Under the pieces are notes generated by a model. It searched no databases, was not told the origin of the DNA, and saw nothing but the letters and a program-made list of their open reading frames with translations. Made by a program: the position numbers and the translations under genes. Shown here piece by piece: positions 1 through 64,000 of a stretch of DNA of 64,000 nucleotides. Each line of letters begins with the position of its first letter. Position 1 is the stretch's first letter. The stretch is from Bacteroidota bacterium (lineage in GTDB: Bacteria; Bacteroidota; Ignavibacteria; Kryptoniales; JAKASW01), in contig JAKAGT010000006.1 in NCBI GenBank assembly GCA_021825585.1, forward strand, positions 1-64,000. The letters run 5' to 3'.

Positions 1-66
1 ATCGATTACAAACTCCGCGAGCAGGTAGCTGATTCAATACCCCCAAGAAAGTTCCCTAAAGTGTAA
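1..66 (+). CDS. 3' end of an unidentified gene (partial)
   Basis: Frame 1 is open from the window edge and stops at TAA 64-66. It encodes 21 residues (IDYKLREQVADSIPPRKFPK, then V). The fragment is too short to assign to a family. Its last bases are copied 39 bases downstream as a short direct repeat. It could be the real end of an upstream gene, or chance coding at the window edge. Confidence 0.4.
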   Translation: MDYKLREQVADSIPPRKFPKV

Positions 67-113
67 ACGATGTTGTGACACAGCTAAGAGTCCTAAAAAG
101 TGTAAACGATGTT
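58..113 (+). repeat. 17-bp direct repeat
   Basis: The 17-mer AAAGTGTAAACGATGTT occurs at 58-74 and again at 97-113, with a period of 39 bases. Both copies are preceded by a CCTAAA stretch and followed by RTGA. The first copy carries the stop codon of the upstream reading frame. The second lies just before ATG 114, a possible start of the small downstream ORF. This looks like a local tandem duplication of about 40 bases. Confidence 0.6.
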
Positions 114-371
114 ATGAAACATGACAGTTATCCTCTTCCCGCCGGAATCGCCAGGAATGCGATGAAGGTAGGTTTCATCAGGGGTATCTACAAGATACCC
201 GCGCAATTGATTGAATATTTTGTCCACGACGTGCATTATGATTCATCGAGGACTAATCGGCTGATAAAAAAGTATGAGATATCCTGCCCGCGATTCACGG
301 AGTATTACCTCAACTTGGTGAAGTTCTTTCAATCGCACAAGCAGGACGAACTGCAAGGGATATTAATCTGA
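75..371 (+). CDS. small protein, possible C-terminal remnant of an SDR-type oxidoreductase
   Basis: This ORF has 98 codons from GTG 75, or 85 from ATG 114; neither start has a clear Shine-Dalgarno. I see no complete domain. The stretch from FVHDVHYDSS through PRFTEYYLNLVKFF resembles the last ~60 residues of extended short-chain dehydrogenases, where a Tyr-Asp-Ser segment is followed by a helix and a final 'lv.ff..hk' helix. No Rossmann fold or Tyr-x3-Lys site is present, so if the likeness is real this is a truncated remnant and probably not an enzyme. It lies 12 bases before glgP in the same direction. A free-standing small protein of unknown role is the alternative. Confidence 0.4.
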   Translation: MTQLRVLKSVNDVMKHDSYPLPAGIARNAMKVGFIRGIYKIPAQLIEYFVHDVHYDSSRTNRLIKKYEISCPRFTEYYLNLVKFFQSHKQDELQGILI

Positions 372-383
372 GGTGAGCAAATA

Positions 384-2498
384 ATGACAGAAAAGACGTT
401 TCACTTTGCCAAAGAACGAAAGAAAGTATATGAACTCGCCTACAATTTGCGCTGGTCATTTGATTGCCCGACCCAGCAATTCTTCGCGAAGCTGAGTCCG
501 CGTATCTGGGATATTACCAATCATAATCCCATAGCAGTGCTCAACGAGATAAGCGAGGACGAATTGCGTTCGCGTCTCATGAGCAAAACCATGCGGGACG
601 AACTCGAATTGTGCCACAAATCACTTCGGGATTACCTGCGTGCGGTGCGACGGCCAATTGCTGCGTTCAAGCAGTTCGACAGACACCCGGTGGCTTACTT
701 CAGCGCCGAGATAGGCATTCACGAGAGCCTTCCTATCTATTCGGGCGGACTCGGAATCCTGTCCGGTGATCACACGAAGAGTGCCAGCGACATCGGCTTG
801 AATTTCGTGGGAGTGACCCTTTTTTACAGGCAGGGATACTTCATTCAGAGAATCAACAGCGAAGGATGGCAGCTCGAGGATTATAACCAGCACGATCACC
901 ACAGCCTTCCGGTCGTCCCCGTGGAAGACGAGGGTGGAAAGCTCGTCAAAGTGCAGGTTCAGATCGGGCGAAGTCTGGTCTCGGTCGCCGCTTACAAAGC
1001 GGTCGTAGGAAGGTCGGTGTTGTATCTACTCGAAACCAATCTGCCGGAGAACGAGGAGCATTACCGCGACCTGACTGCCCGCGTCTATGGCGGAGACAGC
1101 ACAACAAGAATCTCTCAGGAAATTATTCTCGGTATCGGGGGAGCGAAGCTCCTGAGGGCACTCGAATACGAGCCCGCGGTATACCACATGAACGAAGGTC
1201 ACTCAGCGTTCCTCACACTCGAGCTTCTGCATGAACAGCTGCTGCTCGGGCGGTCTCTCGACAGAGCCGTAGAGGAGGTGAAGAAGAGATGTGTCTTCAC
1301 AACTCATACGCCTGTCGCTGCGGGGCACGACAGGTTCAGCCAGGATTTGATAAATTTCAGCCTGAGTGAGTTCGTGTCCTCACTCGGTGTCACTCTCGAC
1401 GGTTTCATGAAATTCGGCAGGGTACATCCCGACGACAAAGCAGAGACTTTCTGCATGACGGTCCTCGCGCTGAAGATGAGCCGCGGGGCAAACGCCGTCA
1501 GCGAACTGAACGGGAAGGTCAGCAGGCAAATGTGGACGGGGCTTTTTCCGGGAAAGAAGGCCGAACAGGTGCCTATCGGGCATATCACCAATGGCATACA
1601 CAGCCTCTCCTGGCTTGCAATGGAATCACGGGCAGTGTACGAAAAGGTGGCGGGTCCTGATTGGATGAGCAAGCTTGAACACTCCGCGGAGTGGAATGCA
1701 CTTGTTACGAGACTTCCGGAAGATGAGATTTGGGCTCTGCGATATGCACTCCGAAGAAGGCTGGTCGAATTTATCAGAGAGAGGATGAAGAGGCAGCAGA
1801 TCAGATACGGTAATTCATCGGCGCAGGTCGAAAAACTGTTCAACCCCGATGCACTGACAATCGGCTTCTCGAGAAGGTTTGCTACATACAAACGTGCACC
1901 ACTGGTGTTCACCGATTTAGACAGAGCTGCGCAGTTGCTGGGCGACAAGAAACGGCCTGTCCAGATTGTCTTCAGCGGAAAGGCTCATCCGAGAGACGAT
2001 GCCGGAAAGGCTTTCATACAACTGATAATAAACCTGAGTCGCGACTCCCGCTTTGCCGGAAAAATAGTCTTCGTCGAAGACTACGACATGGGACTTGCGC
2101 GCCAGCTCGTTGCAGGGTGCGATGTTTGGCTGAACAACCCGAAGCGTCCCCTCGAAGCGAGCGGTACGAGCGGGCAGAAAATTGTCATGAACGGCGGAAT
2201 AAACTGCAGCATCATGGACGGATGGTGGCGGGAGGCCTATAACGGGAAGAACGGTTTTGCCATTGGTGAAGACAAAGAGTTGCATGTCACGCCGGAAGAG
2301 CAGGACAAGATCGACTCTCAGAATTTGTATGAGATACTGGAGCGGAAGCTGATACCGCTTTTCTACGACCGGGATGCATCGGGGCTCCCCCTGAAGTGGA
2401 TCAAAATGATCAAAGAATCGATAAGAACCATCGCACCCGTCTACAACACCACGAGGATGGTAAAAGACTACGTTCACAAATACTACATGCAAAAGTGA
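384..2498 (+). CDS. glgP: alpha-glucan (glycogen/maltodextrin) phosphorylase
   Basis: The enzyme cleaves alpha-1,4-glucans with phosphate to release glucose-1-phosphate in the cytoplasm. The 704-residue length fits the short bacterial type with an N-terminal DUF3417 region (about residues 10-110) and a GT-B core. Seen in sequence: GGLGILSGDH near residue 120, THTPVAAGHD, HITNGIH, FSRRFATYKR and the pyridoxal-phosphate segment EASGTSGQK with Lys599. AGGTGAG at 371-377 sits 6 bases before the ATG. Transketolase and phosphoglucose isomerase follow on the same strand, so the group probably channels stored glucan into central carbon metabolism. The GH57 enzyme at 53661 could supply or remodel its substrate. 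The family is certain; the preferred substrate (glycogen or maltodextrin) is not. Confidence 0.95.
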   Translation: MTEKTFHFAKERKKVYELAYNLRWSFDCPTQQFFAKLSPRIWDITNHNPIAVLNEISEDELRSRLMSKTMRDELELCHKSLRDYLRAVRRPIAAFKQFDRHPVAYFSAEIGIHESLPIYSGGLGILSGDHTKSASDIGLNFVGVTLFYRQGYFIQRINSEGWQLEDYNQHDHHSLPVVPVEDEGGKLVKVQVQIGRSLVSVAAYKAVVGRSVLYLLETNLPENEEHYRDLTARVYGGDSTTRISQEIILGIGGAKLLRALEYEPAVYHMNEGHSAFLTLELLHEQLLLGRSLDRAVEEVKKRCVFTTHTPVAAGHDRFSQDLINFSLSEFVSSLGVTLDGFMKFGRVHPDDKAETFCMTVLALKMSRGANAVSELNGKVSRQMWTGLFPGKKAEQVPIGHITNGIHSLSWLAMESRAVYEKVAGPDWMSKLEHSAEWNALVTRLPEDEIWALRYALRRRLVEFIRERMKRQQIRYGNSSAQVEKLFNPDALTIGFSRRFATYKRAPLVFTDLDRAAQLLGDKKRPVQIVFSGKAHPRDDAGKAFIQLIINLSRDSRFAGKIVFVEDYDMGLARQLVAGCDVWLNNPKRPLEASGTSGQKIVMNGGINCSIMDGWWREAYNGKNGFAIGEDKELHVTPEEQDKIDSQNLYEILERKLIPLFYDRDASGLPLKWIKMIKESIRTIAPVYNTTRMVKDYVHKYYMQK

Positions 2499-2544
2499 AA
2501 ATTTGTCGCGAAACACATCGTGATTCGCGGGAAAGGTACCGAAC

Positions 2545-4539
2545 ATGACTAAGACTGAGGAACTTTGTATAAATACGATTCGCTTTCTGGCGGTGGATGC
2601 CGTCCAGAAGGCAAATTCGGGACACCCCGGAATGCCCATGGGCACCGCCCCGATTGGTTATACTCTCTGGACCAAGTACATGAAGTACAACCCCAGGAAC
2701 CCTAAGTGGTTCAACCGGGACCGCTTCGTTCTTTCTGCCGGACACGGATCGATGCTCCTTTATTCCCTGCTTCACCTCACGGGATTTGATGTCTCGCTGG
2801 AAGACCTGAAGCAGTTCAGGCAATTCGGAAGTATCACCCCCGGGCATCCCGAATACGGGATGACGCCAGGAGTCGAGACGACTACCGGTCCGCTCGGACA
2901 GGGGTTGGGCAACGCCATCGGGATGGCGATTGCGGAGGCGCACCTGGCCGCCAGATTCAATAGAGACGGTCTCAACATCGTGGACCACAACACATACGTC
3001 ATCGCAGGAGACGGGGACATGATGGAAGGTGTGACCGGCGAAGCCAGCTCGATTGCCGGACATCTCAGGCTGGGAAAACTGATAGTTTTCTACGACGACA
3101 ACCATATTACGATCGAGGGGAATACCGAGCTGGCTTTCAGCGAGGACGTACTTGCAAGATATGCCGCGTACGGCTGGCATACCCAGCGCGTCGCAGACGG
3201 TAACGACCTCGATGCGATTTCGAAAGCTGTCGATGCCGCAAAGAATATGAAGGATAAGCCGTCGGTAATAGGCGTGAGAACGCACATAGGGTACGGCTCT
3301 CCAAACAAACAGGACACCGGCGAAGCACACGGCTCGCCGCTCGGAGATAAAGAAGTCGAACTGACGAAGAAGAACCTCGGCTGGCCGCTTGAGCCGAAAT
3401 TTCTCATACCGGACGAGGCTCTCTCGGCGTTTCGAAAAGCCGTGGACCGGGGAAAGAAAGACGAGGAGGAATGGAACAACCTCTTTAGCGAGTACAGGAA
3501 GAAATTCCCGGATCTCGCCGAGGAATTCCGGTTGTGGCTTTCCGGCAAGGTACCGGCTGATGCCATTAAGGATATCCCTCGTTTCGATCCCGCTGCCGGA
3601 TCCGTCGCGACCAGGTCAGCGTCCGGAAAGGTAATAAACGCCTTCGCTCCAAAAGTCGGAAATTTTCTCGGAGGGGCGGCAGATCTTTCTCCTTCGACCG
3701 ATACCATCATGAAGGAGTACGCCTCCTTTTCGAGCTCGGACAGGGAAGGACGAAATTTCCATTTTGGAATACGCGAGCACGGTATGGGTGCAATACTCAA
3801 CGGAATGGCGGCGCACGGCGGTCTTATTCCGTTCGGGGCGACATTCCTGGTCTTTTCAGATTACATGCGCCCGCCCATCAGACTCGCGGCGCTTTCGCAT
3901 TTCAGAACCATTTACGTGTTTACGCACGACAGCATAGGCCTCGGTGAAGATGGGCCGACGCACCAGCCGGTGGAGCATTTCATGGCGCTTCGCGACATCC
4001 CCGGCCTTATCGTGATCCGGCCTGCAGATGCAAATGAGACTGCCGATGCATGGAAATATATCCTCGAATATGATAAAGGCCCGGTTGCGATCCTGTTGAC
4101 CAGGCAGAAGCTCCCCGTGTTGGATCGGAAGAAGTACGCCGGCGAAGCCGGACTTCACCGCGGAGCGTATATCCTTGCCGAGTCCGGCGACCCAGAAGTC
4201 ATCATTATTGCCACAGGCAGTGAAGTGTCCGTAGCCGTGAAGGCATACGAGGAGCTTGTGGCGAAAGGTAAAAAGGTGAGACTCGTCAGTATGCCGAGCT
4301 TTGAAGTCTTCGACAAACAGGACGAGCGCTACCGCGAATCGGTGCTGCCGTCCAAAGTGCGCCGGCGCGTGTCGATCGAAGCCGGCATTACAAAAGGATG
4401 GGCCAAATACGTCGGCGATGACGGCATCTCAATCGGGGTCGACAGGTTCGGCTCCTCGGCACCGGGAGAGGTTGTCATGAGAGAGTATGGAATAACGAGC
4501 GAAGCGGTTGTCGCGGCGGTAGACAAATTATTGAAGTAA
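2545..4539 (+). CDS. tkt: transketolase
   Basis: This thiamine-diphosphate enzyme of the pentose phosphate pathway moves two-carbon ketol units between sugar phosphates. It has 664 residues, the usual full length, with all three domains. Visible motifs are GHPGMPMG near residue 28, [16 protein letters not shown], the ThDP/Mg motif GDGDMMEGV followed by DDN, the pyrimidine-domain GIREHGMGA, and [14 protein letters not shown]. It starts 46 bases after glgP and ends 13 bases before pgi, so the three are probably one transcription unit. Nothing looks unusual in the protein. A separate 1-deoxyxylulose-5-phosphate synthase is unlikely because the transketolase-specific HGSPLG and histidine loops are intact. 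Confidence 0.96.
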
Positions 4540-4552
4540 GAGGGTCATTCAA

Positions 4553-6241
4553 ATGTCAATCAAGTATCAATTTGAAATCGGAGAAAATCAGAAAATCCTT
4601 TCGGAAGCATTGCAGAAGGTTTCGGATGATCAGTTGCTGAAGAAGATGTGGCAGAAAGATGGTTCGGTCTGGACCGACGATCCGCGCCACCATATCGTCG
4701 CCGCGAACAGGCTTGGATGGCTGGATCTTCCGTCAAAGATGGGATGTGAGACGGAAGCGCTGGAAGATTTTGCGGAATCGAAGGCATTTCGAAAACTCAA
4801 ACACATCGTTCATCTCGGCATGGGAGGCAGCAGTCTGGCTCCCGAGGTTTTCTACAAGACTATTGGAAATGCTGCCGATTATCCCGAGTTGATTGTTCTC
4901 GATTCAACCGATCCCGATTATGTCGACGATGTCTTGAAGAGGATCGACCCTGGCATGTCGCTGTTTATTATTGCTTCCAAATCCGGAACAACTGTCGAGA
5001 CTCATTCGCTCGCGGAATTCTTCTACGAGAGACTGGTCCAGGCTGACCCTGAATCTGCGGCAAATCATTTTATCGCTATAACTGATCCCGGAACGGCGCT
5101 GCAAAAGGAAGGAGAACAGAAGTACGCTAAGGTTTTCGTCAACCCATCGGACATAGGCGGAAGGTATTCAGCACTCAGCTACTTCGGGATCGTACCTTTT
5201 GCATTACTCGGCAGGGATCTCAAGCGGTTCCTGGAGAAGGCAAAGGAAGAAGAAAGTAAATGCGGAAAAAATGTGCCTCCGGAAACCTGCGATCCGGTTA
5301 AATTGGGTGCACTTCTGGGCAAGCTCGCAGAAGCGACGCAGAACAAGCTCACTATTCAGACCAGTTCTTCGCTTTCGACGGTGGGATGGTGGATCGAGCA
5401 GCTGGTTGCGGAGAGCACGGGAAAAGAGGGAAAGGGAATATTGCCGGTCAATGGAGAGGAGTTGACGGCGCCTGCCTTCTATTCCAGCGATCGCGTCTTT
5501 GTCTATATGAAGCTTCACGGCGACATCGAGCTTGAGAAAGAAGAGAAACTCAAGATACTGCAGAGCAGCGGCTTTCCAGTGGTGCAGATAGAAATTGACA
5601 ATATTTACGAATTGGGCGGTTTGTTCTACCACTGGGAGGTCGCGACTGCGGCCGCCGCGTCGATCATGCGAATCGATCCGTTCGACGAGCCGAACGTCCA
5701 GGAAAGCAAGGACAACACGAAACGAGTCCTGAACGAATTCAGATCGACGGGCAGAATTGAATTTGACGCCGCACCTATCCTGGACGGCGAGATGAGAGTC
5801 TACGGTAATGTCGCGACGGCGGGCGATGTCGATGGTGTTTTAACTAACCTCTTCGCGGGAAGGAAAGCCGGAGACTACCTGGCGATCATGGCATACCTGC
5901 CGAGGCTGCAGAAAGTCGATGAACTTTTGAGCAGGTTCCAGGCTGAGCTGCGCGACAGGTTGAAAATTCCGGTTACAGTCGGATACGGGCCGAGGTTTCT
6001 GCATTCGACCGGACAGTTCCACAAGGGCGGCACGAAGAACGGGCTTTATCTACAATTCGTGCACCAGCCTCAGAAGGACTTAGCCATTCCGGGAGAAAGC
6101 TACACCTTCTCGAACCTCTTCCTCGCCCAGGCTGCCGGAGATTACATCTCCTTGAAATCAAAGGACAAGCCGGTTGTTTCCATCGTACTCGGTGGAGACT
6201 TCTACAAACAATTGGCAGGGATCGTCGGAAAGATTAAGTAA
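4553..6241 (+). CDS. pgi: glucose-6-phosphate isomerase (TAL/PGI-type, stand-alone)
   Basis: It interconverts glucose-6-phosphate and fructose-6-phosphate. The 562 residues match the PGI half of the bifunctional transaldolase/phosphoglucose isomerase family rather than the classical E. coli enzyme. Signatures are HLGMGGSSLAPEV near residue 86 (sugar-phosphate binding), ASKSGTTVET near residue 143 (SIS domain), and FHKGGTKNGLYLQF near the C-terminus, typical of the TAL-PGI form. The transaldolase half is absent and nothing upstream restores it, so a separate transaldolase is expected elsewhere. GGGTCATTC precedes the ATG, 13 bases after tkt. It converges with the minus-strand gene at 6332. Confidence 0.92.
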   Translation: MSIKYQFEIGENQKILSEALQKVSDDQLLKKMWQKDGSVWTDDPRHHIVAANRLGWLDLPSKMGCETEALEDFAESKAFRKLKHIVHLGMGGSSLAPEVFYKTIGNAADYPELIVLDSTDPDYVDDVLKRIDPGMSLFIIASKSGTTVETHSLAEFFYERLVQADPESAANHFIAITDPGTALQKEGEQKYAKVFVNPSDIGGRYSALSYFGIVPFALLGRDLKRFLEKAKEEESKCGKNVPPETCDPVKLGALLGKLAEATQNKLTIQTSSSLSTVGWWIEQLVAESTGKEGKGILPVNGEELTAPAFYSSDRVFVYMKLHGDIELEKEEKLKILQSSGFPVVQIEIDNIYELGGLFYHWEVATAAAASIMRIDPFDEPNVQESKDNTKRVLNEFRSTGRIEFDAAPILDGEMRVYGNVATAGDVDGVLTNLFAGRKAGDYLAIMAYLPRLQKVDELLSRFQAELRDRLKIPVTVGYGPRFLHSTGQFHKGGTKNGLYLQFVHQPQKDLAIPGESYTFSNLFLAQAAGDYISLKSKDKPVVSIVLGGDFYKQLAGIVGKIK

Positions 6242-6331
6242 TCAACAATCGGCGACGAAACGGCCCGCCCGCTTGCCGTTCGGGAGTCCAACTACTTTAC
6301 AGCTTCACGAATCGGATGATGAGGCAGGGTT

Positions 6332-7816
6332 CTATAGGAAAAGCAGCGGCATTGCCACCGCGCCCACAACGCTTGCGGCAAAGTTAACTACATCGTTGTT
6401 TATCCACCTGTAACCCTGGATGAGCGTCGTCTCTTGCTGGTCACAGTGAATCTTTCGCTCCGTGATCTTAGCACAGGAGGCGCAGCGATATTGGGATTGC
6501 AGTGTACCGCCCAGAAGGCTGTCTGCCAGACTCCCAATTGCACCGCTGAGAGCTCCCGCGACGACGAACCTCAAAGGGAACACCGCGTAAGCACCGGCAA
6601 ACGGAAGTGTCAAGAATGCGAGCACGGCGGCGGAAAACAGCCCCGAGGCTGTGCCGAGCGACGATACTGCTCCCGAAACGCCTTTCTCGACCTTTCGCCA
6701 AAGGGACAAAGAGAAGGGATTTTTCCGTGAGAATACGCCGATTTCCGTCGCAAGCGTATCGGCGGTTACTGCGGTGAGTGCACCGACGTAGGCAAGAAAC
6801 CAATGGTAGTTGGGAGACAGGACGTTACAGATTAACATGAGAAGCGCAAAGGCGCCGTTCGCGAAGACCTGCGCTGAATCGCGGGTGTGACTCTTCTCGT
6901 AAAGTAAATTGTAGCCGGCCTTTTTCCCCGCGAATAGTTTTGAAGCTATACTTCCGATCAGGAAGAACAATAGAATCGGCACCGACCATCTCCACCCGCC
7001 AAAGCCGAAGATGAAGCCGCCAAGGATGAAAGTGGCCACAGCACCATCGCTCTTGAGAAATTTCAATTTGTAGGACAAGCTTGCCACTGCAATCGCAAGT
7101 AACTCGCCTAAGATGAAAGAATCGAATAACACGCGATCACTTACGGCAACGTATACCAGCAGCGCCGAGAAGAGCGGCACGGAGAGGTTGTCGGTTGCCT
7201 TCGGCGAGACAAGCTCGACAGCTGCGATCATAAGACCGATTGCGGTTGAAATTTCCAGCAGCGTGATTGCAGTGAGACCGCCGATCAATGCGGAAGACTG
7301 TCGGAAAAAGAGGATCCCGATGAACACCGTTGCGGAAGTGACAACGAACATTGCGGCGCTTCCTTCCAGTGTCTTGCGTTCTCCAAAAGCCGAGACGGGA
7401 TGAGTGTTCTTGAGTGCCGTTCCGAAGATTGCGGCAGCAGGATCAGCCAACCCCATAACCAGCATGGCGACCGAGACAATGAACGGATGAGTGTCCCACA
7501 GAAGCAGTACCAACGCAAGGAATGACACCGGATAGTAAACCGTTCCAAGGTTCTTCTTGTCGAGATTCATGCCCTTGAACATCCCAAGTCTCACGGATAC
7601 GAAGTTTACTATGACAAATATCCCTGCCAGCAAAGCGGGATACAGCTTAGATGTAAAAAGTAACGGTGTAAAGAACACGACAACCGCAACTGCAGCGTGT
7701 ACGAACTCGCGTGTCTTCTTCGGGTGGAGGCGGTATCGGTTCTTAATTTGGTCGGCAGCCACGACCAGTGCGGTGAGTCCCGCAAGGACGAGAACGAAGT
7801 TTAGGGGTTGATTCAT
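6332..7816 (-). CDS. fused membrane isoprenol kinase (dolichol/phytol-kinase-like) + DUF92 (VTE6-like) protein
   Basis: This is a predicted 494-residue polytopic membrane protein with two fused modules. Residues 1-225 resemble the dolichol kinase/phytol kinase/CDP-diglyceride synthetase superfamily: many membrane segments, the conserved GLADPAAAIFG with an acidic residue in the membrane, and FGERKTLEGSAAMF. Residues 235-494 are a DUF92 domain, the family of plant VTE6 phytyl-phosphate kinase, with LKSDGAVATFILGG, TADTLATEIG and GVSGAVSSLG, and a cysteine-bearing loop CASCAKITERKIHC near the end. In plants, VTE5 makes phytyl phosphate and VTE6 makes phytyl diphosphate. A fusion suggests both steps of an isoprenol salvage path, though the substrate here is unknown. 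ATG 7816 is preferred because the upstream extension to TTG 7918 is polar and lacks a ribosome site. Confidence 0.82.
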   Translation of the reverse strand: MNQPLNFVLVLAGLTALVVAADQIKNRYRLHPKKTREFVHAAVAVVVFFTPLLFTSKLYPALLAGIFVIVNFVSVRLGMFKGMNLDKKNLGTVYYPVSFLALVLLLWDTHPFIVSVAMLVMGLADPAAAIFGTALKNTHPVSAFGERKTLEGSAAMFVVTSATVFIGILFFRQSSALIGGLTAITLLEISTAIGLMIAAVELVSPKATDNLSVPLFSALLVYVAVSDRVLFDSFILGELLAIAVASLSYKLKFLKSDGAVATFILGGFIFGFGGWRWSVPILLFFLIGSIASKLFAGKKAGYNLLYEKSHTRDSAQVFANGAFALLMLICNVLSPNYHWFLAYVGALTAVTADTLATEIGVFSRKNPFSLSLWRKVEKGVSGAVSSLGTASGLFSAAVLAFLTLPFAGAYAVFPLRFVVAGALSGAIGSLADSLLGGTLQSQYRCASCAKITERKIHCDQQETTLIQGYRWINNDVVNFAASVVGAVAMPLLFL

Positions 7817-8095
7817 CGGGAAGAAACTAAGTTGTGCGGGCTGAAAATACAAATTACCGGCGAAGTCTGTCGTCCTTTTTCGAACGCAATCTCGTGAATC
7901 CCCTTTCTTGTACTCCAAAGGGGGAAGGATCGCGGTGGAGAGTGGGTTCCGTTGCGGCGCAGGTTGATATGGAATTTCCTTTCATTTACATTTTAACGTT
8001 GTGCTTGGTGATTGCGGCGCCCATAATAACAAAGGGTATCCATGATATCCTTGTCCAGTCTTCACAAACGTTTGGATGAAAATGGAGGTTTTGTC

Positions 8096-9337
8096 GTGAA
8101 AATGTTTCCCTCGCTTGTGGTTCTTCTCGTCTTTCTTGCAGTCTCTGTTTCCGGCTCGGCGCAGGAGCGAGCAAGGACCGGAGACGAAATGTTCGTCGAG
8201 AAATATCTCGATCTTATAAAGGGGAAGTCCATCGGGATTGTCACAAACCATAGCGGCCTTTTGCCTGATGGCCGGCATATTGCGGACGTGCTCGCAAAGG
8301 TGCCGGGAGTCAAATTGGTCGCGCTTTTTGGCCCGGAACACGGAATACGCGGGAACGTGCCCGACGCGGAAGTGATCCCCAATAGTGTCGACGAAAGGAC
8401 CGGCGTGCCGGTCTACTCTCTCTATGGCGCGGTAAGACAACCGACCGCAGAAATGTTGAAGGGCATCGATGTCCTCATCTATGACATACAGGATGTCGGT
8501 GTCAGGTTCTATACTTTCGTAAGTACGATGCAGCTTGCCATGGAGGCTGCTGCGATGAACCACATAAAATTCATCGTCCTGGACCGGCCTGACATGCTCA
8601 GACCTGATCTGGTAGACGGACCTCTTCTCGCGGATTCGCTGAGATCTTTCGTAGGAATGCAGCCGGTGCCCAGCGTGTACGGAATGACTCCAGGCGAGTA
8701 TGCGGCGATGATGAATGAAGAAGGGATGCTGGATGGAGGGCTGAAGGCGGACCTTGAAGTTATAAGGATGGAGAATTACAGACGGGACTTGTGGTATGAT
8801 CGGACGGGACTGGAATGGGTCAATCCATCGCCGAATCTGCCCGACATGAACGCGGTCGAGGTTTATCCGGGGACGGTACTGATCGAAGGAACAAACGTGT
8901 CGGAAGGAAGAGGAACCGATCACCCTTTTGAGATGATCGGGGCTCCATTTATCGACGGCGAGAAGCTGGCCGCATTGATGAACGAACAACTTCTGCCCGG
9001 CGTGAAGTTTGATCCCGTCAACTTTACCCCGAAGCCGCTGCCCTGGGTTACCGATCCCAAGTACAACGGGCAGATGTGTCACGGAGTTAGGATTCAGGTT
9101 ACCGACAGAGATGAATTCAAACCGGTCGAGACGGGCGTTTACCTCGTCTGGGCCATCAGACAGACTGCACAAAAGGAACTCGAAATACGGAGTGCTGAGT
9201 TTGACAGGCTCAGCGGCATCAGCGACGTTCGGTTGCTTCTTGAATCAGGTGCAACTCCGCAGGAGATTTTCGACAGGTGGAATGAGGGAATGGAGAAATT
9301 CAAAGAGACAAGGGAAAAATACCTTATCTATGAATAG
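8096..9337 (+). CDS. secreted DUF1343 / NamZ-type exo-beta-N-acetylmuramidase
   Basis: The DUF1343 family includes NamZ, which removes non-reducing terminal MurNAc from peptidoglycan fragments. GTG 8096 is chosen as start because GGAGG at 8084-8088 lies 7 bases before it; the product is then 413 residues and opens with a signal peptide (FPSLVVLLVFLAVSVSGSAQ). Family motifs are IGIVTNHSGL, LFGPEHGIRG, DVGVRFYTF, LDRPDMLR, and EGTNVSEGRGTDHPFEMIGAP around residue 270. The periplasmic location and the wall-recycling role are inferred from family and signal peptide. It diverges from the minus-strand fusion gene across a 279-base gap that contains no other gene I can support. Confidence 0.9.
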   Translation: MKMFPSLVVLLVFLAVSVSGSAQERARTGDEMFVEKYLDLIKGKSIGIVTNHSGLLPDGRHIADVLAKVPGVKLVALFGPEHGIRGNVPDAEVIPNSVDERTGVPVYSLYGAVRQPTAEMLKGIDVLIYDIQDVGVRFYTFVSTMQLAMEAAAMNHIKFIVLDRPDMLRPDLVDGPLLADSLRSFVGMQPVPSVYGMTPGEYAAMMNEEGMLDGGLKADLEVIRMENYRRDLWYDRTGLEWVNPSPNLPDMNAVEVYPGTVLIEGTNVSEGRGTDHPFEMIGAPFIDGEKLAALMNEQLLPGVKFDPVNFTPKPLPWVTDPKYNGQMCHGVRIQVTDRDEFKPVETGVYLVWAIRQTAQKELEIRSAEFDRLSGISDVRLLLESGATPQEIFDRWNEGMEKFKETREKYLIYE

Positions 9338-9414
9338 GCGTGTCCGTTCCATGGCACAACGTATTCCTTGGACTTACAGGCCCCTTTTCGTAAATTACAA
9401 AAAAGGGATTCGGT

Positions 9415-10968
9415 ATGCCTCAACTATTCCTTGATGGCGACTCACTCACCATTGACAGTGCCTACCTTGCGGAAAAAAATCACACCAGAATTTCATTGGC
9501 ATTAACAGCGGCGAAGAGAATGCAGGAGTCGCGGCGCCAGGTGGAAAAGTGGCTTGCCAGCGGAGAGGTGATCTACGGTGTCACGACCGGATTCGGGGAG
9601 TTCTCCACCGTAAGAATACCGTACGAACGAATCGGAGAGCTGCAGGTGAACCTGATAAGAAGTCACTCGGCCGGAACCGGTGATCCGCTCCCCGCTAATA
9701 TTGTCAGGCTGATGATCCTTCTTCGGGCAAACGCTCTTGCAAAGGGTTACAGCGGGGTCCGGCTCGAAGTCATTCGGAAACTCATCAAAGTTTTCAATAT
9801 AGGATTGGTGCCCTTCATTCCAGCCAAGGGTTCCGTGGGCAGCAGCGGCGACCTTGTCCAGCTCGCACATCTCGTGCTCGCGCTCATGGGGGAAGGGAAA
9901 TTTTTTGAAAGAGGGCGCGTCCTTCCGGCAAGCCGGATTCTGGCGAAGCAGAAAATGAATCCGCTGGTCCTCACCGCGAAGGAGGGGCTGGCGCTCGTGA
10001 ACGGCACTCAGATGATGGGAGCTTTCGCGGTTCATTGCACCCATGAAGCGGGTGAAATCGCAAGAGTGCTCGACGTAACAGGTGCCCTGAGCGTCGAGGC
10101 ACTTCGCGGGACGGATGTCGCCTTCGACGAACGTATACACAGGCTGCGACCATATCGGGGACAGCAGCTTTCGGCGCGCAACATCAAACGGCTGATGCAC
10201 GGAAGCGAGATCCGAAAGTCGCACCGCCACAACGATACAAGGGTACAGGACGCTTATTCACTGAGATGTATGCCGCAGGTACACGGTGCCGTCAGAGATA
10301 CAATCGACTTCTGCCGGAATCAGGTGAACATCGAGATCAACTCAGCCACGGACAATCCGCTGATCTTTGCGAAAGACGGGATCCACCTCGAAGGAGGCAA
10401 TTTTCACGGAGAGCCGCTTGCCCTGGCATGCGACTATCTGGGGATAGGGTTGAGCGAATTCGCCAGCATTTCCGAGAGGCGGATCGAGCGTATGGTGAAC
10501 GGCCAGTTAAGCGGACTGCCGAAATTCTTGAGCGAGAACGGCGGCCTGAACTCCGGCATGATGATAGCTCAATACACCGCCGCGTCACTGGTCAGCGAGA
10601 ACAAGGTCCTCGCTCACCCTGCCAGTGTAGATTCGATACCGACAAGCGCAAACCAGGAAGATCATAATTCGATGGGTTCGATAGCAGCCCAGAAGTGTTA
10701 CCAGATTCTGGAAAATGTCTGGCGGGTTGCGGCAATCGAACTGCTTGTTTCCTGTCAGGCGATCGATTTTTCCAGAAACATCGGCGGCAACGGCGTCCCG
10801 TTGAAATGCGGAACGGGTACGGAAGCAGTCTACCACCTGGTAAGGTCGAAAATCAAACACCTGAAACACGACCGGATCCTGCACAAAGACATCGAAGAGT
10901 CGGTGCAACTGCTGAAATCCGGCGAGGTGGTGCGGACTGCGGAGAAGGCTGTTGGGAAGCTCGATTAA
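9415..10968 (+). CDS. hutH: histidine ammonia-lyase with an atypical Ser-Ser-Gly MIO triad
   Basis: The enzyme deaminates L-histidine to urocanate, the first step of histidine degradation. The 517-residue length is normal for the family. YGVTTGFGEFS carries Tyr54, and SHSAGTG near residue 84 has the Ser-His pair typical of histidine rather than tyrosine or phenylalanine lyases. NSATDNPLIF and QYTAASLVSENK follow. The cofactor (MIO) is normally built from Ala-Ser-Gly; here the triad at 143-145 is Ser-Ser-Gly (GSVGSSGDLVQLAH), and the usual 'DLAPLAH' reads 'DLVQLAH'. Urocanase at 12621 supports a hut role. No imidazolonepropionase or formiminoglutamase gene is in the window. Activity on another aromatic amino acid remains possible. 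Confidence 0.88.
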   Translation: MPQLFLDGDSLTIDSAYLAEKNHTRISLALTAAKRMQESRRQVEKWLASGEVIYGVTTGFGEFSTVRIPYERIGELQVNLIRSHSAGTGDPLPANIVRLMILLRANALAKGYSGVRLEVIRKLIKVFNIGLVPFIPAKGSVGSSGDLVQLAHLVLALMGEGKFFERGRVLPASRILAKQKMNPLVLTAKEGLALVNGTQMMGAFAVHCTHEAGEIARVLDVTGALSVEALRGTDVAFDERIHRLRPYRGQQLSARNIKRLMHGSEIRKSHRHNDTRVQDAYSLRCMPQVHGAVRDTIDFCRNQVNIEINSATDNPLIFAKDGIHLEGGNFHGEPLALACDYLGIGLSEFASISERRIERMVNGQLSGLPKFLSENGGLNSGMMIAQYTAASLVSENKVLAHPASVDSIPTSANQEDHNSMGSIAAQKCYQILENVWRVAAIELLVSCQAIDFSRNIGGNGVPLKCGTGTEAVYHLVRSKIKHLKHDRILHKDIEESVQLLKSGEVVRTAEKAVGKLD

Positions 10969-11135
10969 TCCCGCGAGTGTCTTTCCTCGGTTCTCTCCGA
11001 GCCCCCGGGTTGGTCGGGTGAAACGGCTTATCCGGCCCGGCTCGCTCAATCAGGAAGACGCCGTCCGGAAAACGTGGTACCTGAACTGCTCATTACTTAT
11101 TAATTCGGAAACATTCTTCCATAGAAAGGTAAAAA
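10969..11135. other. hutH downstream region with short inverted repeats
   Basis: This 167-base gap holds a small perfect hairpin, CTCGG/CCGAG at 10986-11001. It also holds a larger imperfect one pairing GAGCC(CCC)GGG at 10999-11009 with CCCGGCTC at 11036-11043. No run of T follows, so neither is a convincing intrinsic terminator. AAAGG upstream of ATG 11136 serves the next gene. I see no ORF here. Confidence 0.3.
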
Positions 11136-11408
11136 ATGGACATCACTTTTCAGGTTAGCCTCTATCCCATCGCGAAGGAGGATTTCAAGACCCCGATAAA
11201 TAATTTCATAGCTGAACTGAAAAAAGAGAAGATCGGCGTAACAGTTCATGAGACATCGACGATCGGAAGCGGAGGTATAGATAAAGTCTTCAGTGCACTC
11301 AAGAATGCCTATGCGGCTGCCGCAAGAAAAGGAGACACGGTAATGGTGCTGACGGTCGTCAGCGGAAGTCCGACGAAGGAAGAGCTGGACACGCTAAACG
11401 CAAAATAG
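11136..11408 (+). CDS. UPF0045 / YkoF-like (MTH1187 family) small protein
   Basis: This is a complete 90-residue protein, MDITFQVSLYPIAKEDFKTP at the N-terminus, with the ferredoxin-like beta-alpha-beta layout and the conserved HETSTIGSG turn of the MTH1187/YkoF-like family. Relatives bind thiamine precursors or other small ligands, or act as small regulatory subunits; the ligand here is not known. It sits between the histidine lyase and adenosine deaminase, with 167 and 75 bases of spacing, so co-transcription is uncertain. Cytoplasmic location is inferred from the lack of a signal sequence. Confidence 0.75.
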   Translation: MDITFQVSLYPIAKEDFKTPINNFIAELKKEKIGVTVHETSTIGSGGIDKVFSALKNAYAAAARKGDTVMVLTVVSGSPTKEELDTLNAK

Positions 11409-11483
11409 AATTCACCCGATTAATGCGAATATAAACAGCATTTTCACGTTCCATTAACATACTGATTACAAGCGGAGATCTTT

Positions 11484-12599
11484 ATGAGTAATCTTGCAAA
11501 TGCAATAAAGGAAATGCCTAAAGTACAGCTGCACGATCATCTTGACGGCGGGCTTCGCCCCGAGACGGTGATAGAGCTTGCGCGGGACCAGAAATACGAC
11601 AAGCTCCCGACGCAGGATCCGGGAACGCTTGCCGAATGGTTTCACCGCGGCGCCAATAGAGGAAGTCTTCCGTTATATTTGGAAGGTTTCGCCCACACCA
11701 CGGGCGTCATGCAGACGGCCGAAGCGTTGGAGCGGGTGGCTTATGAAATGATGGAGGATATGAAGAAAGACGGCGTTGTCTACGTGGAGACCAGGTTTGC
11801 GCCCGTCTTTCATACCGATAAAGGACTTCATTGGGAAGAGATCGTCAGCTCGGCGCTTCGCGGACTGGAGCGCGGCAAGAAAGACTTCGGAGTGGAATAC
11901 GGCCTGATCATCTCCGCGATGAGAAATATGAACCTGAGCGAGGAGATGGCACAGCTTGCCGTCGATTTCAGGGATCGAGGAGTTGTAGGATTTGACCTTG
12001 CAGGTGAGGAGGGCGGTTACCCTCCGAAGAAACATGTAGAGGCATTCCATTATATACAGAGGCAAAACTTTAACATAACTATCCATGCGGGTGAAGGGTT
12101 CGGGAAAGAATCAATCTGGCAGGCGATTCAGTGGTGCGGCGCTCACAGGATCGGTCATGCGACGCGACTGATTGAGGACATTGTGATGGTGGATGGCAAA
12201 GTCGTCAAGCTCGGCAGCCTGGCGCAGTATGTGCTCGACAAGAGGATCCCGCTCGAGATATGTCTGAGCTCGAATGTGCACACAGGCGCCGCAAAAAATC
12301 TTCAGGAACATCCTTTCGGCATTTACTACAGGGAGAAATTCAGGGTAACGCTGAACACCGACAACAGGCTGATGAGCGCAACATCCCTGTCAAAGGAGTT
12401 CGAGATTGCCGAGGGGGTGTTCCACCTTACGTTCGGCGAGATGGAGAAGCTCTCTATCAATGCGATGAAGAGCGCCTTCATCCCTTACGGGGACAGGATC
12501 CGAATCATCTACGACGTGATAAAACCGGGTTTCAAAGCCATACGGGCGAAGTACGGCATAAACGGCGAAGCTCCGTATGGAGGCAAGTTAGTTTCTTGA
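11484..12599 (+). CDS. add: adenosine deaminase
   Basis: It hydrolyses adenosine (and deoxyadenosine) to inosine plus ammonia in purine salvage. The 371-residue protein starts at ATG 11484 after GCGGAGATC. The zinc-binding HxH is LHDHLDGG (His17, His19), followed by TIHAGEGFGKESIW (catalytic His-Ala-Gly-Glu), HRIGHATRL, LEICLSSNVHTGA and LNTDNRLMS, which carries the final aspartate. All metal and catalytic positions are present. It lies between hutH and hutU, an unusual neighbour for a histidine-utilisation gene; both routes release ammonia, which may be why they are co-located. An adenine or aminofutalosine deaminase relative cannot be excluded, but the NTDNRLMS form is typical of adenosine deaminase. 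Confidence 0.9.
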   Translation: MSNLANAIKEMPKVQLHDHLDGGLRPETVIELARDQKYDKLPTQDPGTLAEWFHRGANRGSLPLYLEGFAHTTGVMQTAEALERVAYEMMEDMKKDGVVYVETRFAPVFHTDKGLHWEEIVSSALRGLERGKKDFGVEYGLIISAMRNMNLSEEMAQLAVDFRDRGVVGFDLAGEEGGYPPKKHVEAFHYIQRQNFNITIHAGEGFGKESIWQAIQWCGAHRIGHATRLIEDIVMVDGKVVKLGSLAQYVLDKRIPLEICLSSNVHTGAAKNLQEHPFGIYYREKFRVTLNTDNRLMSATSLSKEFEIAEGVFHLTFGEMEKLSINAMKSAFIPYGDRIRIIYDVIKPGFKAIRAKYGINGEAPYGGKLVS

Positions 12600-12620
12600 A
12601 AACATGATTGGAGACAAAAC

Positions 12621-14300
12621 ATGTCTACTGAAGGCAGAAGCAGCACGATCAACCCTCCGCGCGTGATCCGCGCACCCAGGGGAAGTCAGCTCAATACAAG
12701 AGGCTGGCAGCAGGAAGCGGCCCTCAGGATGTTGATGAACAATCTCGATCCCGAGGTTGCCGAAAAACCGAACGAACTCATCGTGTACGGTGGGAGCGGA
12801 AAGGCCGCCCGCAACTGGGAAGCGTTCGACGCTATTGTCGCTACGCTCAAACGTCTCGAGAACGATGAAACGCTCCTCATACAGTCAGGGAAACCTGTAG
12901 CCGTCTTCAAAACTTATGAGGAAGCCCCGCGTGTTCTGATTTCAAACGCCATGCTCGTCCCTGCCTGGGCGAACTGGGATGAGTTCAGACGACTCGAGCG
13001 CCTCGGATTAACGATGTTCGGACAGATGACAGCAGGCAGCTGGATTTATATCGGCACGCAGGGGATTCTGCAGGGAACTTACGAGACGTTTGCGGAAGCA
13101 GCCAGGAAACATTTCAACGCTACGCTTTCGGGAAGATTTGTCCTCACGAGCGGACTCGGTGGAATGGGCGGTGCACAGCCGCTGGCCGCGACCATGAATG
13201 GCGGCGTTTTCCTGGGTGTTGAAGTCGACCGCAACAGAATCGAAAGACGCCTGAAGACGGGGTATCTCGACAAAATGAGCGAAAGCCTGGACGAGGCTCT
13301 GAAGCTCGTTCTCGAGGCGAAAGCGAAGAAGATGCCCCTTTCTGTCGGACTGCTCGGCAATGCTGCGGAGGTGATTCCCGAAATTGCGAGGCGAAAGATT
13401 GTTCCCGATCTGCTTACCGATCAGACGAGCGCCCACGACACGTTGAATGGATACGTCCCGGCCGGGATTTCGTATGAAGCGGCATTGCAGCTTCGACAGA
13501 GCGATCCTCAGAAGTATATCTCGTTGGCGCAGGAATCAATCGTGCACCATGTCCGCGCGATGCTCGACCTGAAAGGCCAGGGTGCGGTTACCTTCGACTA
13601 TGGGAACAACATCCGGGGCGAGGCCCAAGCTCACGGAGTGAAGGATGCGTTTGACATTCCCGGCTTCGTCCCCGAATTCATACGTCCCCTCTTCTGCGAG
13701 GGGAAGGGGCCGTTCCGCTGGGCCGCGCTGAGCGGAGAACCGGAAGACATTTATGCAACCGACGAGGCGGTTATCAAAGCATTCCCGGAAAACAAACAAC
13801 TGGTCAACTGGATTGAAAAAGCGCAGAAGTATGTCCATTTCCAGGGACTTCCCGCCAGAATCTGCTGGCTGGGGTACAAGGAGCGCGACAAGATGGGACT
13901 GATTTTTAACGACCTCGTGAGGAGCGGAAAGGTGAAAGCGCCGATTGTAATCGGAAGGGATCACCTCGATGCCGGGAGTGTCGCATCGCCGAATCGTGAA
14001 ACAGAAAAGATGAGGGACGGCTCGGACGCGATTGCCGACTGGCCGATACTGAACGCGCTCCTGAATGCCGTCGGAGGGGCGAGCTGGGTCTCGGTCCATC
14101 ACGGCGGAGGGGTCGGGATAGGCCTGGCAATCCACGCGGGAATGGTCGTCGTCGCAGATGGAACCGAAGCCGCCGCGAAGAGGTTGAGCAGAGTGTTGAC
14201 GTATGATCCCGGGCTCGGCGTGGTCCGGCATGCTGATGCCGGTTATGAAGACGCCGTGCGCACCGCCAGGGAAAAAGGGATAGACATGCCGATGCTGTAG
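12621..14300 (+). CDS. hutU: urocanate hydratase
   Basis: It hydrates urocanate to imidazolone propionate with a tightly bound NAD, the step after histidine ammonia-lyase. The 559-residue length is typical. Landmarks are [39 protein letters not shown] (the NAD-binding glycine loop near residue 175), [29 protein letters not shown] and [11 protein letters not shown]. The position is 21 bases after add, so the two are probably co-transcribed. The rest of the pathway (hutI and hutG or a cyclodeaminase) is not in this window. Confidence 0.95.
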
Positions 14301-14364
14301 TGAGCCGTCTCTCCCGCGAATCCTGATTGGAAAAATTGAATCCAATTATTGCAGAGAGAACATC

Positions 14365-15138
14365 ATGAAGCTGCATTATCGAGTTTCAGGCCACGGACAC
14401 CCTCTCGTCATACTTCACGGCTTATTCGGATCGAGCGACAATTGGTACACGCTCTCCAACGTGTTCGCTGCCAGGTTCAGGGCGTGTGCCGTCGATCTGC
14501 GCAATCACGGCCTCTCGCCCCACAGCGATGTATTTGACTACAAGGTGATGGCAGACGACATTAATAACCTGCTGGTCCATGAGGGAATGAGTTCGGCCTT
14601 CGTCCTCGGACATTCAATGGGTGGTAAGACCGCGATGCAATTCGCGCTGGGATACCCGGAGAAGGTGGATCGCTTGATTGTGATAGACATCGGTGTAAAA
14701 GCGTACCCGCCGCAGCACGACAAGATTTTCGAAGCGCTGTTAGCTCTTAAACTGAATCTGTACAAGACCCGGACTGAGCTCGACGCGGCTCTGGCAGTGT
14801 ACATCGGCGACGCCGCGGTCAGGCAGCTTCTTCTGAAAAACGTATCCCGCGACGATCACGGCGAATTCAAATGGAAGATAGACGTACAGGCGATACGCAG
14901 AAATTACGACAAGATAAACGGGGCGATCCAGTCGACCCGTCCATTTGAAGCCCCCACCCTTTTCATAAAGGGGAGCAATTCTTCATATATTCAGGACGGC
15001 GACTTTGAAGGAATAAGAGCCGTCTTCCCCAATGCCGTTCTGGTAGAGATTGAAAACGCCGGTCATTGGGTTCATGCTGAAGCACCGCAGAAGATCGCGG
15101 AAGTCGTCATGGAATTTTTATCAGGGAACATGCGTTAG
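14365..15138 (+). CDS. alpha/beta-hydrolase, YbfF-like esterase
   Basis: This 257-residue single-domain alpha/beta-hydrolase has the oxyanion segment HGLFGSSDNW near residue 19 and the nucleophile elbow GHSMGGKTAM with Ser84. DLRNHGLSPHS precedes the elbow, and the catalytic histidine is in AGHWVHAEAP near the C-terminus. This order matches the YbfF family of short acyl-ester/thioester hydrolases; the substrate is unknown. No signal peptide is visible, so it is probably cytoplasmic. It follows hutU after 64 bases. Methyl-ester or haloperoxidase-type activity is an alternative within the fold. Confidence 0.8.
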   Translation: MKLHYRVSGHGHPLVILHGLFGSSDNWYTLSNVFAARFRACAVDLRNHGLSPHSDVFDYKVMADDINNLLVHEGMSSAFVLGHSMGGKTAMQFALGYPEKVDRLIVIDIGVKAYPPQHDKIFEALLALKLNLYKTRTELDAALAVYIGDAAVRQLLLKNVSRDDHGEFKWKIDVQAIRRNYDKINGAIQSTRPFEAPTLFIKGSNSSYIQDGDFEGIRAVFPNAVLVEIENAGHWVHAEAPQKIAEVVMEFLSGNMR

Positions 15139-15287
15139 AAATGGAAGTTCCCGAGGGATGAGCTGTTTACCGGAAAAGGTTTTGGGGAAACAACGAGAAT
15201 GTCTCTGCATGAAAAGATCCTTCGAGACAAGTTTGAAACTCTTTCAACCGAATCATAATTTGATTTATGGAAAAATTGGAGGAAAAA

Positions 15288-15761
15288 ATGGCTGTTGAAA
15301 TTGGAAAGAAAGCTCCTGACTTCAAACTATATGATACCGAACGCAAAGAGAGAAGCCTCTCCGAGTTTGCGGGAAAGAAGGTAGTACTAGCATTCTACCC
15401 CGGCGCGTTCACCGGTGTCTGTACGAAGGAGATGTGCAACTTTCGCGATTCCCTGAGCAAGTTCAACAATTTGGATGCCCAGGTGATAGGGATAAGTGTC
15501 GACCCGCCGTTCTCTAACAAGGCCTTTGCAGATCAGAACAAATTGAATTTTCCGGTCCTCTCTGACTTCAACCGCGTTGCGGTGAAAGCATATGATTCCT
15601 ACCACGAGAACTTCATAGGCCTGAATGGATATACTGCTGCCAAGCGCGCGGTCTTTGTGATCGACAAGGATGGCGTCGTTCGGTACAAGTGGGTCTCCGA
15701 TAATCCCGGAGTGGAACCCAACTACGATGAAGTTTACAAAGTTGTAGAATCCACGAAGTGA
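15288..15761 (+). CDS. peroxiredoxin (PrxQ/AhpE-like)
   Basis: A thiol peroxidase that reduces hydrogen peroxide and organic peroxides. ATG 15288 is chosen because GGAGG at 15278-15282 lies 5 bases upstream; the product has 157 residues. FYPGAFTGVCTKEMC holds the peroxidatic Cys45 and a second Cys50 in the CX4C spacing of PrxQ-type enzymes, so an intramolecular disulfide is likely. VFVIDKDGVVRYKWV is the usual C-terminal strand pair. A terminator-like hairpin follows at 15786, and a second PrxQ homologue begins at 15884. The electron donor (thioredoxin or similar) is not shown by sequence. Confidence 0.9.
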   Translation: MAVEIGKKAPDFKLYDTERKERSLSEFAGKKVVLAFYPGAFTGVCTKEMCNFRDSLSKFNNLDAQVIGISVDPPFSNKAFADQNKLNFPVLSDFNRVAVKAYDSYHENFIGLNGYTAAKRAVFVIDKDGVVRYKWVSDNPGVEPNYDEVYKVVESTK

Positions 15762-15766
15762 TCGTG

Positions 15767-15780
15767 ATTCAATATTGAAT
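15767..15780. repeat. 14-bp perfect palindrome
   Basis: ATTCAATATTGAAT is perfectly self-complementary. It begins 5 bases after the stop of the first peroxiredoxin and ends just before the terminator hairpin. It may be an operator for the following bcp gene, or part of an extended termination structure. Confidence 0.35.
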
Positions 15781-15785
15781 ATCAT

Positions 15786-15818
15786 GGGCTCGCGGCGAAT
15801 GGGCGGGCCCGTTTTTTC
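15786..15818 (+). terminator. intrinsic terminator between the two peroxiredoxin genes
   Basis: GGGCTCGC (15786-15793) pairs with GCGGGCCC (15803-15810, one G-U pair) and is followed at once by GTTTTTTCT. A GC-rich stem plus six T is a good rho-independent terminator. It separates transcription of the two peroxiredoxin genes. Confidence 0.7.
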
Positions 15819-15883
15819 TAAAATGTTACACCCGGATTTTCCGGAGGCCGGGAACCGGGCTTGCAGAATGGAGGAGGAAGGAT

Positions 15884-16378
15884 ATGGCAAAGGCCGCAGT
15901 CAAGCCAGCCGGAGCCGCGAAAGGCACGTTGGATGTCGGCGACAAGGCTCCGGATTTTAGTCTGAAGAGCGATGAAGACAATACGATCAGCCTTTCCCGG
16001 ATGAAGGGAAAGAAGGTTGTCCTGTATTTCTATCCCAAGGATGACACGCCCGGTTGCACGAAGGAAGCCTGCTCCTTCAGGGACGGTTTCTCGGTAATTC
16101 AGAAGAAGGGTGCAATCGTTCTGGGTGTCAGCACCGACTCTGTGGAATCGCACAAGAAGTTTAAGGAGAAATTCAATCTGAATTTCCCTTTGCTGAGCGA
16201 TGCGGATAAGAAAGTGGTCAATGCTTACGGCGTCTGGAAAGAGAAGGCGCTTTATGGAAGAAAATATATGGGAATCGAGCGGACGACATTTGTCATAGAT
16301 GAAAACGGGAAGATCAAGAGGGTATTCCCGAAAGTAAAAGTTGACGGGCATTACGACGAGGTGCTCGCGGAGCTGTAA
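15884..16378 (+). CDS. bcp: thioredoxin-dependent thiol peroxidase (Bcp/PrxQ)
   Basis: This peroxiredoxin reduces hydroperoxides using thioredoxin. It has 164 residues; ATG 15884 follows GGAGGAGGAAGG. A short Ala/Lys-rich leader ([17 protein letters not shown]) precedes the fold. [20 protein letters not shown] has the peroxidatic Cys58 and resolving Cys63 in CX4C spacing, which marks the Bcp/PrxQ subfamily more clearly than in its upstream neighbour. [13 protein letters not shown] closes the domain. Two PrxQ-type genes in a row, separated by a terminator and a palindrome, suggest separate control or different peroxide preferences. Confidence 0.93.
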
Positions 16379-16430
16379 CACGGTAGCTCCTTCCCATTCG
16401 AAATTTGCAAATTGCAGAAGGCGAAAACTG

Positions 16431-17003
16431 ATGAGTGAAGTGAAGGTTGAACTTGAGCTCGAGGATCTCATTCGTGAGATGCTTGTGAAGCTTGACGAGA
16501 ATCCTGATCGCGAAGGGTTGAAGAAGACCCCGTACAGGGTCGCGCGTGCCTTTGAGTTCCTGACTAAAGGTTACAAGCAGGACATCGAGACGGTAATGAA
16601 CAACGCGATTTTCGAGGAGAAATACAGCGAGATGGTTCTTGTGAAGGATATAGATTTCTTCAGCATGTGCGAGCATCATCTGCTTCCCTTTTTCGGGAAA
16701 GTGCATATTGCGTATATACCGGACGGCAGGATCGTCGGGCTCAGCAAGATGCCCCGCATCGTGGAAGTGTTTGCGCGGCGCCTGCAGGTCCAGGAAAGGA
16801 TGACACAGGAAATCGCGGAGACCTTGTACGAGTATCTGCAGCCCCGCGGGGTTGGCGTCGTTATCGAAGCACAGCACTTGTGCATGATGATGCGCGGGGT
16901 GGAAAAGCAGAACTCCACCGCCACGACGAGCGCCATGATCGGTGAATTTCGTGAAGATGTCAAGACGAGGGACGAGTTTCTGAACCTAATAGCGCGCAGG
17001 TAA
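16431..17003 (+). CDS. folE: GTP cyclohydrolase I
   Basis: It converts GTP to dihydroneopterin triphosphate, the entry step to folate and other pterins. ATG 16431 gives a 190-residue protein that starts [18 protein letters not shown]; upstream in-frame codons overlap the end of bcp and are not family-like. [19 protein letters not shown], the zinc-site [24 protein letters not shown], and the second zinc cysteine in [10 protein letters not shown] are all present. [12 protein letters not shown] completes the active site. The region looks entirely standard. Confidence 0.95.
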
Positions 17004-17054
17004 GAATACTTTGAAGTTAAAGGATAGATTTGCGGCCCACCAATCCGAAGTAAG

Positions 17055-18083
17055 ATGGATAACTCTAAAGACCTCTTTGATGTGACTGTGATAGGCAGCG
17101 GTCCTGCAGGATTGTATGGAGTCTTCTATGCCAGACTCCGTGGAATGAAGGCGAAGATACTCGACGCACTCCCGGAACTCGGCGGCCAGCTCGTTACCCT
17201 GTATCCTGAAAAATACATCTACGATGTAGCCGGATTTCCGAAGGTGCTTGCCAAAGACCTGGCCAGGAATCTCGTCGAGCAGGCGCTCTCGCTGGGACCG
17301 ACCGTTTGCCTTGGGGCCAAGGTCACGACGTTGAAGAGCCGTGAGGAAAATTCGCAAAGAATTTTTGAGCTTGTCACGGACGATGGAAGTTCTCACCTCA
17401 CCAAATCGGTCGTGCTGACCGCGGGGATCGGAGCTTTCCAGCCTAAGAGGCTCGATGTGCCCGGCGTCATCGATTTCGAAGGGAGAGGCATCCATTACTT
17501 CGTAAACGAAAAGAAAATCTTCCGCGACAAGGAAATACTCATCGTCGGAGGAGGAGACTCGGCAGTGGATTGGGCACTGAACCTGTCCGACACTGCGAAG
17601 AGAATTACTCTCATCCACCGTCGAGATCAGTTCCGCGCGCACGAAGAGAGTGTCAAGGAATTGCTGTCCTCCCAGGTCGAGGTAAATACGTTTCATGAGC
17701 TGAAAGCAGTCAGGGGAAATTCCACAGTGGAAGAAGCGGTGATATTCGACAACAGGACCGGGGCGGAGCGTGCGCTTCGAGTCGATGCGGTAATCATCAA
17801 TCTTGGATTTCGCGCCGACCTTGGTCCGATAAAAGAGTGGGGACTGGAAATTGATAGAGGCGGCATCAAGGTCAACTATCGGATGGAAACCAGCGTGGTC
17901 GGGATCTTTGCCGCAGGGGATATCGCTTCCCATCCGGGCAAATTGAAACTGATAAGCACGGGCTTCGGTGAGGTTGCAACCGCCGTCAACTTCGCAAAGA
18001 ACCTGGTTGATCCCGGGTCGAAGGTTTTTCCGGGTCATTCGAGCGATATGCAATCGATGCCGTCGACCGCGATCGGTCGCTAG
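17055..18083 (+). CDS. thioredoxin-reductase-like ferredoxin-NADP(+) reductase
   Basis: This flavoprotein passes electrons between ferredoxin and NADP(H). It has 342 residues with an N-terminal FAD Rossmann motif GSGPAGLYGVFYARLRG near residue 13 and a second NADPH motif VGGGDSAVDWAL near residue 165. The CxxC redox pair of true thioredoxin reductases is absent: DSAVDWA sits where CATCD or a relative would be. RRDQFRAHEES is typical of the YumC-type ferredoxin reductases of Firmicutes and green sulfur bacteria. AAGDIASHPGK near the C-terminus binds FAD. It starts 51 bases after folE. Confidence 0.88.
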   Translation: MDNSKDLFDVTVIGSGPAGLYGVFYARLRGMKAKILDALPELGGQLVTLYPEKYIYDVAGFPKVLAKDLARNLVEQALSLGPTVCLGAKVTTLKSREENSQRIFELVTDDGSSHLTKSVVLTAGIGAFQPKRLDVPGVIDFEGRGIHYFVNEKKIFRDKEILIVGGGDSAVDWALNLSDTAKRITLIHRRDQFRAHEESVKELLSSQVEVNTFHELKAVRGNSTVEEAVIFDNRTGAERALRVDAVIINLGFRADLGPIKEWGLEIDRGGIKVNYRMETSVVGIFAAGDIASHPGKLKLISTGFGEVATAVNFAKNLVDPGSKVFPGHSSDMQSMPSTAIGR

Positions 18084-18113
18084 TGCTGATCCAACTATCA
18101 TTTACTAACTTGG

Positions 18114-18190
18114 TCCCGCCGAAAGCGGGCGGGATGCTCATTCCAACAATAATTTTACCTGCACGTTGTTTGGTAAAATTACTTGGAATG
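18114..18190. repeat. two inverted repeats in the FNR-MFS gap
   Basis: TCCCGCC (18114-18120) pairs with GGCGGGA (18128-18134). Directly after it, a long imperfect inverted repeat pairs 18139-18159 (CATTCCA then TAATTTTACC) with 18172-18190 (GGTAAAATTA then TTGGAATG) around a 12-base loop. About 18 of 19 pairs in the shorter arm match, with a small bulge. No T run follows, so it is not an ordinary intrinsic terminator for the FNR gene. It may be a structured RNA, an operator pair or a small non-autonomous insertion. Confidence 0.55.
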
Positions 18191-18323
18191 GCACTGGCTT
18201 CCGCATCTCTCTCGTCTCTTGATTTGTTACGGACAGGGGCATTCGATATATTCGTATCGATTTTCCGTTTCGAAGCGCCTGTGTGCCGGGCAGCTGTTGT
18301 GAGTATTAAGAAATCTCTTGGAA

Positions 18324-19604
18324 ATGCTGAATAATAGAATAACCTTCCTTACCGCCGGCCTCAAGAAGAACTTCAAATCGCTGCGGCACTATAACTATCG
18401 CTTGTACTGGATCTCGCAGTTGATTTCGGTCACCGGCACGTGGATGCAGAACATCGCGCTCGCGTGGCTTGTAGTTACCCTGACAGGTTCTGCAGTTGCC
18501 CTCGGGACTGCCACGGCTTTGCAGTTTCTCCCGATTCTTTTACTGTCACTGTTTGCCGGAGTTTTTATCGACCGCCTGCCGAAAAGGAAAATTATCATTG
18601 CGACACAGAGCCTGTCCGCAGTCCAGGCATTCGCCCTGTGGATACTTGCAGCACTGAAGGTGGTAACTTTGTGGGAGATTTATGCTTTGTCGCTCTTCAT
18701 AGGATTTGTAAATGCGCTGGATCAGCCGGGACGACAGGCCTTCGTTGCGGAGATGGTACCTGATGAAGATGTGGGCAACGCGATTGCGCTTAATTCTCTT
18801 CTTTTTAATGCTGCCCGTACCGTCGGCCCTGCCATCGCCGGAGTGACAATCGCTTTGGTGGGCGTCGCACCAAGCTTCCTGTTGAATGGCGTCAGTTACC
18901 TCGCGATAATCGTCGCGCTCCTCATGATGAGGGTGTCACAACTCAGAATCTTCCCCTCAAATGTAAGTTCCACGATGAGGGAAGGGCTCAAAGAGGGAAT
19001 TTCATTCGCAGTCAACGACACTGTGATAGCTTCGATATTAATCGTTCTCATCTTCGTGGGAACGTTCGGGTACAATTACAGCACAGTTCTCCCGCTCCTT
19101 GTTAAGTTCATAATGAACGGCGGGCCGGAGATGTTCGGAGTGCTCACCGCAGCATTAGGTATCGGGTCTATGATAGGTGCAATACTTGTGGCGGGCCGTC
19201 AGCAGCCGACGCGGAGATTCATTTACACTTTCGCCGTTGTTTTCGGTTTGATCGATCTTGCAATGGCCCTCTCAAGAGTTTATGTATTGACGGTCATCCT
19301 CCTTGTGGCACTGGGAGTCGCGAGCATTGCATACATCGCGTCCACCAATACCTCCCTGCAGATGAACAGCCCGATGCACCTTCGAGGGAGGATAATGGGC
19401 TTGTATGTCGTAATATTTGCGGGCAGCACTCCGATCGGCGCCCTGTTTACCGGGTTCATCGCGGAATGGATAGGAACCGCCCAAATGATTTTCATAGAAG
19501 GGATGTTGTGTCTTGTCGGAGTGATTGCAGGCGTGGCCTTTGTAAGGAGGAAAGCAGCGATTGGTGAGAGAGAGAAAGTCCCGGAGGAGTCCGGGACTTC
19601 CTGA
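18324..19604 (+). CDS. MFS transporter, EntS-like (MFS_3) exporter
   Basis: This 426-residue major-facilitator protein has about 12 hydrophobic segments and the N-terminal signature LRHYNYRLYWISQLISVTG, then MQNIALAWLV, typical of the MFS_3/EntS group of proton-coupled exporters. The loop motif GVFIDRLPKRKIII corresponds to MFS motif A between helices 2 and 3; VNALDQPGRQAF and LNSLLFNAARTVGPAIAGV are also characteristic. The substrate is unknown: enterobactin exporters and general drug exporters share this fold. ATG 18324 is preferred over TTG 18318; neither has a strong ribosome site. The last codons overlap a terminator hairpin that serves the opposite-strand gene. Confidence 0.87.
   Translation: MLNNRITFLTAGLKKNFKSLRHYNYRLYWISQLISVTGTWMQNIALAWLVVTLTGSAVALGTATALQFLPILLLSLFAGVFIDRLPKRKIIIATQSLSAVQAFALWILAALKVVTLWEIYALSLFIGFVNALDQPGRQAFVAEMVPDEDVGNAIALNSLLFNAARTVGPAIAGVTIALVGVAPSFLLNGVSYLAIIVALLMMRVSQLRIFPSNVSSTMREGLKEGISFAVNDTVIASILIVLIFVGTFGYNYSTVLPLLVKFIMNGGPEMFGVLTAALGIGSMIGAILVAGRQQPTRRFIYTFAVVFGLIDLAMALSRVYVLTVILLVALGVASIAYIASTNTSLQMNSPMHLRGRIMGLYVVIFAGSTPIGALFTGFIAEWIGTAQMIFIEGMLCLVGVIAGVAFVRRKAAIGEREKVPEESGTS
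19565..19599 (-). terminator. minus-strand intrinsic terminator embedded in the MFS gene end
   Basis: A perfect 10-bp stem, AAGTCCCGGA (19576-19585) with TCCGGGACTT (19590-19599), has a GGAG loop. Read on the minus strand it is followed by TTTCTCTCTCTC, which suits rho-independent termination of the Spy-like gene that ends at 19616. The same bases encode the last residues of the MFS protein. Only 11 bases separate the two converging stop codons. Confidence 0.6.
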
Positions 19605-19615
19605 GGACCCCGATT

Positions 19616-20206
19616 CTACTTGCCTGAATCTGGTGATTGCCAATTCTGTCGGTTCATCATATTTGGCCGGCCCCAAGTGTTCATGTTCCCGCCCATTCCA
19701 CCGCCATTCCTCATCATCTCCATCCTTTTCATCATCATTTCACCCCTACCCATACGTCCCTGGCACGCCCGGGACATTCCATTGTGCATGAACATCATGG
19801 GATGCTGAAGAACTTTCCTCCAAATCTTCTGCTGATCCGGAGTGAGCAGCTTGTTGACCTCAAACCACCCGTTCAGCCGGTTGGAACGAAGCTGGCCCTG
19901 GAGCTTTGCAATATCCTGCAACTTTGCGGCGAGCGCATTCTGGTCGGGATTTGCCGCCGAGGCAAGTTCGGCATAATCTACGCGGTCATGGGCGATGCTG
20001 GCCCGTATATCGATTTGCTTTTGCTTCAGGTTGAGCCGGATCTTCTGCATCTCCGCCTTCTGCTGATCAGTGAGTTTCATCTTGGCGAATAGCATCGGAG
20101 CGTGCATCATTTGCATTCGTTGCATTCGTGCCGGTTGAGGCTGTGCCACAGCCGCACCCGCGGCGAACATCAGGCCGATTGTTGCTATAATCAGTTTACT
20201 TCTCAT
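19616..20206 (-). CDS. periplasmic Spy/CpxP-like LTXXQ-family protein
   Basis: This 196-residue secreted protein has a clear signal peptide (LIIATIGLMFAAGAAVAQ). The mature part has two LTXXQ-type motifs, KLTDQQKAEMQKIRL near residue 44 and LLTPDQQKIWRKVL near residue 120, in a helical region of the Spy/CpxP/heavy-metal-sensor family. The tail from residue 145 is unusually rich in Met, Gly, Asn and Arg (GRGEMMMKRMEMMRNGGGMG), and might bind metal or be unstructured. Spy acts as a periplasmic chaperone and CpxP as a stress modulator; which applies here is unknown. GGAG lies just upstream of the ATG. Confidence 0.82.
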   Translation of the reverse strand: MRSKLIIATIGLMFAAGAAVAQPQPARMQRMQMMHAPMLFAKMKLTDQQKAEMQKIRLNLKQKQIDIRASIAHDRVDYAELASAANPDQNALAAKLQDIAKLQGQLRSNRLNGWFEVNKLLTPDQQKIWRKVLQHPMMFMHNGMSRACQGRMGRGEMMMKRMEMMRNGGGMGGNMNTWGRPNMMNRQNWQSPDSGK

Positions 20207-20310
20207 TTCAAGACTCCTTTTTGTAAATCTATTCCTTTGACTTCCGGCGATCCATTTCGGTTTAATAGTTCTAACTTGAAGCGGCTATCACCCTTTTTTA
20301 TATTCGAAGT
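20207..20310. promoter_or_regulatory. divergent promoter region between the LTXXQ gene and the amidohydrolase
   Basis: The 104-base divergent gap holds a plus-strand TTGACT at about 20238 with TTTAAT roughly 18 bases further on, acceptable as a primary-sigma promoter for the amidohydrolase. The assignment is by eye only; the -10 box is weak. No ORF fits in the gap. Confidence 0.25.
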
Positions 20311-21501
20311 GTGAGAGCGATCTTGAGAGGGAGACTGGTTATTGACAGCCTCCACGGAATTAGTGAAAATATGGGAATTGTCGTAGATGGAGGAACGATT
20401 TTACATGTCGGGAAATATTCTGACATCGCGCGTCACTCGGGCGACCTTCCGGTTTACAACTTTGACGGTATACTCTGTCCTGGTTTGATCAACGCACACA
20501 CGCATCTCGAGTTGTCCTTGTTCAGCAAGGAATCGTTTTCTCACAGAGATTTTGTCGATTGGGTGATCCGGCTTGTGGAGTCGAGATCTTCGGCCACATT
20601 GGAGGAAACTCATCTCCAGTGTCTGAAGGCAAAGAGAGAGGTCGAGAAGCGCGGGACATCTTATTTCGTCAACGTCGGAAACGACTACGAGATGAACGTC
20701 TCGCTCGGCAGGAATCAGCTGTTTCAATTCGAGCAGATAGGAATAAACGGAGCCTACGCCGGGAAAATACTCGAACGTGCGAGGGCACTACTTGAGGAAC
20801 TACATGGAGTCGACACTTCATTGGCGGTACATGCCCCTTATTCGGTTTCTCGGGAGTTGATGCAAGGGATTAAGTCGTTCAACAATAGCCGCGGAACAAT
20901 CACATCGGTTCATCTTGCCGAGACAGCCGACGAAGTGGAATTCACACGCTCTGGGAAGGGGCGGATGGCGGACCTTCTTAACCACAGGGTTAGGAAATGG
21001 ACTTTCGCTGTGCCGGGCATGTCGCCGGTGCAGTATGTCGACTCAATGGGTCTGTTGGACGAAAAGACGTTGTGCGTTCATTGCGTTTTTGTCGACGACG
21101 AAGACGTGAATATCCTGAAGGACCGACGGAGCGCGGTAGCGGTGTGCTTGAGAAGCAATATGGAGCTGTCGGGAGAGAGGCCGCCGCTGGAGAAATTTCG
21201 GCGGAGCGGAATTCCGATACTCATCGGTACAGACAGCAGGGCAAGTTCTCCGGACATCGACATGTTCGCCGAGATTGCAGCATTCTATGACGAGTTTCAC
21301 GATTTGTTTGCTCCATCGGAGATAATTTCGCTGGCGACGTCAGACGCGGCCGACTTTCTCGGAATCGGCGGTCATTACGGACGAATCGCGGCGGGCCTGA
21401 ACAACTCGCTTGTATACGTCCCCTTCGATGGAGACACGGAGGAAGCTTCAGAGTTTCTGGTCTCAGAAGCAGCCGGGAAGACGGAGGCGGTCGAGATTTG
21501 A
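20311..21501 (+). CDS. amidohydrolase-family deaminase (MtaD/aminofutalosine-deaminase-like)
   Basis: This 396-residue metal-dependent hydrolase opens with a short beta-sandwich strand set, followed by GLINAHTHLELS near residue 60 (the metal-binding HxH). VHAPYSVS, SVHLAETADE (metal His) and GTDSRASSPDIDMF (catalytic Asp) complete the amidohydrolase site. The AHTHLELS form and the final aspartate block resemble the branch with S-adenosylhomocysteine/methylthioadenosine deaminases and aminodeoxyfutalosine deaminase (MqnX of the futalosine menaquinone pathway). I cannot decide between these. It is not the imidazolonepropionase that would complete histidine degradation. Start is GTG 20311, with no good Shine-Dalgarno. 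A small gene overlaps its stop. Confidence 0.75.
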   Translation: MRAILRGRLVIDSLHGISENMGIVVDGGTILHVGKYSDIARHSGDLPVYNFDGILCPGLINAHTHLELSLFSKESFSHRDFVDWVIRLVESRSSATLEETHLQCLKAKREVEKRGTSYFVNVGNDYEMNVSLGRNQLFQFEQIGINGAYAGKILERARALLEELHGVDTSLAVHAPYSVSRELMQGIKSFNNSRGTITSVHLAETADEVEFTRSGKGRMADLLNHRVRKWTFAVPGMSPVQYVDSMGLLDEKTLCVHCVFVDDEDVNILKDRRSAVAVCLRSNMELSGERPPLEKFRRSGIPILIGTDSRASSPDIDMFAEIAAFYDEFHDLFAPSEIISLATSDAADFLGIGGHYGRIAAGLNNSLVYVPFDGDTEEASEFLVSEAAGKTEAVEI

Positions 21502-21902
21502 AGGCCCGGTCGATGTTTGCACTTGTTTTCGCAGCTCTCCTTGGCATCGTAGCCTACAAGATCGTGTTCATCCCGGTCAGCGTGAACATGACGAGTTATC
21601 CCAGGCAGATTTTCGTCAACAGCTCGACTCCGGTTGATATAAAAGTCGTTGCCGTCAACAGGATCGGTTTTCCCATTCCTTTTATGCGCCTTCACGGGAA
21701 GTTTGTAATACAGGAAGGGGCAAAGAAAATCCAAGTGCTGAAGGCGGGTAACGATGAGATGGTTTTCAATACGAAAGACACAGCCGGCAAGCTCGTGGTT
21801 CTTTATTATACACCGATCATCCCCTTTCCCGTCGAGATTGTCCTCAATATCGAGACTTCATCGATAGCTTGTCTTAATCCTTCTCTTTTCTTTCTCAGTT
21901 AG
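21498..21902 (+). CDS. membrane-anchored protein of unknown function
   Basis: A 134-residue protein starting at TTG 21498, which overlaps the preceding stop (TTGA); ATG 21513 is a possible later start. The N-terminus (FALVFAALLGIVAYKIVFIP) is a single membrane anchor. The rest looks like a small beta domain (MTSYPRQIFVNSSTPVDIKV), ending with a hydrophobic stretch SIACLNPSLFFLS. I recognise no family. It is probably translationally coupled to the amidohydrolase and sits just before tgt. Confidence 0.6.
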   Translation: MKARSMFALVFAALLGIVAYKIVFIPVSVNMTSYPRQIFVNSSTPVDIKVVAVNRIGFPIPFMRLHGKFVIQEGAKKIQVLKAGNDEMVFNTKDTAGKLVVLYYTPIIPFPVEIVLNIETSSIACLNPSLFFLS

Positions 21903-21909
21903 TGCATAG

Positions 21910-23360
<1,451 letters not shown>

Positions 23361-23362
23361 CC

Positions 23363-24568
23363 ATGTCTGAGTTTGATAGTATCGATGCTGCACTCGAAGA
23401 TATAAGGCAGGGAAGATGTTTAATTGTAGTTGACGACGAGGAACGCGAGAACGAAGGTGATTTCGTCCTCGCGGCGGAAAAGATAACCCCCGAGTCGATC
23501 AACTTCCTCACAAAACACGGACGAGGGATAATCTGCGTTTCTCTGCTCCCCGAGCGGGCCGAACGATTGCAGCTCGATATGATGGTTGGAGTCAATACGT
23601 CAATTCACCAGACGGCATTCACGGTAAGCGTGGATGCGTTGAAAGGGACAACGACAGGGGTGTCCGCGTCCGACCGCGCGACGACAATCCTCTCACTCGT
23701 AAATCCGGAAACAACTCCGGCAGATCTCGCAAGGCCCGGACATATTTTTCCCCTCCGTGCAGTGAAGGAGGGGGTGCTGCGGCGGGCTGGCCACACTGAG
23801 GCGGCAATAGATCTCGCGAGGCTCGCGTCACTGTACCCGGCAGGAGTCCTGTGTGAGATTATGAACGATGACGGCACAATGGCGCGCGTGCCCCAGTTGA
23901 TGGAAATCGCGCGCGAGTTCGATTTGCATATCATCACTATCCAGGACCTGATCCATTACCGGATGCAACGCGAGCAGATGGTGAAGAAGGTCGTTGTCAC
24001 CAAGCTCCCTACCAGATACGGCTATTTCGATCTTCACCTGTACCAGAGCATCATCGACAGGAAGGAGCATCTTGCCCTGGTCAAGGGAGAAATACACGGT
24101 GATGTGCCGGTCCTGGTCCGTGTCCACTCGGAATGCCTGACGGGCGATGTGTTCGGCTCGCTAAGATGCGACTGCGGCGAACAGCTTCATTGCGCGATGA
24201 AGAAGGTCGAAAAGGAAGGGACAGGAATTGTCCTTTACATGCGCCAGGAAGGAAGAGGGATCGGCCTCGTAAACAAGATCAAGGCGTACAAACTGCAGGA
24301 CGACGGCCACGACACCGTCGAGGCGAACGAAAAACTCGGATTCAAGGCCGATCTTCGCGATTACGGCATCGGGGCACAGATCCTCGTCGATCTCGGCGTC
24401 AGGAAAATGCGCCTTATGACGAACAATCCGAAGAAAATAGTGGGCCTCGAAGGCTACGGCCTTGAGATTGTCGAGCGAGTTCCGATAGAAATAGAGCCGA
24501 ACGAGGAAAATCAGAAGTATCTTGAGACCAAGCGGGATAAGCTAGGTCATCTTATTCTAGATATCTGA
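23363..24568 (+). CDS. ribBA: bifunctional DHBP synthase / GTP cyclohydrolase II
   Basis: It makes both precursors of riboflavin: 3,4-dihydroxy-2-butanone-4-phosphate from ribulose-5-phosphate and the pyrimidine from GTP. The 401 residues fit the fused form. The N-terminal RibB domain (about 1-205) has [14 protein letters not shown] and FTVSVDA. The C-terminal RibA domain has [20 protein letters not shown] with the zinc cysteines, [11 protein letters not shown] and [15 protein letters not shown]. It begins 2 bases after yajC. A terminator follows at 24661. Confidence 0.96.
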
Positions 24569-24646
24569 TCGGCGCCGGCCGCCAGTCTCAGCGTAAAATG
24601 TGGCGGAAGTTTACACGCGCGCTGGAAATATTTGTCAATAGTTTAT

Positions 24647-24654
24647 TATCTTTG
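24647..24654 (+). promoter_or_regulatory. possible Bacteroidota-type -7 element upstream of greA
   Basis: TATCTTTG matches the TAnnTTTG box described for Bacteroidota primary-sigma promoters. No TTTG element sits at the usual spacing (one lies only 12 bases upstream), and the next feature is a terminator hairpin, so this may be a chance match. Confidence 0.2.
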
Positions 24655-24660
24655 ATCAGA

Positions 24661-24691
24661 GTCCGTCCCCCAGAAAGAGGGACGGACTTTT
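24661..24691 (+). terminator. intrinsic terminator after ribBA
   Basis: GTCCGTCCC (24661-24669) pairs perfectly with GGGACGGAC (24679-24687), followed by TTTT and a T-rich stretch. It lies 92 bases after the ribBA stop and 30 bases before greA, so greA needs its own promoter or relies on read-through. Confidence 0.75.
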
Positions 24692-24721
24692 GTATTTGTA
24701 TGAACGAAGCAGGAGGATTCG

Positions 24722-25198
24722 ATGTCGAATAACTTTGTCTATTTGACAAGAGAAAAACTGGTTGAACTTGAGGCACAGCTCAAGGACATGAAAACCAACG
24801 GCAGGTCGGAAGCCGCAAGGAAGATAGCCGAGGCGAGGTCCCACGGCGATCTTTCGGAGAATTCAGAGTACGATGCCGCCAAAGAAGAAATGCAGATGCT
24901 TGAGCTCCGCATTGCCCAGTTGGAACAGACTCTGACGAGGACTCGGGTGATGGACCCGGCCGAGGTGCGTACGGACAAAGTCTATATCTTCAGCAGGGTG
25001 CATCTGTTGGATATGCTTGCGAACAAGAAGATAGAATACCAGCTCGTCTCGACGGAAGAAGCTGACTTGCTGAAGGGGAAGATATCCACCGATTCACCGA
25101 TAGGAAAAAGCCTTCTCGGCAAAGTAGTGGGAGACGTTGTTTCGGTGAAAGTGCCCGCCGGTATGAAGCAATATAGAATCCTGGAAATAGGCAGGTAA
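24722..25198 (+). CDS. greA: transcription elongation factor GreA
   Basis: It rescues backtracked RNA polymerase by stimulating transcript cleavage. The 158-residue protein has the N-terminal coiled-coil with the acidic tip GDLSENSEYDAAKEE near residue 40 and the C-terminal FKBP-like half ending SPIGKSLLGKVVGDVVSVKV. GCAGGAGG precedes ATG 24722. Its stop overlaps the following start (TAATG), so the CYTH gene is translationally coupled. Confidence 0.94.
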   Translation: MSNNFVYLTREKLVELEAQLKDMKTNGRSEAARKIAEARSHGDLSENSEYDAAKEEMQMLELRIAQLEQTLTRTRVMDPAEVRTDKVYIFSRVHLLDMLANKKIEYQLVSTEEADLLKGKISTDSPIGKSLLGKVVGDVVSVKVPAGMKQYRILEIGR

Positions 25199-25707
25199 TG
25201 CCCAGGAACCTTGAGTTCAAGGCAAAGATAAATGAGATAGTCGCGCTGGAGGAAGCATTCAAGCGGGACGGCGCGTCATTTGTCGAAATCCTCGAGCAGA
25301 CAGACACGTATTTTGTTGTGCCGCGCGGGAGGCTGAAGCTCAGGGAAGCGACGGGGAAGAAAGCAGAGCTTATCTTCTATGAGCGGGACGAGAGTTCTCC
25401 GGAAGAAATGCGGAGTCTCTATGACGTTGTTCCGGCGGACCTCGGGATGGGGGAAGTCCTTTCAAAAGCTCTCGGCGTCAAGGTCGTGGTTTCGAAGAAG
25501 CGGCGGCTTCTCATGCTGAAGAACGCAAGGATACATCTTGACGCGGTAGACGGGCTCGGGGCATACCTGGAATTCGAGGTCATGTCGCAGGGGGACGATG
25601 CCGGCGACGCGATTTTGCTTGACAGACTTAAGAGGATAGCGGCTCCCTTTGTGGAAAGGGAGATCAATGTGTCTTACAGTGATCTGATAACATTGACACG
25701 AGGCTGA
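25198..25707 (+). CDS. CYTH-domain protein (class IV adenylate cyclase/triphosphatase-like)
   Basis: This 169-residue single-domain protein starts with the CYTH signature NLEFKAKI (the NxExK pattern that binds metal and triphosphate). GRLKLRE, AELIFYERDE, KKRRLLMLKNARIHLDAV and GAYLEFEV supply the alternating charged residues that line the tunnel. Relatives are adenylate cyclase CyaB, thiamine triphosphatase and tripolyphosphatases; sequence alone does not separate these. Overlap with greA by one base implies joint translation. Cytoplasmic. Confidence 0.8.
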   Translation: MPRNLEFKAKINEIVALEEAFKRDGASFVEILEQTDTYFVVPRGRLKLREATGKKAELIFYERDESSPEEMRSLYDVVPADLGMGEVLSKALGVKVVVSKKRRLLMLKNARIHLDAVDGLGAYLEFEVMSQGDDAGDAILLDRLKRIAAPFVEREINVSYSDLITLTRG

Positions 25708-26088
25708 CTTTCCAGATTACTCGTCAGTGATGGAGCGAATCCGATTTCCCTGGCAGCAACTCTGTTACGTTTGGATTCAAGATTTCCCTTGTTTAATATT
25801 TGGAAGAACCTAGGGTGGACGGGCCCCGGAAGGGGTCCCGACGGGAGTTTGGAAGGTGAAGGACAAACGGTCGATATGACAAAATGTTGTTCGGGAATAA
25901 GAGATGCACAAGTGATAACGGATTCACGCTTTGGACGTCACAGCGGTGCTCCCCACAAAGTACAACTACCTAAAGAGCGGGCGCAGAAACTGCGGTTCCC
26001 AGTGCTATGGCGAGTCATCGGGTCTGATGACTGACGAACGGGCAGATATTCTGCTGTTGTGCCTGCTCCAAACCAAACGGAGGGTAAA
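25708..26088 (+). other. 380-base non-coding leader before a cysteine-rich lipoprotein gene
   Basis: I see no supportable gene here; the only open frame (87 codons from a TTG) has no domain or ribosome site. The stretch has a GC-rich patch around 25815-25850 and a short hairpin GCAG/CTGC at 26042-26054. It ends with a strong Shine-Dalgarno, GGAGGG at 26079-26084. Possible roles are a long 5' leader or the decayed edge of an insertion. Confidence 0.4.
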
Positions 26089-26302
26089 ATGAATTGCGTT
26101 ACAGTTAAGCAAGCAAAGGATATTCATCCTAATTCTCAGCCTTGCGCCGCTCCAGTCATGCAGTCAGAAGCTCAACGTTTCGGAATCCCCTACAGCAACA
26201 ACCGTCCAAAAAGGATCGGATAGTACTTCTACGACTGCGTCGTCAAAGGAAGTCAAGGGCAATCCAAAGTTATCACCAATTAGGACATCTTCCGTCCAGC
26301 CA
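26089..26302 (+). pseudogene. frameshifted 5' end of the lipoprotein gene (signal peptide and linker)
   Basis: ATG 26089 has an excellent ribosome site (GGAGGG, 4 bases of spacing), but its frame stops at TAG 26221. The frame of the downstream 339-residue ORF is open from 26093 and encodes a lipoprotein signal, KQRIFILILSLAPLQSC, followed by a Ser/Thr-rich linker (NVSESPTATTVQKGSDSTST). No ATG, GTG or TTG exists in that frame before TTG 26303. One base too many between 26104 and 26121 would explain this, so it is a mutation, a sequencing error or a recoding site. Confidence 0.6.
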
Positions 26303-27322
26303 TTGGTTCAATACTACAATGCAGGGGCGACTTATAACGGGCCTGAACAGTGGCGGGCCGATCATTACTGTCCGCGATATGGGGTCTTGATGCTCTTTGA
26401 AAGCAAGGGCATCACCGGGTCATCATCGGGATGGTCCACTATGCGAAATCAATATGGGTTCAATGGGATCATCGGGTTGACCCCATCTTATATTGATCAG
26501 GCCATATCCGTCGGATATAATTTCAAAAATCTGATCAGCGGGCTTCCGGATTCTTTGAGCGAATTGAGTTCATGGGTTTCGCTTGCGCTGTCGAAGTATG
26601 TCACGAATTTTTATTTTGACGAGCCATGCAATAGCAATCACAGTTACTCCCTTGCAACGGCTCGCGATACAATCGGGAGTTTAAGCGGGGGGACTGGAAA
26701 GCTCTGGGCGGCCGATTATTGCACTACGGCTCAAATGCTCGCCAATGCCTGTCCGACTGACTGCCTGATACAACAATATCCCTACATGGACGATCTCGGC
26801 TGCGACAAATATGCTTACACCTTAGGCAGTAGCTGTAGTCAGGTGATTTCTAATTACACAACGTGGAGAAATTCATTCCCGGACAAGTTCGATTTCATTT
26901 GGATCGCCGCCGAGGACGGAGAGACTGGCTGTTATCAGAACGAGTTTGACTGGATGATTCAAAATGGGGGGATCGGTACTGTTGCTCTATACGTCGATGG
27001 GAGTTCAAACTGGTCGGATGTTACGGATTTTTGTCAGCAGGCATATTCACACGGTTATCTTAACCAGGTATACAGACAGTTCCATTCGGTCTATACATGC
27101 CGCTACAATAATGTGAGCTTTCCTCCGGCGTGCTGCGGTGGGAGCGATTACGGAATGTGGGACGCCTCAACTCAGACTTATATTGAATGCAGCAACCCTA
27201 ATGGATCCGGCTGCGTGCAAGTGTGGTATCTTACGAGCAACGTTGATGACAACGGATGGTCCAACCCCACTCCGTACGGATCAACTATCACGTACTTCGG
27301 AACAACCAGCCCTTGCCCATAA
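26303..27322 (+). CDS. cysteine-rich secreted/lipid-anchored protein, TIM-barrel glycosidase-like
   Basis: I do not recognise a named family. The body (339 residues from TTG 26303; the true start is upstream, see 26089-26302) alternates strands and helices like a TIM barrel: YGVLMLFE, YGFNGIIGLTPSYI, VTNFYFDEPC with paired acids, KLWAADYC, CLIQQYPYMDD, FDFIWIAAEDGETG and IGTVALYVDGSSNW. The DEP and AEDGE acids could be a catalytic pair of a glycoside hydrolase. It has at least 15 cysteines, which suggests several disulfides. The C-terminal 90 residues (from YRQFHSVYTCRY) form a separate Cys/Tyr/Asn-rich module. The gene appears more AT-rich than its neighbours, hinting at transfer. Confidence 0.6.
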   Translation: MVQYYNAGATYNGPEQWRADHYCPRYGVLMLFESKGITGSSSGWSTMRNQYGFNGIIGLTPSYIDQAISVGYNFKNLISGLPDSLSELSSWVSLALSKYVTNFYFDEPCNSNHSYSLATARDTIGSLSGGTGKLWAADYCTTAQMLANACPTDCLIQQYPYMDDLGCDKYAYTLGSSCSQVISNYTTWRNSFPDKFDFIWIAAEDGETGCYQNEFDWMIQNGGIGTVALYVDGSSNWSDVTDFCQQAYSHGYLNQVYRQFHSVYTCRYNNVSFPPACCGGSDYGMWDASTQTYIECSNPNGSGCVQVWYLTSNVDDNGWSNPTPYGSTITYFGTTSPCP

Positions 27323-27337
27323 GAAAGGGGGATGAAA

Positions 27338-28003
27338 ATGATAAGGACGTTCTATTTGTTCATTGCTTTATTGCTGCTGGTATCGGGAGCGGACTGCAAC
27401 GCCCAGGGAAGCCGGAGTTATTTTGGCGTGGAATACGAGCTTAATCCCACGCCAAGCTTTGTTTTTCACGGTGGAGGAAATCCTGTTAGGTGGGATAATG
27501 TTGCACTTTACGCAGGGTATTTCACCGACCGGTATACGTCCGTCGAGGCATTTACGACGCTTGGAGAATTCAGTGATCGGAATTACCTGAGCAAAGAGGG
27601 CCTCTATTTCCCTGCCGAATATGTCATAACAAAGAACGTGGACAGATTCTTATTTGCTACGGCAGGTATTCGGTTGAACCTTGGTTCCAGCTATTCTGCA
27701 AGGGGTGTAAGATGGTATTTCTTGTTGGGTACCGAGGGGATCTTCTTTGGAGCACCGTATCGCGAGAGGAGTATAACTTACTATGATGGCATTCTCGACA
27801 GTGTTCTTACGAGGAAATGGGGCTTCCCGATTTTCAGGTATCAAGGTTGGGGAATAACTCTGCTTGGGTTCAGACTGATTGTGCCGACCCGCTACATAGA
27901 TCTATCCTGGACCTCACAATTCACGATTCCTGTGCTTAAATGGGGATGGAACGACATGCCGGATGCCACACTTTTGTCGAGTACGGTAGGAGTCCAGTTT
28001 TAG
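27338..28003 (+). CDS. outer-membrane beta-barrel-like protein of unknown function
   Basis: 221 residues from ATG 27338, chosen because AAAGGGGG at 27324-27331 is 6 bases upstream; ATG 27332 is too close. A signal peptide (FYLFIALLLLVSGADCNAQG) leads into amphipathic strands rich in Tyr, Trp and Phe (YFGVEYELN, NVALYAGYFTDR, VRWYFLLGTEG, DLSWTSQF). It ends in a terminal Phe (VGVQF), as outer-membrane barrels do. No family is recognised. It follows the cysteine-rich lipoprotein after 15 bases, so the two are probably one operon at the cell surface. Its stop overlaps that of dusB on the other strand. Confidence 0.6.
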   Translation: MIRTFYLFIALLLLVSGADCNAQGSRSYFGVEYELNPTPSFVFHGGGNPVRWDNVALYAGYFTDRYTSVEAFTTLGEFSDRNYLSKEGLYFPAEYVITKNVDRFLFATAGIRLNLGSSYSARGVRWYFLLGTEGIFFGAPYRERSITYYDGILDSVLTRKWGFPIFRYQGWGITLLGFRLIVPTRYIDLSWTSQFTIPVLKWGWNDMPDATLLSSTVGVQF

Positions 28004-29022
28004 GGAATCAGCGGCGCCCGATCCGCAATCGAGGCAGCCAGATCTTCCGGAGGGGGCATTCCTTCCAGGAACCTGTTGAATGCCGCTTCTATTTCTGGAA
28101 ACGTCTCCAGCCTTACTAACGTCGATCTCAGCGTGGAGCCGTTCCGGATTCCGTGGACATATCCGTGATAATATTTCCTGAATTCCGTCAGTCCGCGGTG
28201 TTCGCCTTTTAACCCTATCTCCATCTTCAGGTGGCGGAGACAGGTGTCAGCCCGCTCGCGGAAGTCGGCAGGGGGAGGAACGGCGCCGTGTTTAATCAGA
28301 TGTTTTATATCCCGAAAGATCCATGGATTACTGACGGCTCCCCTGGCAACCATGACGCCGTCGCACTTTGTTGATTCGAACATATCGAGCGCATCCTGCG
28401 CCGACCGTATATCGCCGTTGCCTATGATGGGAAGCTCAGCCATTTCCTTGATGCGCCGGATCCAGTCCCAGTCGGCATCGCCGTCGTGATGCTGCGCCCT
28501 CGTGCGTGCATGAATTGTCAGTGCCGATAATCCTTCGCCTGCGCAAATCTTTGCGACCTCGGGTATCGTAATGGAGTTCGAGTCCCAGCCGAGGCGCGTC
28601 TTTAAAGTGACCGGAATTGAAACCGCGCTCTTCACGGCGTGAATTATCGACTTCATCTGGCCGAGGTCCTTCAGAAGTCCGGCTCCCGCGCCTCGCTGAG
28701 CGACTTTGGGAACCCAGCAGCCCGCGTTGATGTCGATGAAATCCGGTCCTGCATCTTCTGCCATCCTTGCGGCTTCGGCCATCACGTTCGGATCGCCGCC
28801 GAATATCTGGATGCCGACAGGGCGTTCCTTTTCGCTGGTAATGAGTTTCTGCGTGCTTTTTCTTGCTGAGCGGATCAAGCCCTCGGAACTGATGAACTCG
28901 GTGTAGACTATGTCCGCCCCGAATTCCTTGCAGATAAGTCGGAAGCCGAGGTCCGTCACATCCTCCATCGGGGCAAGTGCAACGGGGTTTTCTAATTCGT
29001 ATTTTCCCAGGTTTATCTTCAT
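28000..29022 (-). CDS. dusB: tRNA-dihydrouridine synthase
   Basis: This flavin enzyme reduces uridine to dihydrouridine in tRNA. It has 340 residues with an FMN-binding TIM barrel: NPVALAPMEDVTD at residue 12, VGIQIFGGDP, and the catalytic cysteine in DINAGCWVPKV near residue 100. The usual 'GCP' is here GCW, a small change. TLKTRLGW, IHARTRAQHH and GNGDIRSAQDA are family typical, and the C-terminal helical domain is present. DusB is the most likely subfamily. Start ATG 29022 follows AGGCGGAAC. Downstream it overlaps the converging outer-membrane-like gene by 4 bases. Confidence 0.9.
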   Translation of the reverse strand: MKINLGKYELENPVALAPMEDVTDLGFRLICKEFGADIVYTEFISSEGLIRSARKSTQKLITSEKERPVGIQIFGGDPNVMAEAARMAEDAGPDFIDINAGCWVPKVAQRGAGAGLLKDLGQMKSIIHAVKSAVSIPVTLKTRLGWDSNSITIPEVAKICAGEGLSALTIHARTRAQHHDGDADWDWIRRIKEMAELPIIGNGDIRSAQDALDMFESTKCDGVMVARGAVSNPWIFRDIKHLIKHGAVPPPADFRERADTCLRHLKMEIGLKGEHRGLTEFRKYYHGYVHGIRNGSTLRSTLVRLETFPEIEAAFNRFLEGMPPPEDLAASIADRAPLIP

Positions 29023-29217
29023 ATTCTGTTCCGCCTCACAATTTAGGCATAGCGCGCGGGATAGAGCAAGGCGGAAATTGAGAGGTAATTTTGGGGACTA
29101 CATCCCTCATAGCTGAGGTTTCAAGCGGCTGGGATTCCAACAAAGCCGCCAGCCCAATCGTCCGGTATTCCGGCGAAAGGGGGTCTACTCGGTTTTGTTC
29201 TGATGCGCCGAGATGCG
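29023..29217 (-). other. hisG-dusB intergenic region
   Basis: This 195-base gap contains no ORF worth calling. A weak inverted repeat (GGCTGG/CCAGCC) lies around 29125-29155. It could end the hisG transcript or hold the dusB promoter, but no clear box is visible. Confidence 0.25.
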
Positions 29218-30099
29218 CTACGGCACGATCTTGTTCAGCGGATACTCGATGATTCCTTCAGCACCGTTGCGTTTCAATTCCGGGACGATGATCCTTACAG
29301 TGCGCTCGTCGATTATAGTCTCGATGGCGACCCACTCGTTGTCATATAGCGGGGAAACCGTCGGTTTCCGGAGCGCCGGGATTATACCGATGACTTTCGG
29401 GAGATCAGATTTTCTGATATTCATTTTCAGTCCTACCTTTCCCTCGGCCGCGATCGCGCCCTTCAGCAACAATGCGATGGTCTCGATCTTCTCGCGCTTC
29501 CACTGGTCCTTGTACGCCTCGTTGTTTGCGATGAAGCGCGTTGAAGATTGCAGGACGGTATCGATTACTCGAAGATGATTTGCGCGGAGGGAACTCCCGG
29601 TCTCGGTGACTTCGACGATTGCGTCCGCAAGTTCCGGTACCTTCACCTCTGTCGCACCCCACGAAAATTCCACGGATGCTTCGACTCCGTTCCGTTGGAG
29701 GTACTGTTTCGTGATGTTCACGACTTCCGTGGAGATACGCTTACCATGTAAATCCCTCACGGTTTTGAACTCTGAGTCTTCCTGGACCGCGAGGACCCAT
29801 CTGACCGGGCGCATGCTCTGTTTTGCATAAACGAGTTCTGCAACCTCCGTCACGTTGCTGTTAGTCTCGATGATCCAGTCTTTACCGGTTAATCCGGCGT
29901 CAAATGTACCCAGCTCTACATAGCGTGCCATTTCCTGGGCACGCACGAGCATGATTTTCAATTCATCGTCCTCGACGGTGGGGAAGTAGCTCCTTGACGA
30001 TACGGAAATGCCGTAGCCGGCCTTTTGAAACAATGAAAAAGTTGATTCCTGCAGACTCCCTTTCGGGAGACCCAGTTTTAACACTTTATCTGCTGACAT
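29218..30099 (-). CDS. hisG: ATP phosphoribosyltransferase, long form
   Basis: It joins ATP to PRPP, the first and feedback-controlled step of histidine synthesis. The 293 residues indicate the long, self-sufficient form with a C-terminal ACT-like regulatory domain, so no HisZ subunit is needed. [38 protein letters not shown] and [20 protein letters not shown] (the PRPP-binding loop) are clear; the regulatory part starts near residue 215 with [26 protein letters not shown] precedes the ATG. No other his genes adjoin it. The hutH/hutU pair at 9-14 kb runs in the opposite metabolic direction. Confidence 0.94.
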
Positions 30100-30149
30100 T
30101 TTCTTCTGTTCCTTTATTCGTGATGTTTGAAGCGAGGAGCTTTTGGGAG

Positions 30150-31064
30150 CTACTTTCTTATGACAAATTCAATGCTGTCTGGGGTTACAGAGATCACCTG
30201 GAGCGTGGGAGGAACATGGACCTCCGGCCCAATATGCGATGAACTCGAGTGAATGAGGTCGTTGTAATCTACGGTCACTTTCACAGAGTCTGCGGGAGTC
30301 TCGGAAATGGTAGTGAGTCCGCCCCTCAGGGTTACGTCCACCGTCGGCGGCAGGAGAAGGATGTTTATTGAATCTGTGTTGTTCAGTATCCTGACCGGGA
30401 CGTCCTTGTAGGTGTCTTCGGCAATTTGCTGGACGTTCACACTCACGTCCACATTTCTTGTCTCGAGAGTTATTAATCCTGCGAGCGTATCTGAAAGTGG
30501 CATCGTCGCATCGATTGCTTTCATGACTCGCCTAAATCGCCTGCGCTGAGTGTACCATCCGTCCAGATCCCTCACCAGGTTGCTTGCTCCCGTGACGGTT
30601 ACGGAGTCGGGCGAGACGACAGGATTTCCGACAATCATGAAGCCGCTTCTGGGCTCCACATCGATATCCGGGATAACAGGGACTTTCCTGGTCGCAATTT
30701 TATCGAGCGTCATAACCACCGTGTCGGGGGTGAAGCTGATGACATTTGCGGACGAACCGAAATCCAGCGAATAGCCGAGATCGCGGCTTGTAATTACGAT
30801 CCTTCGCTTATTGAAATTAGAAAGATCGACATTAATGCTCGAGGTGGTGGAAAGATAGGCTGATGCGAGCTGCCAGCCCGTTCCCCGCACTCTAACCAGG
30901 ACCGACTTCGGGATAGGACTGGACACGGCGGTGTTCTCCGGTAGATCACTGACCCTGAACGGGACCCTGATCGCGACCGAGTACTCGTTGTTCATTGACA
31001 CCGAGAGCCAGACAAGGATTGAGAGTATCAGAGAAGCGATTATTACGTGAGTTTTCTTTTCCAT
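30150..31064 (-). CDS. YbbR-like domain protein
   Basis: The 304-residue protein has an N-terminal membrane anchor ([18 protein letters not shown]) and then tandem YbbR repeats of about 80 residues each: [45 protein letters not shown] and a degenerate final copy ending [13 protein letters not shown]. In Firmicutes the YbbR protein CdaR controls the diadenylate cyclase CdaA. No cyclase gene is next to it here, so partner and role are unknown. It lies 50 bases upstream of hisG and diverges from purN. Confidence 0.83.
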
Positions 31065-31071
31065 TCTCTAA

Positions 31072-31105
31072 CCGGGAATTTCAATTTGAACATTTCCCGG
31101 GAAAT
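31072..31105. promoter_or_regulatory. palindromic cluster just upstream of ybbR
   Basis: CCGGGAA (31072-31078) faces TTCCCGG (31094-31100), and ATTTCCCGGGAAAT (31092-31105) is a perfect 14-bp palindrome, giving three related half-sites in 34 bases. The position, 8 to 41 bases upstream of the ybbR start, suits an operator or a leader hairpin. Confidence 0.4.
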
Positions 31106-31199
31106 CCGAATACCTTTTGCCGAGTCCGTCCTCCGGGTGTGCGCCCGATGCTTTCCGATCTCTCATAGATTCGATGCTTGGGCTGATTCACTAACAAGA

Positions 31200-31225
31200 A
31201 AATTTAAACCTGCGTAGGTTAATTT
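31200..31225. promoter_or_regulatory. AT-rich inverted repeat in the ybbR-purN divergent region
   Basis: AAATTTAAACCT and AGGTTAATTT face each other around GCGT, with one or two mismatches. It lies about 130 bases before purN and could be an operator. The 280-base divergent gap (31065-31344) contains no ORF I can support. Confidence 0.3.
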
Positions 31226-31344
31226 CCAAAAGGCGGCACCTAGTCTTGCAAACTTGAGAAGTTAGTTGAGCTATACCAAGAAAAAAGGCGAATTCTCAAG
31301 AAAATGATTGCTATTTGTCCACGCCTTTGGTAACTTTTCGACGA

Positions 31345-31962
31345 ATGAGACTTGCAGTTTTTGTGTCTGGTAAGGGCACAAACCTTCTTAATATTATCAA
31401 AAGGAACAAAGAGGGATTTTTAAGGTCGGAAATCAGTTTGGTGGTTTCCAATCATGAGTGTGAAGCGATAGAGAAATCACAAAGTGCTGGCATTCGGACA
31501 AAGATCTTGGACCCGAGGAGTCTTGAGAACGAAACCGAGTTTGGAAATCTGTTGCTCGAAGTTCTACGGAAGAATCAGATCGAGTTTATTGTCCTCGCAG
31601 GCTTTCTCAAAATGATCCCCGAAGCAGTTGTAAAGGCGTTTCAAAACAAGATTATCAACGTCCATCCTGCCCTTCTGCCTTCCTTCGGAGGAAAGGGAAT
31701 GTATGGTATGAAGGTCCATCAGTCAGTAATAGATTACGGGTGTAAGGTCAGCGGAGCGACCGTCCATCTGGTAGATTCCGAATATGACCGCGGGCCGGTC
31801 GTCCTGCAGAGATGCGTGCCAGTCACCGACGAAGATACGCCGGAAACTCTTGCCTCAAAGATCCATCAACTTGAATACGAACTCCTGCCTGAAGCCATCA
31901 GGTTGTTTGAAGAGAACCTGGTGAAGGTAGAGGGAAGAAAGGTGAGAATTTTTCTTTCGTGA
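31345..31962 (+). CDS. purN: phosphoribosylglycinamide formyltransferase
   Basis: It transfers a formyl group from 10-formyltetrahydrofolate to GAR in purine synthesis. ATG 31345 gives 205 residues beginning MRLAVFVSGKGTNL, the conserved start; the extension to TTG 31315 is not family-like. EFIVLAGFLKMIP, the catalytic block IINVHPALLPSFGGKGMYG (Asn and His) and SGATVHLVDSEYDRGPVV (Asp) are all present. The stop overlaps the purH GTG start (GTGA), so the two purine steps are coupled. Confidence 0.93.
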   Translation: MRLAVFVSGKGTNLLNIIKRNKEGFLRSEISLVVSNHECEAIEKSQSAGIRTKILDPRSLENETEFGNLLLEVLRKNQIEFIVLAGFLKMIPEAVVKAFQNKIINVHPALLPSFGGKGMYGMKVHQSVIDYGCKVSGATVHLVDSEYDRGPVVLQRCVPVTDEDTPETLASKIHQLEYELLPEAIRLFEENLVKVEGRKVRIFLS

Positions 31963-33485
31963 AAATAAAACGTGTATTGGTAAGTGTTACTGATAAGACA
32001 GGGCTGGCAGAGTTTGCGATGGTTTTGGCGAGACAGGGGGCGGAGATTTTTAGCACCGGCGGCACGCTGAAGGCTCTTCAGGGAGCGGGAATAAAAGCTC
32101 AGAGTATCACTGACGTTACGGGGTTTCCGGAAATCCTGGACGGCAGGGTGAAGACGCTTCACCCTGCGGTATTTGCAGGCATATTGGCGAAACGTGATGT
32201 GCCTGACCACATGCAGCAACTCGAGAAGCTGAATCTTTCTCTTTTCGATATGGTTGTCGTCAACCTGTACCGTTTCGAGGAGACCGTCGCCTCAGGTGCG
32301 AAGCTCGACACGATCGTCGAGAATATAGACATCGGCGGTCCTTCGCTGATTAGGGCGGCGGCGAAGAATTACGAGGGGTGTGCAGTTGTCGTAGATCCTG
32401 CACAATACGGTGAGATTTCGGCTGAGCTCGTCAACAACGGGGAGATCGGATTGCCGCTGATGCAGAGGCTTGCAGCAAGGGCTTTCGAAAAAGTGGCAGA
32501 ATATGATGTGGCCATAGCACGGTTCTTCAGCGAGCATTTTGACGGGGGTGACGCGCTCGGGAATTCTCTCTTCGTGGCCGCGCGAAAGAGCATGGATTTG
32601 CGTTACGGCGAGAACCCGCACCAGTCAGCGGGATACTACGGCGATTTTAAAAAGTACTTCGAACATTTGCACGGAAAAGAGCTGTCCTACAATAACCTCG
32701 TGGATATGGATGCTGCGCAGAGGGTCGTGCAGGAATTCGAGTCCCCTGCCGCCGTCATCATAAAGCACACGAATCCCTGCGGTGTTGCAGTTGCTGAGAA
32801 TTTGCTGCTTGCTTACACCCAGGCGCTGAAGACGGATTCGAAGAGCGCTTTTGGCGGAATCGTGGCTGTTAATAGGAGAGTTGAGTCCGCGCTAGCGGAG
32901 GAACTCAACCGGATTTTTCTTGAGGTTGTAATTGCTCCCGAATTTTCAGATGAAGCGATTGAGCTGCTGAAGAAGAAGAAAGATAGAAGGCTGGTAATCA
33001 GCAGGAACAGACTTTCGGACGAAATTCAAGTCCGCTCTTCTTGCGGCGGCTTGCTTGCACAGACATCCGATGACATTGTCGTAAACGTGAACGACCTGAA
33101 AGTTGTGACTAATCGGAGGCCGACGGAGCAAGAGCTGCGCGATTTGAAGTTTGCATACGCGGTTTGCAAGCATGTGAAGTCAAATGCCATTGTCTTCGCT
33201 ATGAACGGAATGACGCTCGGGGCCGGAGCGGGACAAATGTCGAGGGTGGATTCGGTGAAGATAGCCCGAATGAAGGCTGCAGAAGCTGGACTCGACCTGA
33301 AAGGGAGTGTCGCAGCGTCGGATGCCTTCTTCCCATTTGCCGATAACGTGGAGGAGATTGCCAAGGCAGGTGCGACGGCGATAATTCAGCCCGGCGGTTC
33401 CGTCAGGGATTCAGAATCAATAGAAGCCGCAAACAAGTTCGACATTTCGATGGTATTCACCGGTATCAGACACTTTAAACATTAG
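31959..33485 (+). CDS. purH: bifunctional AICAR transformylase / IMP cyclohydrolase
   Basis: It catalyses the last two steps of IMP synthesis. The 508 residues comprise an N-terminal MGS-like IMP cyclohydrolase domain (RVLVSVTDKTGLAEFAMVL, FSTGGTLKAL, RVKTLHPAVFAGIL) and a C-terminal AICAR transformylase (MDLRYGENPHQSAGYYG, KHTNPCGVAV, DSKSAFGGIVAVN, and the SDAFFPFADNVEEIAKAG end). GTG 31959 overlaps the purN stop. It precedes mreB by 12 bases, so purine genes and the cell-elongation set may share a transcript. Confidence 0.96.
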   Translation: MKIKRVLVSVTDKTGLAEFAMVLARQGAEIFSTGGTLKALQGAGIKAQSITDVTGFPEILDGRVKTLHPAVFAGILAKRDVPDHMQQLEKLNLSLFDMVVVNLYRFEETVASGAKLDTIVENIDIGGPSLIRAAAKNYEGCAVVVDPAQYGEISAELVNNGEIGLPLMQRLAARAFEKVAEYDVAIARFFSEHFDGGDALGNSLFVAARKSMDLRYGENPHQSAGYYGDFKKYFEHLHGKELSYNNLVDMDAAQRVVQEFESPAAVIIKHTNPCGVAVAENLLLAYTQALKTDSKSAFGGIVAVNRRVESALAEELNRIFLEVVIAPEFSDEAIELLKKKKDRRLVISRNRLSDEIQVRSSCGGLLAQTSDDIVVNVNDLKVVTNRRPTEQELRDLKFAYAVCKHVKSNAIVFAMNGMTLGAGAGQMSRVDSVKIARMKAAEAGLDLKGSVAASDAFFPFADNVEEIAKAGATAIIQPGGSVRDSESIEAANKFDISMVFTGIRHFKH

Positions 33486-33497
33486 AAGAGCGCAGCA

Positions 33498-34523
33498 ATG
33501 GGATTCTTCGGACTTTTGTCAAACGATCTTGCGATCGATCTGGGAACAGCGAACACGCTCATCTGGATGCGTTCCAAGGGAGTGGTTCTCAGGGAACCGT
33601 CCATAGTCGCATTCGATAAGAATACGAAGCGCATCGTCGCTATAGGGCACGAAGCGAGGGAGATGCTTGGAAGGACACACAGGGATATACAGGTCATACG
33701 TCCCATGCGTGACGGCGTAATAGCGGATTTCGAAATCGCAGAGGGAATGCTCCGGGCCTTCATTAAGAAAGTTCATGCCGGCATGCTTCCGAGCAGAAGA
33801 ATTGTCATAAGCGTGCCGAGCGGGATAACCGAAGTTGAGAAAAGAGCAGTTCGCGATGCATCGGAGCATGCAGGCGCGAAGGAAGTTCATCTTATTGCGG
33901 AACCGATGGCTGCCGCTATCGGGATCGGCCTCGACGTCGACGCCCCCGTCGGGAACATGGTCATCGATATCGGCGGCGGTACGACCGAGATCGCCGTGAT
34001 TGCCCTGTCGGGAATCGTGAACGAAGAATCGATTCGAATTGCCGGCGACGAGATGAACAACGCGATCATACAGTTCTTCAAGAAGAATCACAACATACTG
34101 ATCGGCGAGCGCACGGCGGAGGCGATAAAATGCGAAGTCGGCTCCGCAATGCCGTTGAAAGAAGAGATCACTATTCAGGTCAAGGGACGCGACCTGGTGG
34201 CGGGCATTCCCAAGACAACTGAAGTGAGCTCCTCCGAAATTCGAGACGCATTGAATGAGCCGGTCGGTGCAATAGTAGACGCCGTTAAGATTTCCCTCGA
34301 GCGTACACCTCCTGAGCTGTCTGCAGATATTCTGGATCGCGGAATAATGCTCTCGGGCGGCGGTGCACTTCTTAAGGGTCTGGATGAGCGAATAAGGATG
34401 GAGACCAATCTACCGGTCCATGTTGCGGAGGATCCTTTGACGGCGGTTGTGCGCGGAGTAGGCAAAGTGCTGGACAAGATAAACGAATTCTCGAAGGTAT
34501 TGATAAAGAGCAGGCGTTACTGA
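33498..34523 (+). CDS. mreB: rod-shape actin homologue MreB
   Basis: It polymerises ATP-dependently under the inner membrane and guides lateral wall synthesis. The 341-residue protein has the actin-fold motifs LAIDLGTANTLIW (phosphate 1), MVIDIGGGTTEIAVI (phosphate 2) and LSGGGALLKGLDERI (adenosine). The N-terminal MGFFGLLSNDL is the usual short amphipathic start. It heads mreB-mreC-mreD-PBP2-rodA. Confidence 0.97.
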   Translation: MGFFGLLSNDLAIDLGTANTLIWMRSKGVVLREPSIVAFDKNTKRIVAIGHEAREMLGRTHRDIQVIRPMRDGVIADFEIAEGMLRAFIKKVHAGMLPSRRIVISVPSGITEVEKRAVRDASEHAGAKEVHLIAEPMAAAIGIGLDVDAPVGNMVIDIGGGTTEIAVIALSGIVNEESIRIAGDEMNNAIIQFFKKNHNILIGERTAEAIKCEVGSAMPLKEEITIQVKGRDLVAGIPKTTEVSSSEIRDALNEPVGAIVDAVKISLERTPPELSADILDRGIMLSGGGALLKGLDERIRMETNLPVHVAEDPLTAVVRGVGKVLDKINEFSKVLIKSRRY

Positions 34524-34535
34524 CGGAAATCTGGA

Positions 34536-35372
34536 ATGTTTACATGGATTTCTGAGTTCTTCAGCCTCGCGAAGAACTACATTATTTTTGCCCTCCTTCT
34601 GGCCATTTCCCTGTTCATGATTTCTGCGAACGACAACAATTACACAAAAGGGCTCCAGGCCGCCGGCCTCGTCACAACAGCTTACCTGGAGACCGGGGTT
34701 CAGCATATTGTGGACTACTTCCTTCTCTCCTCGAGGAACAAAGAACTCCTGAAAGAGAATGCCAGGCTGATAGACCTGGCTGCCCAGACTCATCTCGCGC
34801 TCGACGAGAACGAGCAGCTCAGGCAAATGTTAAACCTGAAAAGTCATTCGACAACCCCGCTGGTTCCCGGTTCTGTAGTCGGTCGTTCCTCAGATGGAGG
34901 CAGGAATTTCCTGACTCTTGACATTGGCAGCGATGACGGAGTGCATGTCGGAGACCCGGTCGTCAACGGGAGCGGCTTGGTGGGGATAGTTTCCAGCGTG
35001 AGCGGCAGGTTTTCACTGGTGCGGACCCTGTTGGATGCCGATAGTAGGATTGCGGCCCGGCTGGTGAACGCCACTGCCGATGGACTGATAGAGGCGGGCA
35101 GTTATGGCGAGTTGAAGATGAGCAACGTCGCCAGGAGACATGACGTCAAGAAAGGCGATATCGTAGAAACTTCCACGTTAAGCAGTCTTGTACCGCCCGG
35201 GATAGTAATTGGAATTGTGTCGAGGGCAACGGATAAACCGGGTAACATATTTAAGGAAATTACAGTACAGCCGGCAGTTGATTTTAGCTCGATTTTTGCG
35301 GCATTTGTCATGCAGTATAAGCCTCCGACTGCCGCAGCGACACTTGAAAAAGAAGCCATCGGGAAGAAATGA
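34536..35372 (+). CDS. mreC: rod-shape protein MreC
   Basis: MreC is a bitopic membrane protein that links the cytoskeleton to periplasmic wall enzymes. The 278 residues show an N-terminal membrane span (YIIFALLLAISLFMIS), a coiled segment (ELLKENARLIDLAAQTHLAL) and the double beta-barrel domain starting VPGSVVGRSSDGGRNFLTLD, with LVGIVSSVSGRFSLVRTLLD and GLIEAGSYGEL. It starts 12 bases after mreB and overlaps mreD (ATGA). The C-terminal tail after residue 260 is short and Lys/Glu-rich. Confidence 0.94.
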   Translation: MFTWISEFFSLAKNYIIFALLLAISLFMISANDNNYTKGLQAAGLVTTAYLETGVQHIVDYFLLSSRNKELLKENARLIDLAAQTHLALDENEQLRQMLNLKSHSTTPLVPGSVVGRSSDGGRNFLTLDIGSDDGVHVGDPVVNGSGLVGIVSSVSGRFSLVRTLLDADSRIAARLVNATADGLIEAGSYGELKMSNVARRHDVKKGDIVETSTLSSLVPPGIVIGIVSRATDKPGNIFKEITVQPAVDFSSIFAAFVMQYKPPTAAATLEKEAIGKK

Positions 35373-35857
35373 CGAAGAGAATCATCGTTTACATTATACT
35401 CGGTGTGATGTCCATACTTCTCCAGAAGTTCCTGGATAATTTTGCTTCATTGGGGTCCGTTGCGCCCCAGCTCGTCATATTGTTCGTCATTTATATTTCA
35501 CTTCGTGAGGGACAGCTCTTCGGCGTCACCGGAGGATTTATTGCAGGTCTTGCCAATGACATGCTTGTCACGCATTTTATCGGGTTTACTTGTTTTGTCG
35601 GCGTCCTTGCAGGTTTCATCTCGGGCTTTTTCTACAGGGAAAGCGAAGTGGACCTGGCGGCAAGGACGCTCAATTTCGCGTGGATATCGGCCGTTACGTT
35701 GTTTCTCACGGAGTTGATCGCGCTGCCGATTGTGGCAGCCGGAGAGTTGAACTACTTCTATGTTTTCTTGAAATTCACGATAGGGACTACGGTTTATACT
35801 TCAGTGTTTGCCATGATCATAGTTTTTGTCAACGGGAAGAAGAACCGCTATGTTTGA
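35369..35857 (+). CDS. mreD: rod-shape protein MreD
   Basis: This 162-residue polytopic membrane protein has about five hydrophobic segments, including VAPQLVILFVIYISLREG, LFGVTGGFIAGLANDML and FTIGTTVYTSVFAMIIVFV. FIAGLANDML is a well-conserved MreD feature. It overlaps mreC upstream and PBP2 downstream (ATGTTTGA, 8 bases). The order and overlaps support the assignment as much as the weakly conserved sequence does. Confidence 0.9.
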   Translation: MTKRIIVYIILGVMSILLQKFLDNFASLGSVAPQLVILFVIYISLREGQLFGVTGGFIAGLANDMLVTHFIGFTCFVGVLAGFISGFFYRESEVDLAARTLNFAWISAVTLFLTELIALPIVAAGELNYFYVFLKFTIGTTVYTSVFAMIIVFVNGKKNRYV

Positions 35858-37664
35858 TGCGGAATTCGGATCGCGTTCACGTTCTCTGATGATGCGCGGA
35901 GTCGTTGTCCTGGCTTTACTCGGGATAGGGATAAAGCTCGGAGACATGCAGCTCGTGAATGAAGTCATCTACGGCAAGAAATCCGAAGACATTACAACGA
36001 GGATATTCGTGCAGCAGCCGCTGCGCGGCGAGATATTCGACCGCTACGGCAACGTCATGGTTGAGAACGGTCCCGCGTATGAAGTTTCCGTAATTCCCAA
36101 TGAATTCAAGAGCGACCAGATTGGCCCACTGGCAAATCTCCTTCAGATGGACAGCGTGGACATAGCCAGGAGGATCAAGATTGGTATTGCAATTTCTCCA
36201 TACCTCCCGGTCAGGCTGAAGCGGGATATTTCTTTCGCGGCCTTGTCCGCAATCGAGGAGCATCTCAAGGATTTCAGCGGGGTTTACTTCGACATACAGC
36301 CGAAACGGGTTTATGTCGGTAAGGCGAAGGCCGCACATATCCTGGGATTCACAAAGGAGATTTCTGAGCAACAGCTTGAAACGCTGGGGGACTACTACCA
36401 ACCGGGAGACATCGTCGGCTACAACGGACTCGAGGCCAGCTATGAGACTATCCTCCGCGGTCAAAAGGGATACAAGTATCTTGCGGTGAATGCACAGGGT
36501 CAGGTGGTTGGAAGTTACGACGACGGCAGACTTGACGTGCCCTCCCAGGACGGCGATGATTTGTATCTTTCGGTGGATGAAGGTCTGCAGGCGATGGCCG
36601 AATCGCTCATGGTGGGAAGGCGCGGAGCGGTCGTCGCGCTCGATCCAAACAACGGGCAGGTGCTTGCGATGACAAGTGCTCCGGATTTCAACCCGTCAGT
36701 CTTCTCGGGTTACACTTCGAGGGCGGAATGGAACAAACTCATCAACGACCCGGATCATCCTCTATTTAACAGAGCTACCATGGCGGCACTTCCTCCCGGC
36801 TCCACGTTCAAAATGGTACTCGCGACCGCTGCGCTGGAAGGAAACGTCATCGATACTAACTGGACCGTCCATTGTACAGGCTCCATGCTCTATGGGGGAA
36901 GGGTGTTTCATTGCGACAAGGCACACGGGACCGTCAATATTATCAGGGCGATCGAAGTATCCTGCAACGTGTTTTTCTACAACCTGATGCTCAAAGTGGG
37001 TTTCCAGGCCTGGACAAAATACGGAAGGATGTACGGCTTCGGCGAGAAAACCGGAATTGACCTGCAGGACGAAAGCCCGGGTATAATGCCCTCCGAACAG
37101 TATTTCAACCAGATTTTCGGAAAAGACCGCTGGACCAACGGTTATCTTCTCAGCCTGGCGATCGGTCAGGGTGAAGTTAGCGCTACACCGCTTCAGATGG
37201 CTGCCTACGTCATGGCTATTTCCAACTTCGGCAAATATTACCAGCCTCACCTTGTCAGATTCATTAAAAACCAGAGAACCGGGAAGATTTATTATACACA
37301 GTACAGCGAGCGAACGCTTCCCATAAGCAGAGAAGTGCTGGACAAAGTTCGCGAGGGTATGTATTACGTCGTCAACGGTGATCGCGGGACAGGCGTTGCC
37401 GCGCGAATTCCCGGCGTCACCGTGGCGGGAAAAACCGGGACGGCGCAGAACCCTCACGGCAAAGATCACGCCTGGTTCGTCGCATTCGCTCCGTTCGACC
37501 ACCCGAAGATCGCAATGGCTGTGCTGGTCGAGAACGCTGGTTACGGCGGTGCGGTGGCCGCTCCCATAGCGCGGCAGCTGATACAGTATTATCTGAACGA
37601 ACGCAAAACCGTGCATGAAGTAGAACCTTCAAACGGAATCGTCGCGGACGCAGCGGTGCGGTGA
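35850..37664 (+). CDS. mrdA: penicillin-binding protein 2 (elongasome transpeptidase)
   Basis: A class B transpeptidase that cross-links peptidoglycan during side-wall growth with RodA. The preferred start ATG 35850 overlaps the mreD end; the product has 604 residues. An N-terminal membrane span is followed by the dimerisation domain (PLRGEIFDRYGNVMVENG) and the transpeptidase. Catalytic motifs are PPGSTFK with Ser318, the SxN motif at Ser371 (SCN), and AGKTGTAQ with Lys528. GLEASYETILRGQKG is PBP2-typical. The stop overlaps rodA (GTGA). Confidence 0.96.
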   Translation: MFDAEFGSRSRSLMMRGVVVLALLGIGIKLGDMQLVNEVIYGKKSEDITTRIFVQQPLRGEIFDRYGNVMVENGPAYEVSVIPNEFKSDQIGPLANLLQMDSVDIARRIKIGIAISPYLPVRLKRDISFAALSAIEEHLKDFSGVYFDIQPKRVYVGKAKAAHILGFTKEISEQQLETLGDYYQPGDIVGYNGLEASYETILRGQKGYKYLAVNAQGQVVGSYDDGRLDVPSQDGDDLYLSVDEGLQAMAESLMVGRRGAVVALDPNNGQVLAMTSAPDFNPSVFSGYTSRAEWNKLINDPDHPLFNRATMAALPPGSTFKMVLATAALEGNVIDTNWTVHCTGSMLYGGRVFHCDKAHGTVNIIRAIEVSCNVFFYNLMLKVGFQAWTKYGRMYGFGEKTGIDLQDESPGIMPSEQYFNQIFGKDRWTNGYLLSLAIGQGEVSATPLQMAAYVMAISNFGKYYQPHLVRFIKNQRTGKIYYTQYSERTLPISREVLDKVREGMYYVVNGDRGTGVAARIPGVTVAGKTGTAQNPHGKDHAWFVAFAPFDHPKIAMAVLVENAGYGGAVAAPIARQLIQYYLNERKTVHEVEPSNGIVADAAVR

Positions 37665-38884
37665 TGTTCGACTTCTTCAAAGAGAATTTCGACTATAAGA
37701 CATTTGCCCTTGCGTTGATCCTCGGTTGCATCGGGGTGCTGGCCGTCAATAGCGCCACCTACAACTCCGGGATGCACGGTTTCTTCGTGAGGGATATTGT
37801 GTGGCAGGGGGTGGGGGTAATTGTAGCGCTGATGATAATGTTCCTCTCGAACAGGTTTCTTCAGAATAGCGCGTACTTTTTTTATGCGCTTACAATTCTC
37901 CTTCTCATTTTCGTTCTCGTCGCGGGCAAACGTGTGGCCAGCCACACGAGCTGGTTAGGTTTCCTCGGAATCGGCGGTCAGCCGTCCGAACTTGCAAAGG
38001 TTGCTTCCATACTTTGTCTCTCTAAATTTCTTTCCGAGAATGGTACTGAACGTCCTCAGTGGCAGGTCATCATCATATCAGCGGGCATTGTCGGCTTGCC
38101 GATGATTCTTACTATGCTTCAACCTGATCTTGGCACGACGATAGTATATCTGGCCATATTCTTCCCGATCCTGTTCTGGGCGGGGTTGCCGCCGATCGTG
38201 GTCGTTGCATTGGTCGCTCCGGTTGCTATAGTGATCGCTGAATTTTCGGGTACGGTGGTGCTGTTGATTACGGTCGTAGCCTTCGGCGTATTGTTTTTCT
38301 TACTCAGCAGGAAGAAGCTATTCGCAATCACGCTCAGCTTTGTCGCGGTTTCGTTCGGACTGTTCATGGAATATTTCTACAAGAAGCTCCTCCAGCCGCA
38401 TCAACAAAAGCGGATACAGATTTTCCTCAATCCGAGCCTCGATCCGCAGGGAGCGGGTTACAATGCGCTCCAGGCAAGGGTGGCAATCGGCAGTGGCGGT
38501 CTGTTCGGGAAGGGCTATCTCCGCGGCGCCCAGACTCAATTGAATTTCGTGCCGGCACGCTGGACAGACTTCATCTTCACGGTAATAGGCGAGGAGTTCG
38601 GATTTGTCGGTGCCGCGGTGACTCTGCTGGCGTTCGGCGCCCTCTTTTTCAGGGGAGTGAAAATCGCCGAGATGGTAAAAACGAAGTTTGCGAGCCTCGC
38701 CGCAATAGGGATTACTTCGGTACTGCTGTTCCACGTTTTTATCAATATCGGAATGAACATCAACCTGGCGCCCATCGTGGGCATACCCCTGCCGTTCATC
38801 AGCTACGGAGGCTCTTCTGCCCTGTCCGATTGGATGATGGTCGGAATTCTCCTAAATTTCTATGCACACAGGAAGGAACACTAG
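37661..38884 (+). CDS. rodA: rod-shape protein RodA (SEDS glycosyltransferase)
   Basis: RodA polymerises lipid II into glycan strands with PBP2. 407 residues from GTG 37661 (or ATG 37664) with about ten membrane spans. SEDS signatures are LGFLGIGGQPSELAKVASIL near residue 100, MLQPDLGTTIVYLAIF, GAGYNALQARVAIGSGGLFG, FVPARWTDFIFTVIGEEFGF and IGIPLPFISYGGSSALSDWM-type residues near the C-terminus. The catalytic acid is in the PARWTDFIF/EEFG loop region of the family. It overlaps PBP2 and precedes dcd by 3 bases. Confidence 0.96.
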   Translation: MMFDFFKENFDYKTFALALILGCIGVLAVNSATYNSGMHGFFVRDIVWQGVGVIVALMIMFLSNRFLQNSAYFFYALTILLLIFVLVAGKRVASHTSWLGFLGIGGQPSELAKVASILCLSKFLSENGTERPQWQVIIISAGIVGLPMILTMLQPDLGTTIVYLAIFFPILFWAGLPPIVVVALVAPVAIVIAEFSGTVVLLITVVAFGVLFFLLSRKKLFAITLSFVAVSFGLFMEYFYKKLLQPHQQKRIQIFLNPSLDPQGAGYNALQARVAIGSGGLFGKGYLRGAQTQLNFVPARWTDFIFTVIGEEFGFVGAAVTLLAFGALFFRGVKIAEMVKTKFASLAAIGITSVLLFHVFINIGMNINLAPIVGIPLPFISYGGSSALSDWMMVGILLNFYAHRKEH

Positions 38885-38887
38885 AGG

Positions 38888-39448
38888 ATGATTCTCACAG
38901 ACAAGCAGATTCTGATGGAAATAGAAAAGGGGAACATCGTAATCGATCCATTCGACAGGAAATATCTCGGGTCGAATTCATATGATGTGCATCTTGCCGA
39001 TACGATGGCTGTATATAAGGACGATATCCTCGATGCAAGGAAACACAACGAGATCCTGGCTTTTAAAATTCACGATCATCAGGGATTCCTTCTGCTGCCG
39101 GGGAGGCTTTATCTCGCCGTGACGCAGGAATATACGGAGACACATAAGTTCGTGCCGTTCCTCGAGGGCAAATCGAGCATCGGGAGGCTGGGGATAGACA
39201 TTCACTCTACTGCAGGCAAGGGGGACGTGGGTTACTGCAATACGTGGACGATGGAGATAAGCGTGAAGCAGCCGGTTAGAATTTATCCCGGCATGCCGAT
39301 TGGCCAGCTGATATACTTCGAAGTCAGCGGCGATGTTCTTGTCCCATACAACAAGAAGAAGACTGCGAAATACAACAGGAAGACAAAACAGCCCGTCGAA
39401 TCCATGATGTGGAAAAACTTCGATTCAAAAATTCTCGGTTCGAAATGA
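38888..39448 (+). CDS. dcd: dCTP deaminase
   Basis: It deaminates dCTP to dUTP for thymidylate synthesis; some relatives also carry dUTPase activity. 186 residues: MILTDKQILMEIEKGNIVID, LGSNSYDVHLAD, EGKSSIGRLGIDIHSTAG and TWTMEISVKQPVRIYPGMPI (catalytic Glu). The form DIHSTAGKGDVGYCNT is close to the usual substrate-binding stretch. ATG 38888 is 3 bases after rodA, and the stop overlaps pyrF (ATGA), so nucleotide genes trail the elongasome operon. Confidence 0.92.
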   Translation: MILTDKQILMEIEKGNIVIDPFDRKYLGSNSYDVHLADTMAVYKDDILDARKHNEILAFKIHDHQGFLLLPGRLYLAVTQEYTETHKFVPFLEGKSSIGRLGIDIHSTAGKGDVGYCNTWTMEISVKQPVRIYPGMPIGQLIYFEVSGDVLVPYNKKKTAKYNRKTKQPVESMMWKNFDSKILGSK

Positions 39449-40242
39449 GTTTCAAAAAGCTATCCGACTCGATTCTGAAGCACGGCAGCAACCTATGCGT
39501 GGGACTGGACCCGGCAGTTGAGAAGATACCGGAGTTTCTGTTTGAATATGAGGATGCTGTCCTTGAATTCAACTCGCGGATAATCGAGGCAACCCAGGAC
39601 GCGGTATGTGCTTACAAATTGAATACGGCGTTTTATGAATCACTGGGTGAAAAAGGATGGTCCACTTTTGGCGAGACTATCGCGCGTATTCCGGACGACG
39701 TGTATATCATTGCCGATTGCAAACGCAGCGATATCGGAAACAGCGCGAGGCAATACGCCCACACCTTCTTCAATTATTTTGAGACAGACGCGGCAACGGT
39801 TAATCCTTACATGGGCTATGATTCGCTCGAGCCCTTCCTGAGTTACCAAGACAAGGATATCTTTGCACTCGTTCTCACTTCGAATCAGGGTGCCAACGAT
39901 TTCCAGCTTCGGGATTGCGGCGGGAAGAAATTGTACGAGCTAGTGGTCGAGAAAATCTCCGAATGGAACATGAACAAGAACATCGGTGCCGTTGTCGGCG
40001 CAACGAAGCCGGAGCAGCTCCTGGCGATAAGAGACAAGTATCCGGGACTCCCGATTCTCATCCCGGGTGTCGGAACGCAGGGAGGCGGCGTCGAGGATGT
40101 TGCCAGAGTCATAGCCAGCGACGGAGCGCCCGTCATAGTCAATGTCAGCCGTGACATAATATTTGCCGGGGCCGATGAGAAATTCGCGGCTAAGGTACGA
40201 GAAAAGGCGCTATTCTATAACGCACTTTTAAGAAGAGAATGA
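39445..40242 (+). CDS. pyrF: orotidine-5'-phosphate decarboxylase (type 2)
   Basis: It makes UMP from OMP in pyrimidine synthesis. The 265-residue length fits the longer type-2 PyrF found in Bacteroidota, mycobacteria and others. ATG 39445 overlaps the dcd stop; MSFKKLSDSILKHGSNLCVG starts the fold. Catalytic Lys-Asp sets are in VCAYKLNTAFYESLG and IIADCKRSDIGN, and the phosphate loop is near LIPGVGTQGGGVED. The stop overlaps the next start (ATGA). Confidence 0.94.
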   Translation: MSFKKLSDSILKHGSNLCVGLDPAVEKIPEFLFEYEDAVLEFNSRIIEATQDAVCAYKLNTAFYESLGEKGWSTFGETIARIPDDVYIIADCKRSDIGNSARQYAHTFFNYFETDAATVNPYMGYDSLEPFLSYQDKDIFALVLTSNQGANDFQLRDCGGKKLYELVVEKISEWNMNKNIGAVVGATKPEQLLAIRDKYPGLPILIPGVGTQGGGVEDVARVIASDGAPVIVNVSRDIIFAGADEKFAAKVREKALFYNALLRRE

Positions 40243-40682
40243 AATTCTTTCTCAAAAAATGTCTGAAGTGGCTCCTATTTCTCCTTTTTACGTTTCTCTT
40301 TTTCTCTTTGCCTGTTTATCTGCAGAAGGAAGAAAAGAACAGAGACTTCAGACAAACCCAGCTCTCCCCTGAATCCGTCCCACAGCAATCACCATCCTCT
40401 TTTTATTTCGAGTTTGCGCCGGGGTCCCCCAAAGAGAAAGTATCCGGCAATTTGACGGCTATACGGATGTCGACCATAACCGATTCTTCGGTCAAATATG
40501 TGTTCCTTTATGTCAACGGAGAGAAGCTGGACATGGCAGTCATTTCGGACACGGCACGCGTTGAATTTAAGAGGGTGCACTTGAAAGCGGGAGTCAACGA
40601 GATCGCCGTCGTCCTGCAGGATCGAAACGGCGTGGTCCTTGCGGTAAGGAAAGCCACAATCTTCTCGGCAAAGAAAACGTAG
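40239..40682 (+). CDS. membrane-anchored protein of unknown function
   Basis: 147 residues starting at ATG 40239, overlapping the pyrF stop. KWLLFLLFTFLFFSLPVYLQ is a single anchor near the N-terminus; the rest is periplasmic, with a low-complexity linker (FRQTQLSPESVPQQSPSS) and a small beta-sandwich-like domain (VKYVFLYVNGEKLDMAVI then LKAGVNEIAVVLQDRNGVVL), reminiscent of Ig-like adhesin or glucan-binding modules. I recognise no family. It sits 4 bases before the DUF2851 gene and may work with it. Confidence 0.6.
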   Translation: MKFFLKKCLKWLLFLLFTFLFFSLPVYLQKEEKNRDFRQTQLSPESVPQQSPSSFYFEFAPGSPKEKVSGNLTAIRMSTITDSSVKYVFLYVNGEKLDMAVISDTARVEFKRVHLKAGVNEIAVVLQDRNGVVLAVRKATIFSAKKT

Positions 40683-40686
40683 GCCC

Positions 40687-42189
40687 ATGTTCTTCTCCCA
40701 GGCGGTTCATCCGGAAAATTTGTCGGAGTTCCAGCTGAAGGAGCTTTTCAAGAACAGGATGTTCAACTCCTCCCTTAAGTCGGTCTCCGGGATGAAGGTG
40801 GAGATTATCAGGACGGGGGAGGCGAATTCAGACGCGGGCCCGGATTTCAGGCGCGCGGTGGTTCGCATCAACGGCATTTTGATGCGTGGGGACGTGGAGC
40901 TCCATAGATTGAACTCCGATTGGTACTCGCACAGACATCACACCGACAGAAACTATAATTCAGTCGTCCTCCATGTAGTGGGTGAATGCAATGAGGCGCG
41001 GGACTGCCTTACCTTTTCAGGCAGGAAGATAGAGACGCTGGAGCTTCCGAGGTTTCTTCTGGACGAGGCTGTCAATTTTCTTGGACGGCTGGATTCGGAA
41101 GAGAAAATGATTCGAATAAGATGCGCGGGGCAGACCGAGGAAATATCGCGTCAGGATAAGATTGAATACCTGAATTCTCTGGGCGAAAAACGTTTTGCGC
41201 GTAAAGTAAACAAGTTTGAAGAGAGACTGAAAGATATCGTAGATGAGAACCGTCCAGTAGTGTTCGAAGCCAGACAGAAATATTTCCGGGATTTCAGCGA
41301 GCTGCAGGTAATTCATGAAACGCATGAAAAATCGGAGCTCCTGGAGGAAGCGTATTGGGATCAGCTTCTGTACGAAGGAATATTGGAGGGGCTCGGCTAC
41401 AGCAAGAACACGGCACCGTTCCGAAAGCTGTCGCACAATGTCTCTTTCTCCTTTCTCAAGGAGCAGTCGAACGGCGCGAGGGGTACAATCGAGGCGATAC
41501 TTTTCGGAGTATCCGGCCTCCTGCCGCAGGACCTTGGAAGGTTCGACGAGGAGTCGACAACATATTGTGAAGGGTTGACCCGAATATGGCAGGGGGTAAA
41601 GAAAAAATATAAGCGGGAGCATATGGATAAGTCGGAATGGCTCTTCTTCAAGCTCCGTCCTCAGAACTTTCCCACTATCCGGATAGCAGGAGCGAGCCAT
41701 GTCCTTTCGAACCTGATGGCGCTCTGTCGTGCGGGGGAATTGATAGGCTGGGCCGCGACGAGAGAAGAGGGCGTGGTGCTGCTGTCATGGCGAAGACTCC
41801 TGACCGTTCCCTCCCATGATTTTTGGAGCCGCCATTATGTCTTCGATACTCCTGCTGCGACCGATATCAGGATGCTCATCGGTTCGAGCCGTGCCGAGGA
41901 GATCATCATCAATACCGTGCTGCCGCTGGTCTACCTGCGAGGGAGAATCTTCGATAACCCTGCACTACAGGAACGGGGGATGAAAATGTATGCCAATCAC
42001 AAGCCGACCTCAGACAATAATATTACCCTGATGATTAAGGACGCCCTCTTCGGCGGTGACAATGTATTCAACACCGTTCAGGTCCAGCAGGGGGCGCTCC
42101 ACCTCTACCGCACCCTATGTTCCGAGAAGCGATGCTCGAAGTGCAGGATCGGCAAAGCGGCGTATGGCGGGAGAAAGTCTTCCGCCTGA
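40687..42189 (+). CDS. DUF2851 family protein
   Basis: This 500-residue cytoplasmic-looking protein matches DUF2851, a family common in Bacteroidota and relatives. GDVELHRLNSDWYSHRHHTD near residue 76 and NYNSVVLHVVGECNE follow the family pattern GDVEiH..SsDW..H.H..D, and ENLSEFQLKELFKNRMF is the typical start. Its C-terminus (from ALHLYRTLCSEKRCSKCRIG) carries a cysteine cluster that may bind metal. Function is unknown; acidic and histidine residues suggest a metal-dependent enzyme, but that is inference. It overlaps no neighbour and ends the plus-strand run. Confidence 0.8.
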   Translation: MFFSQAVHPENLSEFQLKELFKNRMFNSSLKSVSGMKVEIIRTGEANSDAGPDFRRAVVRINGILMRGDVELHRLNSDWYSHRHHTDRNYNSVVLHVVGECNEARDCLTFSGRKIETLELPRFLLDEAVNFLGRLDSEEKMIRIRCAGQTEEISRQDKIEYLNSLGEKRFARKVNKFEERLKDIVDENRPVVFEARQKYFRDFSELQVIHETHEKSELLEEAYWDQLLYEGILEGLGYSKNTAPFRKLSHNVSFSFLKEQSNGARGTIEAILFGVSGLLPQDLGRFDEESTTYCEGLTRIWQGVKKKYKREHMDKSEWLFFKLRPQNFPTIRIAGASHVLSNLMALCRAGELIGWAATREEGVVLLSWRRLLTVPSHDFWSRHYVFDTPAATDIRMLIGSSRAEEIIINTVLPLVYLRGRIFDNPALQERGMKMYANHKPTSDNNITLMIKDALFGGDNVFNTVQVQQGALHLYRTLCSEKRCSKCRIGKAAYGGRKSSA

Positions 42190-42223
42190 AGTTCAGGCGA
42201 ACATCAGAGGAGCGGGTTTCCCG

Positions 42224-42982
42224 CTATTTCTTGTCCTTGATTTCGTTCAAAAGCTTCGAAGCTTCGACCTTCAATGAATCGTCGTCCTGGTCCAGCACCG
42301 GTAAACCGGATAGAGCCTGCAGCTGGTCGCGTGCGGCTTTGTACTCGTCTTCGCGGATGTAGGCCTTCGCAAGGTCGTAGTGGAACATCACGAAGTTCGG
42401 ATCCAGCGAAATGGCCTTGTTGTAGAATTTTATAGCGTCCTTCATGTTCCCCCATGAAAGTCCGAGCGGCCAGAGAAATATGGAGGGTTTTTCGGCCAAT
42501 TTGGCGTGTGTTCTGCCAAGGACGTAGTAAGCGATCGCGTTGCTCGGATCCAGCTTGATAGCCTCTTCGCAGTCGTTCCGAACCTGCTTGACGATCGGTG
42601 CAACGCTGAACACCCCCTTGAAAAGGGCGATTTTCCCGTTGGCGACCGCCCGGTAAGTGTACGCCATCGAACTCTTCGGGTTTGTCATAACCGCACTGTC
42701 GGCATAGTCGTATGCCAGAGTGTAGGTACCAAGTTGCGCCTTCTTCTGCTGGTCAGTTGTGACGGGCATGTGGTCGGCAATATGGGTTTCCACACGGCAC
42801 AGTCTCCAAAACACGGGTGAATTGTGCGGGTATTCCTGGTTGGCTTTCAGAAGGATTTCCAGGGCCCCCTTGTTGTCGAACTTGTCGAAAAGGGTGTCGC
42901 TTTGGTTGATAAGTTCCTGCAGACCCTGCGTGGAGAATGCAGTAAGACAAAGCACGGTAATAGACAGTGCCAGAGACTTCAT
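42224..42982 (-). CDS. secreted TPR-repeat protein
   Basis: 252 residues with a signal peptide (LALSITVLCLTAFSTQG) followed by TPR-like helical repeats (DNKGALEILLKANQEYP, PKSSMAYTYRAVANGKIALF, AIKLDPSNAIAYYVLGRTHA, SLDPNFVMFHYDLAKAYI). The pattern resembles bacterial homologues of the RMD1/regulator-of-microtubule-dynamics type TPR proteins, with the IFLWPLGLSWGNMKDAI insert. It probably scaffolds other envelope proteins. GGAGG lies 5 bases before the ATG. It follows the BFN gene after 31 bases. Confidence 0.75.
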   Translation of the reverse strand: MKSLALSITVLCLTAFSTQGLQELINQSDTLFDKFDNKGALEILLKANQEYPHNSPVFWRLCRVETHIADHMPVTTDQQKKAQLGTYTLAYDYADSAVMTNPKSSMAYTYRAVANGKIALFKGVFSVAPIVKQVRNDCEEAIKLDPSNAIAYYVLGRTHAKLAEKPSIFLWPLGLSWGNMKDAIKFYNKAISLDPNFVMFHYDLAKAYIREDEYKAARDQLQALSGLPVLDQDDDSLKVEASKLLNEIKDKK

Positions 42983-43013
42983 CCGGACCTCCGTTTACTA
43001 ATTGTTGAAACGA

Positions 43014-43616
43014 TCAGTCGCCGAGCTGAAGCCGCCTTATTTCGTCACGGAGTTTTGCTGCCCGTTCATAATCCTCGCGGCCCACTGCGTCGGTCAGTTC
43101 TTTCTGAAGCTGTTCCATCTTGGATTCTTTCGTGTAAGCCGGAGTTTTCTCACGGCTCTTCTTCGGATGCTCGCCTTCCAACTCGCTTTGTTGTTCGCCC
43201 TCTTCAGCCTCCGGCATCGTGGATGCCTCTTCCATCACGGCTTCAGATACGTAAATCGGGACACCGAATCTTATTGCGATTGCAATCGCATCGCTCGGTC
43301 GTGCATCTATTTCGTGGTTAACAGAATTGCCTTCTACATTGAGCCGGGCAAAGAAAGTACCGTCGCGAAGTTCGCTGACCACAACATCCGAAAGAGTTGT
43401 GCCAAGGGAATCGAGAACGTTCTTCACCAGGTCGTGCGTGAGTGGTCTTGGAGGTTTTATTCCCTCAAGCTCAAGTGCTATCGCTTGTGCTTCGAACTGT
43501 CCGATTATAATCGGAAGTCTCCGCTCACCGCTGACTTCCTTTAGAATTAGCGCGTAAGCACCAGGGCTTGAGGGACTGGGCGAAAGCCCAAGTATGTCTA
43601 CCATCACCTTATCCAA
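43014..43616 (-). CDS. bifunctional nuclease (BFN/DUF151) domain protein with UVR tail
   Basis: 200 residues from TTG 43616, chosen because AGGAG lies 8 bases upstream; ATG 43604 is an alternative. The N-terminal DUF151 domain (1-120) has MVDILGLSPSPSSPGAYALI, LPIIIGQFEAQAIAL and SDAIAIAIRFGVPIYVSEAV. After an acidic Glu-rich linker (about 130-150) comes a UVR motif (MEQLQKELTDAVGREDYERAAKLRDEI-like) of the kind that links UvrB and UvrC. Bifunctional nucleases act on RNA and DNA; the UVR end suggests contact with repair or Clp-type partners. Both parts are common together in the FCB group. Confidence 0.85.
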   Translation of the reverse strand: MDKVMVDILGLSPSPSSPGAYALILKEVSGERRLPIIIGQFEAQAIALELEGIKPPRPLTHDLVKNVLDSLGTTLSDVVVSELRDGTFFARLNVEGNSVNHEIDARPSDAIAIAIRFGVPIYVSEAVMEEASTMPEAEEGEQQSELEGEHPKKSREKTPAYTKESKMEQLQKELTDAVGREDYERAAKLRDEIRRLQLGD

Positions 43617-43655
43617 GCACGTTTCTCCTCATTCTCCGACAATTTGCGGAATACC

Positions 43656-44648
43656 TCAGTCTTTTCCAAGAGCCTTTTTCATCTGTGCCGACAGTTCCGG
43701 AATTACCTCGAACGCATCCCCGACGATTCCATAATCGGCAACCTGGAAGATCGGCGCGTCCTTATCCTTATTGACGGCAACTATATACTTCGACGACGAC
43801 ATTCCTGCCAGGTGCTGGATAGCGCCCGAGATCGCGACCGCTACGTACAGGGACGGGGAGACAGTTTTCCCTGTTTGTCCAACCTGATCTTCGTGCGGTC
43901 TCCATCCTGCATCGACGGCGGCCCTCGAGGCTCCGACAGCGGCGCCCAGTACGTCCGCAAGGTCTTCAATCATCTTGAAATTTTCCGGTCCTCCGAGTCC
44001 TCGCCCCCCTGATACTATTATGTTCGCCTCCGTCAGGTCGGGACGTCCCGCCTTTGTGACGGTAACGCCGGTTACCCTGGCCAGAAAATCGGTATCCTGC
44101 AAATTCAAATTTAATTTCTCGACAGCAGCGGCGGCCCCGTTTGCGCTACCCGGACTGAAGACGTTGGGCCGCAATGTGAACACCTTCCTTGGGGAGTTGA
44201 CCTTGAGATCTATCAGGCCTTTGCCCGCGTACACAGGGCGTGTCGCCACGATTGAACCGCCGTCCCATTTCAGCGCGATGCAGTCTGCCGCCAGACCGGC
44301 CTTCAATCTGGCTGCGACTCTTGGCGCGAGATCTTTCCCCATAGCGCTGGCGGGGAAGAGAACTATGTCTGCGGAAAGAGTCTCCGCCGCATCGGATACT
44401 ATCCTGGCGTATGCCGTGGTAGAATATGAACTCAACTTAGCATCATCTGCCGCGTAAACCTTCTGCACGCCAAAACCGCCCAACTCTGACCCGACTCTTT
44501 CCGCTCCTTCGCCTACTACCAGCCCTACGGCTTCCGCCCCGATTTGACCGGCCAACTGGACCGCCGCGTGTGCTACCTCAAATGCTACTTTCTTAAGTTT
44601 CCCGTCGCGCTGTTCCGCAAATGCAAGAATTCTCATTTCAGCATCCAT
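43656..44648 (-). CDS. etfA: electron transfer flavoprotein alpha subunit
   Basis: With EtfB it carries electrons from acyl-CoA and related dehydrogenases to the quinone pool. 330 residues: an N-terminal ETF domain ([20 protein letters not shown]) and the FAD-binding C-terminal half with [60 protein letters not shown] and [11 protein letters not shown]. It starts 4 bases after etfB. No acyl-CoA dehydrogenase or ETF-quinone reductase gene is near, so its partners lie elsewhere. Confidence 0.95.
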
Positions 44649-44652
44649 TATT

Positions 44653-45405
44653 TTAGATTACTTTTGCTTCTTCGTGAAGGAGCCTGATCAGTTCCGGTAC
44701 GGCGGATTTGTCCGTGCCGAGTATTTTGCCTGCCTGTTTGGCTGGCGGTTTCCTCATCTCAATTACTTCGGTCAGCGGCTCAACGGTTCCGGGGGCGACC
44801 TCCTGCACAGGCTTTGACTTTGCCGCCATGATTCCTTTCAGTGAAGGGTAACGCGGCTCGTTAAGCCCTTTCTGGGCAGAGATTATACAGGGCATCGCCA
44901 GCTCGACGGTCTCGGTTCCGCCCTCGATCTCCCTTTCGCAAGTGACCTTCTTTGCGTTCTCATCGACATTAAGTTTCACGACAACAGAGGCTGAAGGTAC
45001 ACCGAGCATTTCTGCCACCATTGTTCCCACTGCCGCATCGTCGTAGTCGATAGACTGCTTGCCGAAGAGGACCATGTCCGCGCCTGCGTCCTTGAGCGCC
45101 GATGCGATCATCGACGCGACTGAATAGGAGTCGCCGGTGCTTTCCGTCTTGATGTGAATTCCCTTGTCGCCGCCCATCGCCAGCGCCTTCCTGAGCACTT
45201 CTTTTGTTGAATCGCCCCCGACTGAGACGTAAGTGACCTCGGCGCCGTTCTTGTCTTTCAGTTGTAGCGCGGCTTCTACTGCAAATTCGTCGTATGGATT
45301 AAGTATAAGATTTACTTCTGACCGATCAATCGATTTGCCATCCTGACCAATTTTGACCTTTGTTTCTGTATCCGGAACCTGGTTGACGCAAACGAAGAGC
45401 TTCAT
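44653..45405 (-). CDS. etfB: electron transfer flavoprotein beta subunit
   Basis: 250 residues; binds AMP in the ETF heterodimer. MKLFVCVNQVPDTETKV at the N-terminus, LNPYDEFAVEAALQLKD, VSVGGDSTKEVLRKALAMGG, KQSIDYDDAAVGTMVAEML (the adenine-nucleotide loop) and CIISAQKGLNEPRYPSLKGI are characteristic. AGGAGGT precedes ATG 45405. It leads the etfB-etfA pair and diverges from the NlpC/P60 gene across about 198 bases. Confidence 0.95.
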   Translation of the reverse strand: MKLFVCVNQVPDTETKVKIGQDGKSIDRSEVNLILNPYDEFAVEAALQLKDKNGAEVTYVSVGGDSTKEVLRKALAMGGDKGIHIKTESTGDSYSVASMIASALKDAGADMVLFGKQSIDYDDAAVGTMVAEMLGVPSASVVVKLNVDENAKKVTCEREIEGGTETVELAMPCIISAQKGLNEPRYPSLKGIMAAKSKPVQEVAPGTVEPLTEVIEMRKPPAKQAGKILGTDKSAVPELIRLLHEEAKVI

Positions 45406-45603
45406 TTGGCACCTCCTTCTGGATTTGTGGTAAGAATTTTAAAAAATTTAGTCTCATGTGTGAAAAACTTCAAGGGGAATAAGGCGTGCCGGATGTCGGT
45501 GTTCCGGCTCAGGGTTGCCGCGAAAATGCTCCTGACGGCACTGGGCTTCGTCACGGCTTCGCACATTGCTTGAAAATCGAGGAATAGATATATTTTTCTT
45601 AGA

Positions 45604-46647
45604 ATGGCAGAGGACGATAAACATATTGGTTTCACGCTATTCGAAAAGAAACTCGGGAAGTCCCTCGTCGTTGACGATCGCTATTCCGTGCTCGATTTCC
45701 GGCCCGCCGGCAACTATCTCCATATTCTCACCGATTCCATTTCGCATGCTGCCCGCATTTCAAAACTGTATCAGAAAGAAACACCGCGTTTCAAGATAAA
45801 AGTCACTCTCCTTCCTGATAATTCCGTAGGCAAAACCACCAAGGGAATTTGTCATGTCGGTGTGGCGGCTGTCAGAAAAGATCCCACCTCTGCAAGTGAA
45901 CAGATTACGCAGGTATTGTTCGGGGAGACTTTCGATGCCCTGCAGGTCAAAGATGACTGGGCGAGGGTGAGGTTAGATGCGGACGGTTACATAGGTTGGG
46001 TATCGACGGGCCAGGTCACTCTCTTTCAAGAGGACGACTTTTATGAATTCCAGACCTTACCAAAGATGAGTGTGAGGGAGAAGGTTCTGGGGTTGTTTCA
46101 GAGACCTGGCGGTAATTCGCCTGTTTTGCGTGAGGCTGTTTACGGGACTCACTTGAGTATTGCCGGGAGCCGTGGGAAATTTCTGGAGGTTCGCCTTCCC
46201 GATGGGGCGACTGCATACGCCGTTAAATCCGGCGTCAACGATTCTGCCGCTCCCAGACCGTTCTCGCTGAAGGGACTGTTTGAAACGGCCTATGGCTTCC
46301 GGGGGATTTCTTATGCCTGGGGAGGACGGAGCGTAAAGGGATTTGACTGCTCCGGATTCGTACAGTCGGTATTCAGGTTGAACGGTATCGAGCTTCCGCG
46401 TGACGCTGGAACCCAGTTTTGGTCGGGTATTCACCTGGGCAAAGAGATAGGAAACCTAAAGGCGGGAGATTTGTTGTTTTTCTCTTCAAATGGCGATAAG
46501 ATTACTCATGTCGCGCTTTATGTGGGAAAGAACAAGCAGTTTATTCATTCTTCGGGTTACGTAAGGGTCAATAGCTTTGATCCAAATAGACGGGATTTTA
46601 GCAAGAAGCTTCTATCAACTTTCGTCGGTGCATCCAGGGTAATTTGA
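45604..46647 (+). CDS. NlpC/P60 cysteine peptidase with SH3-like domains (YkfC-like)
   Basis: This predicted gamma-D-glutamyl-diamino acid endopeptidase cleaves peptide stems from peptidoglycan fragments. 347 residues: an N-terminal part with two bacterial-SH3-like stretches (VGVAAVRKDPTSASEQITQV, DNWARVRLD-like, ADGYIGWVS near residue 130) and a C-terminal NlpC/P60 domain (230-347). The domain has SYAWGGRSVKGFDCSGFVQS with catalytic Cys249 and KITHVALYVG with the histidine. I see no signal peptide, so recycling in the cytoplasm is more likely than secretion. It precedes the HNH gene by 18 bases. Together with NamZ at 8096 it points to active wall recycling. Confidence 0.85.
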   Translation: MAEDDKHIGFTLFEKKLGKSLVVDDRYSVLDFRPAGNYLHILTDSISHAARISKLYQKETPRFKIKVTLLPDNSVGKTTKGICHVGVAAVRKDPTSASEQITQVLFGETFDALQVKDDWARVRLDADGYIGWVSTGQVTLFQEDDFYEFQTLPKMSVREKVLGLFQRPGGNSPVLREAVYGTHLSIAGSRGKFLEVRLPDGATAYAVKSGVNDSAAPRPFSLKGLFETAYGFRGISYAWGGRSVKGFDCSGFVQSVFRLNGIELPRDAGTQFWSGIHLGKEIGNLKAGDLLFFSSNGDKITHVALYVGKNKQFIHSSGYVRVNSFDPNRRDFSKKLLSTFVGASRVI

Positions 46648-46665
46648 TGAAAAGGAGGTGTTGAC

Positions 46666-47217
46666 GTCTTCAGCCATTATGAATATCAGATCGAACGAGA
46701 CGATCGCGAAAAGAAATACGGGAAAGTACTACTACTCAATCAAAATTATGAGCCACTGACCATCTGCAGCTGGAAGAAAGCGGTGATCCTGCTTTACCTG
46801 GGGAAAGCAGAACTAATAGAACGATACGACGGCATGATCCTGCACTCCGTGTCGACGAGTCTGCCGATGCCGAGCATCGTCAGGCTTTCAGTGTTCTACA
46901 GGGTTCCACACAAGCGGGTGATTCTTACCAGGAAGAACATATTACGCCGGGACAGCAACAGGTGTCAGTACTGCGGCCGCGGAGATCTTCCGCTTACCGT
47001 CGATCACGTCATTCCGAAAACACGGGGCGGCGAAGAAACCTGGGAGAACCTAGTCTGTGCCTGCATGAAGTGCAACAACAAGAAGGGAGACCGGACTCCC
47101 GAAGAAGCGGGGCTGAAGTTGCTCACTGTTCCGCGCAGACCGAGCCATGTGGCGTTCATTCGTCATTTTGTCGGAAGAATTGACGAGAAATGGAAGCCGT
47201 ACCTTTTTATGAAGTAG
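46666..47217 (+). CDS. HNH endonuclease (start codon unclear)
   Basis: The domain KNILRRDSNRCQYCGRGD, LTVDHVIPKTRGGEETWENL and CACMKCNNKKGDRTPEEA is a complete HNH nuclease with two CxxC zinc pairs and the His-containing catalytic site. Upstream in the same frame, HYEYQIERDDREKKYGKVLL then NQNYEPLTICSW looks like real family sequence, so the gene begins well before GTG 46783. Yet no ATG, GTG or TTG occurs in frame after the stop at 46648. A strong Shine-Dalgarno (AAGGAGGTG, 46652-46660) points to about 46666, a GTC codon. Relatives are common phage-like or stand-alone HNH proteins of unknown role; DNA target unknown. Confidence 0.8.
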   Translation, partial: VFSHYEYQIERDDREKKYGKVLLLNQNYEPLTICSWKKAVILLYLGKAELIERYDGMILHSVSTSLPMPSIVRLSVFYRVPHKRVILTRKNILRRDSNRCQYCGRGDLPLTVDHVIPKTRGGEETWENLVCACMKCNNKKGDRTPEEAGLKLLTVPRRPSHVAFIRHFVGRIDEKWKPYLFMK

Positions 47218-47242
47218 AAATATTTCGTAAATTGGACGCACA

Positions 47243-48229
47243 ATGCCGAAAAAGAAGATTATCCTCAGCGGGATGCGTCCAACCGGTAAACTTCATCTTG
47301 GCCACTGGGCCGGTGCACTTGAGAACTGGGTTGCGCTCCAGAACGACGGCGGTTATTCCAACTACCATATTATCGCCGATTACCATGCCCTGACGACGAA
47401 ACTGGACACGTCGCACATCTATGAGTATTCTATCAATATGCTTCTCGACTGGCTCGCGGCGGGGGTCGATCCGGCTCACAGTCCGGTGTTCCGCCAGTCA
47501 CAGGTAAAAGAGCATGCTGAACTTCATCTGATTTTCTCCATGTTGATTACAAAATCACGGCTGGAGAGGAATCCAACATTGAAGGAACAGGTTCGAGATC
47601 TGGACCTCGGTCCGATCAGCTACGGCTACCTTGGCTACCCGGTTCTTCAGGCCGGCGACATACTTCTGTACAAAGGAGAAGTCGTACCGGTCGGAGAAGA
47701 CCAGCTGCCGCACATCGAAATAACTCGTGAGATCGCCCGTGATTTCAACCGGCAATACGGGAATGTCTTCCCGGAGCCTGAAGGGAAGCTGACGCAGTTT
47801 TCCAGACTCCCCGGACTGGACGGAAGGCGAATGAGTAAGTCTCTGGGCAATACGATATTCCTTTCCGACCCCGCCGAGGAAGTCACGAAAAAAATGAAAA
47901 AGGCCGTGACGGATCCGCAGAAGCTCCGAAAGGGCGACCCCGGCAGACCTGACGTTTGCCTCGTGTTTACTTATCACAAGAAGTTTAATCTTTCCGAGGA
48001 AGAGGAGATCAGACGCGGGTGCGAAAGCGGGCAACTTGGATGCGTCGACTGCAAACTCCGGGCGGCGGAGAGATTGAACCGTTTCCTCAATCCCCTCAGA
48101 GAACGCCGCAGGCAATATGAGAACGCACCGGAGGAAGTGGAAAAAATCCTTAAGAATGGCGAAGCACAGGCCAGGGAAGTTGCCCGAAAAACGATGCAAG
48201 ACGTTCACCAAGCCATGAAAATGGGATGA
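47243..48229 (+). CDS. trpS: tryptophanyl-tRNA synthetase
   Basis: Class I aminoacyl-tRNA synthetase that charges tRNA-Trp. 328 residues: SGMRPTGKLHLGHWAGALEN carries the HIGH-type motif near residue 18, and DGRRMSKSLGNTIFLSD the KMSKS motif near residue 195. YPVLQAGDILLYKGEVVPVG and GEDQLPHIEITREIARDFN are TrpRS features. It starts 25 bases after the HNH gene and overlaps scpA (ATGA). Confidence 0.96.
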   Translation: MPKKKIILSGMRPTGKLHLGHWAGALENWVALQNDGGYSNYHIIADYHALTTKLDTSHIYEYSINMLLDWLAAGVDPAHSPVFRQSQVKEHAELHLIFSMLITKSRLERNPTLKEQVRDLDLGPISYGYLGYPVLQAGDILLYKGEVVPVGEDQLPHIEITREIARDFNRQYGNVFPEPEGKLTQFSRLPGLDGRRMSKSLGNTIFLSDPAEEVTKKMKKAVTDPQKLRKGDPGRPDVCLVFTYHKKFNLSEEEEIRRGCESGQLGCVDCKLRAAERLNRFLNPLRERRRQYENAPEEVEKILKNGEAQAREVARKTMQDVHQAMKMG

Positions 48230-48975
48230 CCTACAGAGTAAAGCTAGATGATTTCGAGGGTCCGCTGGATCTCCTGCTGTTCTTCATCAAGCGGGATCAG
48301 CTGGACATATATGACATTCCGATCGCGAGGATAACACGGGAGTTTCTCGACTACGTTCATTACATGCAGATGCTGGATCTCGAGATCGCAGGTGACTTCA
48401 TCGTGATGGCGGCGACGCTGATGCAGATAAAGGTACGCATGCTCCTTCCACACGAGGAAGGGATCGACGATCTCATCGAAGAAGACCCCCGCAAGGGTCT
48501 GGCCGACAGGCTTGCCGAATATGCCCGTTTCAAGGAGGCCGCCCACAATTTCGCTTACCTCGAAGAAGAGGGGGGAAAGCTTCACTACCGGACCTTCTTC
48601 AAACAGGACGAGAGACAATATGTGTCGCCGGAAGACGACGACCTCAAGGATATGACGCTGATCGATCTCATAACTGCTTTCAAGCGGGCGATGGACCGGC
48701 TGGAAGCTACGCCGTATCACAACATCCAAAGACTGAACGTAACAATCGAAGAACAAATTGAATATCTTCTCGATTCGCTTAATGAGAAGTCTGCCCTTCA
48801 CTTCGTTGAGCTGGCTGCACAGATTCACGAACGGATTAGGCTTGTCGTAACTTTTATTGCGCTTCTTGAACTGATAAAGCGGAACGTTTTAAGAGTTCAA
48901 ACGAGCGGTGGGTTCAACGATTTTATAATATCGAAATATGAGGCGCTAGAAGATATTAATGTCTTACCTTCCTGA
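48226..48975 (+). CDS. scpA: segregation and condensation protein A
   Basis: ScpA is the kleisin subunit of the SMC-ScpAB condensin that folds and segregates the chromosome. 249 residues: VKLDDFEGPLDLLLFFIKRD at the start (SMC-binding), IADFIVMAATLMQIKVRMLL-type helices near residue 60, and a C-terminal winged helix ending VTFIALLELIKRNVLRVQTS. It overlaps the trpS stop by 4 bases and the scpB start by 17. Confidence 0.94.
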   Translation: MTYRVKLDDFEGPLDLLLFFIKRDQLDIYDIPIARITREFLDYVHYMQMLDLEIAGDFIVMAATLMQIKVRMLLPHEEGIDDLIEEDPRKGLADRLAEYARFKEAAHNFAYLEEEGGKLHYRTFFKQDERQYVSPEDDDLKDMTLIDLITAFKRAMDRLEATPYHNIQRLNVTIEEQIEYLLDSLNEKSALHFVELAAQIHERIRLVVTFIALLELIKRNVLRVQTSGGFNDFIISKYEALEDINVLPS

Positions 48976-50482
48976 CGAAGAAGAGAATTTGGAAAATAGA
49001 AGTAATCATCCGGACGGCGAGGAGAACCGGCGCAGCCGCGAGGCAACCGACAATGACTCTGCCGCTGACCGGGAAAACGTGCCTGCGTCCACCGATGAAG
49101 TCGAGTTTCCCGAATCCACGCCCGATGGCAGTGAAGAACGGACAGCTTCCAGCATGCAGGAACCCGAATCCGAACTGACGCCGGCTCCGGGTTCGGATGA
49201 TTCATCGAACCCTGCAGCCGAAGATGAAACCGATGGCGCGCAGAACTCGGACGAGACGACTTTGCGTTCGGAATCGATAAGGGATGAGGTAGAAGAAGTC
49301 GGCGATCTGAGATCTGATGAGGAGGTGGTTGAACCTTCTCAACCGAATCAACAGGATGAAGCGCCATTAGTAGTTGAAGAGGAAATGCCGTTGCAGGCCG
49401 ATTCGGCTGAGCCGGGCAGCCTATTGATCGAAGAAGATGGCGCCGTGGCCGATAAAGGGGACTCGACCGACGAGCTCTCGCGACCCGAAGAGCCGCATTC
49501 AACGCCGTCCAAACGCGAAGCCGGTGCAGAGCCGGGTTCCATGATTGAAGCGTCATACGAGCCGACGGAGGAATTCGATGTGCGTGCCTTCGATGGTGGA
49601 GAGCCCACCGAGCCTTTGCATGTCGAGGGTGAGGGACAGGCACCGCTTTCCGGGCATGAGCCGGCAGCCAGGCCGGATTTACCTGAAGAGAGCGTCCCGG
49701 AATTGCCTGAAGAGACAGAGTCAGAGCGGGAAAAAGCCGAACTCGTCGACAATACACTCGACGGCATAGCCGAGATCGTTAAGTCCGACGAGGAGGCAGA
49801 GGGCAGGGAAGCTGAGGTTCGGGAAGAGGCTGTGGACGAGCTGGCACATATTATTGAAGCTATAATCTTTGCATCCGACGAGCCTCTCACGGCGAACACG
49901 ATAAAATCGGTGCTTGATGCTTCTCGTACCTTCGGGCGTCTGAATCTTGACATGATATCCGATCGGGTGAACGCGCTGAATAATAAGTATGAATCCGACG
50001 GAAGCGGTTTCCGGATAGTAGAAATCGCCAACGGTTACCAGTTCGCTACTCGCAAGGAGATGGCCCAGTGGGTATCCAATCTCTTCAAGGAACGCTCGAA
50101 GCGCAAGTTGTCCACGTCGGCGCTGGAGTCTCTCGCAATCATTGCCTATAAACAGCCTATAACTAAGCCTGAGATCGAATCCATCCGCGGGGTCAACGTC
50201 GACTACGTGCTCCACAACCTGCTGGAAAAGGAACTCGTGACGGTTGTCGGCCGCGCCGATACTGTCGGCAGACCGCTCCTATACGGCACGACGCAGAAGT
50301 TTCTGAAGATATTTGTGCTGAAGAGTCTCGACGACCTGCCGAAACTCCGTGAGATCGACGAGATTATAAAGGAGATAAAGAGCAAAGGCGCCGAGGAATC
50401 GATCCAGCTGGAGATTACAGCGTTGGGGGACCAGGCCCAGGCGGAAGAAAAGGCCGAATCACAACAGAAGGCCGGAGACTGA
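48959..50482 (+). CDS. scpB: segregation and condensation protein B with a ~290-residue acidic N-terminal extension
   Basis: ScpB pairs with ScpA and SMC. The conserved two-winged-helix core is residues 295-480: LAHIIEAIIFASDEPLTANT, ANGYQFATRKEMAQWV, LSTSALESLAIIAYKQPITK and GRADTVGRPLLYGTTQKF. That is ordinary ScpB length. Before it lie about 290 residues dominated by Glu, Asp, Ser and Pro (for example EEVGDLRSDEEVVEPSQPNQ), with no predicted fold, plus a short acidic C-terminal tail. Such a tail is not part of canonical ScpB (about 200 residues). ATG 48959 overlaps scpA and the whole extension is in one open frame, so it is probably translated. Confidence 0.9.
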   Translation: MSYLPDEEENLENRSNHPDGEENRRSREATDNDSAADRENVPASTDEVEFPESTPDGSEERTASSMQEPESELTPAPGSDDSSNPAAEDETDGAQNSDETTLRSESIRDEVEEVGDLRSDEEVVEPSQPNQQDEAPLVVEEEMPLQADSAEPGSLLIEEDGAVADKGDSTDELSRPEEPHSTPSKREAGAEPGSMIEASYEPTEEFDVRAFDGGEPTEPLHVEGEGQAPLSGHEPAARPDLPEESVPELPEETESEREKAELVDNTLDGIAEIVKSDEEAEGREAEVREEAVDELAHIIEAIIFASDEPLTANTIKSVLDASRTFGRLNLDMISDRVNALNNKYESDGSGFRIVEIANGYQFATRKEMAQWVSNLFKERSKRKLSTSALESLAIIAYKQPITKPEIESIRGVNVDYVLHNLLEKELVTVVGRADTVGRPLLYGTTQKFLKIFVLKSLDDLPKLREIDEIIKEIKSKGAEESIQLEITALGDQAQAEEKAESQQKAGD

Positions 50483-50483
50483 T

Positions 50484-51245
50484 TTGAAGATGGCGCAAAC
50501 AGGTGAAAATTTGGGAAACTCCCTCGTTCGAATAAATAAGTATCTTTCCTCCTCCGGCGTTACCTCCCGGCGAAAAGCGGATGAGATGGTGAAATCCGGC
50601 AGGGTGAAGGTGAACGGCATCGTGGTCAAAGAACTCGGGACCAGGATCAATCCGAGCAAAGACAGGGTAGAAGTCGACGGAAAAGGCGTGCGGTCGTCGA
50701 CGCACCTCGTTTACATTCTCTTGAACAAACCGAAGGATGCTGTTACCACATCTCACGACGAGAAGGGAAGAAGAAGCGTATTGGACGTTGTCAAGGTGAG
50801 GGAACGCGTCTATCCGGTTGGGAGGCTCGACCGGAACACAACCGGCGTACTTCTACTGACGAACGACGGTGAGCTTGCAAATCGCCTGATGCACCCAAAG
50901 CACGAGGTCATCAAGGTGTACAAGGCCACTCTGGACAGGCCATTAAAGGAAAGAGAGATGGCGAGGCTGAAAAAAGGGGTCCCGATCGACGGCTCGCTCG
51001 TCGTTCCGAACGAACTCTACGTTTTGCCCGATAGCGAGGGCCTCGAAGTCGGAATTGCAGTCCATGAGGGGAAACACCACCTTGTAAAGAGAATTTTCGA
51101 GTCGATAGAGATTCGGGTCGTCCACCTCGACAGGTACTCGTATGCAGGGTTAACTCATCGCGGCCTTCAGCGCGGCGGTTGGCGGAATCTAACCAAGAGA
51201 GAGATTGCTACGGTACGAAAACTTGTTGATCTCGCTACACCTTGA
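50484..51245 (+). CDS. 23S/16S rRNA pseudouridine synthase, RsuA/RluB family
   Basis: 253 residues from TTG 50484 (GGAG about 8 bases upstream) or ATG 50490. An N-terminal S4 RNA-binding domain (VRINKYLSSSGVTSRRKADE, GRVKVNGIVVKELG) precedes the catalytic domain with YPVGRLDRNTTGVLLLTNDG, whose aspartate is the catalytic residue, KVYKATLDRPL, and EGKHHLVKRIFESI. RluB (23S U2605 in E. coli) is the more likely subfamily than RsuA, judged by general form. It directly follows scpB, a common arrangement. Confidence 0.9.
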   Translation: MKMAQTGENLGNSLVRINKYLSSSGVTSRRKADEMVKSGRVKVNGIVVKELGTRINPSKDRVEVDGKGVRSSTHLVYILLNKPKDAVTTSHDEKGRRSVLDVVKVRERVYPVGRLDRNTTGVLLLTNDGELANRLMHPKHEVIKVYKATLDRPLKEREMARLKKGVPIDGSLVVPNELYVLPDSEGLEVGIAVHEGKHHLVKRIFESIEIRVVHLDRYSYAGLTHRGLQRGGWRNLTKREIATVRKLVDLATP

Positions 51246-51408
51246 GAAGGTTAAGCACCCAATTGTGGCTGCTCCAGAAGAGCGCTGATGCAGCGGCTTT
51301 CCAAGTCTCAATACAATCGACATTAATGGAGCATCCTCTGTTTCGGATATTTGTTGCCGGTATTCGGCACGAACCCGGTTTCGCCCGCCTTCACGCTCTC
51401 ACAGCAGG
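51246..51408. other. gap between the pseudouridine synthase and rsmG
   Basis: This 163-base gap shows no gene or clear terminator. It presumably holds the promoter for rsmG, but no box is convincing by eye. Confidence 0.2.
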
Positions 51409-52131
51409 ATGAAAGACATCTCCTGGTTTGTTTCAGTCTGTTCGAGAAATGGGCTCCCTGTCAGCGAGGACCAGGCCGCGAAGTTAGAAGCGTACAGGTT
51501 GCTCCTCGTCGACCGGAACAGAAGGGTAAATCTCATTTCAAGAAAAGACGAAGAGAATTTCTATCCCAAGCAGGTGATGAATTGCGTCTCCTTCCTTTTC
51601 AAAACAAGTCTGAAGCGAGGGGCTAGAATACTCGATCTCGGTACAGGCGGCGGTCTGCCTGGGATACCGATAAAGATCCTCAGCCCGGACGTGGACATGT
51701 GCTTATTGGATTCCATTGCGAAAAAAACCGCGGCAGTTTTGTCCATATCGAACGAGCTGAACCTGGCCAAAGTGGAGGTGGTCACGGGGAGAGCCGAGGA
51801 ACTCGCAAAAACACATGAATTTGAGGGGAAGTTTGATTATGTTATTAGCCGTGCGGCAGGTAAACTGGACGAATTGGCCAAGTGGTCGCGCGGATTTCTA
51901 AAGGGAGAGGAACCCCATATCGGCGACATGATTCCGGTCGGGACGCTGATCGTATTGAAAGGCGGCGACCTCGTTGAAGAATTAAAGCACGCCAGGAATC
52001 TGAAGTTTGTCAAATCAATTACTGTAGATGAAATCTCCTTTGAGGGGATGGATGAATTGGATAACAAGGAAAAGAAATTGGTGTTGGTAAATTATAGAAA
52101 CGCTTATGCATCGGCCGGGAGGACAAATTGA
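51409..52131 (+). CDS. rsmG: 16S rRNA (guanine-N7) methyltransferase RsmG
   Basis: RsmG methylates G527 of 16S rRNA (E. coli numbering). 240 residues with the SAM-binding block [20 protein letters not shown] near residue 73, [20 protein letters not shown]-type N-terminal segment, [15 protein letters not shown] and [15 protein letters not shown]. It overlaps the lysS TTG start (TTGA). Start ATG 51409 lacks a strong Shine-Dalgarno. A short extra helix [20 protein letters not shown] near residue 175 is the usual C-terminal strand region. Confidence 0.92.
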
Positions 52132-53642
52132 ACGAGCACGAAGAGTATCTTCAGGAACAAAACGATCTTACCAAGAGAAGACTTGAAGAGCTCGAGGAAC
52201 TGAAAGCAAAGGGTGCCAATCCCTACGCATACGGTTTCGAAGTCGACCGATACTCTTCTGACATCGTGAAATCATTCAAGGACGACTCGCCCGCCGAGGA
52301 GGTCTCGGTAGCTGGGAGAATCATGTCTGTCAGGAGGATGGGTAAAGCTTCATTTTGCCATTTGCAGGACTCGAAGGGGCGGATCCAGGTCTACCTGAAG
52401 CGTGATGATCTTGGCGAAGTATACGACATGTTCAAATTGATGGACATAGGGGACTTCATCGGAGTGAACGGTTTTGTTTTCCGGACGAGAACCGGGGAAG
52501 TGTCAATTCATACGAAACGCCTGGAGCTGCTGACAAAGTCTGTCCGCCCGCTTCCGATTGTGAAGGAGAAGACGGACGAGCAGGGCAACAAAACCATCTA
52601 CGACCCATTTTCAGACAAGGAACTCAGGTATCGTCAGCGATACGTTGACCTTGTGGTAAACCCGGAAGTGCGGAGTGCGTTCGAAAAGAGAGCAAGAGTG
52701 GTGAGCACGGTGCGCAGGTTCCTGGACGAAAAAGGTTACCTGGAAGTTGAAACTCCGGTTCTCCAGCCGCTTTATGGCGGTGCGTCCGCGAGGCCTTTTG
52801 TGACCCACCATAATGCGCTCGACGTTGACCTTTATCTCCGCATATCAGATGAGCTTTATCTCAAGAGGCTGATCGTCGGCGGATTCGAAGGGGTCTACGA
52901 AATCGGGAAAGATTTTCGGAACGAAGGCATGGACAAGTCGCATAACCCTGAATTCAGCATGCTGGAGCTGTATGTCGCTTTCAAAGACTATAACTGGATG
53001 ATGAATCTTGTCGAGGAGCTCGTCCATTCCGTGTCCATGAACGTTACCGGGAGTCCGAAGGTGAAGGCAGGTGACAACGAGATCGATTTCACGCCACCCT
53101 GGAAGAGGATTACAATGCTGGACTCGATTACGGAAGCCGCAGGCGAGGATCTGGCGGGCAAAAGTGAGGTTGAACTTGCCGCACTTGCGAAGAAACATCA
53201 CGTTGAAGTCGATCCTTCGATGGGATACGGGAAAATCATCGACGCCCTTTTTTCTGAGCTTGTCGAACCTAATCTCATCCAGCCAACATTCATCACGGAC
53301 TACCCCGTTGAAATGTCGCCGTTGGCGAAGCGGCACCGGTCCAAGCTGGGATTAGTCGAAAGGTTCGAGCTGATATGCAACGGGCATGAACTCGCAAACG
53401 CGTTCAGCGAACTAAACGACCCGTTGGACCAGCGCTCACGTTTCGAAGACCAGGCCCGGCTTCGGGCCCGCGGTGACGAAGAGGCTATGGTAATCGACGA
53501 AGATTTCCTGCGCGCGCTGGAATATGGCATGCCTCCCACCGCCGGCCTTGGAATCGGGATAGACAGACTCACGATGATCATGGCAAATCAGCCGTCTATT
53601 CGCGACGTAATATTCTTTCCACAAATGAAACCTGAGAAATAA
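52128..53642 (+). CDS. lysS: lysyl-tRNA synthetase (class II)
   Basis: Charges tRNA-Lys. 504 residues: an N-terminal OB-fold anticodon domain ([31 protein letters not shown]) and the class II core with motif 2 in [20 protein letters not shown] and motif 3 in [22 protein letters not shown] 52128 is supported by GGGAGGA just upstream and by overlap with the rsmG stop. It lies 18 bases before the GH57 gene. Confidence 0.97.
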
Positions 53643-53660
53643 CAGAGCACGAGACTTCGG

Positions 53661-55781
53661 ATGAAAACTATCAATCTTGTTCTCGGCATTCACAATCATC
53701 AACCCATCGGCAATTTCGACCATGTCCTGGAGGATGGTTATCAGAAGGCTTACAAGCCGTTTCTGGATATCCTCGGCAAGTTTCCGAAAGTAAAAGTCTC
53801 CCAGCACTACACGGGATTTTTACTCGAGTGGCTGAAGGAAAACCATCACGAGATATTCACCCAGCTGGGCAAGCTTGTCAAGTCAGGCCAGGTCGACTTG
53901 ATGACCGGCGGGTTCTACGAGCCGATTCTCGCAGTTATACCCGACAAGGACAAGCTTGGACAGATACGGAAGCTGAGCAGCTATCTCGAGAAGAGCTTCG
54001 GACAGACTCCCACCGGCATGTGGCTGGCCGAGCGCGTCTGGGAGCAGCATATTGTGAAGCCAATCGCGGATTCCGGGGTCAAGTGGGTGGTAATCGATGA
54101 CACGCATTTCAAATACGTCGGCTTAAAGGACGAGGACCTTCTCGGCTACTACGTTACCGAAGAACAGGGAAAAACGACCAACATATTCCCGATCAGCAAA
54201 ATGCTGAGGTACACTATCCCGTTCCAGACGGTCGAAAAGACGATCGAATTCCTGCGCTCCATTTCTAGTGAAGAGGGAAACAGGATAGCCGTCTATGCCG
54301 ACGACGGCGAGAAGTTCGGCATCTGGCCGAACACATACAAGCATGTCTATGAGGACGGTTGGCTCGAAAGGTTCTTCAGTGCACTCGAGGCCAATTCCGA
54401 CTGGATAAGAATAATCCACTTTTCGGAGGCTTTGGATAAGGTTAAGCCGATCGGGCGGGTCTATCTGCAGAACGCCTCCTATGCCGAGATGCTCCAGTGG
54501 GCACTTCCTCCCGAACTATTTCTCAAGTATGAGGAGTTTGAGAACAGGCTTAAGGGCGCCGGCCTTTTCGATAACTACGAGGAGTTTGTGCGCGGCGGAT
54601 ACTGGAGGAACTTCCTTGCAAAGTATCCCGAGTCCAACAACATCCACAAAAAAATGATAAGGCTCTCCGAGCGTGCTCATTCACTCGAGCACAAGGGAGT
54701 CAAAGTGGACCGAGTCCTCGACAAGGTGTGGGCATCTCAATGCAACGATCCGTACTGGCACGGAATATTCGGCGGGCTTTACCTTCCGAATCTTCGATAT
54801 CCCGTCTACAAGAATTTGATTCAGGCCGAAGTCGAACTTGACAAACTGGAACACAGGCCCAAACTGACGGTGTCACATGAAGACTTCGACAAGGACGGTT
54901 TCGAAGAGGTGCTGGTTGAGTCGAACGTCATCGATGCATATTTCAAACCCGAAGAAGGGGCGGCATTGTTCGAGCTTGACTATAAGCCGGTCCCGTTCAA
55001 CCTCCTGGATATTATTAGCAGGCGGCCCGAGGGTTACCACAAGAGGCTCACCCACCAGGTGAAGCCGGAGTCCGAAGGCGGGGCTATACACAGCATCCAT
55101 GACATGGTCGTATCGAAGGAGTCCGGCCTTGAAAAGCTCCTTAACTACGATTGGTACCGCCGCGCGTCGTTCATCGACCACTTCATCGGCAAATCCACGC
55201 TTGAGGAATTTGCCGCTGCCAAATACGATGAGCTCGGCGATTTTGTGAATCAGCCTTATACCCGGAAAATTCTCCACAGGGGAAACAAGGTCCAGCTTCA
55301 ATTTTCCAGAGAGGGATTCGTGAGCGCCGGAGGAAAGGTGCCCGTTCGCCTTACCAAGGAATTTGAGTTCAAGGCCGGTTCATCGGTAATCGTCAGCAGG
55401 TATCGTCTCCAGAACCTCGGCGATGCGCCGCTTGATGTGGATTTCGGCGTCGAATTCAATTTTGGATTGATGGCCGGGGACGCGTACGACAGGTATTACA
55501 GGATTAACGGCTCGAAACCCGTCGACTCGAGATTAAGAAGCTCCGGCACCACGGAAGGGGTGAGCACCGTGTCTCTTACCGACGAGTGGCAGGGTGTCGA
55601 AGCAAAAGTCGAAGTGGATAGCCCTCAGGTCCTGTGGAGATTCCCCATTGAAACGGTTTCTCTTTCCGAGTCCGGATTCGAGAGGGTGTACCAGAGTTCC
55701 GTCGTCTTCCTGCATTCCAGGTTAAGGCTCGAAAAGGAATACAAAATCAATTTCAAGCACGGCATAGGGAAGATCAGGTAA
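53661..55781 (+). CDS. GH57 glycosyl hydrolase, 4-alpha-glucanotransferase/amylase type
   Basis: This enzyme rearranges or cleaves alpha-1,4-glucans. 706 residues, with the N-terminal GH57 (beta/alpha)7 barrel, LVLGIHNHQPIGNFDHVLED at the start. The catalytic nucleophile is Glu124 in MWLAERVWEQ and the acid Asp214 in YADDGEKFGIWP; both positions match the Thermococcus litoralis 4-alpha-glucanotransferase (Glu123/Asp214), which supports that branch. The C-terminal beta-rich region (about 400-706) resembles its DUF1925/1926 domains. No signal peptide is visible, so a cytoplasmic role on glycogen/maltodextrin, alongside the phosphorylase at 384, is likely. An alpha-amylase is the alternative. 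Confidence 0.9.
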   Translation: MKTINLVLGIHNHQPIGNFDHVLEDGYQKAYKPFLDILGKFPKVKVSQHYTGFLLEWLKENHHEIFTQLGKLVKSGQVDLMTGGFYEPILAVIPDKDKLGQIRKLSSYLEKSFGQTPTGMWLAERVWEQHIVKPIADSGVKWVVIDDTHFKYVGLKDEDLLGYYVTEEQGKTTNIFPISKMLRYTIPFQTVEKTIEFLRSISSEEGNRIAVYADDGEKFGIWPNTYKHVYEDGWLERFFSALEANSDWIRIIHFSEALDKVKPIGRVYLQNASYAEMLQWALPPELFLKYEEFENRLKGAGLFDNYEEFVRGGYWRNFLAKYPESNNIHKKMIRLSERAHSLEHKGVKVDRVLDKVWASQCNDPYWHGIFGGLYLPNLRYPVYKNLIQAEVELDKLEHRPKLTVSHEDFDKDGFEEVLVESNVIDAYFKPEEGAALFELDYKPVPFNLLDIISRRPEGYHKRLTHQVKPESEGGAIHSIHDMVVSKESGLEKLLNYDWYRRASFIDHFIGKSTLEEFAAAKYDELGDFVNQPYTRKILHRGNKVQLQFSREGFVSAGGKVPVRLTKEFEFKAGSSVIVSRYRLQNLGDAPLDVDFGVEFNFGLMAGDAYDRYYRINGSKPVDSRLRSSGTTEGVSTVSLTDEWQGVEAKVEVDSPQVLWRFPIETVSLSESGFERVYQSSVVFLHSRLRLEKEYKINFKHGIGKIR

Positions 55782-55972
55782 GTGCGGCGGACGACCTGTC
55801 CCGTCTTTGCGACGATCTGCTGAGGAGACATGATAGTTCCTCCCTTGTTGACGATGAGAGGTTATTTTAAATTTAAGTGATATGGGATATAGGGCGAGGA
55901 AAATGAATTCAATGAAAGCGATTGGAGAAAGCGCCGGTAATATGGTCGGAGCAATTCTTGAAAGGGAATTAT
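55782..55972. promoter_or_regulatory. gap upstream of the S41 protease gene
   Basis: 191 bases without a supportable gene. TTGACG near 55844 with AATTTA about 16 bases on is a weak promoter candidate. AAAGGGA precedes ATG 55973. Confidence 0.25.
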
Positions 55973-57592
55973 ATGAAGCTGCTTAAGAGGAAACTATCTA
56001 CCACAGGGGCGATCCTTCTGGTTGTTGTCGGGATACTCATCGGCACGCAAATACAAAACGTATTCAGCGGTGACAGTATTTATGAACAGCTTGAGAAGTT
56101 CAAAGATGTGCTCAGCCTTGCTGACAAGTATTATGTCGATCATGTCGATACTCAAAAGCTGGTCGACGCCGCGATAAACGGCATGCTTGATCAGCTGGAC
56201 CCGCACTCGGTATACATTCCCGAGAGGGATGTCAAGCAGATAGCTGAGGACTTCCGGGGATCGTTCGACGGGATAGGCATCGAATACGACGTTGTTAATG
56301 ACACGCTGCTCGTGGTTTCGCCGATAGCGGGCGGGCCCAGCGAGATGGTTGGAATTCAGGCCGGAGACAAGATTATCGCGATAGACGGCAAGAGCGCCAT
56401 CGGAATCACGCGCGATGAAGTGATGAAGAAACTGCGGGGCCCCAAAGGAACGAAAGTTACGGTCACCATCGTTCGGGCGGGACTCGACAAGCCGATGGAT
56501 TTTGAGATAACCCGCGACAAGATACCGATATACTCAGTGACCACGGCGTTCATGGTTAACTCTAAGGTCGGGTACGTCTACATAAATCGCTTTGCCGAGA
56601 CGACCACGGAAGAACTCGATACTGCACTCGCAAAATTGAAGACCCAGGGAATGAAGGAATTGATACTGGACCTGCGCGACAACCCAGGCGGTCTCCTCGA
56701 TCAGGCCGTGGAAGTTGCCAGTGACTTCATCCCGAAGGGCAAGACAATCGTCTACACAAAAGGCCGTATTCCGCAGGCCAACGAGACCTTTCCGTCAATC
56801 GGCGGAAATTACCAGAAACTCCCGTTGATCGTACTGGTAAACGGCGGTTCGGCATCAGCGAGCGAAATCGTGTCCGGCGCACTCCAGGATTTGGACAGAG
56901 CGTTGATCGTCGGCGAAACCACGTTCGGCAAGGGACTCGTACAGAGACAGTTTCCGTTGAGCGACGGGTCGGCAGTCAGAATAACTATTGCCCGTTATTA
57001 CACTCCCAGCGGACGTTTGATCCAGAGGCCCTACGGGAAAAATCGGGCCAAGTATTTCATGGCTCCCGAAGAGATTGACAGTGCCGAAGTGTCGGGTGCT
57101 AACTACATGCATACGATGGAGGTCAAGAGCGATTCGGGAAGACCGGTTTTCAGGACCGCGTCTGGAAGGAAGGTCTACGGCGGAGGCGGCATAACTCCGG
57201 ACTATGTTGTGAAGATGGAAAGCGCACCGGGGTTCATATATCAATTCCGTGTGAAACAGGTCTTTCTGGAATACGTCGACGGCCACATCAGCAAGAACCA
57301 GGATAAGATGCGCCAGGAATACGGCACATCCGAAAATTTCGAGCAGAAATTCCAGGTCAACGACAAGATGATGAGCGCCCTCTACGACCTCGCGGAGAAA
57401 GACGGAATAAAGGTTACCAAGGATGAGTACAAGAAGGGCGAGAAACTCGTTTCCACGCTCCTCAAGGCACAGATAGCCCGAAACATCTGGGGAAACAATG
57501 GATGGTATCGGGTAATGCTCACACTTGACAATCAATTCCAGAAGGCAGTGACCCTTTTCCCCGAGGCGGAAAAGATATCCGATTTAAAATAG
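55973..57592 (+). CDS. C-terminal processing peptidase (S41, CtpA/Prc-like)
   Basis: A periplasmic serine protease that trims or degrades proteins from their C-terminus. ATG 55973 follows AAAGGGA and gives 539 residues; the N-terminal membrane anchor (TGAILLVVVGILIGTQIQ) fits a signal anchor. A PDZ domain (ETVSPIAGGPSEMVGIQAGD-like, about residues 95-185) is followed by the S41 domain. NGGSASASEI holds catalytic Ser295 and TFGKGLVQ Lys320, spaced 25 residues as in Prc/CtpA. LDLRDNPGGLLDQAV is also family typical. The C-terminal 100 residues are a substrate or assembly domain. A terminator follows at 57601. Confidence 0.94.
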   Translation: MKLLKRKLSTTGAILLVVVGILIGTQIQNVFSGDSIYEQLEKFKDVLSLADKYYVDHVDTQKLVDAAINGMLDQLDPHSVYIPERDVKQIAEDFRGSFDGIGIEYDVVNDTLLVVSPIAGGPSEMVGIQAGDKIIAIDGKSAIGITRDEVMKKLRGPKGTKVTVTIVRAGLDKPMDFEITRDKIPIYSVTTAFMVNSKVGYVYINRFAETTTEELDTALAKLKTQGMKELILDLRDNPGGLLDQAVEVASDFIPKGKTIVYTKGRIPQANETFPSIGGNYQKLPLIVLVNGGSASASEIVSGALQDLDRALIVGETTFGKGLVQRQFPLSDGSAVRITIARYYTPSGRLIQRPYGKNRAKYFMAPEEIDSAEVSGANYMHTMEVKSDSGRPVFRTASGRKVYGGGGITPDYVVKMESAPGFIYQFRVKQVFLEYVDGHISKNQDKMRQEYGTSENFEQKFQVNDKMMSALYDLAEKDGIKVTKDEYKKGEKLVSTLLKAQIARNIWGNNGWYRVMLTLDNQFQKAVTLFPEAEKISDLK

Positions 57593-57600
57593 TCTTTTGC

Positions 57601-57641
57601 ATTCCTTGCACTGGGCCCCATACCGGGCCCTTGCATGGAAT
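57601..57641 (+). terminator. terminator-like hairpin after the S41 protease gene
   Basis: ATTCCTTGCA (57601-57610) and TGCATGGAAT (57632-57641) face each other with one mismatch, and within them GGGCCC (57613-57618) pairs with GGGCCC (57625-57630). The stem is long and GC-rich; the following bases are TGGGAAAAATAG, so the T tail is poor on the plus strand. Probably a terminator aided by another signal. The rest of the 57593-57884 gap has no supported gene. Confidence 0.5.
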
Positions 57642-57884
57642 TGGGAAAAATAGATCTCGTGAATAGTCTACAGAATGTGTCGACTTCCCTCAACCCCGCA
57701 GCTTTATCCTGAAGCGTGATGGTGCTTTCTACTGAGACCAGACAACCGAGTTGCCGGCTCAGGCCCGGGTTATGCTTCAACCAGACAACGAGCATTTTCC
57801 GAAACGACAAGAGCGAATTTGTGCATTCCGGGAAACCCGGTTCGACGAAGTGTTGATGGAGTTCGATCAAATAGGATTCTGACT

Positions 57885-58784
57885 ATGCCGCTCAACAAAA
57901 GAAAAATGACAAAAAAGATCATTAAAATTTTCTCGATGGTGGCCGTGGGGCTCGTCGTCTCGGTCCTCGTCTTGAGGTCAGTATATGCGGTTTCATTGTT
58001 TCACGGTTTGACGAATGAGATGGAAAATTCGGGTTGGTCTCGTGCTGACTCGAATTCCGTCGTACGGACAGGTGAAGAACTGACGTACGAAGCGAGTTAC
58101 CTTTTTTTCAAGATAGGGGCGGTCAGGTTTCATGTGCTGGGGAGGACGGTATACGACAGCATCCCGGCCTACGAACTTCGTGCGGACATAGATTCTTACA
58201 GCGGGATTCCGTTCGTTGACCTTCATGCAATCTACATTACTTACGCGGATGCAAAGACCCTGATGTGTATTTATACATCGAACAGCCAGAAGGAAGGCGA
58301 TGGCTGGCTCTACACGAGCTGCAATTTGCACTATGCCAAGGGAAAGGCCGATTGGCAACAGTCCAAAAATGGAGTAGTCGTGAAGAACGTTGAGTACCCC
58401 CTGGATCGGAGCTACACCGACGGCCTGAGCTTCTTCTACTATCTCAGGGAGGCAAGCAAGGTTGCTGACGGGAGAAAAACGAAGTTGACAATACCAATCG
58501 TCGTAGACACCGTTCGTTCGTCGGTCGTTCTTACCATCAATGAGAAGAAGGAACCTTGTGATATAAAGGCATATGATTTCCCTCTCGAATCCTACCGGAT
58601 GTCGGGGCACATCAATTTTACCGGTTTCTTCGGAGTTACCGGCGGCTTTACCGGCTGGATGAGTGCAGACAGTGCGGAAGTGCCGTTGAGAGGCGATGTT
58701 AACGTTATACTCGGAAGCGTCGTTGTCAAACTCAAGGACGTAAAAAGAGACGGCTGGATCCCGCCGAGGAGCAAGAGCAAATGA
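57885..58784 (+). CDS. DUF3108 family periplasmic protein
   Basis: 299 residues from ATG 57885; the longer in-frame stretch before it is not protein-like. An N-terminal membrane span (IFSMVAVGLVVSVLVLRSVY) precedes the DUF3108 domain: GEELTYEASYLFFKIGAVRF, YELRADIDSYSG, YADAKTLMCIYTSNSQKEGD and LSFFYYLREASKV. DUF3108 proteins are probably lipid-binding or envelope beta proteins; function is not established. The tail KDVKRDGWIPPRSKSK is basic. It overlaps the gamma-carbonic anhydrase start (ATGA). Confidence 0.8.
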   Translation: MPLNKRKMTKKIIKIFSMVAVGLVVSVLVLRSVYAVSLFHGLTNEMENSGWSRADSNSVVRTGEELTYEASYLFFKIGAVRFHVLGRTVYDSIPAYELRADIDSYSGIPFVDLHAIYITYADAKTLMCIYTSNSQKEGDGWLYTSCNLHYAKGKADWQQSKNGVVVKNVEYPLDRSYTDGLSFFYYLREASKVADGRKTKLTIPIVVDTVRSSVVLTINEKKEPCDIKAYDFPLESYRMSGHINFTGFFGVTGGFTGWMSADSAEVPLRGDVNVILGSVVVKLKDVKRDGWIPPRSKSK

Positions 58785-59302
58785 TACTCAGTTACATGGG
58801 GAAGTCTCCGAAGCTGCACGAGACCGCATTCGTCGCGGAGGGAGCACACGTGATCGGAGATGTTACGGTCGGCAAGGATGCAAGCATCTGGTTCAATACA
58901 GTAGTGCGGGGTGACGTGAATTTCATTAAAATAGGAGAGCGCACCAATATTCAGGACAACTCCGTCGTACACGTTACCTATGAGAGATTCCCGACGGTCA
59001 TAGCTTCCAATGTGACAATAGGCCATGCGGCGGTCATCCACGGTTGCACGATCGAGGATTTTTGCCTGATCGGAATGGGCGCCATACTCCTAGACAATTG
59101 CCTGATCGGTGACCACAGCATAGTGGCCGCGGGCGCCCTTGTCCGCGAGGGTTTTCATGTCCCACCCGGGAGCCTCGTTGCGGGTGTTCCTGCGAGGATC
59201 GTGAAGCAATTAAATGATGATGAAATGACCCGGATGCGCGATTCCGCACAGCATTATGTCGACTACGTGGGCAACTTCAGAAGGCAGGGACAGCAAGGCT
59301 GA
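58781..59302 (+). CDS. gamma-carbonic anhydrase family protein (YrdA-like)
   Basis: This left-handed beta-helix protein has 173 residues of hexapeptide repeats (DVTVGKDASIWFNTVVRGDV, IGERTNIQDNSVVHV, SNVTIGHAAVIHGCTIEDFC). The three histidines that bind zinc in the gamma class are in VVHVTYE and TIGHAAVIH. Bacterial YrdA-type proteins are often zinc enzymes of uncertain or weak carbonic anhydrase activity. It overlaps the DUF3108 gene, so the two are coupled. Confidence 0.85.
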   Translation: MILSYMGKSPKLHETAFVAEGAHVIGDVTVGKDASIWFNTVVRGDVNFIKIGERTNIQDNSVVHVTYERFPTVIASNVTIGHAAVIHGCTIEDFCLIGMGAILLDNCLIGDHSIVAAGALVREGFHVPPGSLVAGVPARIVKQLNDDEMTRMRDSAQHYVDYVGNFRRQGQQG

Positions 59303-59309
59303 AAGCACA

Positions 59310-59358
59310 GAAGGCGAAGCCTTCTCTTGACCGCATGAGACAGACCTGAAGGCTTCGC
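59310..59358. repeat. alternative hairpins between carbonic anhydrase and the large peptidase-barrel gene
   Basis: AGAAGGC-GAA-GCCTTCT (59310-59326) is a perfect 7-bp hairpin. The same right half also fits a second structure: GCGAAGCCTTC (59314-59324) pairs fully with GAAGGCTTCGC (59348-59358). The two are mutually exclusive, a layout seen in attenuators and terminators. It precedes the next gene by about 100 bases, and no T run follows. Confidence 0.45.
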
Positions 59359-59462
59359 TGGTCACCGCCCCATCTGATCCGGAACATTCATTCTTCCTCT
59401 ATCGTATCCCCAGGCTTGAATTTAGCCGCGAACATTGGTATGTTCTCGTGGAGGTTGAGTCA

Positions 59463-62400
59463 GTGAATGCGATTAAGAAGGTCGTGCTTCTCACAGCGTT
59501 CTTCACCAGCGCCGCATGCTTCGCGCAGGTGGACGAGTTTGGAAGAAATAAGGTCCAATATAGATCGTTCGATTGGTATTTCATCCAATCGAAGCACTTC
59601 GATATATACTTCTATCCCCAGGAGTACTACCTGGCTGAGTTTGCGGCGAAAGCTGCCGAGTCCGCATATGAATCGATAAGTTCGGATTTCCGGTACGACA
59701 TAACTAACCGTATCCCGATAGTAGTTTATTCTTCACATAACGATTGGCAGCAGACGAATGTCGTGTCTGCATACATGGAAGAGGGCATGGGTGGGGTAAC
59801 CGAGTTGTTTAAAAACAGAGTGGTTGTCCCTTTTGAGGGATCGTACCAGCTCTTCCGCCACGTCATCCACCACGAGCTCGTTCACGCCGTGGTCAACGAC
59901 ATGTATTACGGCGGGTCTATCCAATCGGTCATTGCCAACAACATTACGCTCCAGCTCCCGATGTGGTTCAACGAAGGCCTTGCCGAGTATGAGTCGTTGC
60001 GATGGAATGCCAGCTCGGATATGTTTATGCTCGATGCGACAATCAATGAGAACTTGGTTCCCATAGACCGGCTGTACGGCTATTTCGCTTATCGGGGCGG
60101 GCAGTCAGTATGGTGGTACATCTCCAGTAAATACGGAGAACAGAAGATTTCCGAGATACTGAGCCGCATCAGGACGACACGAAGCGTGGAGCAGGGTTTT
60201 CGTAGCGCACTCGGAATAGATCTGAAGGAGCTTTCCAAACGGTGGGAACATGAACAGAAAGTACTTTACTGGCCTCAAATTGCCGAGCGAAAGCGTCCCG
60301 AAGATTTTGCGAAACGGCTGACTGACCACAAAGAAGCCGGGGATTTCTATAATACCAGTCCTGCCATCTCTCCACAGGGGGACAAGATCGTCTTCATATC
60401 CGACCGCGACGATTACATGAGTATATATTTGATGGACGCGACCGACGGAAAGGTAATCAAGAAACTGGTTGACGGTCAATCGAGTAAGAATTTCGAGGAG
60501 CTGCACCTCCTTACTCCCGGCCTGACCTGGTCACCCGACGGCAAGAATGTAGCCATCGCCGTCAAGAGTGGTTCTCACGACGCGGTCGCAATCATCGAGA
60601 CGGAGACCGGGAAGGTCAACGAGATTTCTTTCGATAAACTCGACGGCATATTCTCCGTGTCATGGTCTCCGGATGGCGGAAGACTCGCCTTCGTCGGAAA
60701 CACGGCGCGTCAATCGGATATCTATTTGTACGATCTCAAGACAAAAGCGCTGGCAAATTTGACAAACGACGTATTCAGCGATTCCGACCCGAGCTGGTCC
60801 CGGGACGGAGGGACTGTCTATTTCGTGAGCGATCGGGGAAAATACCTTATGAAGAACGACATCCCCGGCAGTTTCAAGATGTGGAACCATAATTTCAACC
60901 AGGCCCATATCTATTCGGTCAGTGTCGCCTCGGGAATCGTTGAACGACTGACGGATTCTGAAATCGGCGAAGAGAGCTATCCCGCCGCAGCCCCGGACGG
61001 GAAACACCTGTACTACGTTTCCGACAAGAGTGGGGTCTCGAACCTTTACTGCCTGGACCTCACGACGAGGAAGAGCCAGCCGATGACGAATTCGATCTCC
61101 GGCATATATCAGTTCTCTCTTTCAAAAGACGGATCGAAACTCGTCTTTTCAAGCCTTGACAACGGCGGCTTCGATATCTTTCTACTCAAGGCTCCCGACA
61201 GCCACCTCTTGACGGATGACAAAGTCCCATTGACCCAATTTGCGAAGATGGAGATGGCGGAAGTTACGGTGACCGGACAGAAGAGTACTCTTGCGGAAAA
61301 GCAGAAGGATCTGGCTGTCGAGAGGAGGGCGGTCCCCGATTCTGTCGCGGTCGATACTACGCAGGTGAAGAGCCTGTACGGGAAGGATGTACAAGTCGAT
61401 TTGAGCAACTACGTGTTCGGGGAAAGCTCAAAAACCGACAGCTTGTTTTCGGTACCCAGCTTCAGCGACAACTTTAACGTAGAAGGAAATGTAGACAGTT
61501 CGGGAAACTTTCTCGCGCAGAAATATAAGATTGCTTTCACACCGGACATCATATACGGAAATGCCGGATACAATAGTTTCTTCGGAGTGCAGGGGACGAC
61601 GTTGATGGCTTTCAGCGACATGCTGGGCAATCATCAGATATTCCTATTTACGGATCTGGTGATCGACTTGAAAAACAGCGACTTTGCTTTTCAGTACAAC
61701 TACCTCCCTTCGCGTATCGGGTATTCCATTACCGGGTCTCATATTGCACGTTTCTTATATCTGAGTTCTCCTTATTACAGCGGGTATTATGATTTGTACC
61801 GCTTCCAGAGTTACGGCGTCTCGCTTGCCGCCACTTATCCGCTCGACAGGTTCAATCGGCTCGAGACCGGTATCAGCTGGCTGAGCCTTACGCGCGAGAA
61901 TATCGATGAACCGTATGAGCCATCGCAGAACAGGGTATTGTTCGTCCCGGCTCTGAGGTACGTGCACGACAACTCGTTCTTCGGATATATTGCCCCGATA
62001 AACGGTTCGCGTTATTATGCCTATCTCTACGGGACACCGAAAGTCGGAGAGCAAGGGATAAGCTTCGTGACGGGGATGATCGACTTTCGCGACTATATCA
62101 GACTGTCGGGGACGCTCTATACTTTTGCATGGCGATTATTTGCGGGTACATCGACCGGTTCGAGCCCGCAGAAATTCTTCATCGGCGGGATGGATAACTG
62201 GATCAACGTGAGATTCGACGGCGATTTCATTCCGATCAAGAATGCTGAAGATCTCGAATTCCTTACGCCCGTCGTCCCTATGCGCGGTTATAATTACAAC
62301 GCGAAATTCGGAAACAACTTCGCGCTGCTGAATATGGAACTCAGATTCCCGATGTTCGGCTTCCTTAGTGCGGGTCCGATCCCCCTTTTCCAGTCACTCT

Positions 62401-62648
62401 TCGGAACGGCGTTTGCCGATATCGGATCGGCGTGGGGGTACGATTGGAACAACAACTATGTCAGTTTTCAGGCGTTCGACCGTGACAACAAAGGAAATCT
62501 GAAAACGAGGGATCTCCTCATCGGGACGGGGTTCGGTGCGAGGATGGTCATCCTCTACTTCCTCGTCAGGCTGGACATCGCATGGAACTTCAACATGCAG
62601 CACTTCTCAAGACCGCAGTACTACTTCTCGCTTGGATACGATTTCTAG
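59463..62648 (+). CDS. metallopeptidase + PD40/TolB propeller + outer-membrane barrel fusion protein
   Basis: 1061 residues from GTG 59463 (GGAGG at 59450-59454, 8 bases upstream; GTG 59448 is less likely). A signal peptide (KKVVLLTAFFTSAACFAQ) leads into a gluzincin domain. RHVIHHELVHAVVNDM has the HExxH zinc site at residues 137-141, and WFNEGLAEYE gives a third ligand near Glu171, as in peptidase-MA-like enzymes. Residues 300-590 form a TolB/PD40 beta-propeller (SPQGDKIVFISDRDDYMSIY, WSPDGGRLAFVGNTARQSDI and repeats). From about 680 an aromatic beta-barrel runs to the last Phe (FSLGYDF), like BamA/surface-antigen barrels. It is thus a predicted outer-membrane anchored protease with a propeller as binding module. 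Confidence 0.82.
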   Translation: MNAIKKVVLLTAFFTSAACFAQVDEFGRNKVQYRSFDWYFIQSKHFDIYFYPQEYYLAEFAAKAAESAYESISSDFRYDITNRIPIVVYSSHNDWQQTNVVSAYMEEGMGGVTELFKNRVVVPFEGSYQLFRHVIHHELVHAVVNDMYYGGSIQSVIANNITLQLPMWFNEGLAEYESLRWNASSDMFMLDATINENLVPIDRLYGYFAYRGGQSVWWYISSKYGEQKISEILSRIRTTRSVEQGFRSALGIDLKELSKRWEHEQKVLYWPQIAERKRPEDFAKRLTDHKEAGDFYNTSPAISPQGDKIVFISDRDDYMSIYLMDATDGKVIKKLVDGQSSKNFEELHLLTPGLTWSPDGKNVAIAVKSGSHDAVAIIETETGKVNEISFDKLDGIFSVSWSPDGGRLAFVGNTARQSDIYLYDLKTKALANLTNDVFSDSDPSWSRDGGTVYFVSDRGKYLMKNDIPGSFKMWNHNFNQAHIYSVSVASGIVERLTDSEIGEESYPAAAPDGKHLYYVSDKSGVSNLYCLDLTTRKSQPMTNSISGIYQFSLSKDGSKLVFSSLDNGGFDIFLLKAPDSHLLTDDKVPLTQFAKMEMAEVTVTGQKSTLAEKQKDLAVERRAVPDSVAVDTTQVKSLYGKDVQVDLSNYVFGESSKTDSLFSVPSFSDNFNVEGNVDSSGNFLAQKYKIAFTPDIIYGNAGYNSFFGVQGTTLMAFSDMLGNHQIFLFTDLVIDLKNSDFAFQYNYLPSRIGYSITGSHIARFLYLSSPYYSGYYDLYRFQSYGVSLAATYPLDRFNRLETGISWLSLTRENIDEPYEPSQNRVLFVPALRYVHDNSFFGYIAPINGSRYYAYLYGTPKVGEQGISFVTGMIDFRDYIRLSGTLYTFAWRLFAGTSTGSSPQKFFIGGMDNWINVRFDGDFIPIKNAEDLEFLTPVVPMRGYNYNAKFGNNFALLNMELRFPMFGFLSAGPIPLFQSLFGTAFADIGSAWGYDWNNNYVSFQAFDRDNKGNLKTRDLLIGTGFGARMVILYFLVRLDIAWNFNMQHFSRPQYYFSLGYDF

Positions 62649-62650
62649 AA

Positions 62651-62714
62651 AGGTATCGTGACTGCCTGAATGAACAGGGCAGGTACCCACCGGGTAAGAA
62701 CTTCTGAAGATACC
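62651..62714. terminator. inverted repeat between the converging peptidase-barrel and permease genes
   Basis: AGGTATC (62651-62657) pairs with GATACCT (62708-62714), enclosing smaller hairpins TACCC/GGGTA and CTGCC/GGCAG. It starts 3 bases after the stop of the plus gene and ends about 22 bases before that of the minus gene, a suitable place for a shared terminator. No T run is clear, so the role is tentative. Confidence 0.35.
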
Positions 62715-62735
62715 TCTGAATCTCCCGCCGTGAAC

Positions 62736-64000
62736 TTATGCCTGCCTGGTTTCCCGCGAACGGGCAGCGCGCCAGTAAAGATATGCCGGCAGTCCCAGTA
62801 GAACCAGCCCGAGTCCGAAAAGTGAATCTCGGGGATCAGTTACCACCGTATTTATTACAAACCATACCGCCACGATTACGAAGATTATCGGCACATACGG
62901 ATAACCGAGTGTCTTGTACGGACGCGGAGCATCCGGCCGTTTCTTACGCAGAACAAATATCCCGAACGTACCGATTGCATAGAAAAGCCATGATGCGAAT
63001 ATGACATAAGTAAAAAGCTGGTCGTAAGTCCCGGTAAGAGTGAGGACGGAGGCCCAGAAACCCTGGACGAGCAGCGATACGTGAGGAGTTCTGTACTTCG
63101 GATGGATGGCCGAAATCCGTTTGAAGAACAAACCGTCCTTTGCCATTGCGAAGTAGACTCTCGCGGTCGTCATCGTCGTCGCGTTCACAGTCCCGAAAGT
63201 AGAAATCATCACTGCCACAGCTATCAGGGCTGCTCCGTTAGAGCCGAAGAACGTCGAAATAGCGTCCGAGGCAACAAGCTGTGAATGCGCCATTTGCCGC
63301 ACGGGGAGAACGTACATATAGGCTAAATTCGCAAAAACATAAATGATGATGACTGAAATCGTGCCAGCTACGAGCGCGATAGGAATGTTCCTCTGGGCGT
63401 TCTTCACCTCGCCTGACAGGTACGTGACGCTGTTCCATCCGTCATACGCCCAAAGCACAGCTACTAATGCTATTCCGAAAGCGCTCAGCAGTCCGCCGGA
63501 AGAGGAATGGAGACTCCCGAAGAAAGGGGTGTACAGATGGCCGGAGTGTGTCCCAAAGATGAAACAGGTTACCACGATCCCACCAATTGCGAGAATCTTG
63601 AGTGTGGTGAATATCTGTTGAATGAGGCCGCCGAACTGAACTCCGAAGTAGTTCACAGTCATGACGAAGACAATTGCCCCGATTGCCACGAGTTTAATTC
63701 CTACTTCCGGCATGACGAAAAGACCGAAGTTGATCTGGACCGCGTTCAGCCCCGGGAAGAAGAACCCGAGATATTTCGCAAATGCTACTGCGATGGCGGC
63801 AATCGAACCGGTCTGGTAGACGATGAAGGTCGTCCATCCGTAAAGAAACGCTATGAAGTCGTTGTATATCTCGCGAAAGTAGACGTACTGTCCTCCTGCG
63901 GCAGGGATCATACCGGCGATTTCGGCGTTTGTCAGTGCTCCTGCAAGCGAGAGAAGGCCACCAAAGACCCACACTGCAATTATCCACCCGGCATCGCCGA
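62736..64000 (-). CDS. amino-acid permease, APC superfamily (N-terminus beyond window)
   Basis: About 420 residues are visible on the minus strand; the frame is open to the window edge, so the start lies beyond 64000. Typical APC blocks are GDAGWIIAVWVFGGLLSLAG, LTNAEIAGMIPAAGGQYVYF, IALVAVLWAYDGWNSVTYLS, and GEVKNAQRNIPIALVAGTIS. Multiple membrane segments and the short tail after LPAYLYWRAARS suit the LAT-like group. Substrate cannot be set from sequence. It converges with the peptidase-barrel gene. Confidence 0.88.
   Translation of the reverse strand, partial: GDAGWIIAVWVFGGLLSLAGALTNAEIAGMIPAAGGQYVYFREIYNDFIAFLYGWTTFIVYQTGSIAAIAVAFAKYLGFFFPGLNAVQINFGLFVMPEVGIKLVAIGAIVFVMTVNYFGVQFGGLIQQIFTTLKILAIGGIVVTCFIFGTHSGHLYTPFFGSLHSSSGGLLSAFGIALVAVLWAYDGWNSVTYLSGEVKNAQRNIPIALVAGTISVIIIYVFANLAYMYVLPVRQMAHSQLVASDAISTFFGSNGAALIAVAVMISTFGTVNATTMTTARVYFAMAKDGLFFKRISAIHPKYRTPHVSLLVQGFWASVLTLTGTYDQLFTYVIFASWLFYAIGTFGIFVLRKKRPDAPRPYKTLGYPYVPIIFVIVAVWFVINTVVTDPRDSLFGLGLVLLGLPAYLYWRAARSRETRQA

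Follow-up and report, generated by a model that had tools for sequence, protein, structure and literature searches.

An AAGC repeat behind the start codon suggests length-dependent switching of a lipoprotein gene family in a Bacteroidota bacterium

The gene at positions 26089–27322 of the window (the whole stretch of 64,000 nucleotides that was analysed) is most probably an OFF member of a multi-copy family of surface lipoproteins whose expression would depend on how many AAGC units follow the ATG. We give this reading a probability of about 0.8. The genome concerned (G000; 4.97 Mb) is a draft assembly of 88 contigs and contains nine copies of the gene, i.e., the window copy and eight paralogues with longer tracts (A to H).

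The window copy lies on the forward strand and has a Shine-Dalgarno sequence, GGAGGG (26079–26084), four nucleotides before ATG 26089; GGAG also precedes the ATG in all eight paralogues and in both copies found in another species of the genus (G006). The frame opened by this ATG ends at TAG 26221–26223 after 44 amino acids (26089–26223), and this short peptide would be the OFF-state product. The lipoprotein is encoded in the next (+1) frame, which is out of phase with the ATG, free of stops from 26093, and 409 codons long (26093–27322, stop at 27320–27322). Its signal-peptide region (26093–26158) leads to a lipobox, LQSC, assigned by motif only, whose cysteine (codon 26159–26161) is invariant in all ten aligned family members. 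The lipidated cysteine and a Ser/Thr-rich linker, with boundaries drawn by eye, occupy 26159–26284 and the mature domain 26285–27319; the mature part has 16 cysteines, counting the lipidated one. The earliest ATG, GTG or TTG in this frame is TTG 26303, which would give 339 amino acids. A preliminary description of this DNA had reported the out-of-phase start and its stop, the lipobox and linker in the adjacent frame, the lack of a usual start codon before 26303, and 15 or more cysteines, all of which agree with the sequence and its translations. It had also placed the misfit between 26104 and 26121. This interval indeed contains the tract AAGCAAGC (26107–26114), two AAGC units within the signal-peptide n-region, but the misfit is better described as a matter of repeat-tract length than as a lone stray base. 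ATT 26093 was considered as a rare start and dropped, since the G006:C70 copy, which also has a two-unit tract, contains no such codon there. The leader or promoter region (25893–26088) is common to the window copy, the C26 paralogue, and the G006 copies (77.8% identity by blastn over 302 bases against G006:C70; a three-row alignment was also made), and an Rfam search of 24500–27500 gave no match. Elsewhere in the window, 117 bases (18079–18195) are 95% identical to a stretch of G006:C70 and represent a dispersed repeat.

A DNA search of the own genome with the window gene recovered, besides the gene itself, only its leader at three places. Searching for three AAGC units returned nine tracts (23 overlapping matches, against one match for the reversed control). 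Eight of these have at least four units, and every one of the eight is in a paralogous lipoprotein gene, starting 15–22 nt after the first base of the ATG; over the 4.97 Mb genome, base composition predicts about 0.002 occurrences of an exact (AAGC)4. The ninth tract, three units on C73, is in no family gene. Six paralogues stand together on C63: A (C63:53762, five units), C (C63:58669, five units), and F (C63:68789, five units) are out of phase, and B (C63:55823, six units), D (C63:62152, four units), and E (C63:65228, four units) are in phase. The other two are G (C6:37952, four units, in phase) and H (C26:238276, minus strand, five units, out of phase). The in-phase copies are thus the six-unit copy and the three four-unit copies, and all four five-unit copies are out of phase. 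In the C63 array (L006, C63:50000–69000, with L031), the six lipoprotein genes alternate with genes for secreted, barrel-like products, which fall into three sequence groups, and a second radC-like fragment lies near the contig end. Runs of nine G gave five overlapping matches at three places in the genome.

The tracts differ in length by whole units, both between paralogues and at one locus common to two genomes. The ATG-to-tract-end distances of one 5′ subtype are 31, 35 or 39, those of the second 26 or 42, and within each subtype they are congruent modulo 4. Phases 0, 1, and 2 all occur among the paralogues. Four of eight long-tract copies are in phase, or four of nine with the window copy (P of at least four = 0.35 at an expectation of 1/3); this is what chance would give, so the phases themselves show no selection. 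No (AAGC)4 was found in 12 other genomes of the genus, which makes the long tracts a feature of the own genome at the resolution of one genome per species.

These patterns suggest a switch in which slipped-strand mispairing would add or remove AAGC units and thereby turn a copy ON or OFF. At an ON length, the ribosome would run from the ATG into the lipoprotein; at other lengths, it would release a peptide of 13–44 residues. Since a four-base unit shifts the frame, the ATG is in phase with the lipoprotein at roughly one in three tract lengths. Whatever the frame, the tract encodes K-Q-A-S, so that units in any number add positive charge to the n-region and bring in no stop. Several loci with different bodies could generate many surface types in one population. 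We infer slippage-driven switching of these genes in living cells, surface exposure of the product, and, as the pay-off, escape from phages, predators or toxins. Switching may be slow even at four to six units, which are short tracts; the two units of the window copy are hardly slippery, and it may never switch. This copy is probably parked or locked OFF, or very slow, and could come back into play by a rare gain of units or by recombination with the 5′ module of a sister copy.

Phase variation would leave silent copies functional, and the OFF copies do keep intact, constrained frames. All nine bodies are stop-free, including those of A, C, F, H, and the window copy. In a set of ten sequences (the nine copies and the G006:C70 copy), pS exceeded pN in all 45 pairs, OFF-OFF pairs included (pS 0.60–0.89; pN 0.21–0.56), and dN/dS was 0.13 for the OFF pair C and H. 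Synonymous sites are saturated in most pairs, so these values reflect long constraint and cannot date the OFF state. Some relatives lack the repeat (C36, C57, and G003:C48 have an in-frame start and no AAGC) and others are broken, with an in-frame TGA in C37 and G011:C58, and fragments in C57 and G011:C27.

Alignments of the copies indicate that the 5′ switch module has been homogenised between them while the protein middles diverged. Paralogues C and D are 100% identical over 200 bases upstream, 90% in the signal region, and 48% in the body; an exact match of 346 bases is followed by a difference of one unit and then by 82 more bases in common. B and F are identical in the signal region (100%) but not in the body (43%), and F combines this signal region with upstream DNA that resembles the C/D version (95% between −200 and −60). 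At the protein level, C, D, E, G, and H are 73–80% identical over residues 1–50, 35–36% over 101–150, and 75–81% over 301–375. The locus common to G000:C26 and G006:C70 (L005 vs L078) reads as a cassette replacement: the flanks agree at 91.7% and 99.5%, one lipoprotein body has been exchanged for another, and the tract has five units in G000:C26 and two in G006:C70. The main technical doubt concerns the C63 array, where exact repeats of 271 and 346 bases could have led a short-read assembly to exchange 5′ modules.

The window gene itself recurs in G006 (record JAMCXB010000047.1) with an identical tract. A block of about 4.4 kb (24750–29150) is nearly identical to G006:C17; the sequence before it shows about 80% similarity, and beyond it the match breaks off near 29250. 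Between 25903 and 27315 the two species are identical; the differences in the rest of the block comprise scattered sites and a 100-base patch of low identity (27316–27424), which covers the signal peptide of the downstream partner gene. The block suggests that DNA was exchanged recently between the two species; a chimeric contig is another possible source, but it would have to produce the block differences as well.

The most serious alternative is that the window gene is a plain pseudogene, in which an irreversible frame-shifting change at the start has left the body as a recent relic; we consider this unlikely, though far from negligible. A tract of two units would seldom slip, the recently exchanged block has had little time to decay, and other relatives (the TGA-bearing and fragmentary copies listed above) are clearly broken. 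Against these points stand the 409 open codons and the absence of interspecies differences from 25903 to 27315, although recent transfer alone would explain the latter, and the four OFF sister copies with long tracts, which are intact too. The preliminary description had listed a null mutation among the causes; it was right that the copy is OFF, but the pattern across the family is that of repeat-length phase variation, a cause it had not listed.

The other two causes that it had listed fare worse. A sequencing or assembly error at the tract would be conceivable in a draft of 88 contigs, but the G006 assembly shows an identical tract in a block that has differences at other sites, and hence does not represent a copy of one and the same molecule; the G006:C70 copy likewise has two units. 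We regard such an error as very unlikely. Programmed ribosomal frameshifting, or another form of recoding that joins the two frames, could draw on an overlap at a repetitive site that is conserved in two species. It is nevertheless disfavoured to the point of being barely credible, since the paralogues, which occupy all three phases, would need opposite shifts or, in four cases, none; no Rfam element was found nearby; and there are repeat-free relatives that are in frame (C36 and G003:C48). A further reading, translation from TTG 26303 as a cytoplasmic protein with the signal-peptide frame as a relic, would account for the 339 codons that this TTG opens, and the distant relatives L087, L092, and L094 begin at their own Shine-Dalgarno sequence and ATG without a signal peptide. 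It is highly improbable, however, given that the lipobox and linker match those of the in-phase sister genes and that the TTG aligns inside the conserved start of the domain. Gene callers deserve caution in this respect, as they may start such a product at TTG 26303 or overlook it. Repeat-length phase variation remains the reading that we prefer.

The preliminary description had assigned the lipoprotein to no family. Alignments of 9 and 22 rows, used to search Pfam and PDB sequences (NCBIfam with the nine rows only), returned nothing meaningful: no Pfam or NCBIfam model reached the cut-off and no PDB sequence match was convincing. Autotransporter beta-barrel Pfam families were likewise not detected up to E = 1 in any of 9 or 22 members. 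A profile search of 391 genomes of the class detected relatives in 18, counting the own genome. Viral contigs gave 18 pattern matches and no relatives, and a tblastn search of plasmids with one paralogue found none. An Asp-Glu-Pro motif (26618–26626) provides the sole invariant columns among 22 aligned relatives (22/22); no second invariant acid was seen outside it in these 22 rows, where an alignment at 15–18% identity may hide one.

AlphaFold, run with three sequences, produced two models, both with a mean pLDDT of 44, in which beta/alpha alternation is followed by strands, i.e., a beta-rich C-terminus of the mature domain. A single Foldseek search listed mostly enzymes that, by their titles, have barrel folds (TM of about 0.2); given the mean pLDDT of 44 in both cases, this search was not used as evidence for the fold. 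The TIM barrel suggested by the preliminary description is plausible, in that it agrees with the predicted secondary structure, but unproven. Its glycosidase idea is a guess that no family match supports. Clan GH-A-type glycoside hydrolases carry an NEP motif, with which DEP can be compared: beta/alpha alternation and a Glu-Pro pair behind a predicted strand occur in both, but the present family has no profile match, no second conserved acid, and an unproven fold.

All nine lipoprotein genes in the own genome are followed by a secreted, barrel-like frame, and these partners fall into at least three sequence groups. The partner of the window copy (27332–28003, forward strand, 223 amino acids, with a signal peptide and an aromatic C-terminus) stands apart from the other groups and has no Pfam or PDB match. 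Judged by eye, the partner frames may encode outer-membrane beta-barrels. Outside the genus, we inspected ten of 14 loci (L051, L052, L086–L090, and L092–L094; the remainder are L091 and L095–L097). A secreted-looking frame of 205–237 codons lies directly downstream in seven of the ten, upstream in one, and is absent from two, such that it adjoins the lipoprotein-like gene at L051, L052, L086, L087, L088, L092, L093, and L094. The two genes may form a two-gene system across the class. Homology between the distant partners and the barrel-like genes of the own genome was not found (best cross E of 0.004).

A broader reading, which we hold tentatively and at slightly under even odds, is that nine loci under one AAGC module constitute an independent Opa-like engine of combined phase and antigenic variation in an uncultured, apparently free-living Bacteroidota lineage. 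Each locus would then sit beside small beta-barrel-like genes, recombination near the switch would bring in new bodies, and whole cassettes would pass between species, with phages, predators or competitors rather than an immune system as the drivers. Two related records are named Bacteroidetes bacterium, one of them with the isolate name FK_Sedi_B_Bin.45; this name and Fankou, a mine site, suggest that mine sediment may be the habitat of a free-living host. In the accessible part of one report, FKsedi appears together with Fankou (PMC5864196). Most known cases of surface proteins switched by repeat length come from host-adapted pathogens. If the broader reading is true, an AAGC device at the same signal-peptide place, in an unrelated family and a sediment lineage, would mean that such switching evolves again without an immune host, and environmental long reads could reveal the ON/OFF state of nine loci directly. 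Literature searches on phase variation in Bacteroidetes/Bacteroidota, confined to open papers and judged mostly from titles and abstract openings, listed no report of such a system in this group.

The multi-locus arrangement recalls opa of Neisseria gonorrhoeae, whose product is an integral beta-barrel. The available part of a study of opa describes many loci with a repeat in the signal-sequence DNA, few of which are in frame at once, and alleles diversified by recombination and gene conversion (PMC13183285). The many loci, the place of the repeat, the small number of loci in frame at once, and the recombining alleles are alike in the two systems, whereas the opa repeat is a pentanucleotide, CTCTT, and ours a tetranucleotide, AAGC, and we claim no sequence relation. 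In Bacteroides, as far as the consulted portion of the source extends, surface genes undergo phase variation by invertible promoters (PMC11868660); the phylum-level group and the surface products are shared with the present case, but the mechanism is DNA inversion, not repeat slippage. The closest parallel in the repeat itself is with autA and autB of Neisseria meningitidis and a related Haemophilus gene, in which, according to the part of the report available, AAGC units directly follow the start codon and lie in signal-sequence DNA (PMC5118866). There, autB has 2 to 10 units among patient isolates, the majority of the genes are intact although OFF, and a lower switching rate is expected when units are fewer (PMC5118866). 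The unit, its place after the start codon, the OFF-yet-intact genes, and gene exchange between species are all alike, but autA and autB encode autotransporters with a beta-barrel translocator, while ours is a lipoprotein of another family, in Bacteroidota, with nine copies in one genome. The proteins appear unrelated as far as profiles show, and the likeness to autA/autB and opa would be one of working principle.

Follow-up and report, generated by a model that had tools for sequence, protein, structure and literature searches.

A predicted Omp85-superfamily outer-membrane protein carrying a putative zinc peptidase and a TolB-like propeller on one chain

Domain architecture of the fusion protein

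The window (the whole 64,000-nucleotide stretch of DNA analysed) encodes at 59463-62648 (+) a protein that we read as an outer-membrane member of the Omp85 superfamily, in which a propeller and a zinc gluzincin peptidase replace the usual POTRA domains and would face the periplasm, with a role in outer-membrane biogenesis, homeostasis or quality control; we hold the chances of this reading to be about even. The frame is open and uninterrupted across 1061 codons, giving a product of 1061 aa, hereafter the fusion protein. The start given in the earlier note, GTG 59463, is supported by a GGAGG motif (59450-59454) 8 nt upstream. That note had also joined three modules in this single chain (zinc peptidase, TolB-like propeller and barrel), and between them Pfam, NCBIfam, AlphaFold and Foldseek support all three. 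The features are as follows.

59450..59454 (+): Shine-Dalgarno-like GGAGG, 8 nt before the GTG start (sequence)
59463..59525 (+): predicted Sec signal peptide, residues 1-21 (...AACFA|Q), a hydrophobic stretch (sequence inspection)
59568..60332 (+): Peptidase_MA_2 (gluzincin-like) domain, residues 36-290 (Pfam, alignment, model, fold match)
59871..59885 (+): HELVH zinc-binding motif, residues 137-141 (alignment conservation)
59973..59975 (+): Glu171, predicted third zinc ligand, in a NEGLAE motif (alignment conservation)
60333..61202 (+): TolB-like PD40 beta-propeller, residues 291-580 (Pfam, NCBIfam, Foldseek)
61203..61532 (+): linker, residues 581-690, variable and mostly of low confidence, POTRA not detected
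61533..62645 (+): Omp85-type 16-strand barrel, residues 691-1061, last residue aromatic (YFSLGYDF)
62280..62291 (+): MRGY, residues 940-943, the Omp85 loop-6 RG motif, strands 11/12
62412..62426 (+): FADIG, residues 984-988, an Omp85 FxDxG-type motif

A lipoprotein was considered and rejected, Cys19 having no lipobox and not being conserved.

A conserved zinc site in the peptidase domain

Pfam Peptidase_MA_2 matched residues 81-262 above its cut-off (E 1.5e-12). H137, E138, H141 and E171 are invariant across 19 aligned homologues with identity down to 38%, and all four catalytic residues (His, Glu, His, Glu) are retained in 96 of 104 full-length homologues (92%). Among homologues with an intact site, the peptidase is the most conserved domain of the protein. 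HExxH as a chance motif was rejected given its invariance in the 19 aligned orthologues and its retention in 96/104 homologues. The catalytic residues that had been called intact from the window, HELVH 137-141 and Glu171, are thus preserved widely, and loss of the zinc ligands is confined to one clade. Modelled on its own (residues 22-292, pLDDT 79), the domain matched gluzincins in Foldseek, namely M9 collagenases and M1 aminopeptidases (E 1e-4 to 1e-3, probability 1.00). No genuine relative turned up when PDB sequences were searched with the peptidase profile, so the gluzincin fold rests on Foldseek. With HExxH, a downstream Glu ligand and this modelled fold, the domain can be placed in peptidase clan MA; zinc binding and proteolysis are predicted from its sequence.

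The propeller and the Omp85 barrel

The fusion protein matched Pfam PD40 (E 9.5e-27), and NCBIfam returned TolB propeller models as well as BamA/Omp85 barrel models over residues 771-1061, all under curated cut-offs; the Omp85 matches had E 1.6e-6 and 6.5e-6. Pfam Omp85 matched 2 of 19 orthologues (best E 2.5e-10), and a paralogue from the source genome (contig C33) scores over the Omp85 cut-off. HHalign gave no match between the barrel profile and BamA of the same genome.

An AlphaFold model of the whole chain, built from 19 sequences (mean pLDDT 73, pTM 0.65), places 16 barrel strands at residues 692-1059 with medium confidence, and puts MRGY (940-943) in the loop joining strands 11 and 12, which is the usual place of the Omp85 RG motif. 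Searching with this model in Foldseek retrieved TolB (E 1e-13), BamA (1.6e-10) and TamA (1.5e-9). The motif residues are well kept among homologues (R941 in 108/110, G942 in 104/110 and D986 in 103/110). By its 16 modelled strands, its loop-6 RG and its FxDxG motif, the C-terminal region is predicted to be an Omp85 barrel, and the barrel that had been proposed for it from sequence is also what AlphaFold predicts; barrel closure and zinc geometry are presumed. No POTRA domains were found in Pfam scans of the protein, and some Omp85 subfamilies in the survey by Heinz and Lithgow likewise begin with other domains than POTRA or lack an N-terminal domain (PMC4104836).

A clade without the zinc site

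The eight of 104 full-length homologues without the zinc site (L097, L102, L103, L105, L116, L134, L135 and L141) form one clade (SH-aLRT 99) spanning families f22, f28, f37, f39, f40, f41 and f48. Its members have lost most or all zinc ligands and share the same architecture. The barrel motifs are present in seven, and the eighth, L116, is covered by incomplete sequence. Judged by these sequences, the clade looks like a set of pseudopeptidases in which catalysis was lost once and the scaffold retained. The existence of these eight homologues indicates that proteolysis is dispensable in some lineages, and the preservation of Omp85 motifs even where the peptidase is dead suggests a function for the barrel beyond anchoring. 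With such a natural set of pseudopeptidases, the contribution of catalysis can be put to the test.

Distribution and paralogues

Relatives of the fusion protein were found in each of the 61 close-set genomes and in 193/296 genomes across the phylum, and Calditrichota carry full-length relatives at 38-45% identity. This occurrence points to an old and widespread architecture, not a recent local fusion. Four full-length copies are present in the source genome (G000): the protein described here (contig C77), a second copy at C86:90350-93472 (47% identical to it), one on C33 (34%) and, more distant, one on C13. Most genomes of the genus have this second copy, at 43-47% identity to the protein described here. 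One further version, L096 (genome G063, family f26), lies in a 1530-aa open frame that is about 450 residues longer N-terminally.

Gene neighbourhood and TamB

In the source genus the gene order is S41 peptidase, DUF3108, hexapeptide protein and fusion protein. In 13 of 28 sampled families (f4, f6, f10, f12, f13, f17, f19, f21, f24, f34, f35, f50 and f55; loci L145, L149, L150, L152, L153, L155, L169-L176, L178, L182-L184, L186 and L188), TamB, RNase R and the fusion protein are encoded consecutively on the same strand, the last two frames being spaced from a short overlap up to about 130 bp. RNase R was identified by NCBIfam, and TamB was called from Pfam TamB/AsmA-type matches for several members together with a profile built from five. 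RNase R and the fusion protein adjoin without TamB in f27, and the genes upstream vary between lineages. The cluster has been lost from the source genus; TamB of the source genome, which matches the TamB profile at 3e-186, is encoded on contig C3, distant from the fusion gene.

The distribution of TamL differs between classes. Outside the class of the source genome, TamL is nearly universal at E<=1e-60; inside it the fusion protein is universal, and among the matches listed TamL at this threshold occurs in one genome only (G049), where it is paired with TamB. The source genome has a weak TamL-like protein, whose best stretch scores 101 bits against a cut-off of 400. A simple model in which the fusion protein replaces TamL was rejected for the other classes, where both occur. 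A TamL-like Omp85 gene without an adjoining TamB is found in f24, f34, f35, f50 and f55. In other classes, at L189-L195, TamB does not adjoin the TamL-like Omp85 gene, whereas Bacteroidota have been described with TamL and TamB as a pair. A second TamB lies elsewhere in some f34 and f50 genomes, and Pfam detected TamB elsewhere in f35 and f55; there may thus be more than a single TamB module.

Proposed role and alternative explanations

The barrel would anchor the chain in the outer membrane, with the propeller and peptidase hanging in the periplasm, by analogy with the N-terminal domains of studied Omp85 proteins. There the propeller would probably recruit a client or partner and the peptidase could clip envelope proteins where the outer membrane borders the periplasm. 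We would place the protein in homeostasis, biogenesis or quality control of the outer membrane, where it likely works with the TamB-type bridge whose gene adjoins its own in many lineages. We infer both the topology and the TamB partnership. An outer-membrane anchor with periplasmic soluble domains, as in the earlier note, draws support from the barrel model and from the precedent of PlpD, a patatin-Omp85 protein (PMC11116518). The same analogy leaves the surface location also suggested there unsupported, since PlpD retains its enzyme domain in the periplasm (PMC11116518). The protein processing or quality control proposed in that note fits, and the TamB cluster makes a role in outer-membrane biogenesis more specific.

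The TamB cluster suggests that the fusion protein may partner a TamB-type bridge. It may be a dedicated outer-membrane partner, standing where TamA or TamL stands in a TAM-like bridge and using a propeller and a peptidase instead of POTRA domains, a reading that we advance tentatively. It is favoured by the TamB-RNase R-fusion order in 13/28 families, by the TamL-like genes that lack a neighbouring TamB in five of these (f24, f34, f35, f50 and f55), and by the near absence of TamL at E<=1e-60 from a class in which the fusion protein is universal. The partnership step is weakened by the intervening RNase R and by the absence of the cluster from more than half of the sampled families; with a cytoplasmic enzyme between them, the linkage of the two envelope genes could be housekeeping. 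The second TamB of f34 and f50, the weak TamL-like protein of the source genome (101 bits, cut-off 400) and the inconstant upstream genes also count against it. A stronger version, which strikes us as rather speculative, is a peptidase-armed TAM-like machine: across much of the phylum TamB would have the fusion protein, and not TamA, TamL or BamA, as its partner in the outer membrane, which would couple proteolysis to the inter-membrane bridge; in one lineage the scaffold would later have outlived catalysis.

The protein may instead be a general protease of the outer membrane, maturing or degrading other envelope proteins without any particular connection to TamB or BAM and with the barrel as a mere anchor, a possibility that we also entertain with reserve. 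In its favour are the intact, conserved zinc site, the presence of the gene in a source genus that lacks the TamB cluster, and the four paralogues in one genome, which suggest several substrates; the Omp85 mechanistic motifs, preserved even where the peptidase is dead, count against it. The dead-site clade, which retains the architecture without most or all zinc ligands, could be taken to mean that the peptidase domain serves chiefly for binding, with catalysis secondary, but all four catalytic residues persist in 92% of homologues and we consider this unlikely. Export of the peptidase to the cell surface through the barrel, as once proposed for patatin-Omp85 proteins (main text of PMC4104836), appears very improbable, given that the PlpD enzyme domain stays periplasmic (PMC11116518) and that a folded propeller would need to pass through the barrel.

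Relation to described Omp85 systems

The earlier note overstated the novelty of the joined modules, as a propeller-Omp85 subfamily was named in 2014 (PMC4104836) and the three-module protein is common across the phylum. In the main text of that survey, Heinz and Lithgow (2014) list WD40-Omp85 as one of ten Omp85 subfamilies, uncharacterised and likened to a BamA-BamB fusion (PMC4104836). Having, like this subfamily, a TolB-like propeller N-terminal to an Omp85 barrel and no POTRA, the fusion protein is probably a WD40-Omp85 protein. It may differ in its N-terminal peptidase, which the main text of PMC4104836 does not mention for WD40-Omp85. A 2024 paper still regards the WD40 and metalloprotease Omp85 types as not well characterised, and places the PlpD enzyme domain in the periplasm (PMC11116518). 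PlpD resembles the fusion protein in carrying, on an Omp85 barrel, an enzyme domain that faces the periplasm, a topology predicted for the latter, but has a patatin-like and a POTRA domain and neither a propeller nor a zinc peptidase.

Two multi-protein systems are also comparable. TamA and TamL, which with TamB form the TAM, likewise have an Omp85 barrel and are genetically linked to TamB, a linkage that for the fusion gene holds in 13 of 28 sampled families, with RNase R in between, and not in the source genus; but they have POTRA domains and lack the propeller and peptidase; as no POTRA domains were detected in the fusion protein, we did not file it as TamA or TamL. A 2015 study of TAM evolution noted a noticeable group of bacteria with TamB and without TamA or TamL, and weighed BamA, TamA and TamL as partners (PMC4494059); we found no mention of WD40 in its text. 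BepA or YcaL with BAM and BamB likewise bring a zinc peptidase and a propeller to an Omp85 barrel, and the BepA metallopeptidase acts at BAM (PMC13067283). These are separate proteins, however; BepA belongs to peptidase family M48, and the propeller of BamB is of another kind.

Our literature search, whose coverage took in few subscription journals, found no description of a peptidase-propeller-Omp85 fusion, including Peptidase_MA with PD40 or Omp85, and no experimental work on any member of the family. The fusion itself is partly known through the WD40-Omp85 subfamily; new here are the zinc-site conservation with its pseudopeptidase clade, the TamB-RNase R-fusion cluster, and the universality of the fusion protein where strong TamL is nearly absent. 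The family is a conserved candidate TamB partner for a whole class. To our knowledge, this would be the first Omp85 barrel shown to share its chain with an intact HExxH peptidase. PF00149 bears the Pfam name Metallophos, and we take it to be a phosphoesterase family. The main text of the 2014 survey describes its 'Metallo' Omp85 subfamily as a metalloprotease-Omp85 fusion, yet defines it by PF00149 (PMC4104836), whereas the fusion protein has an HExxH peptidase in place of that Metallophos domain.
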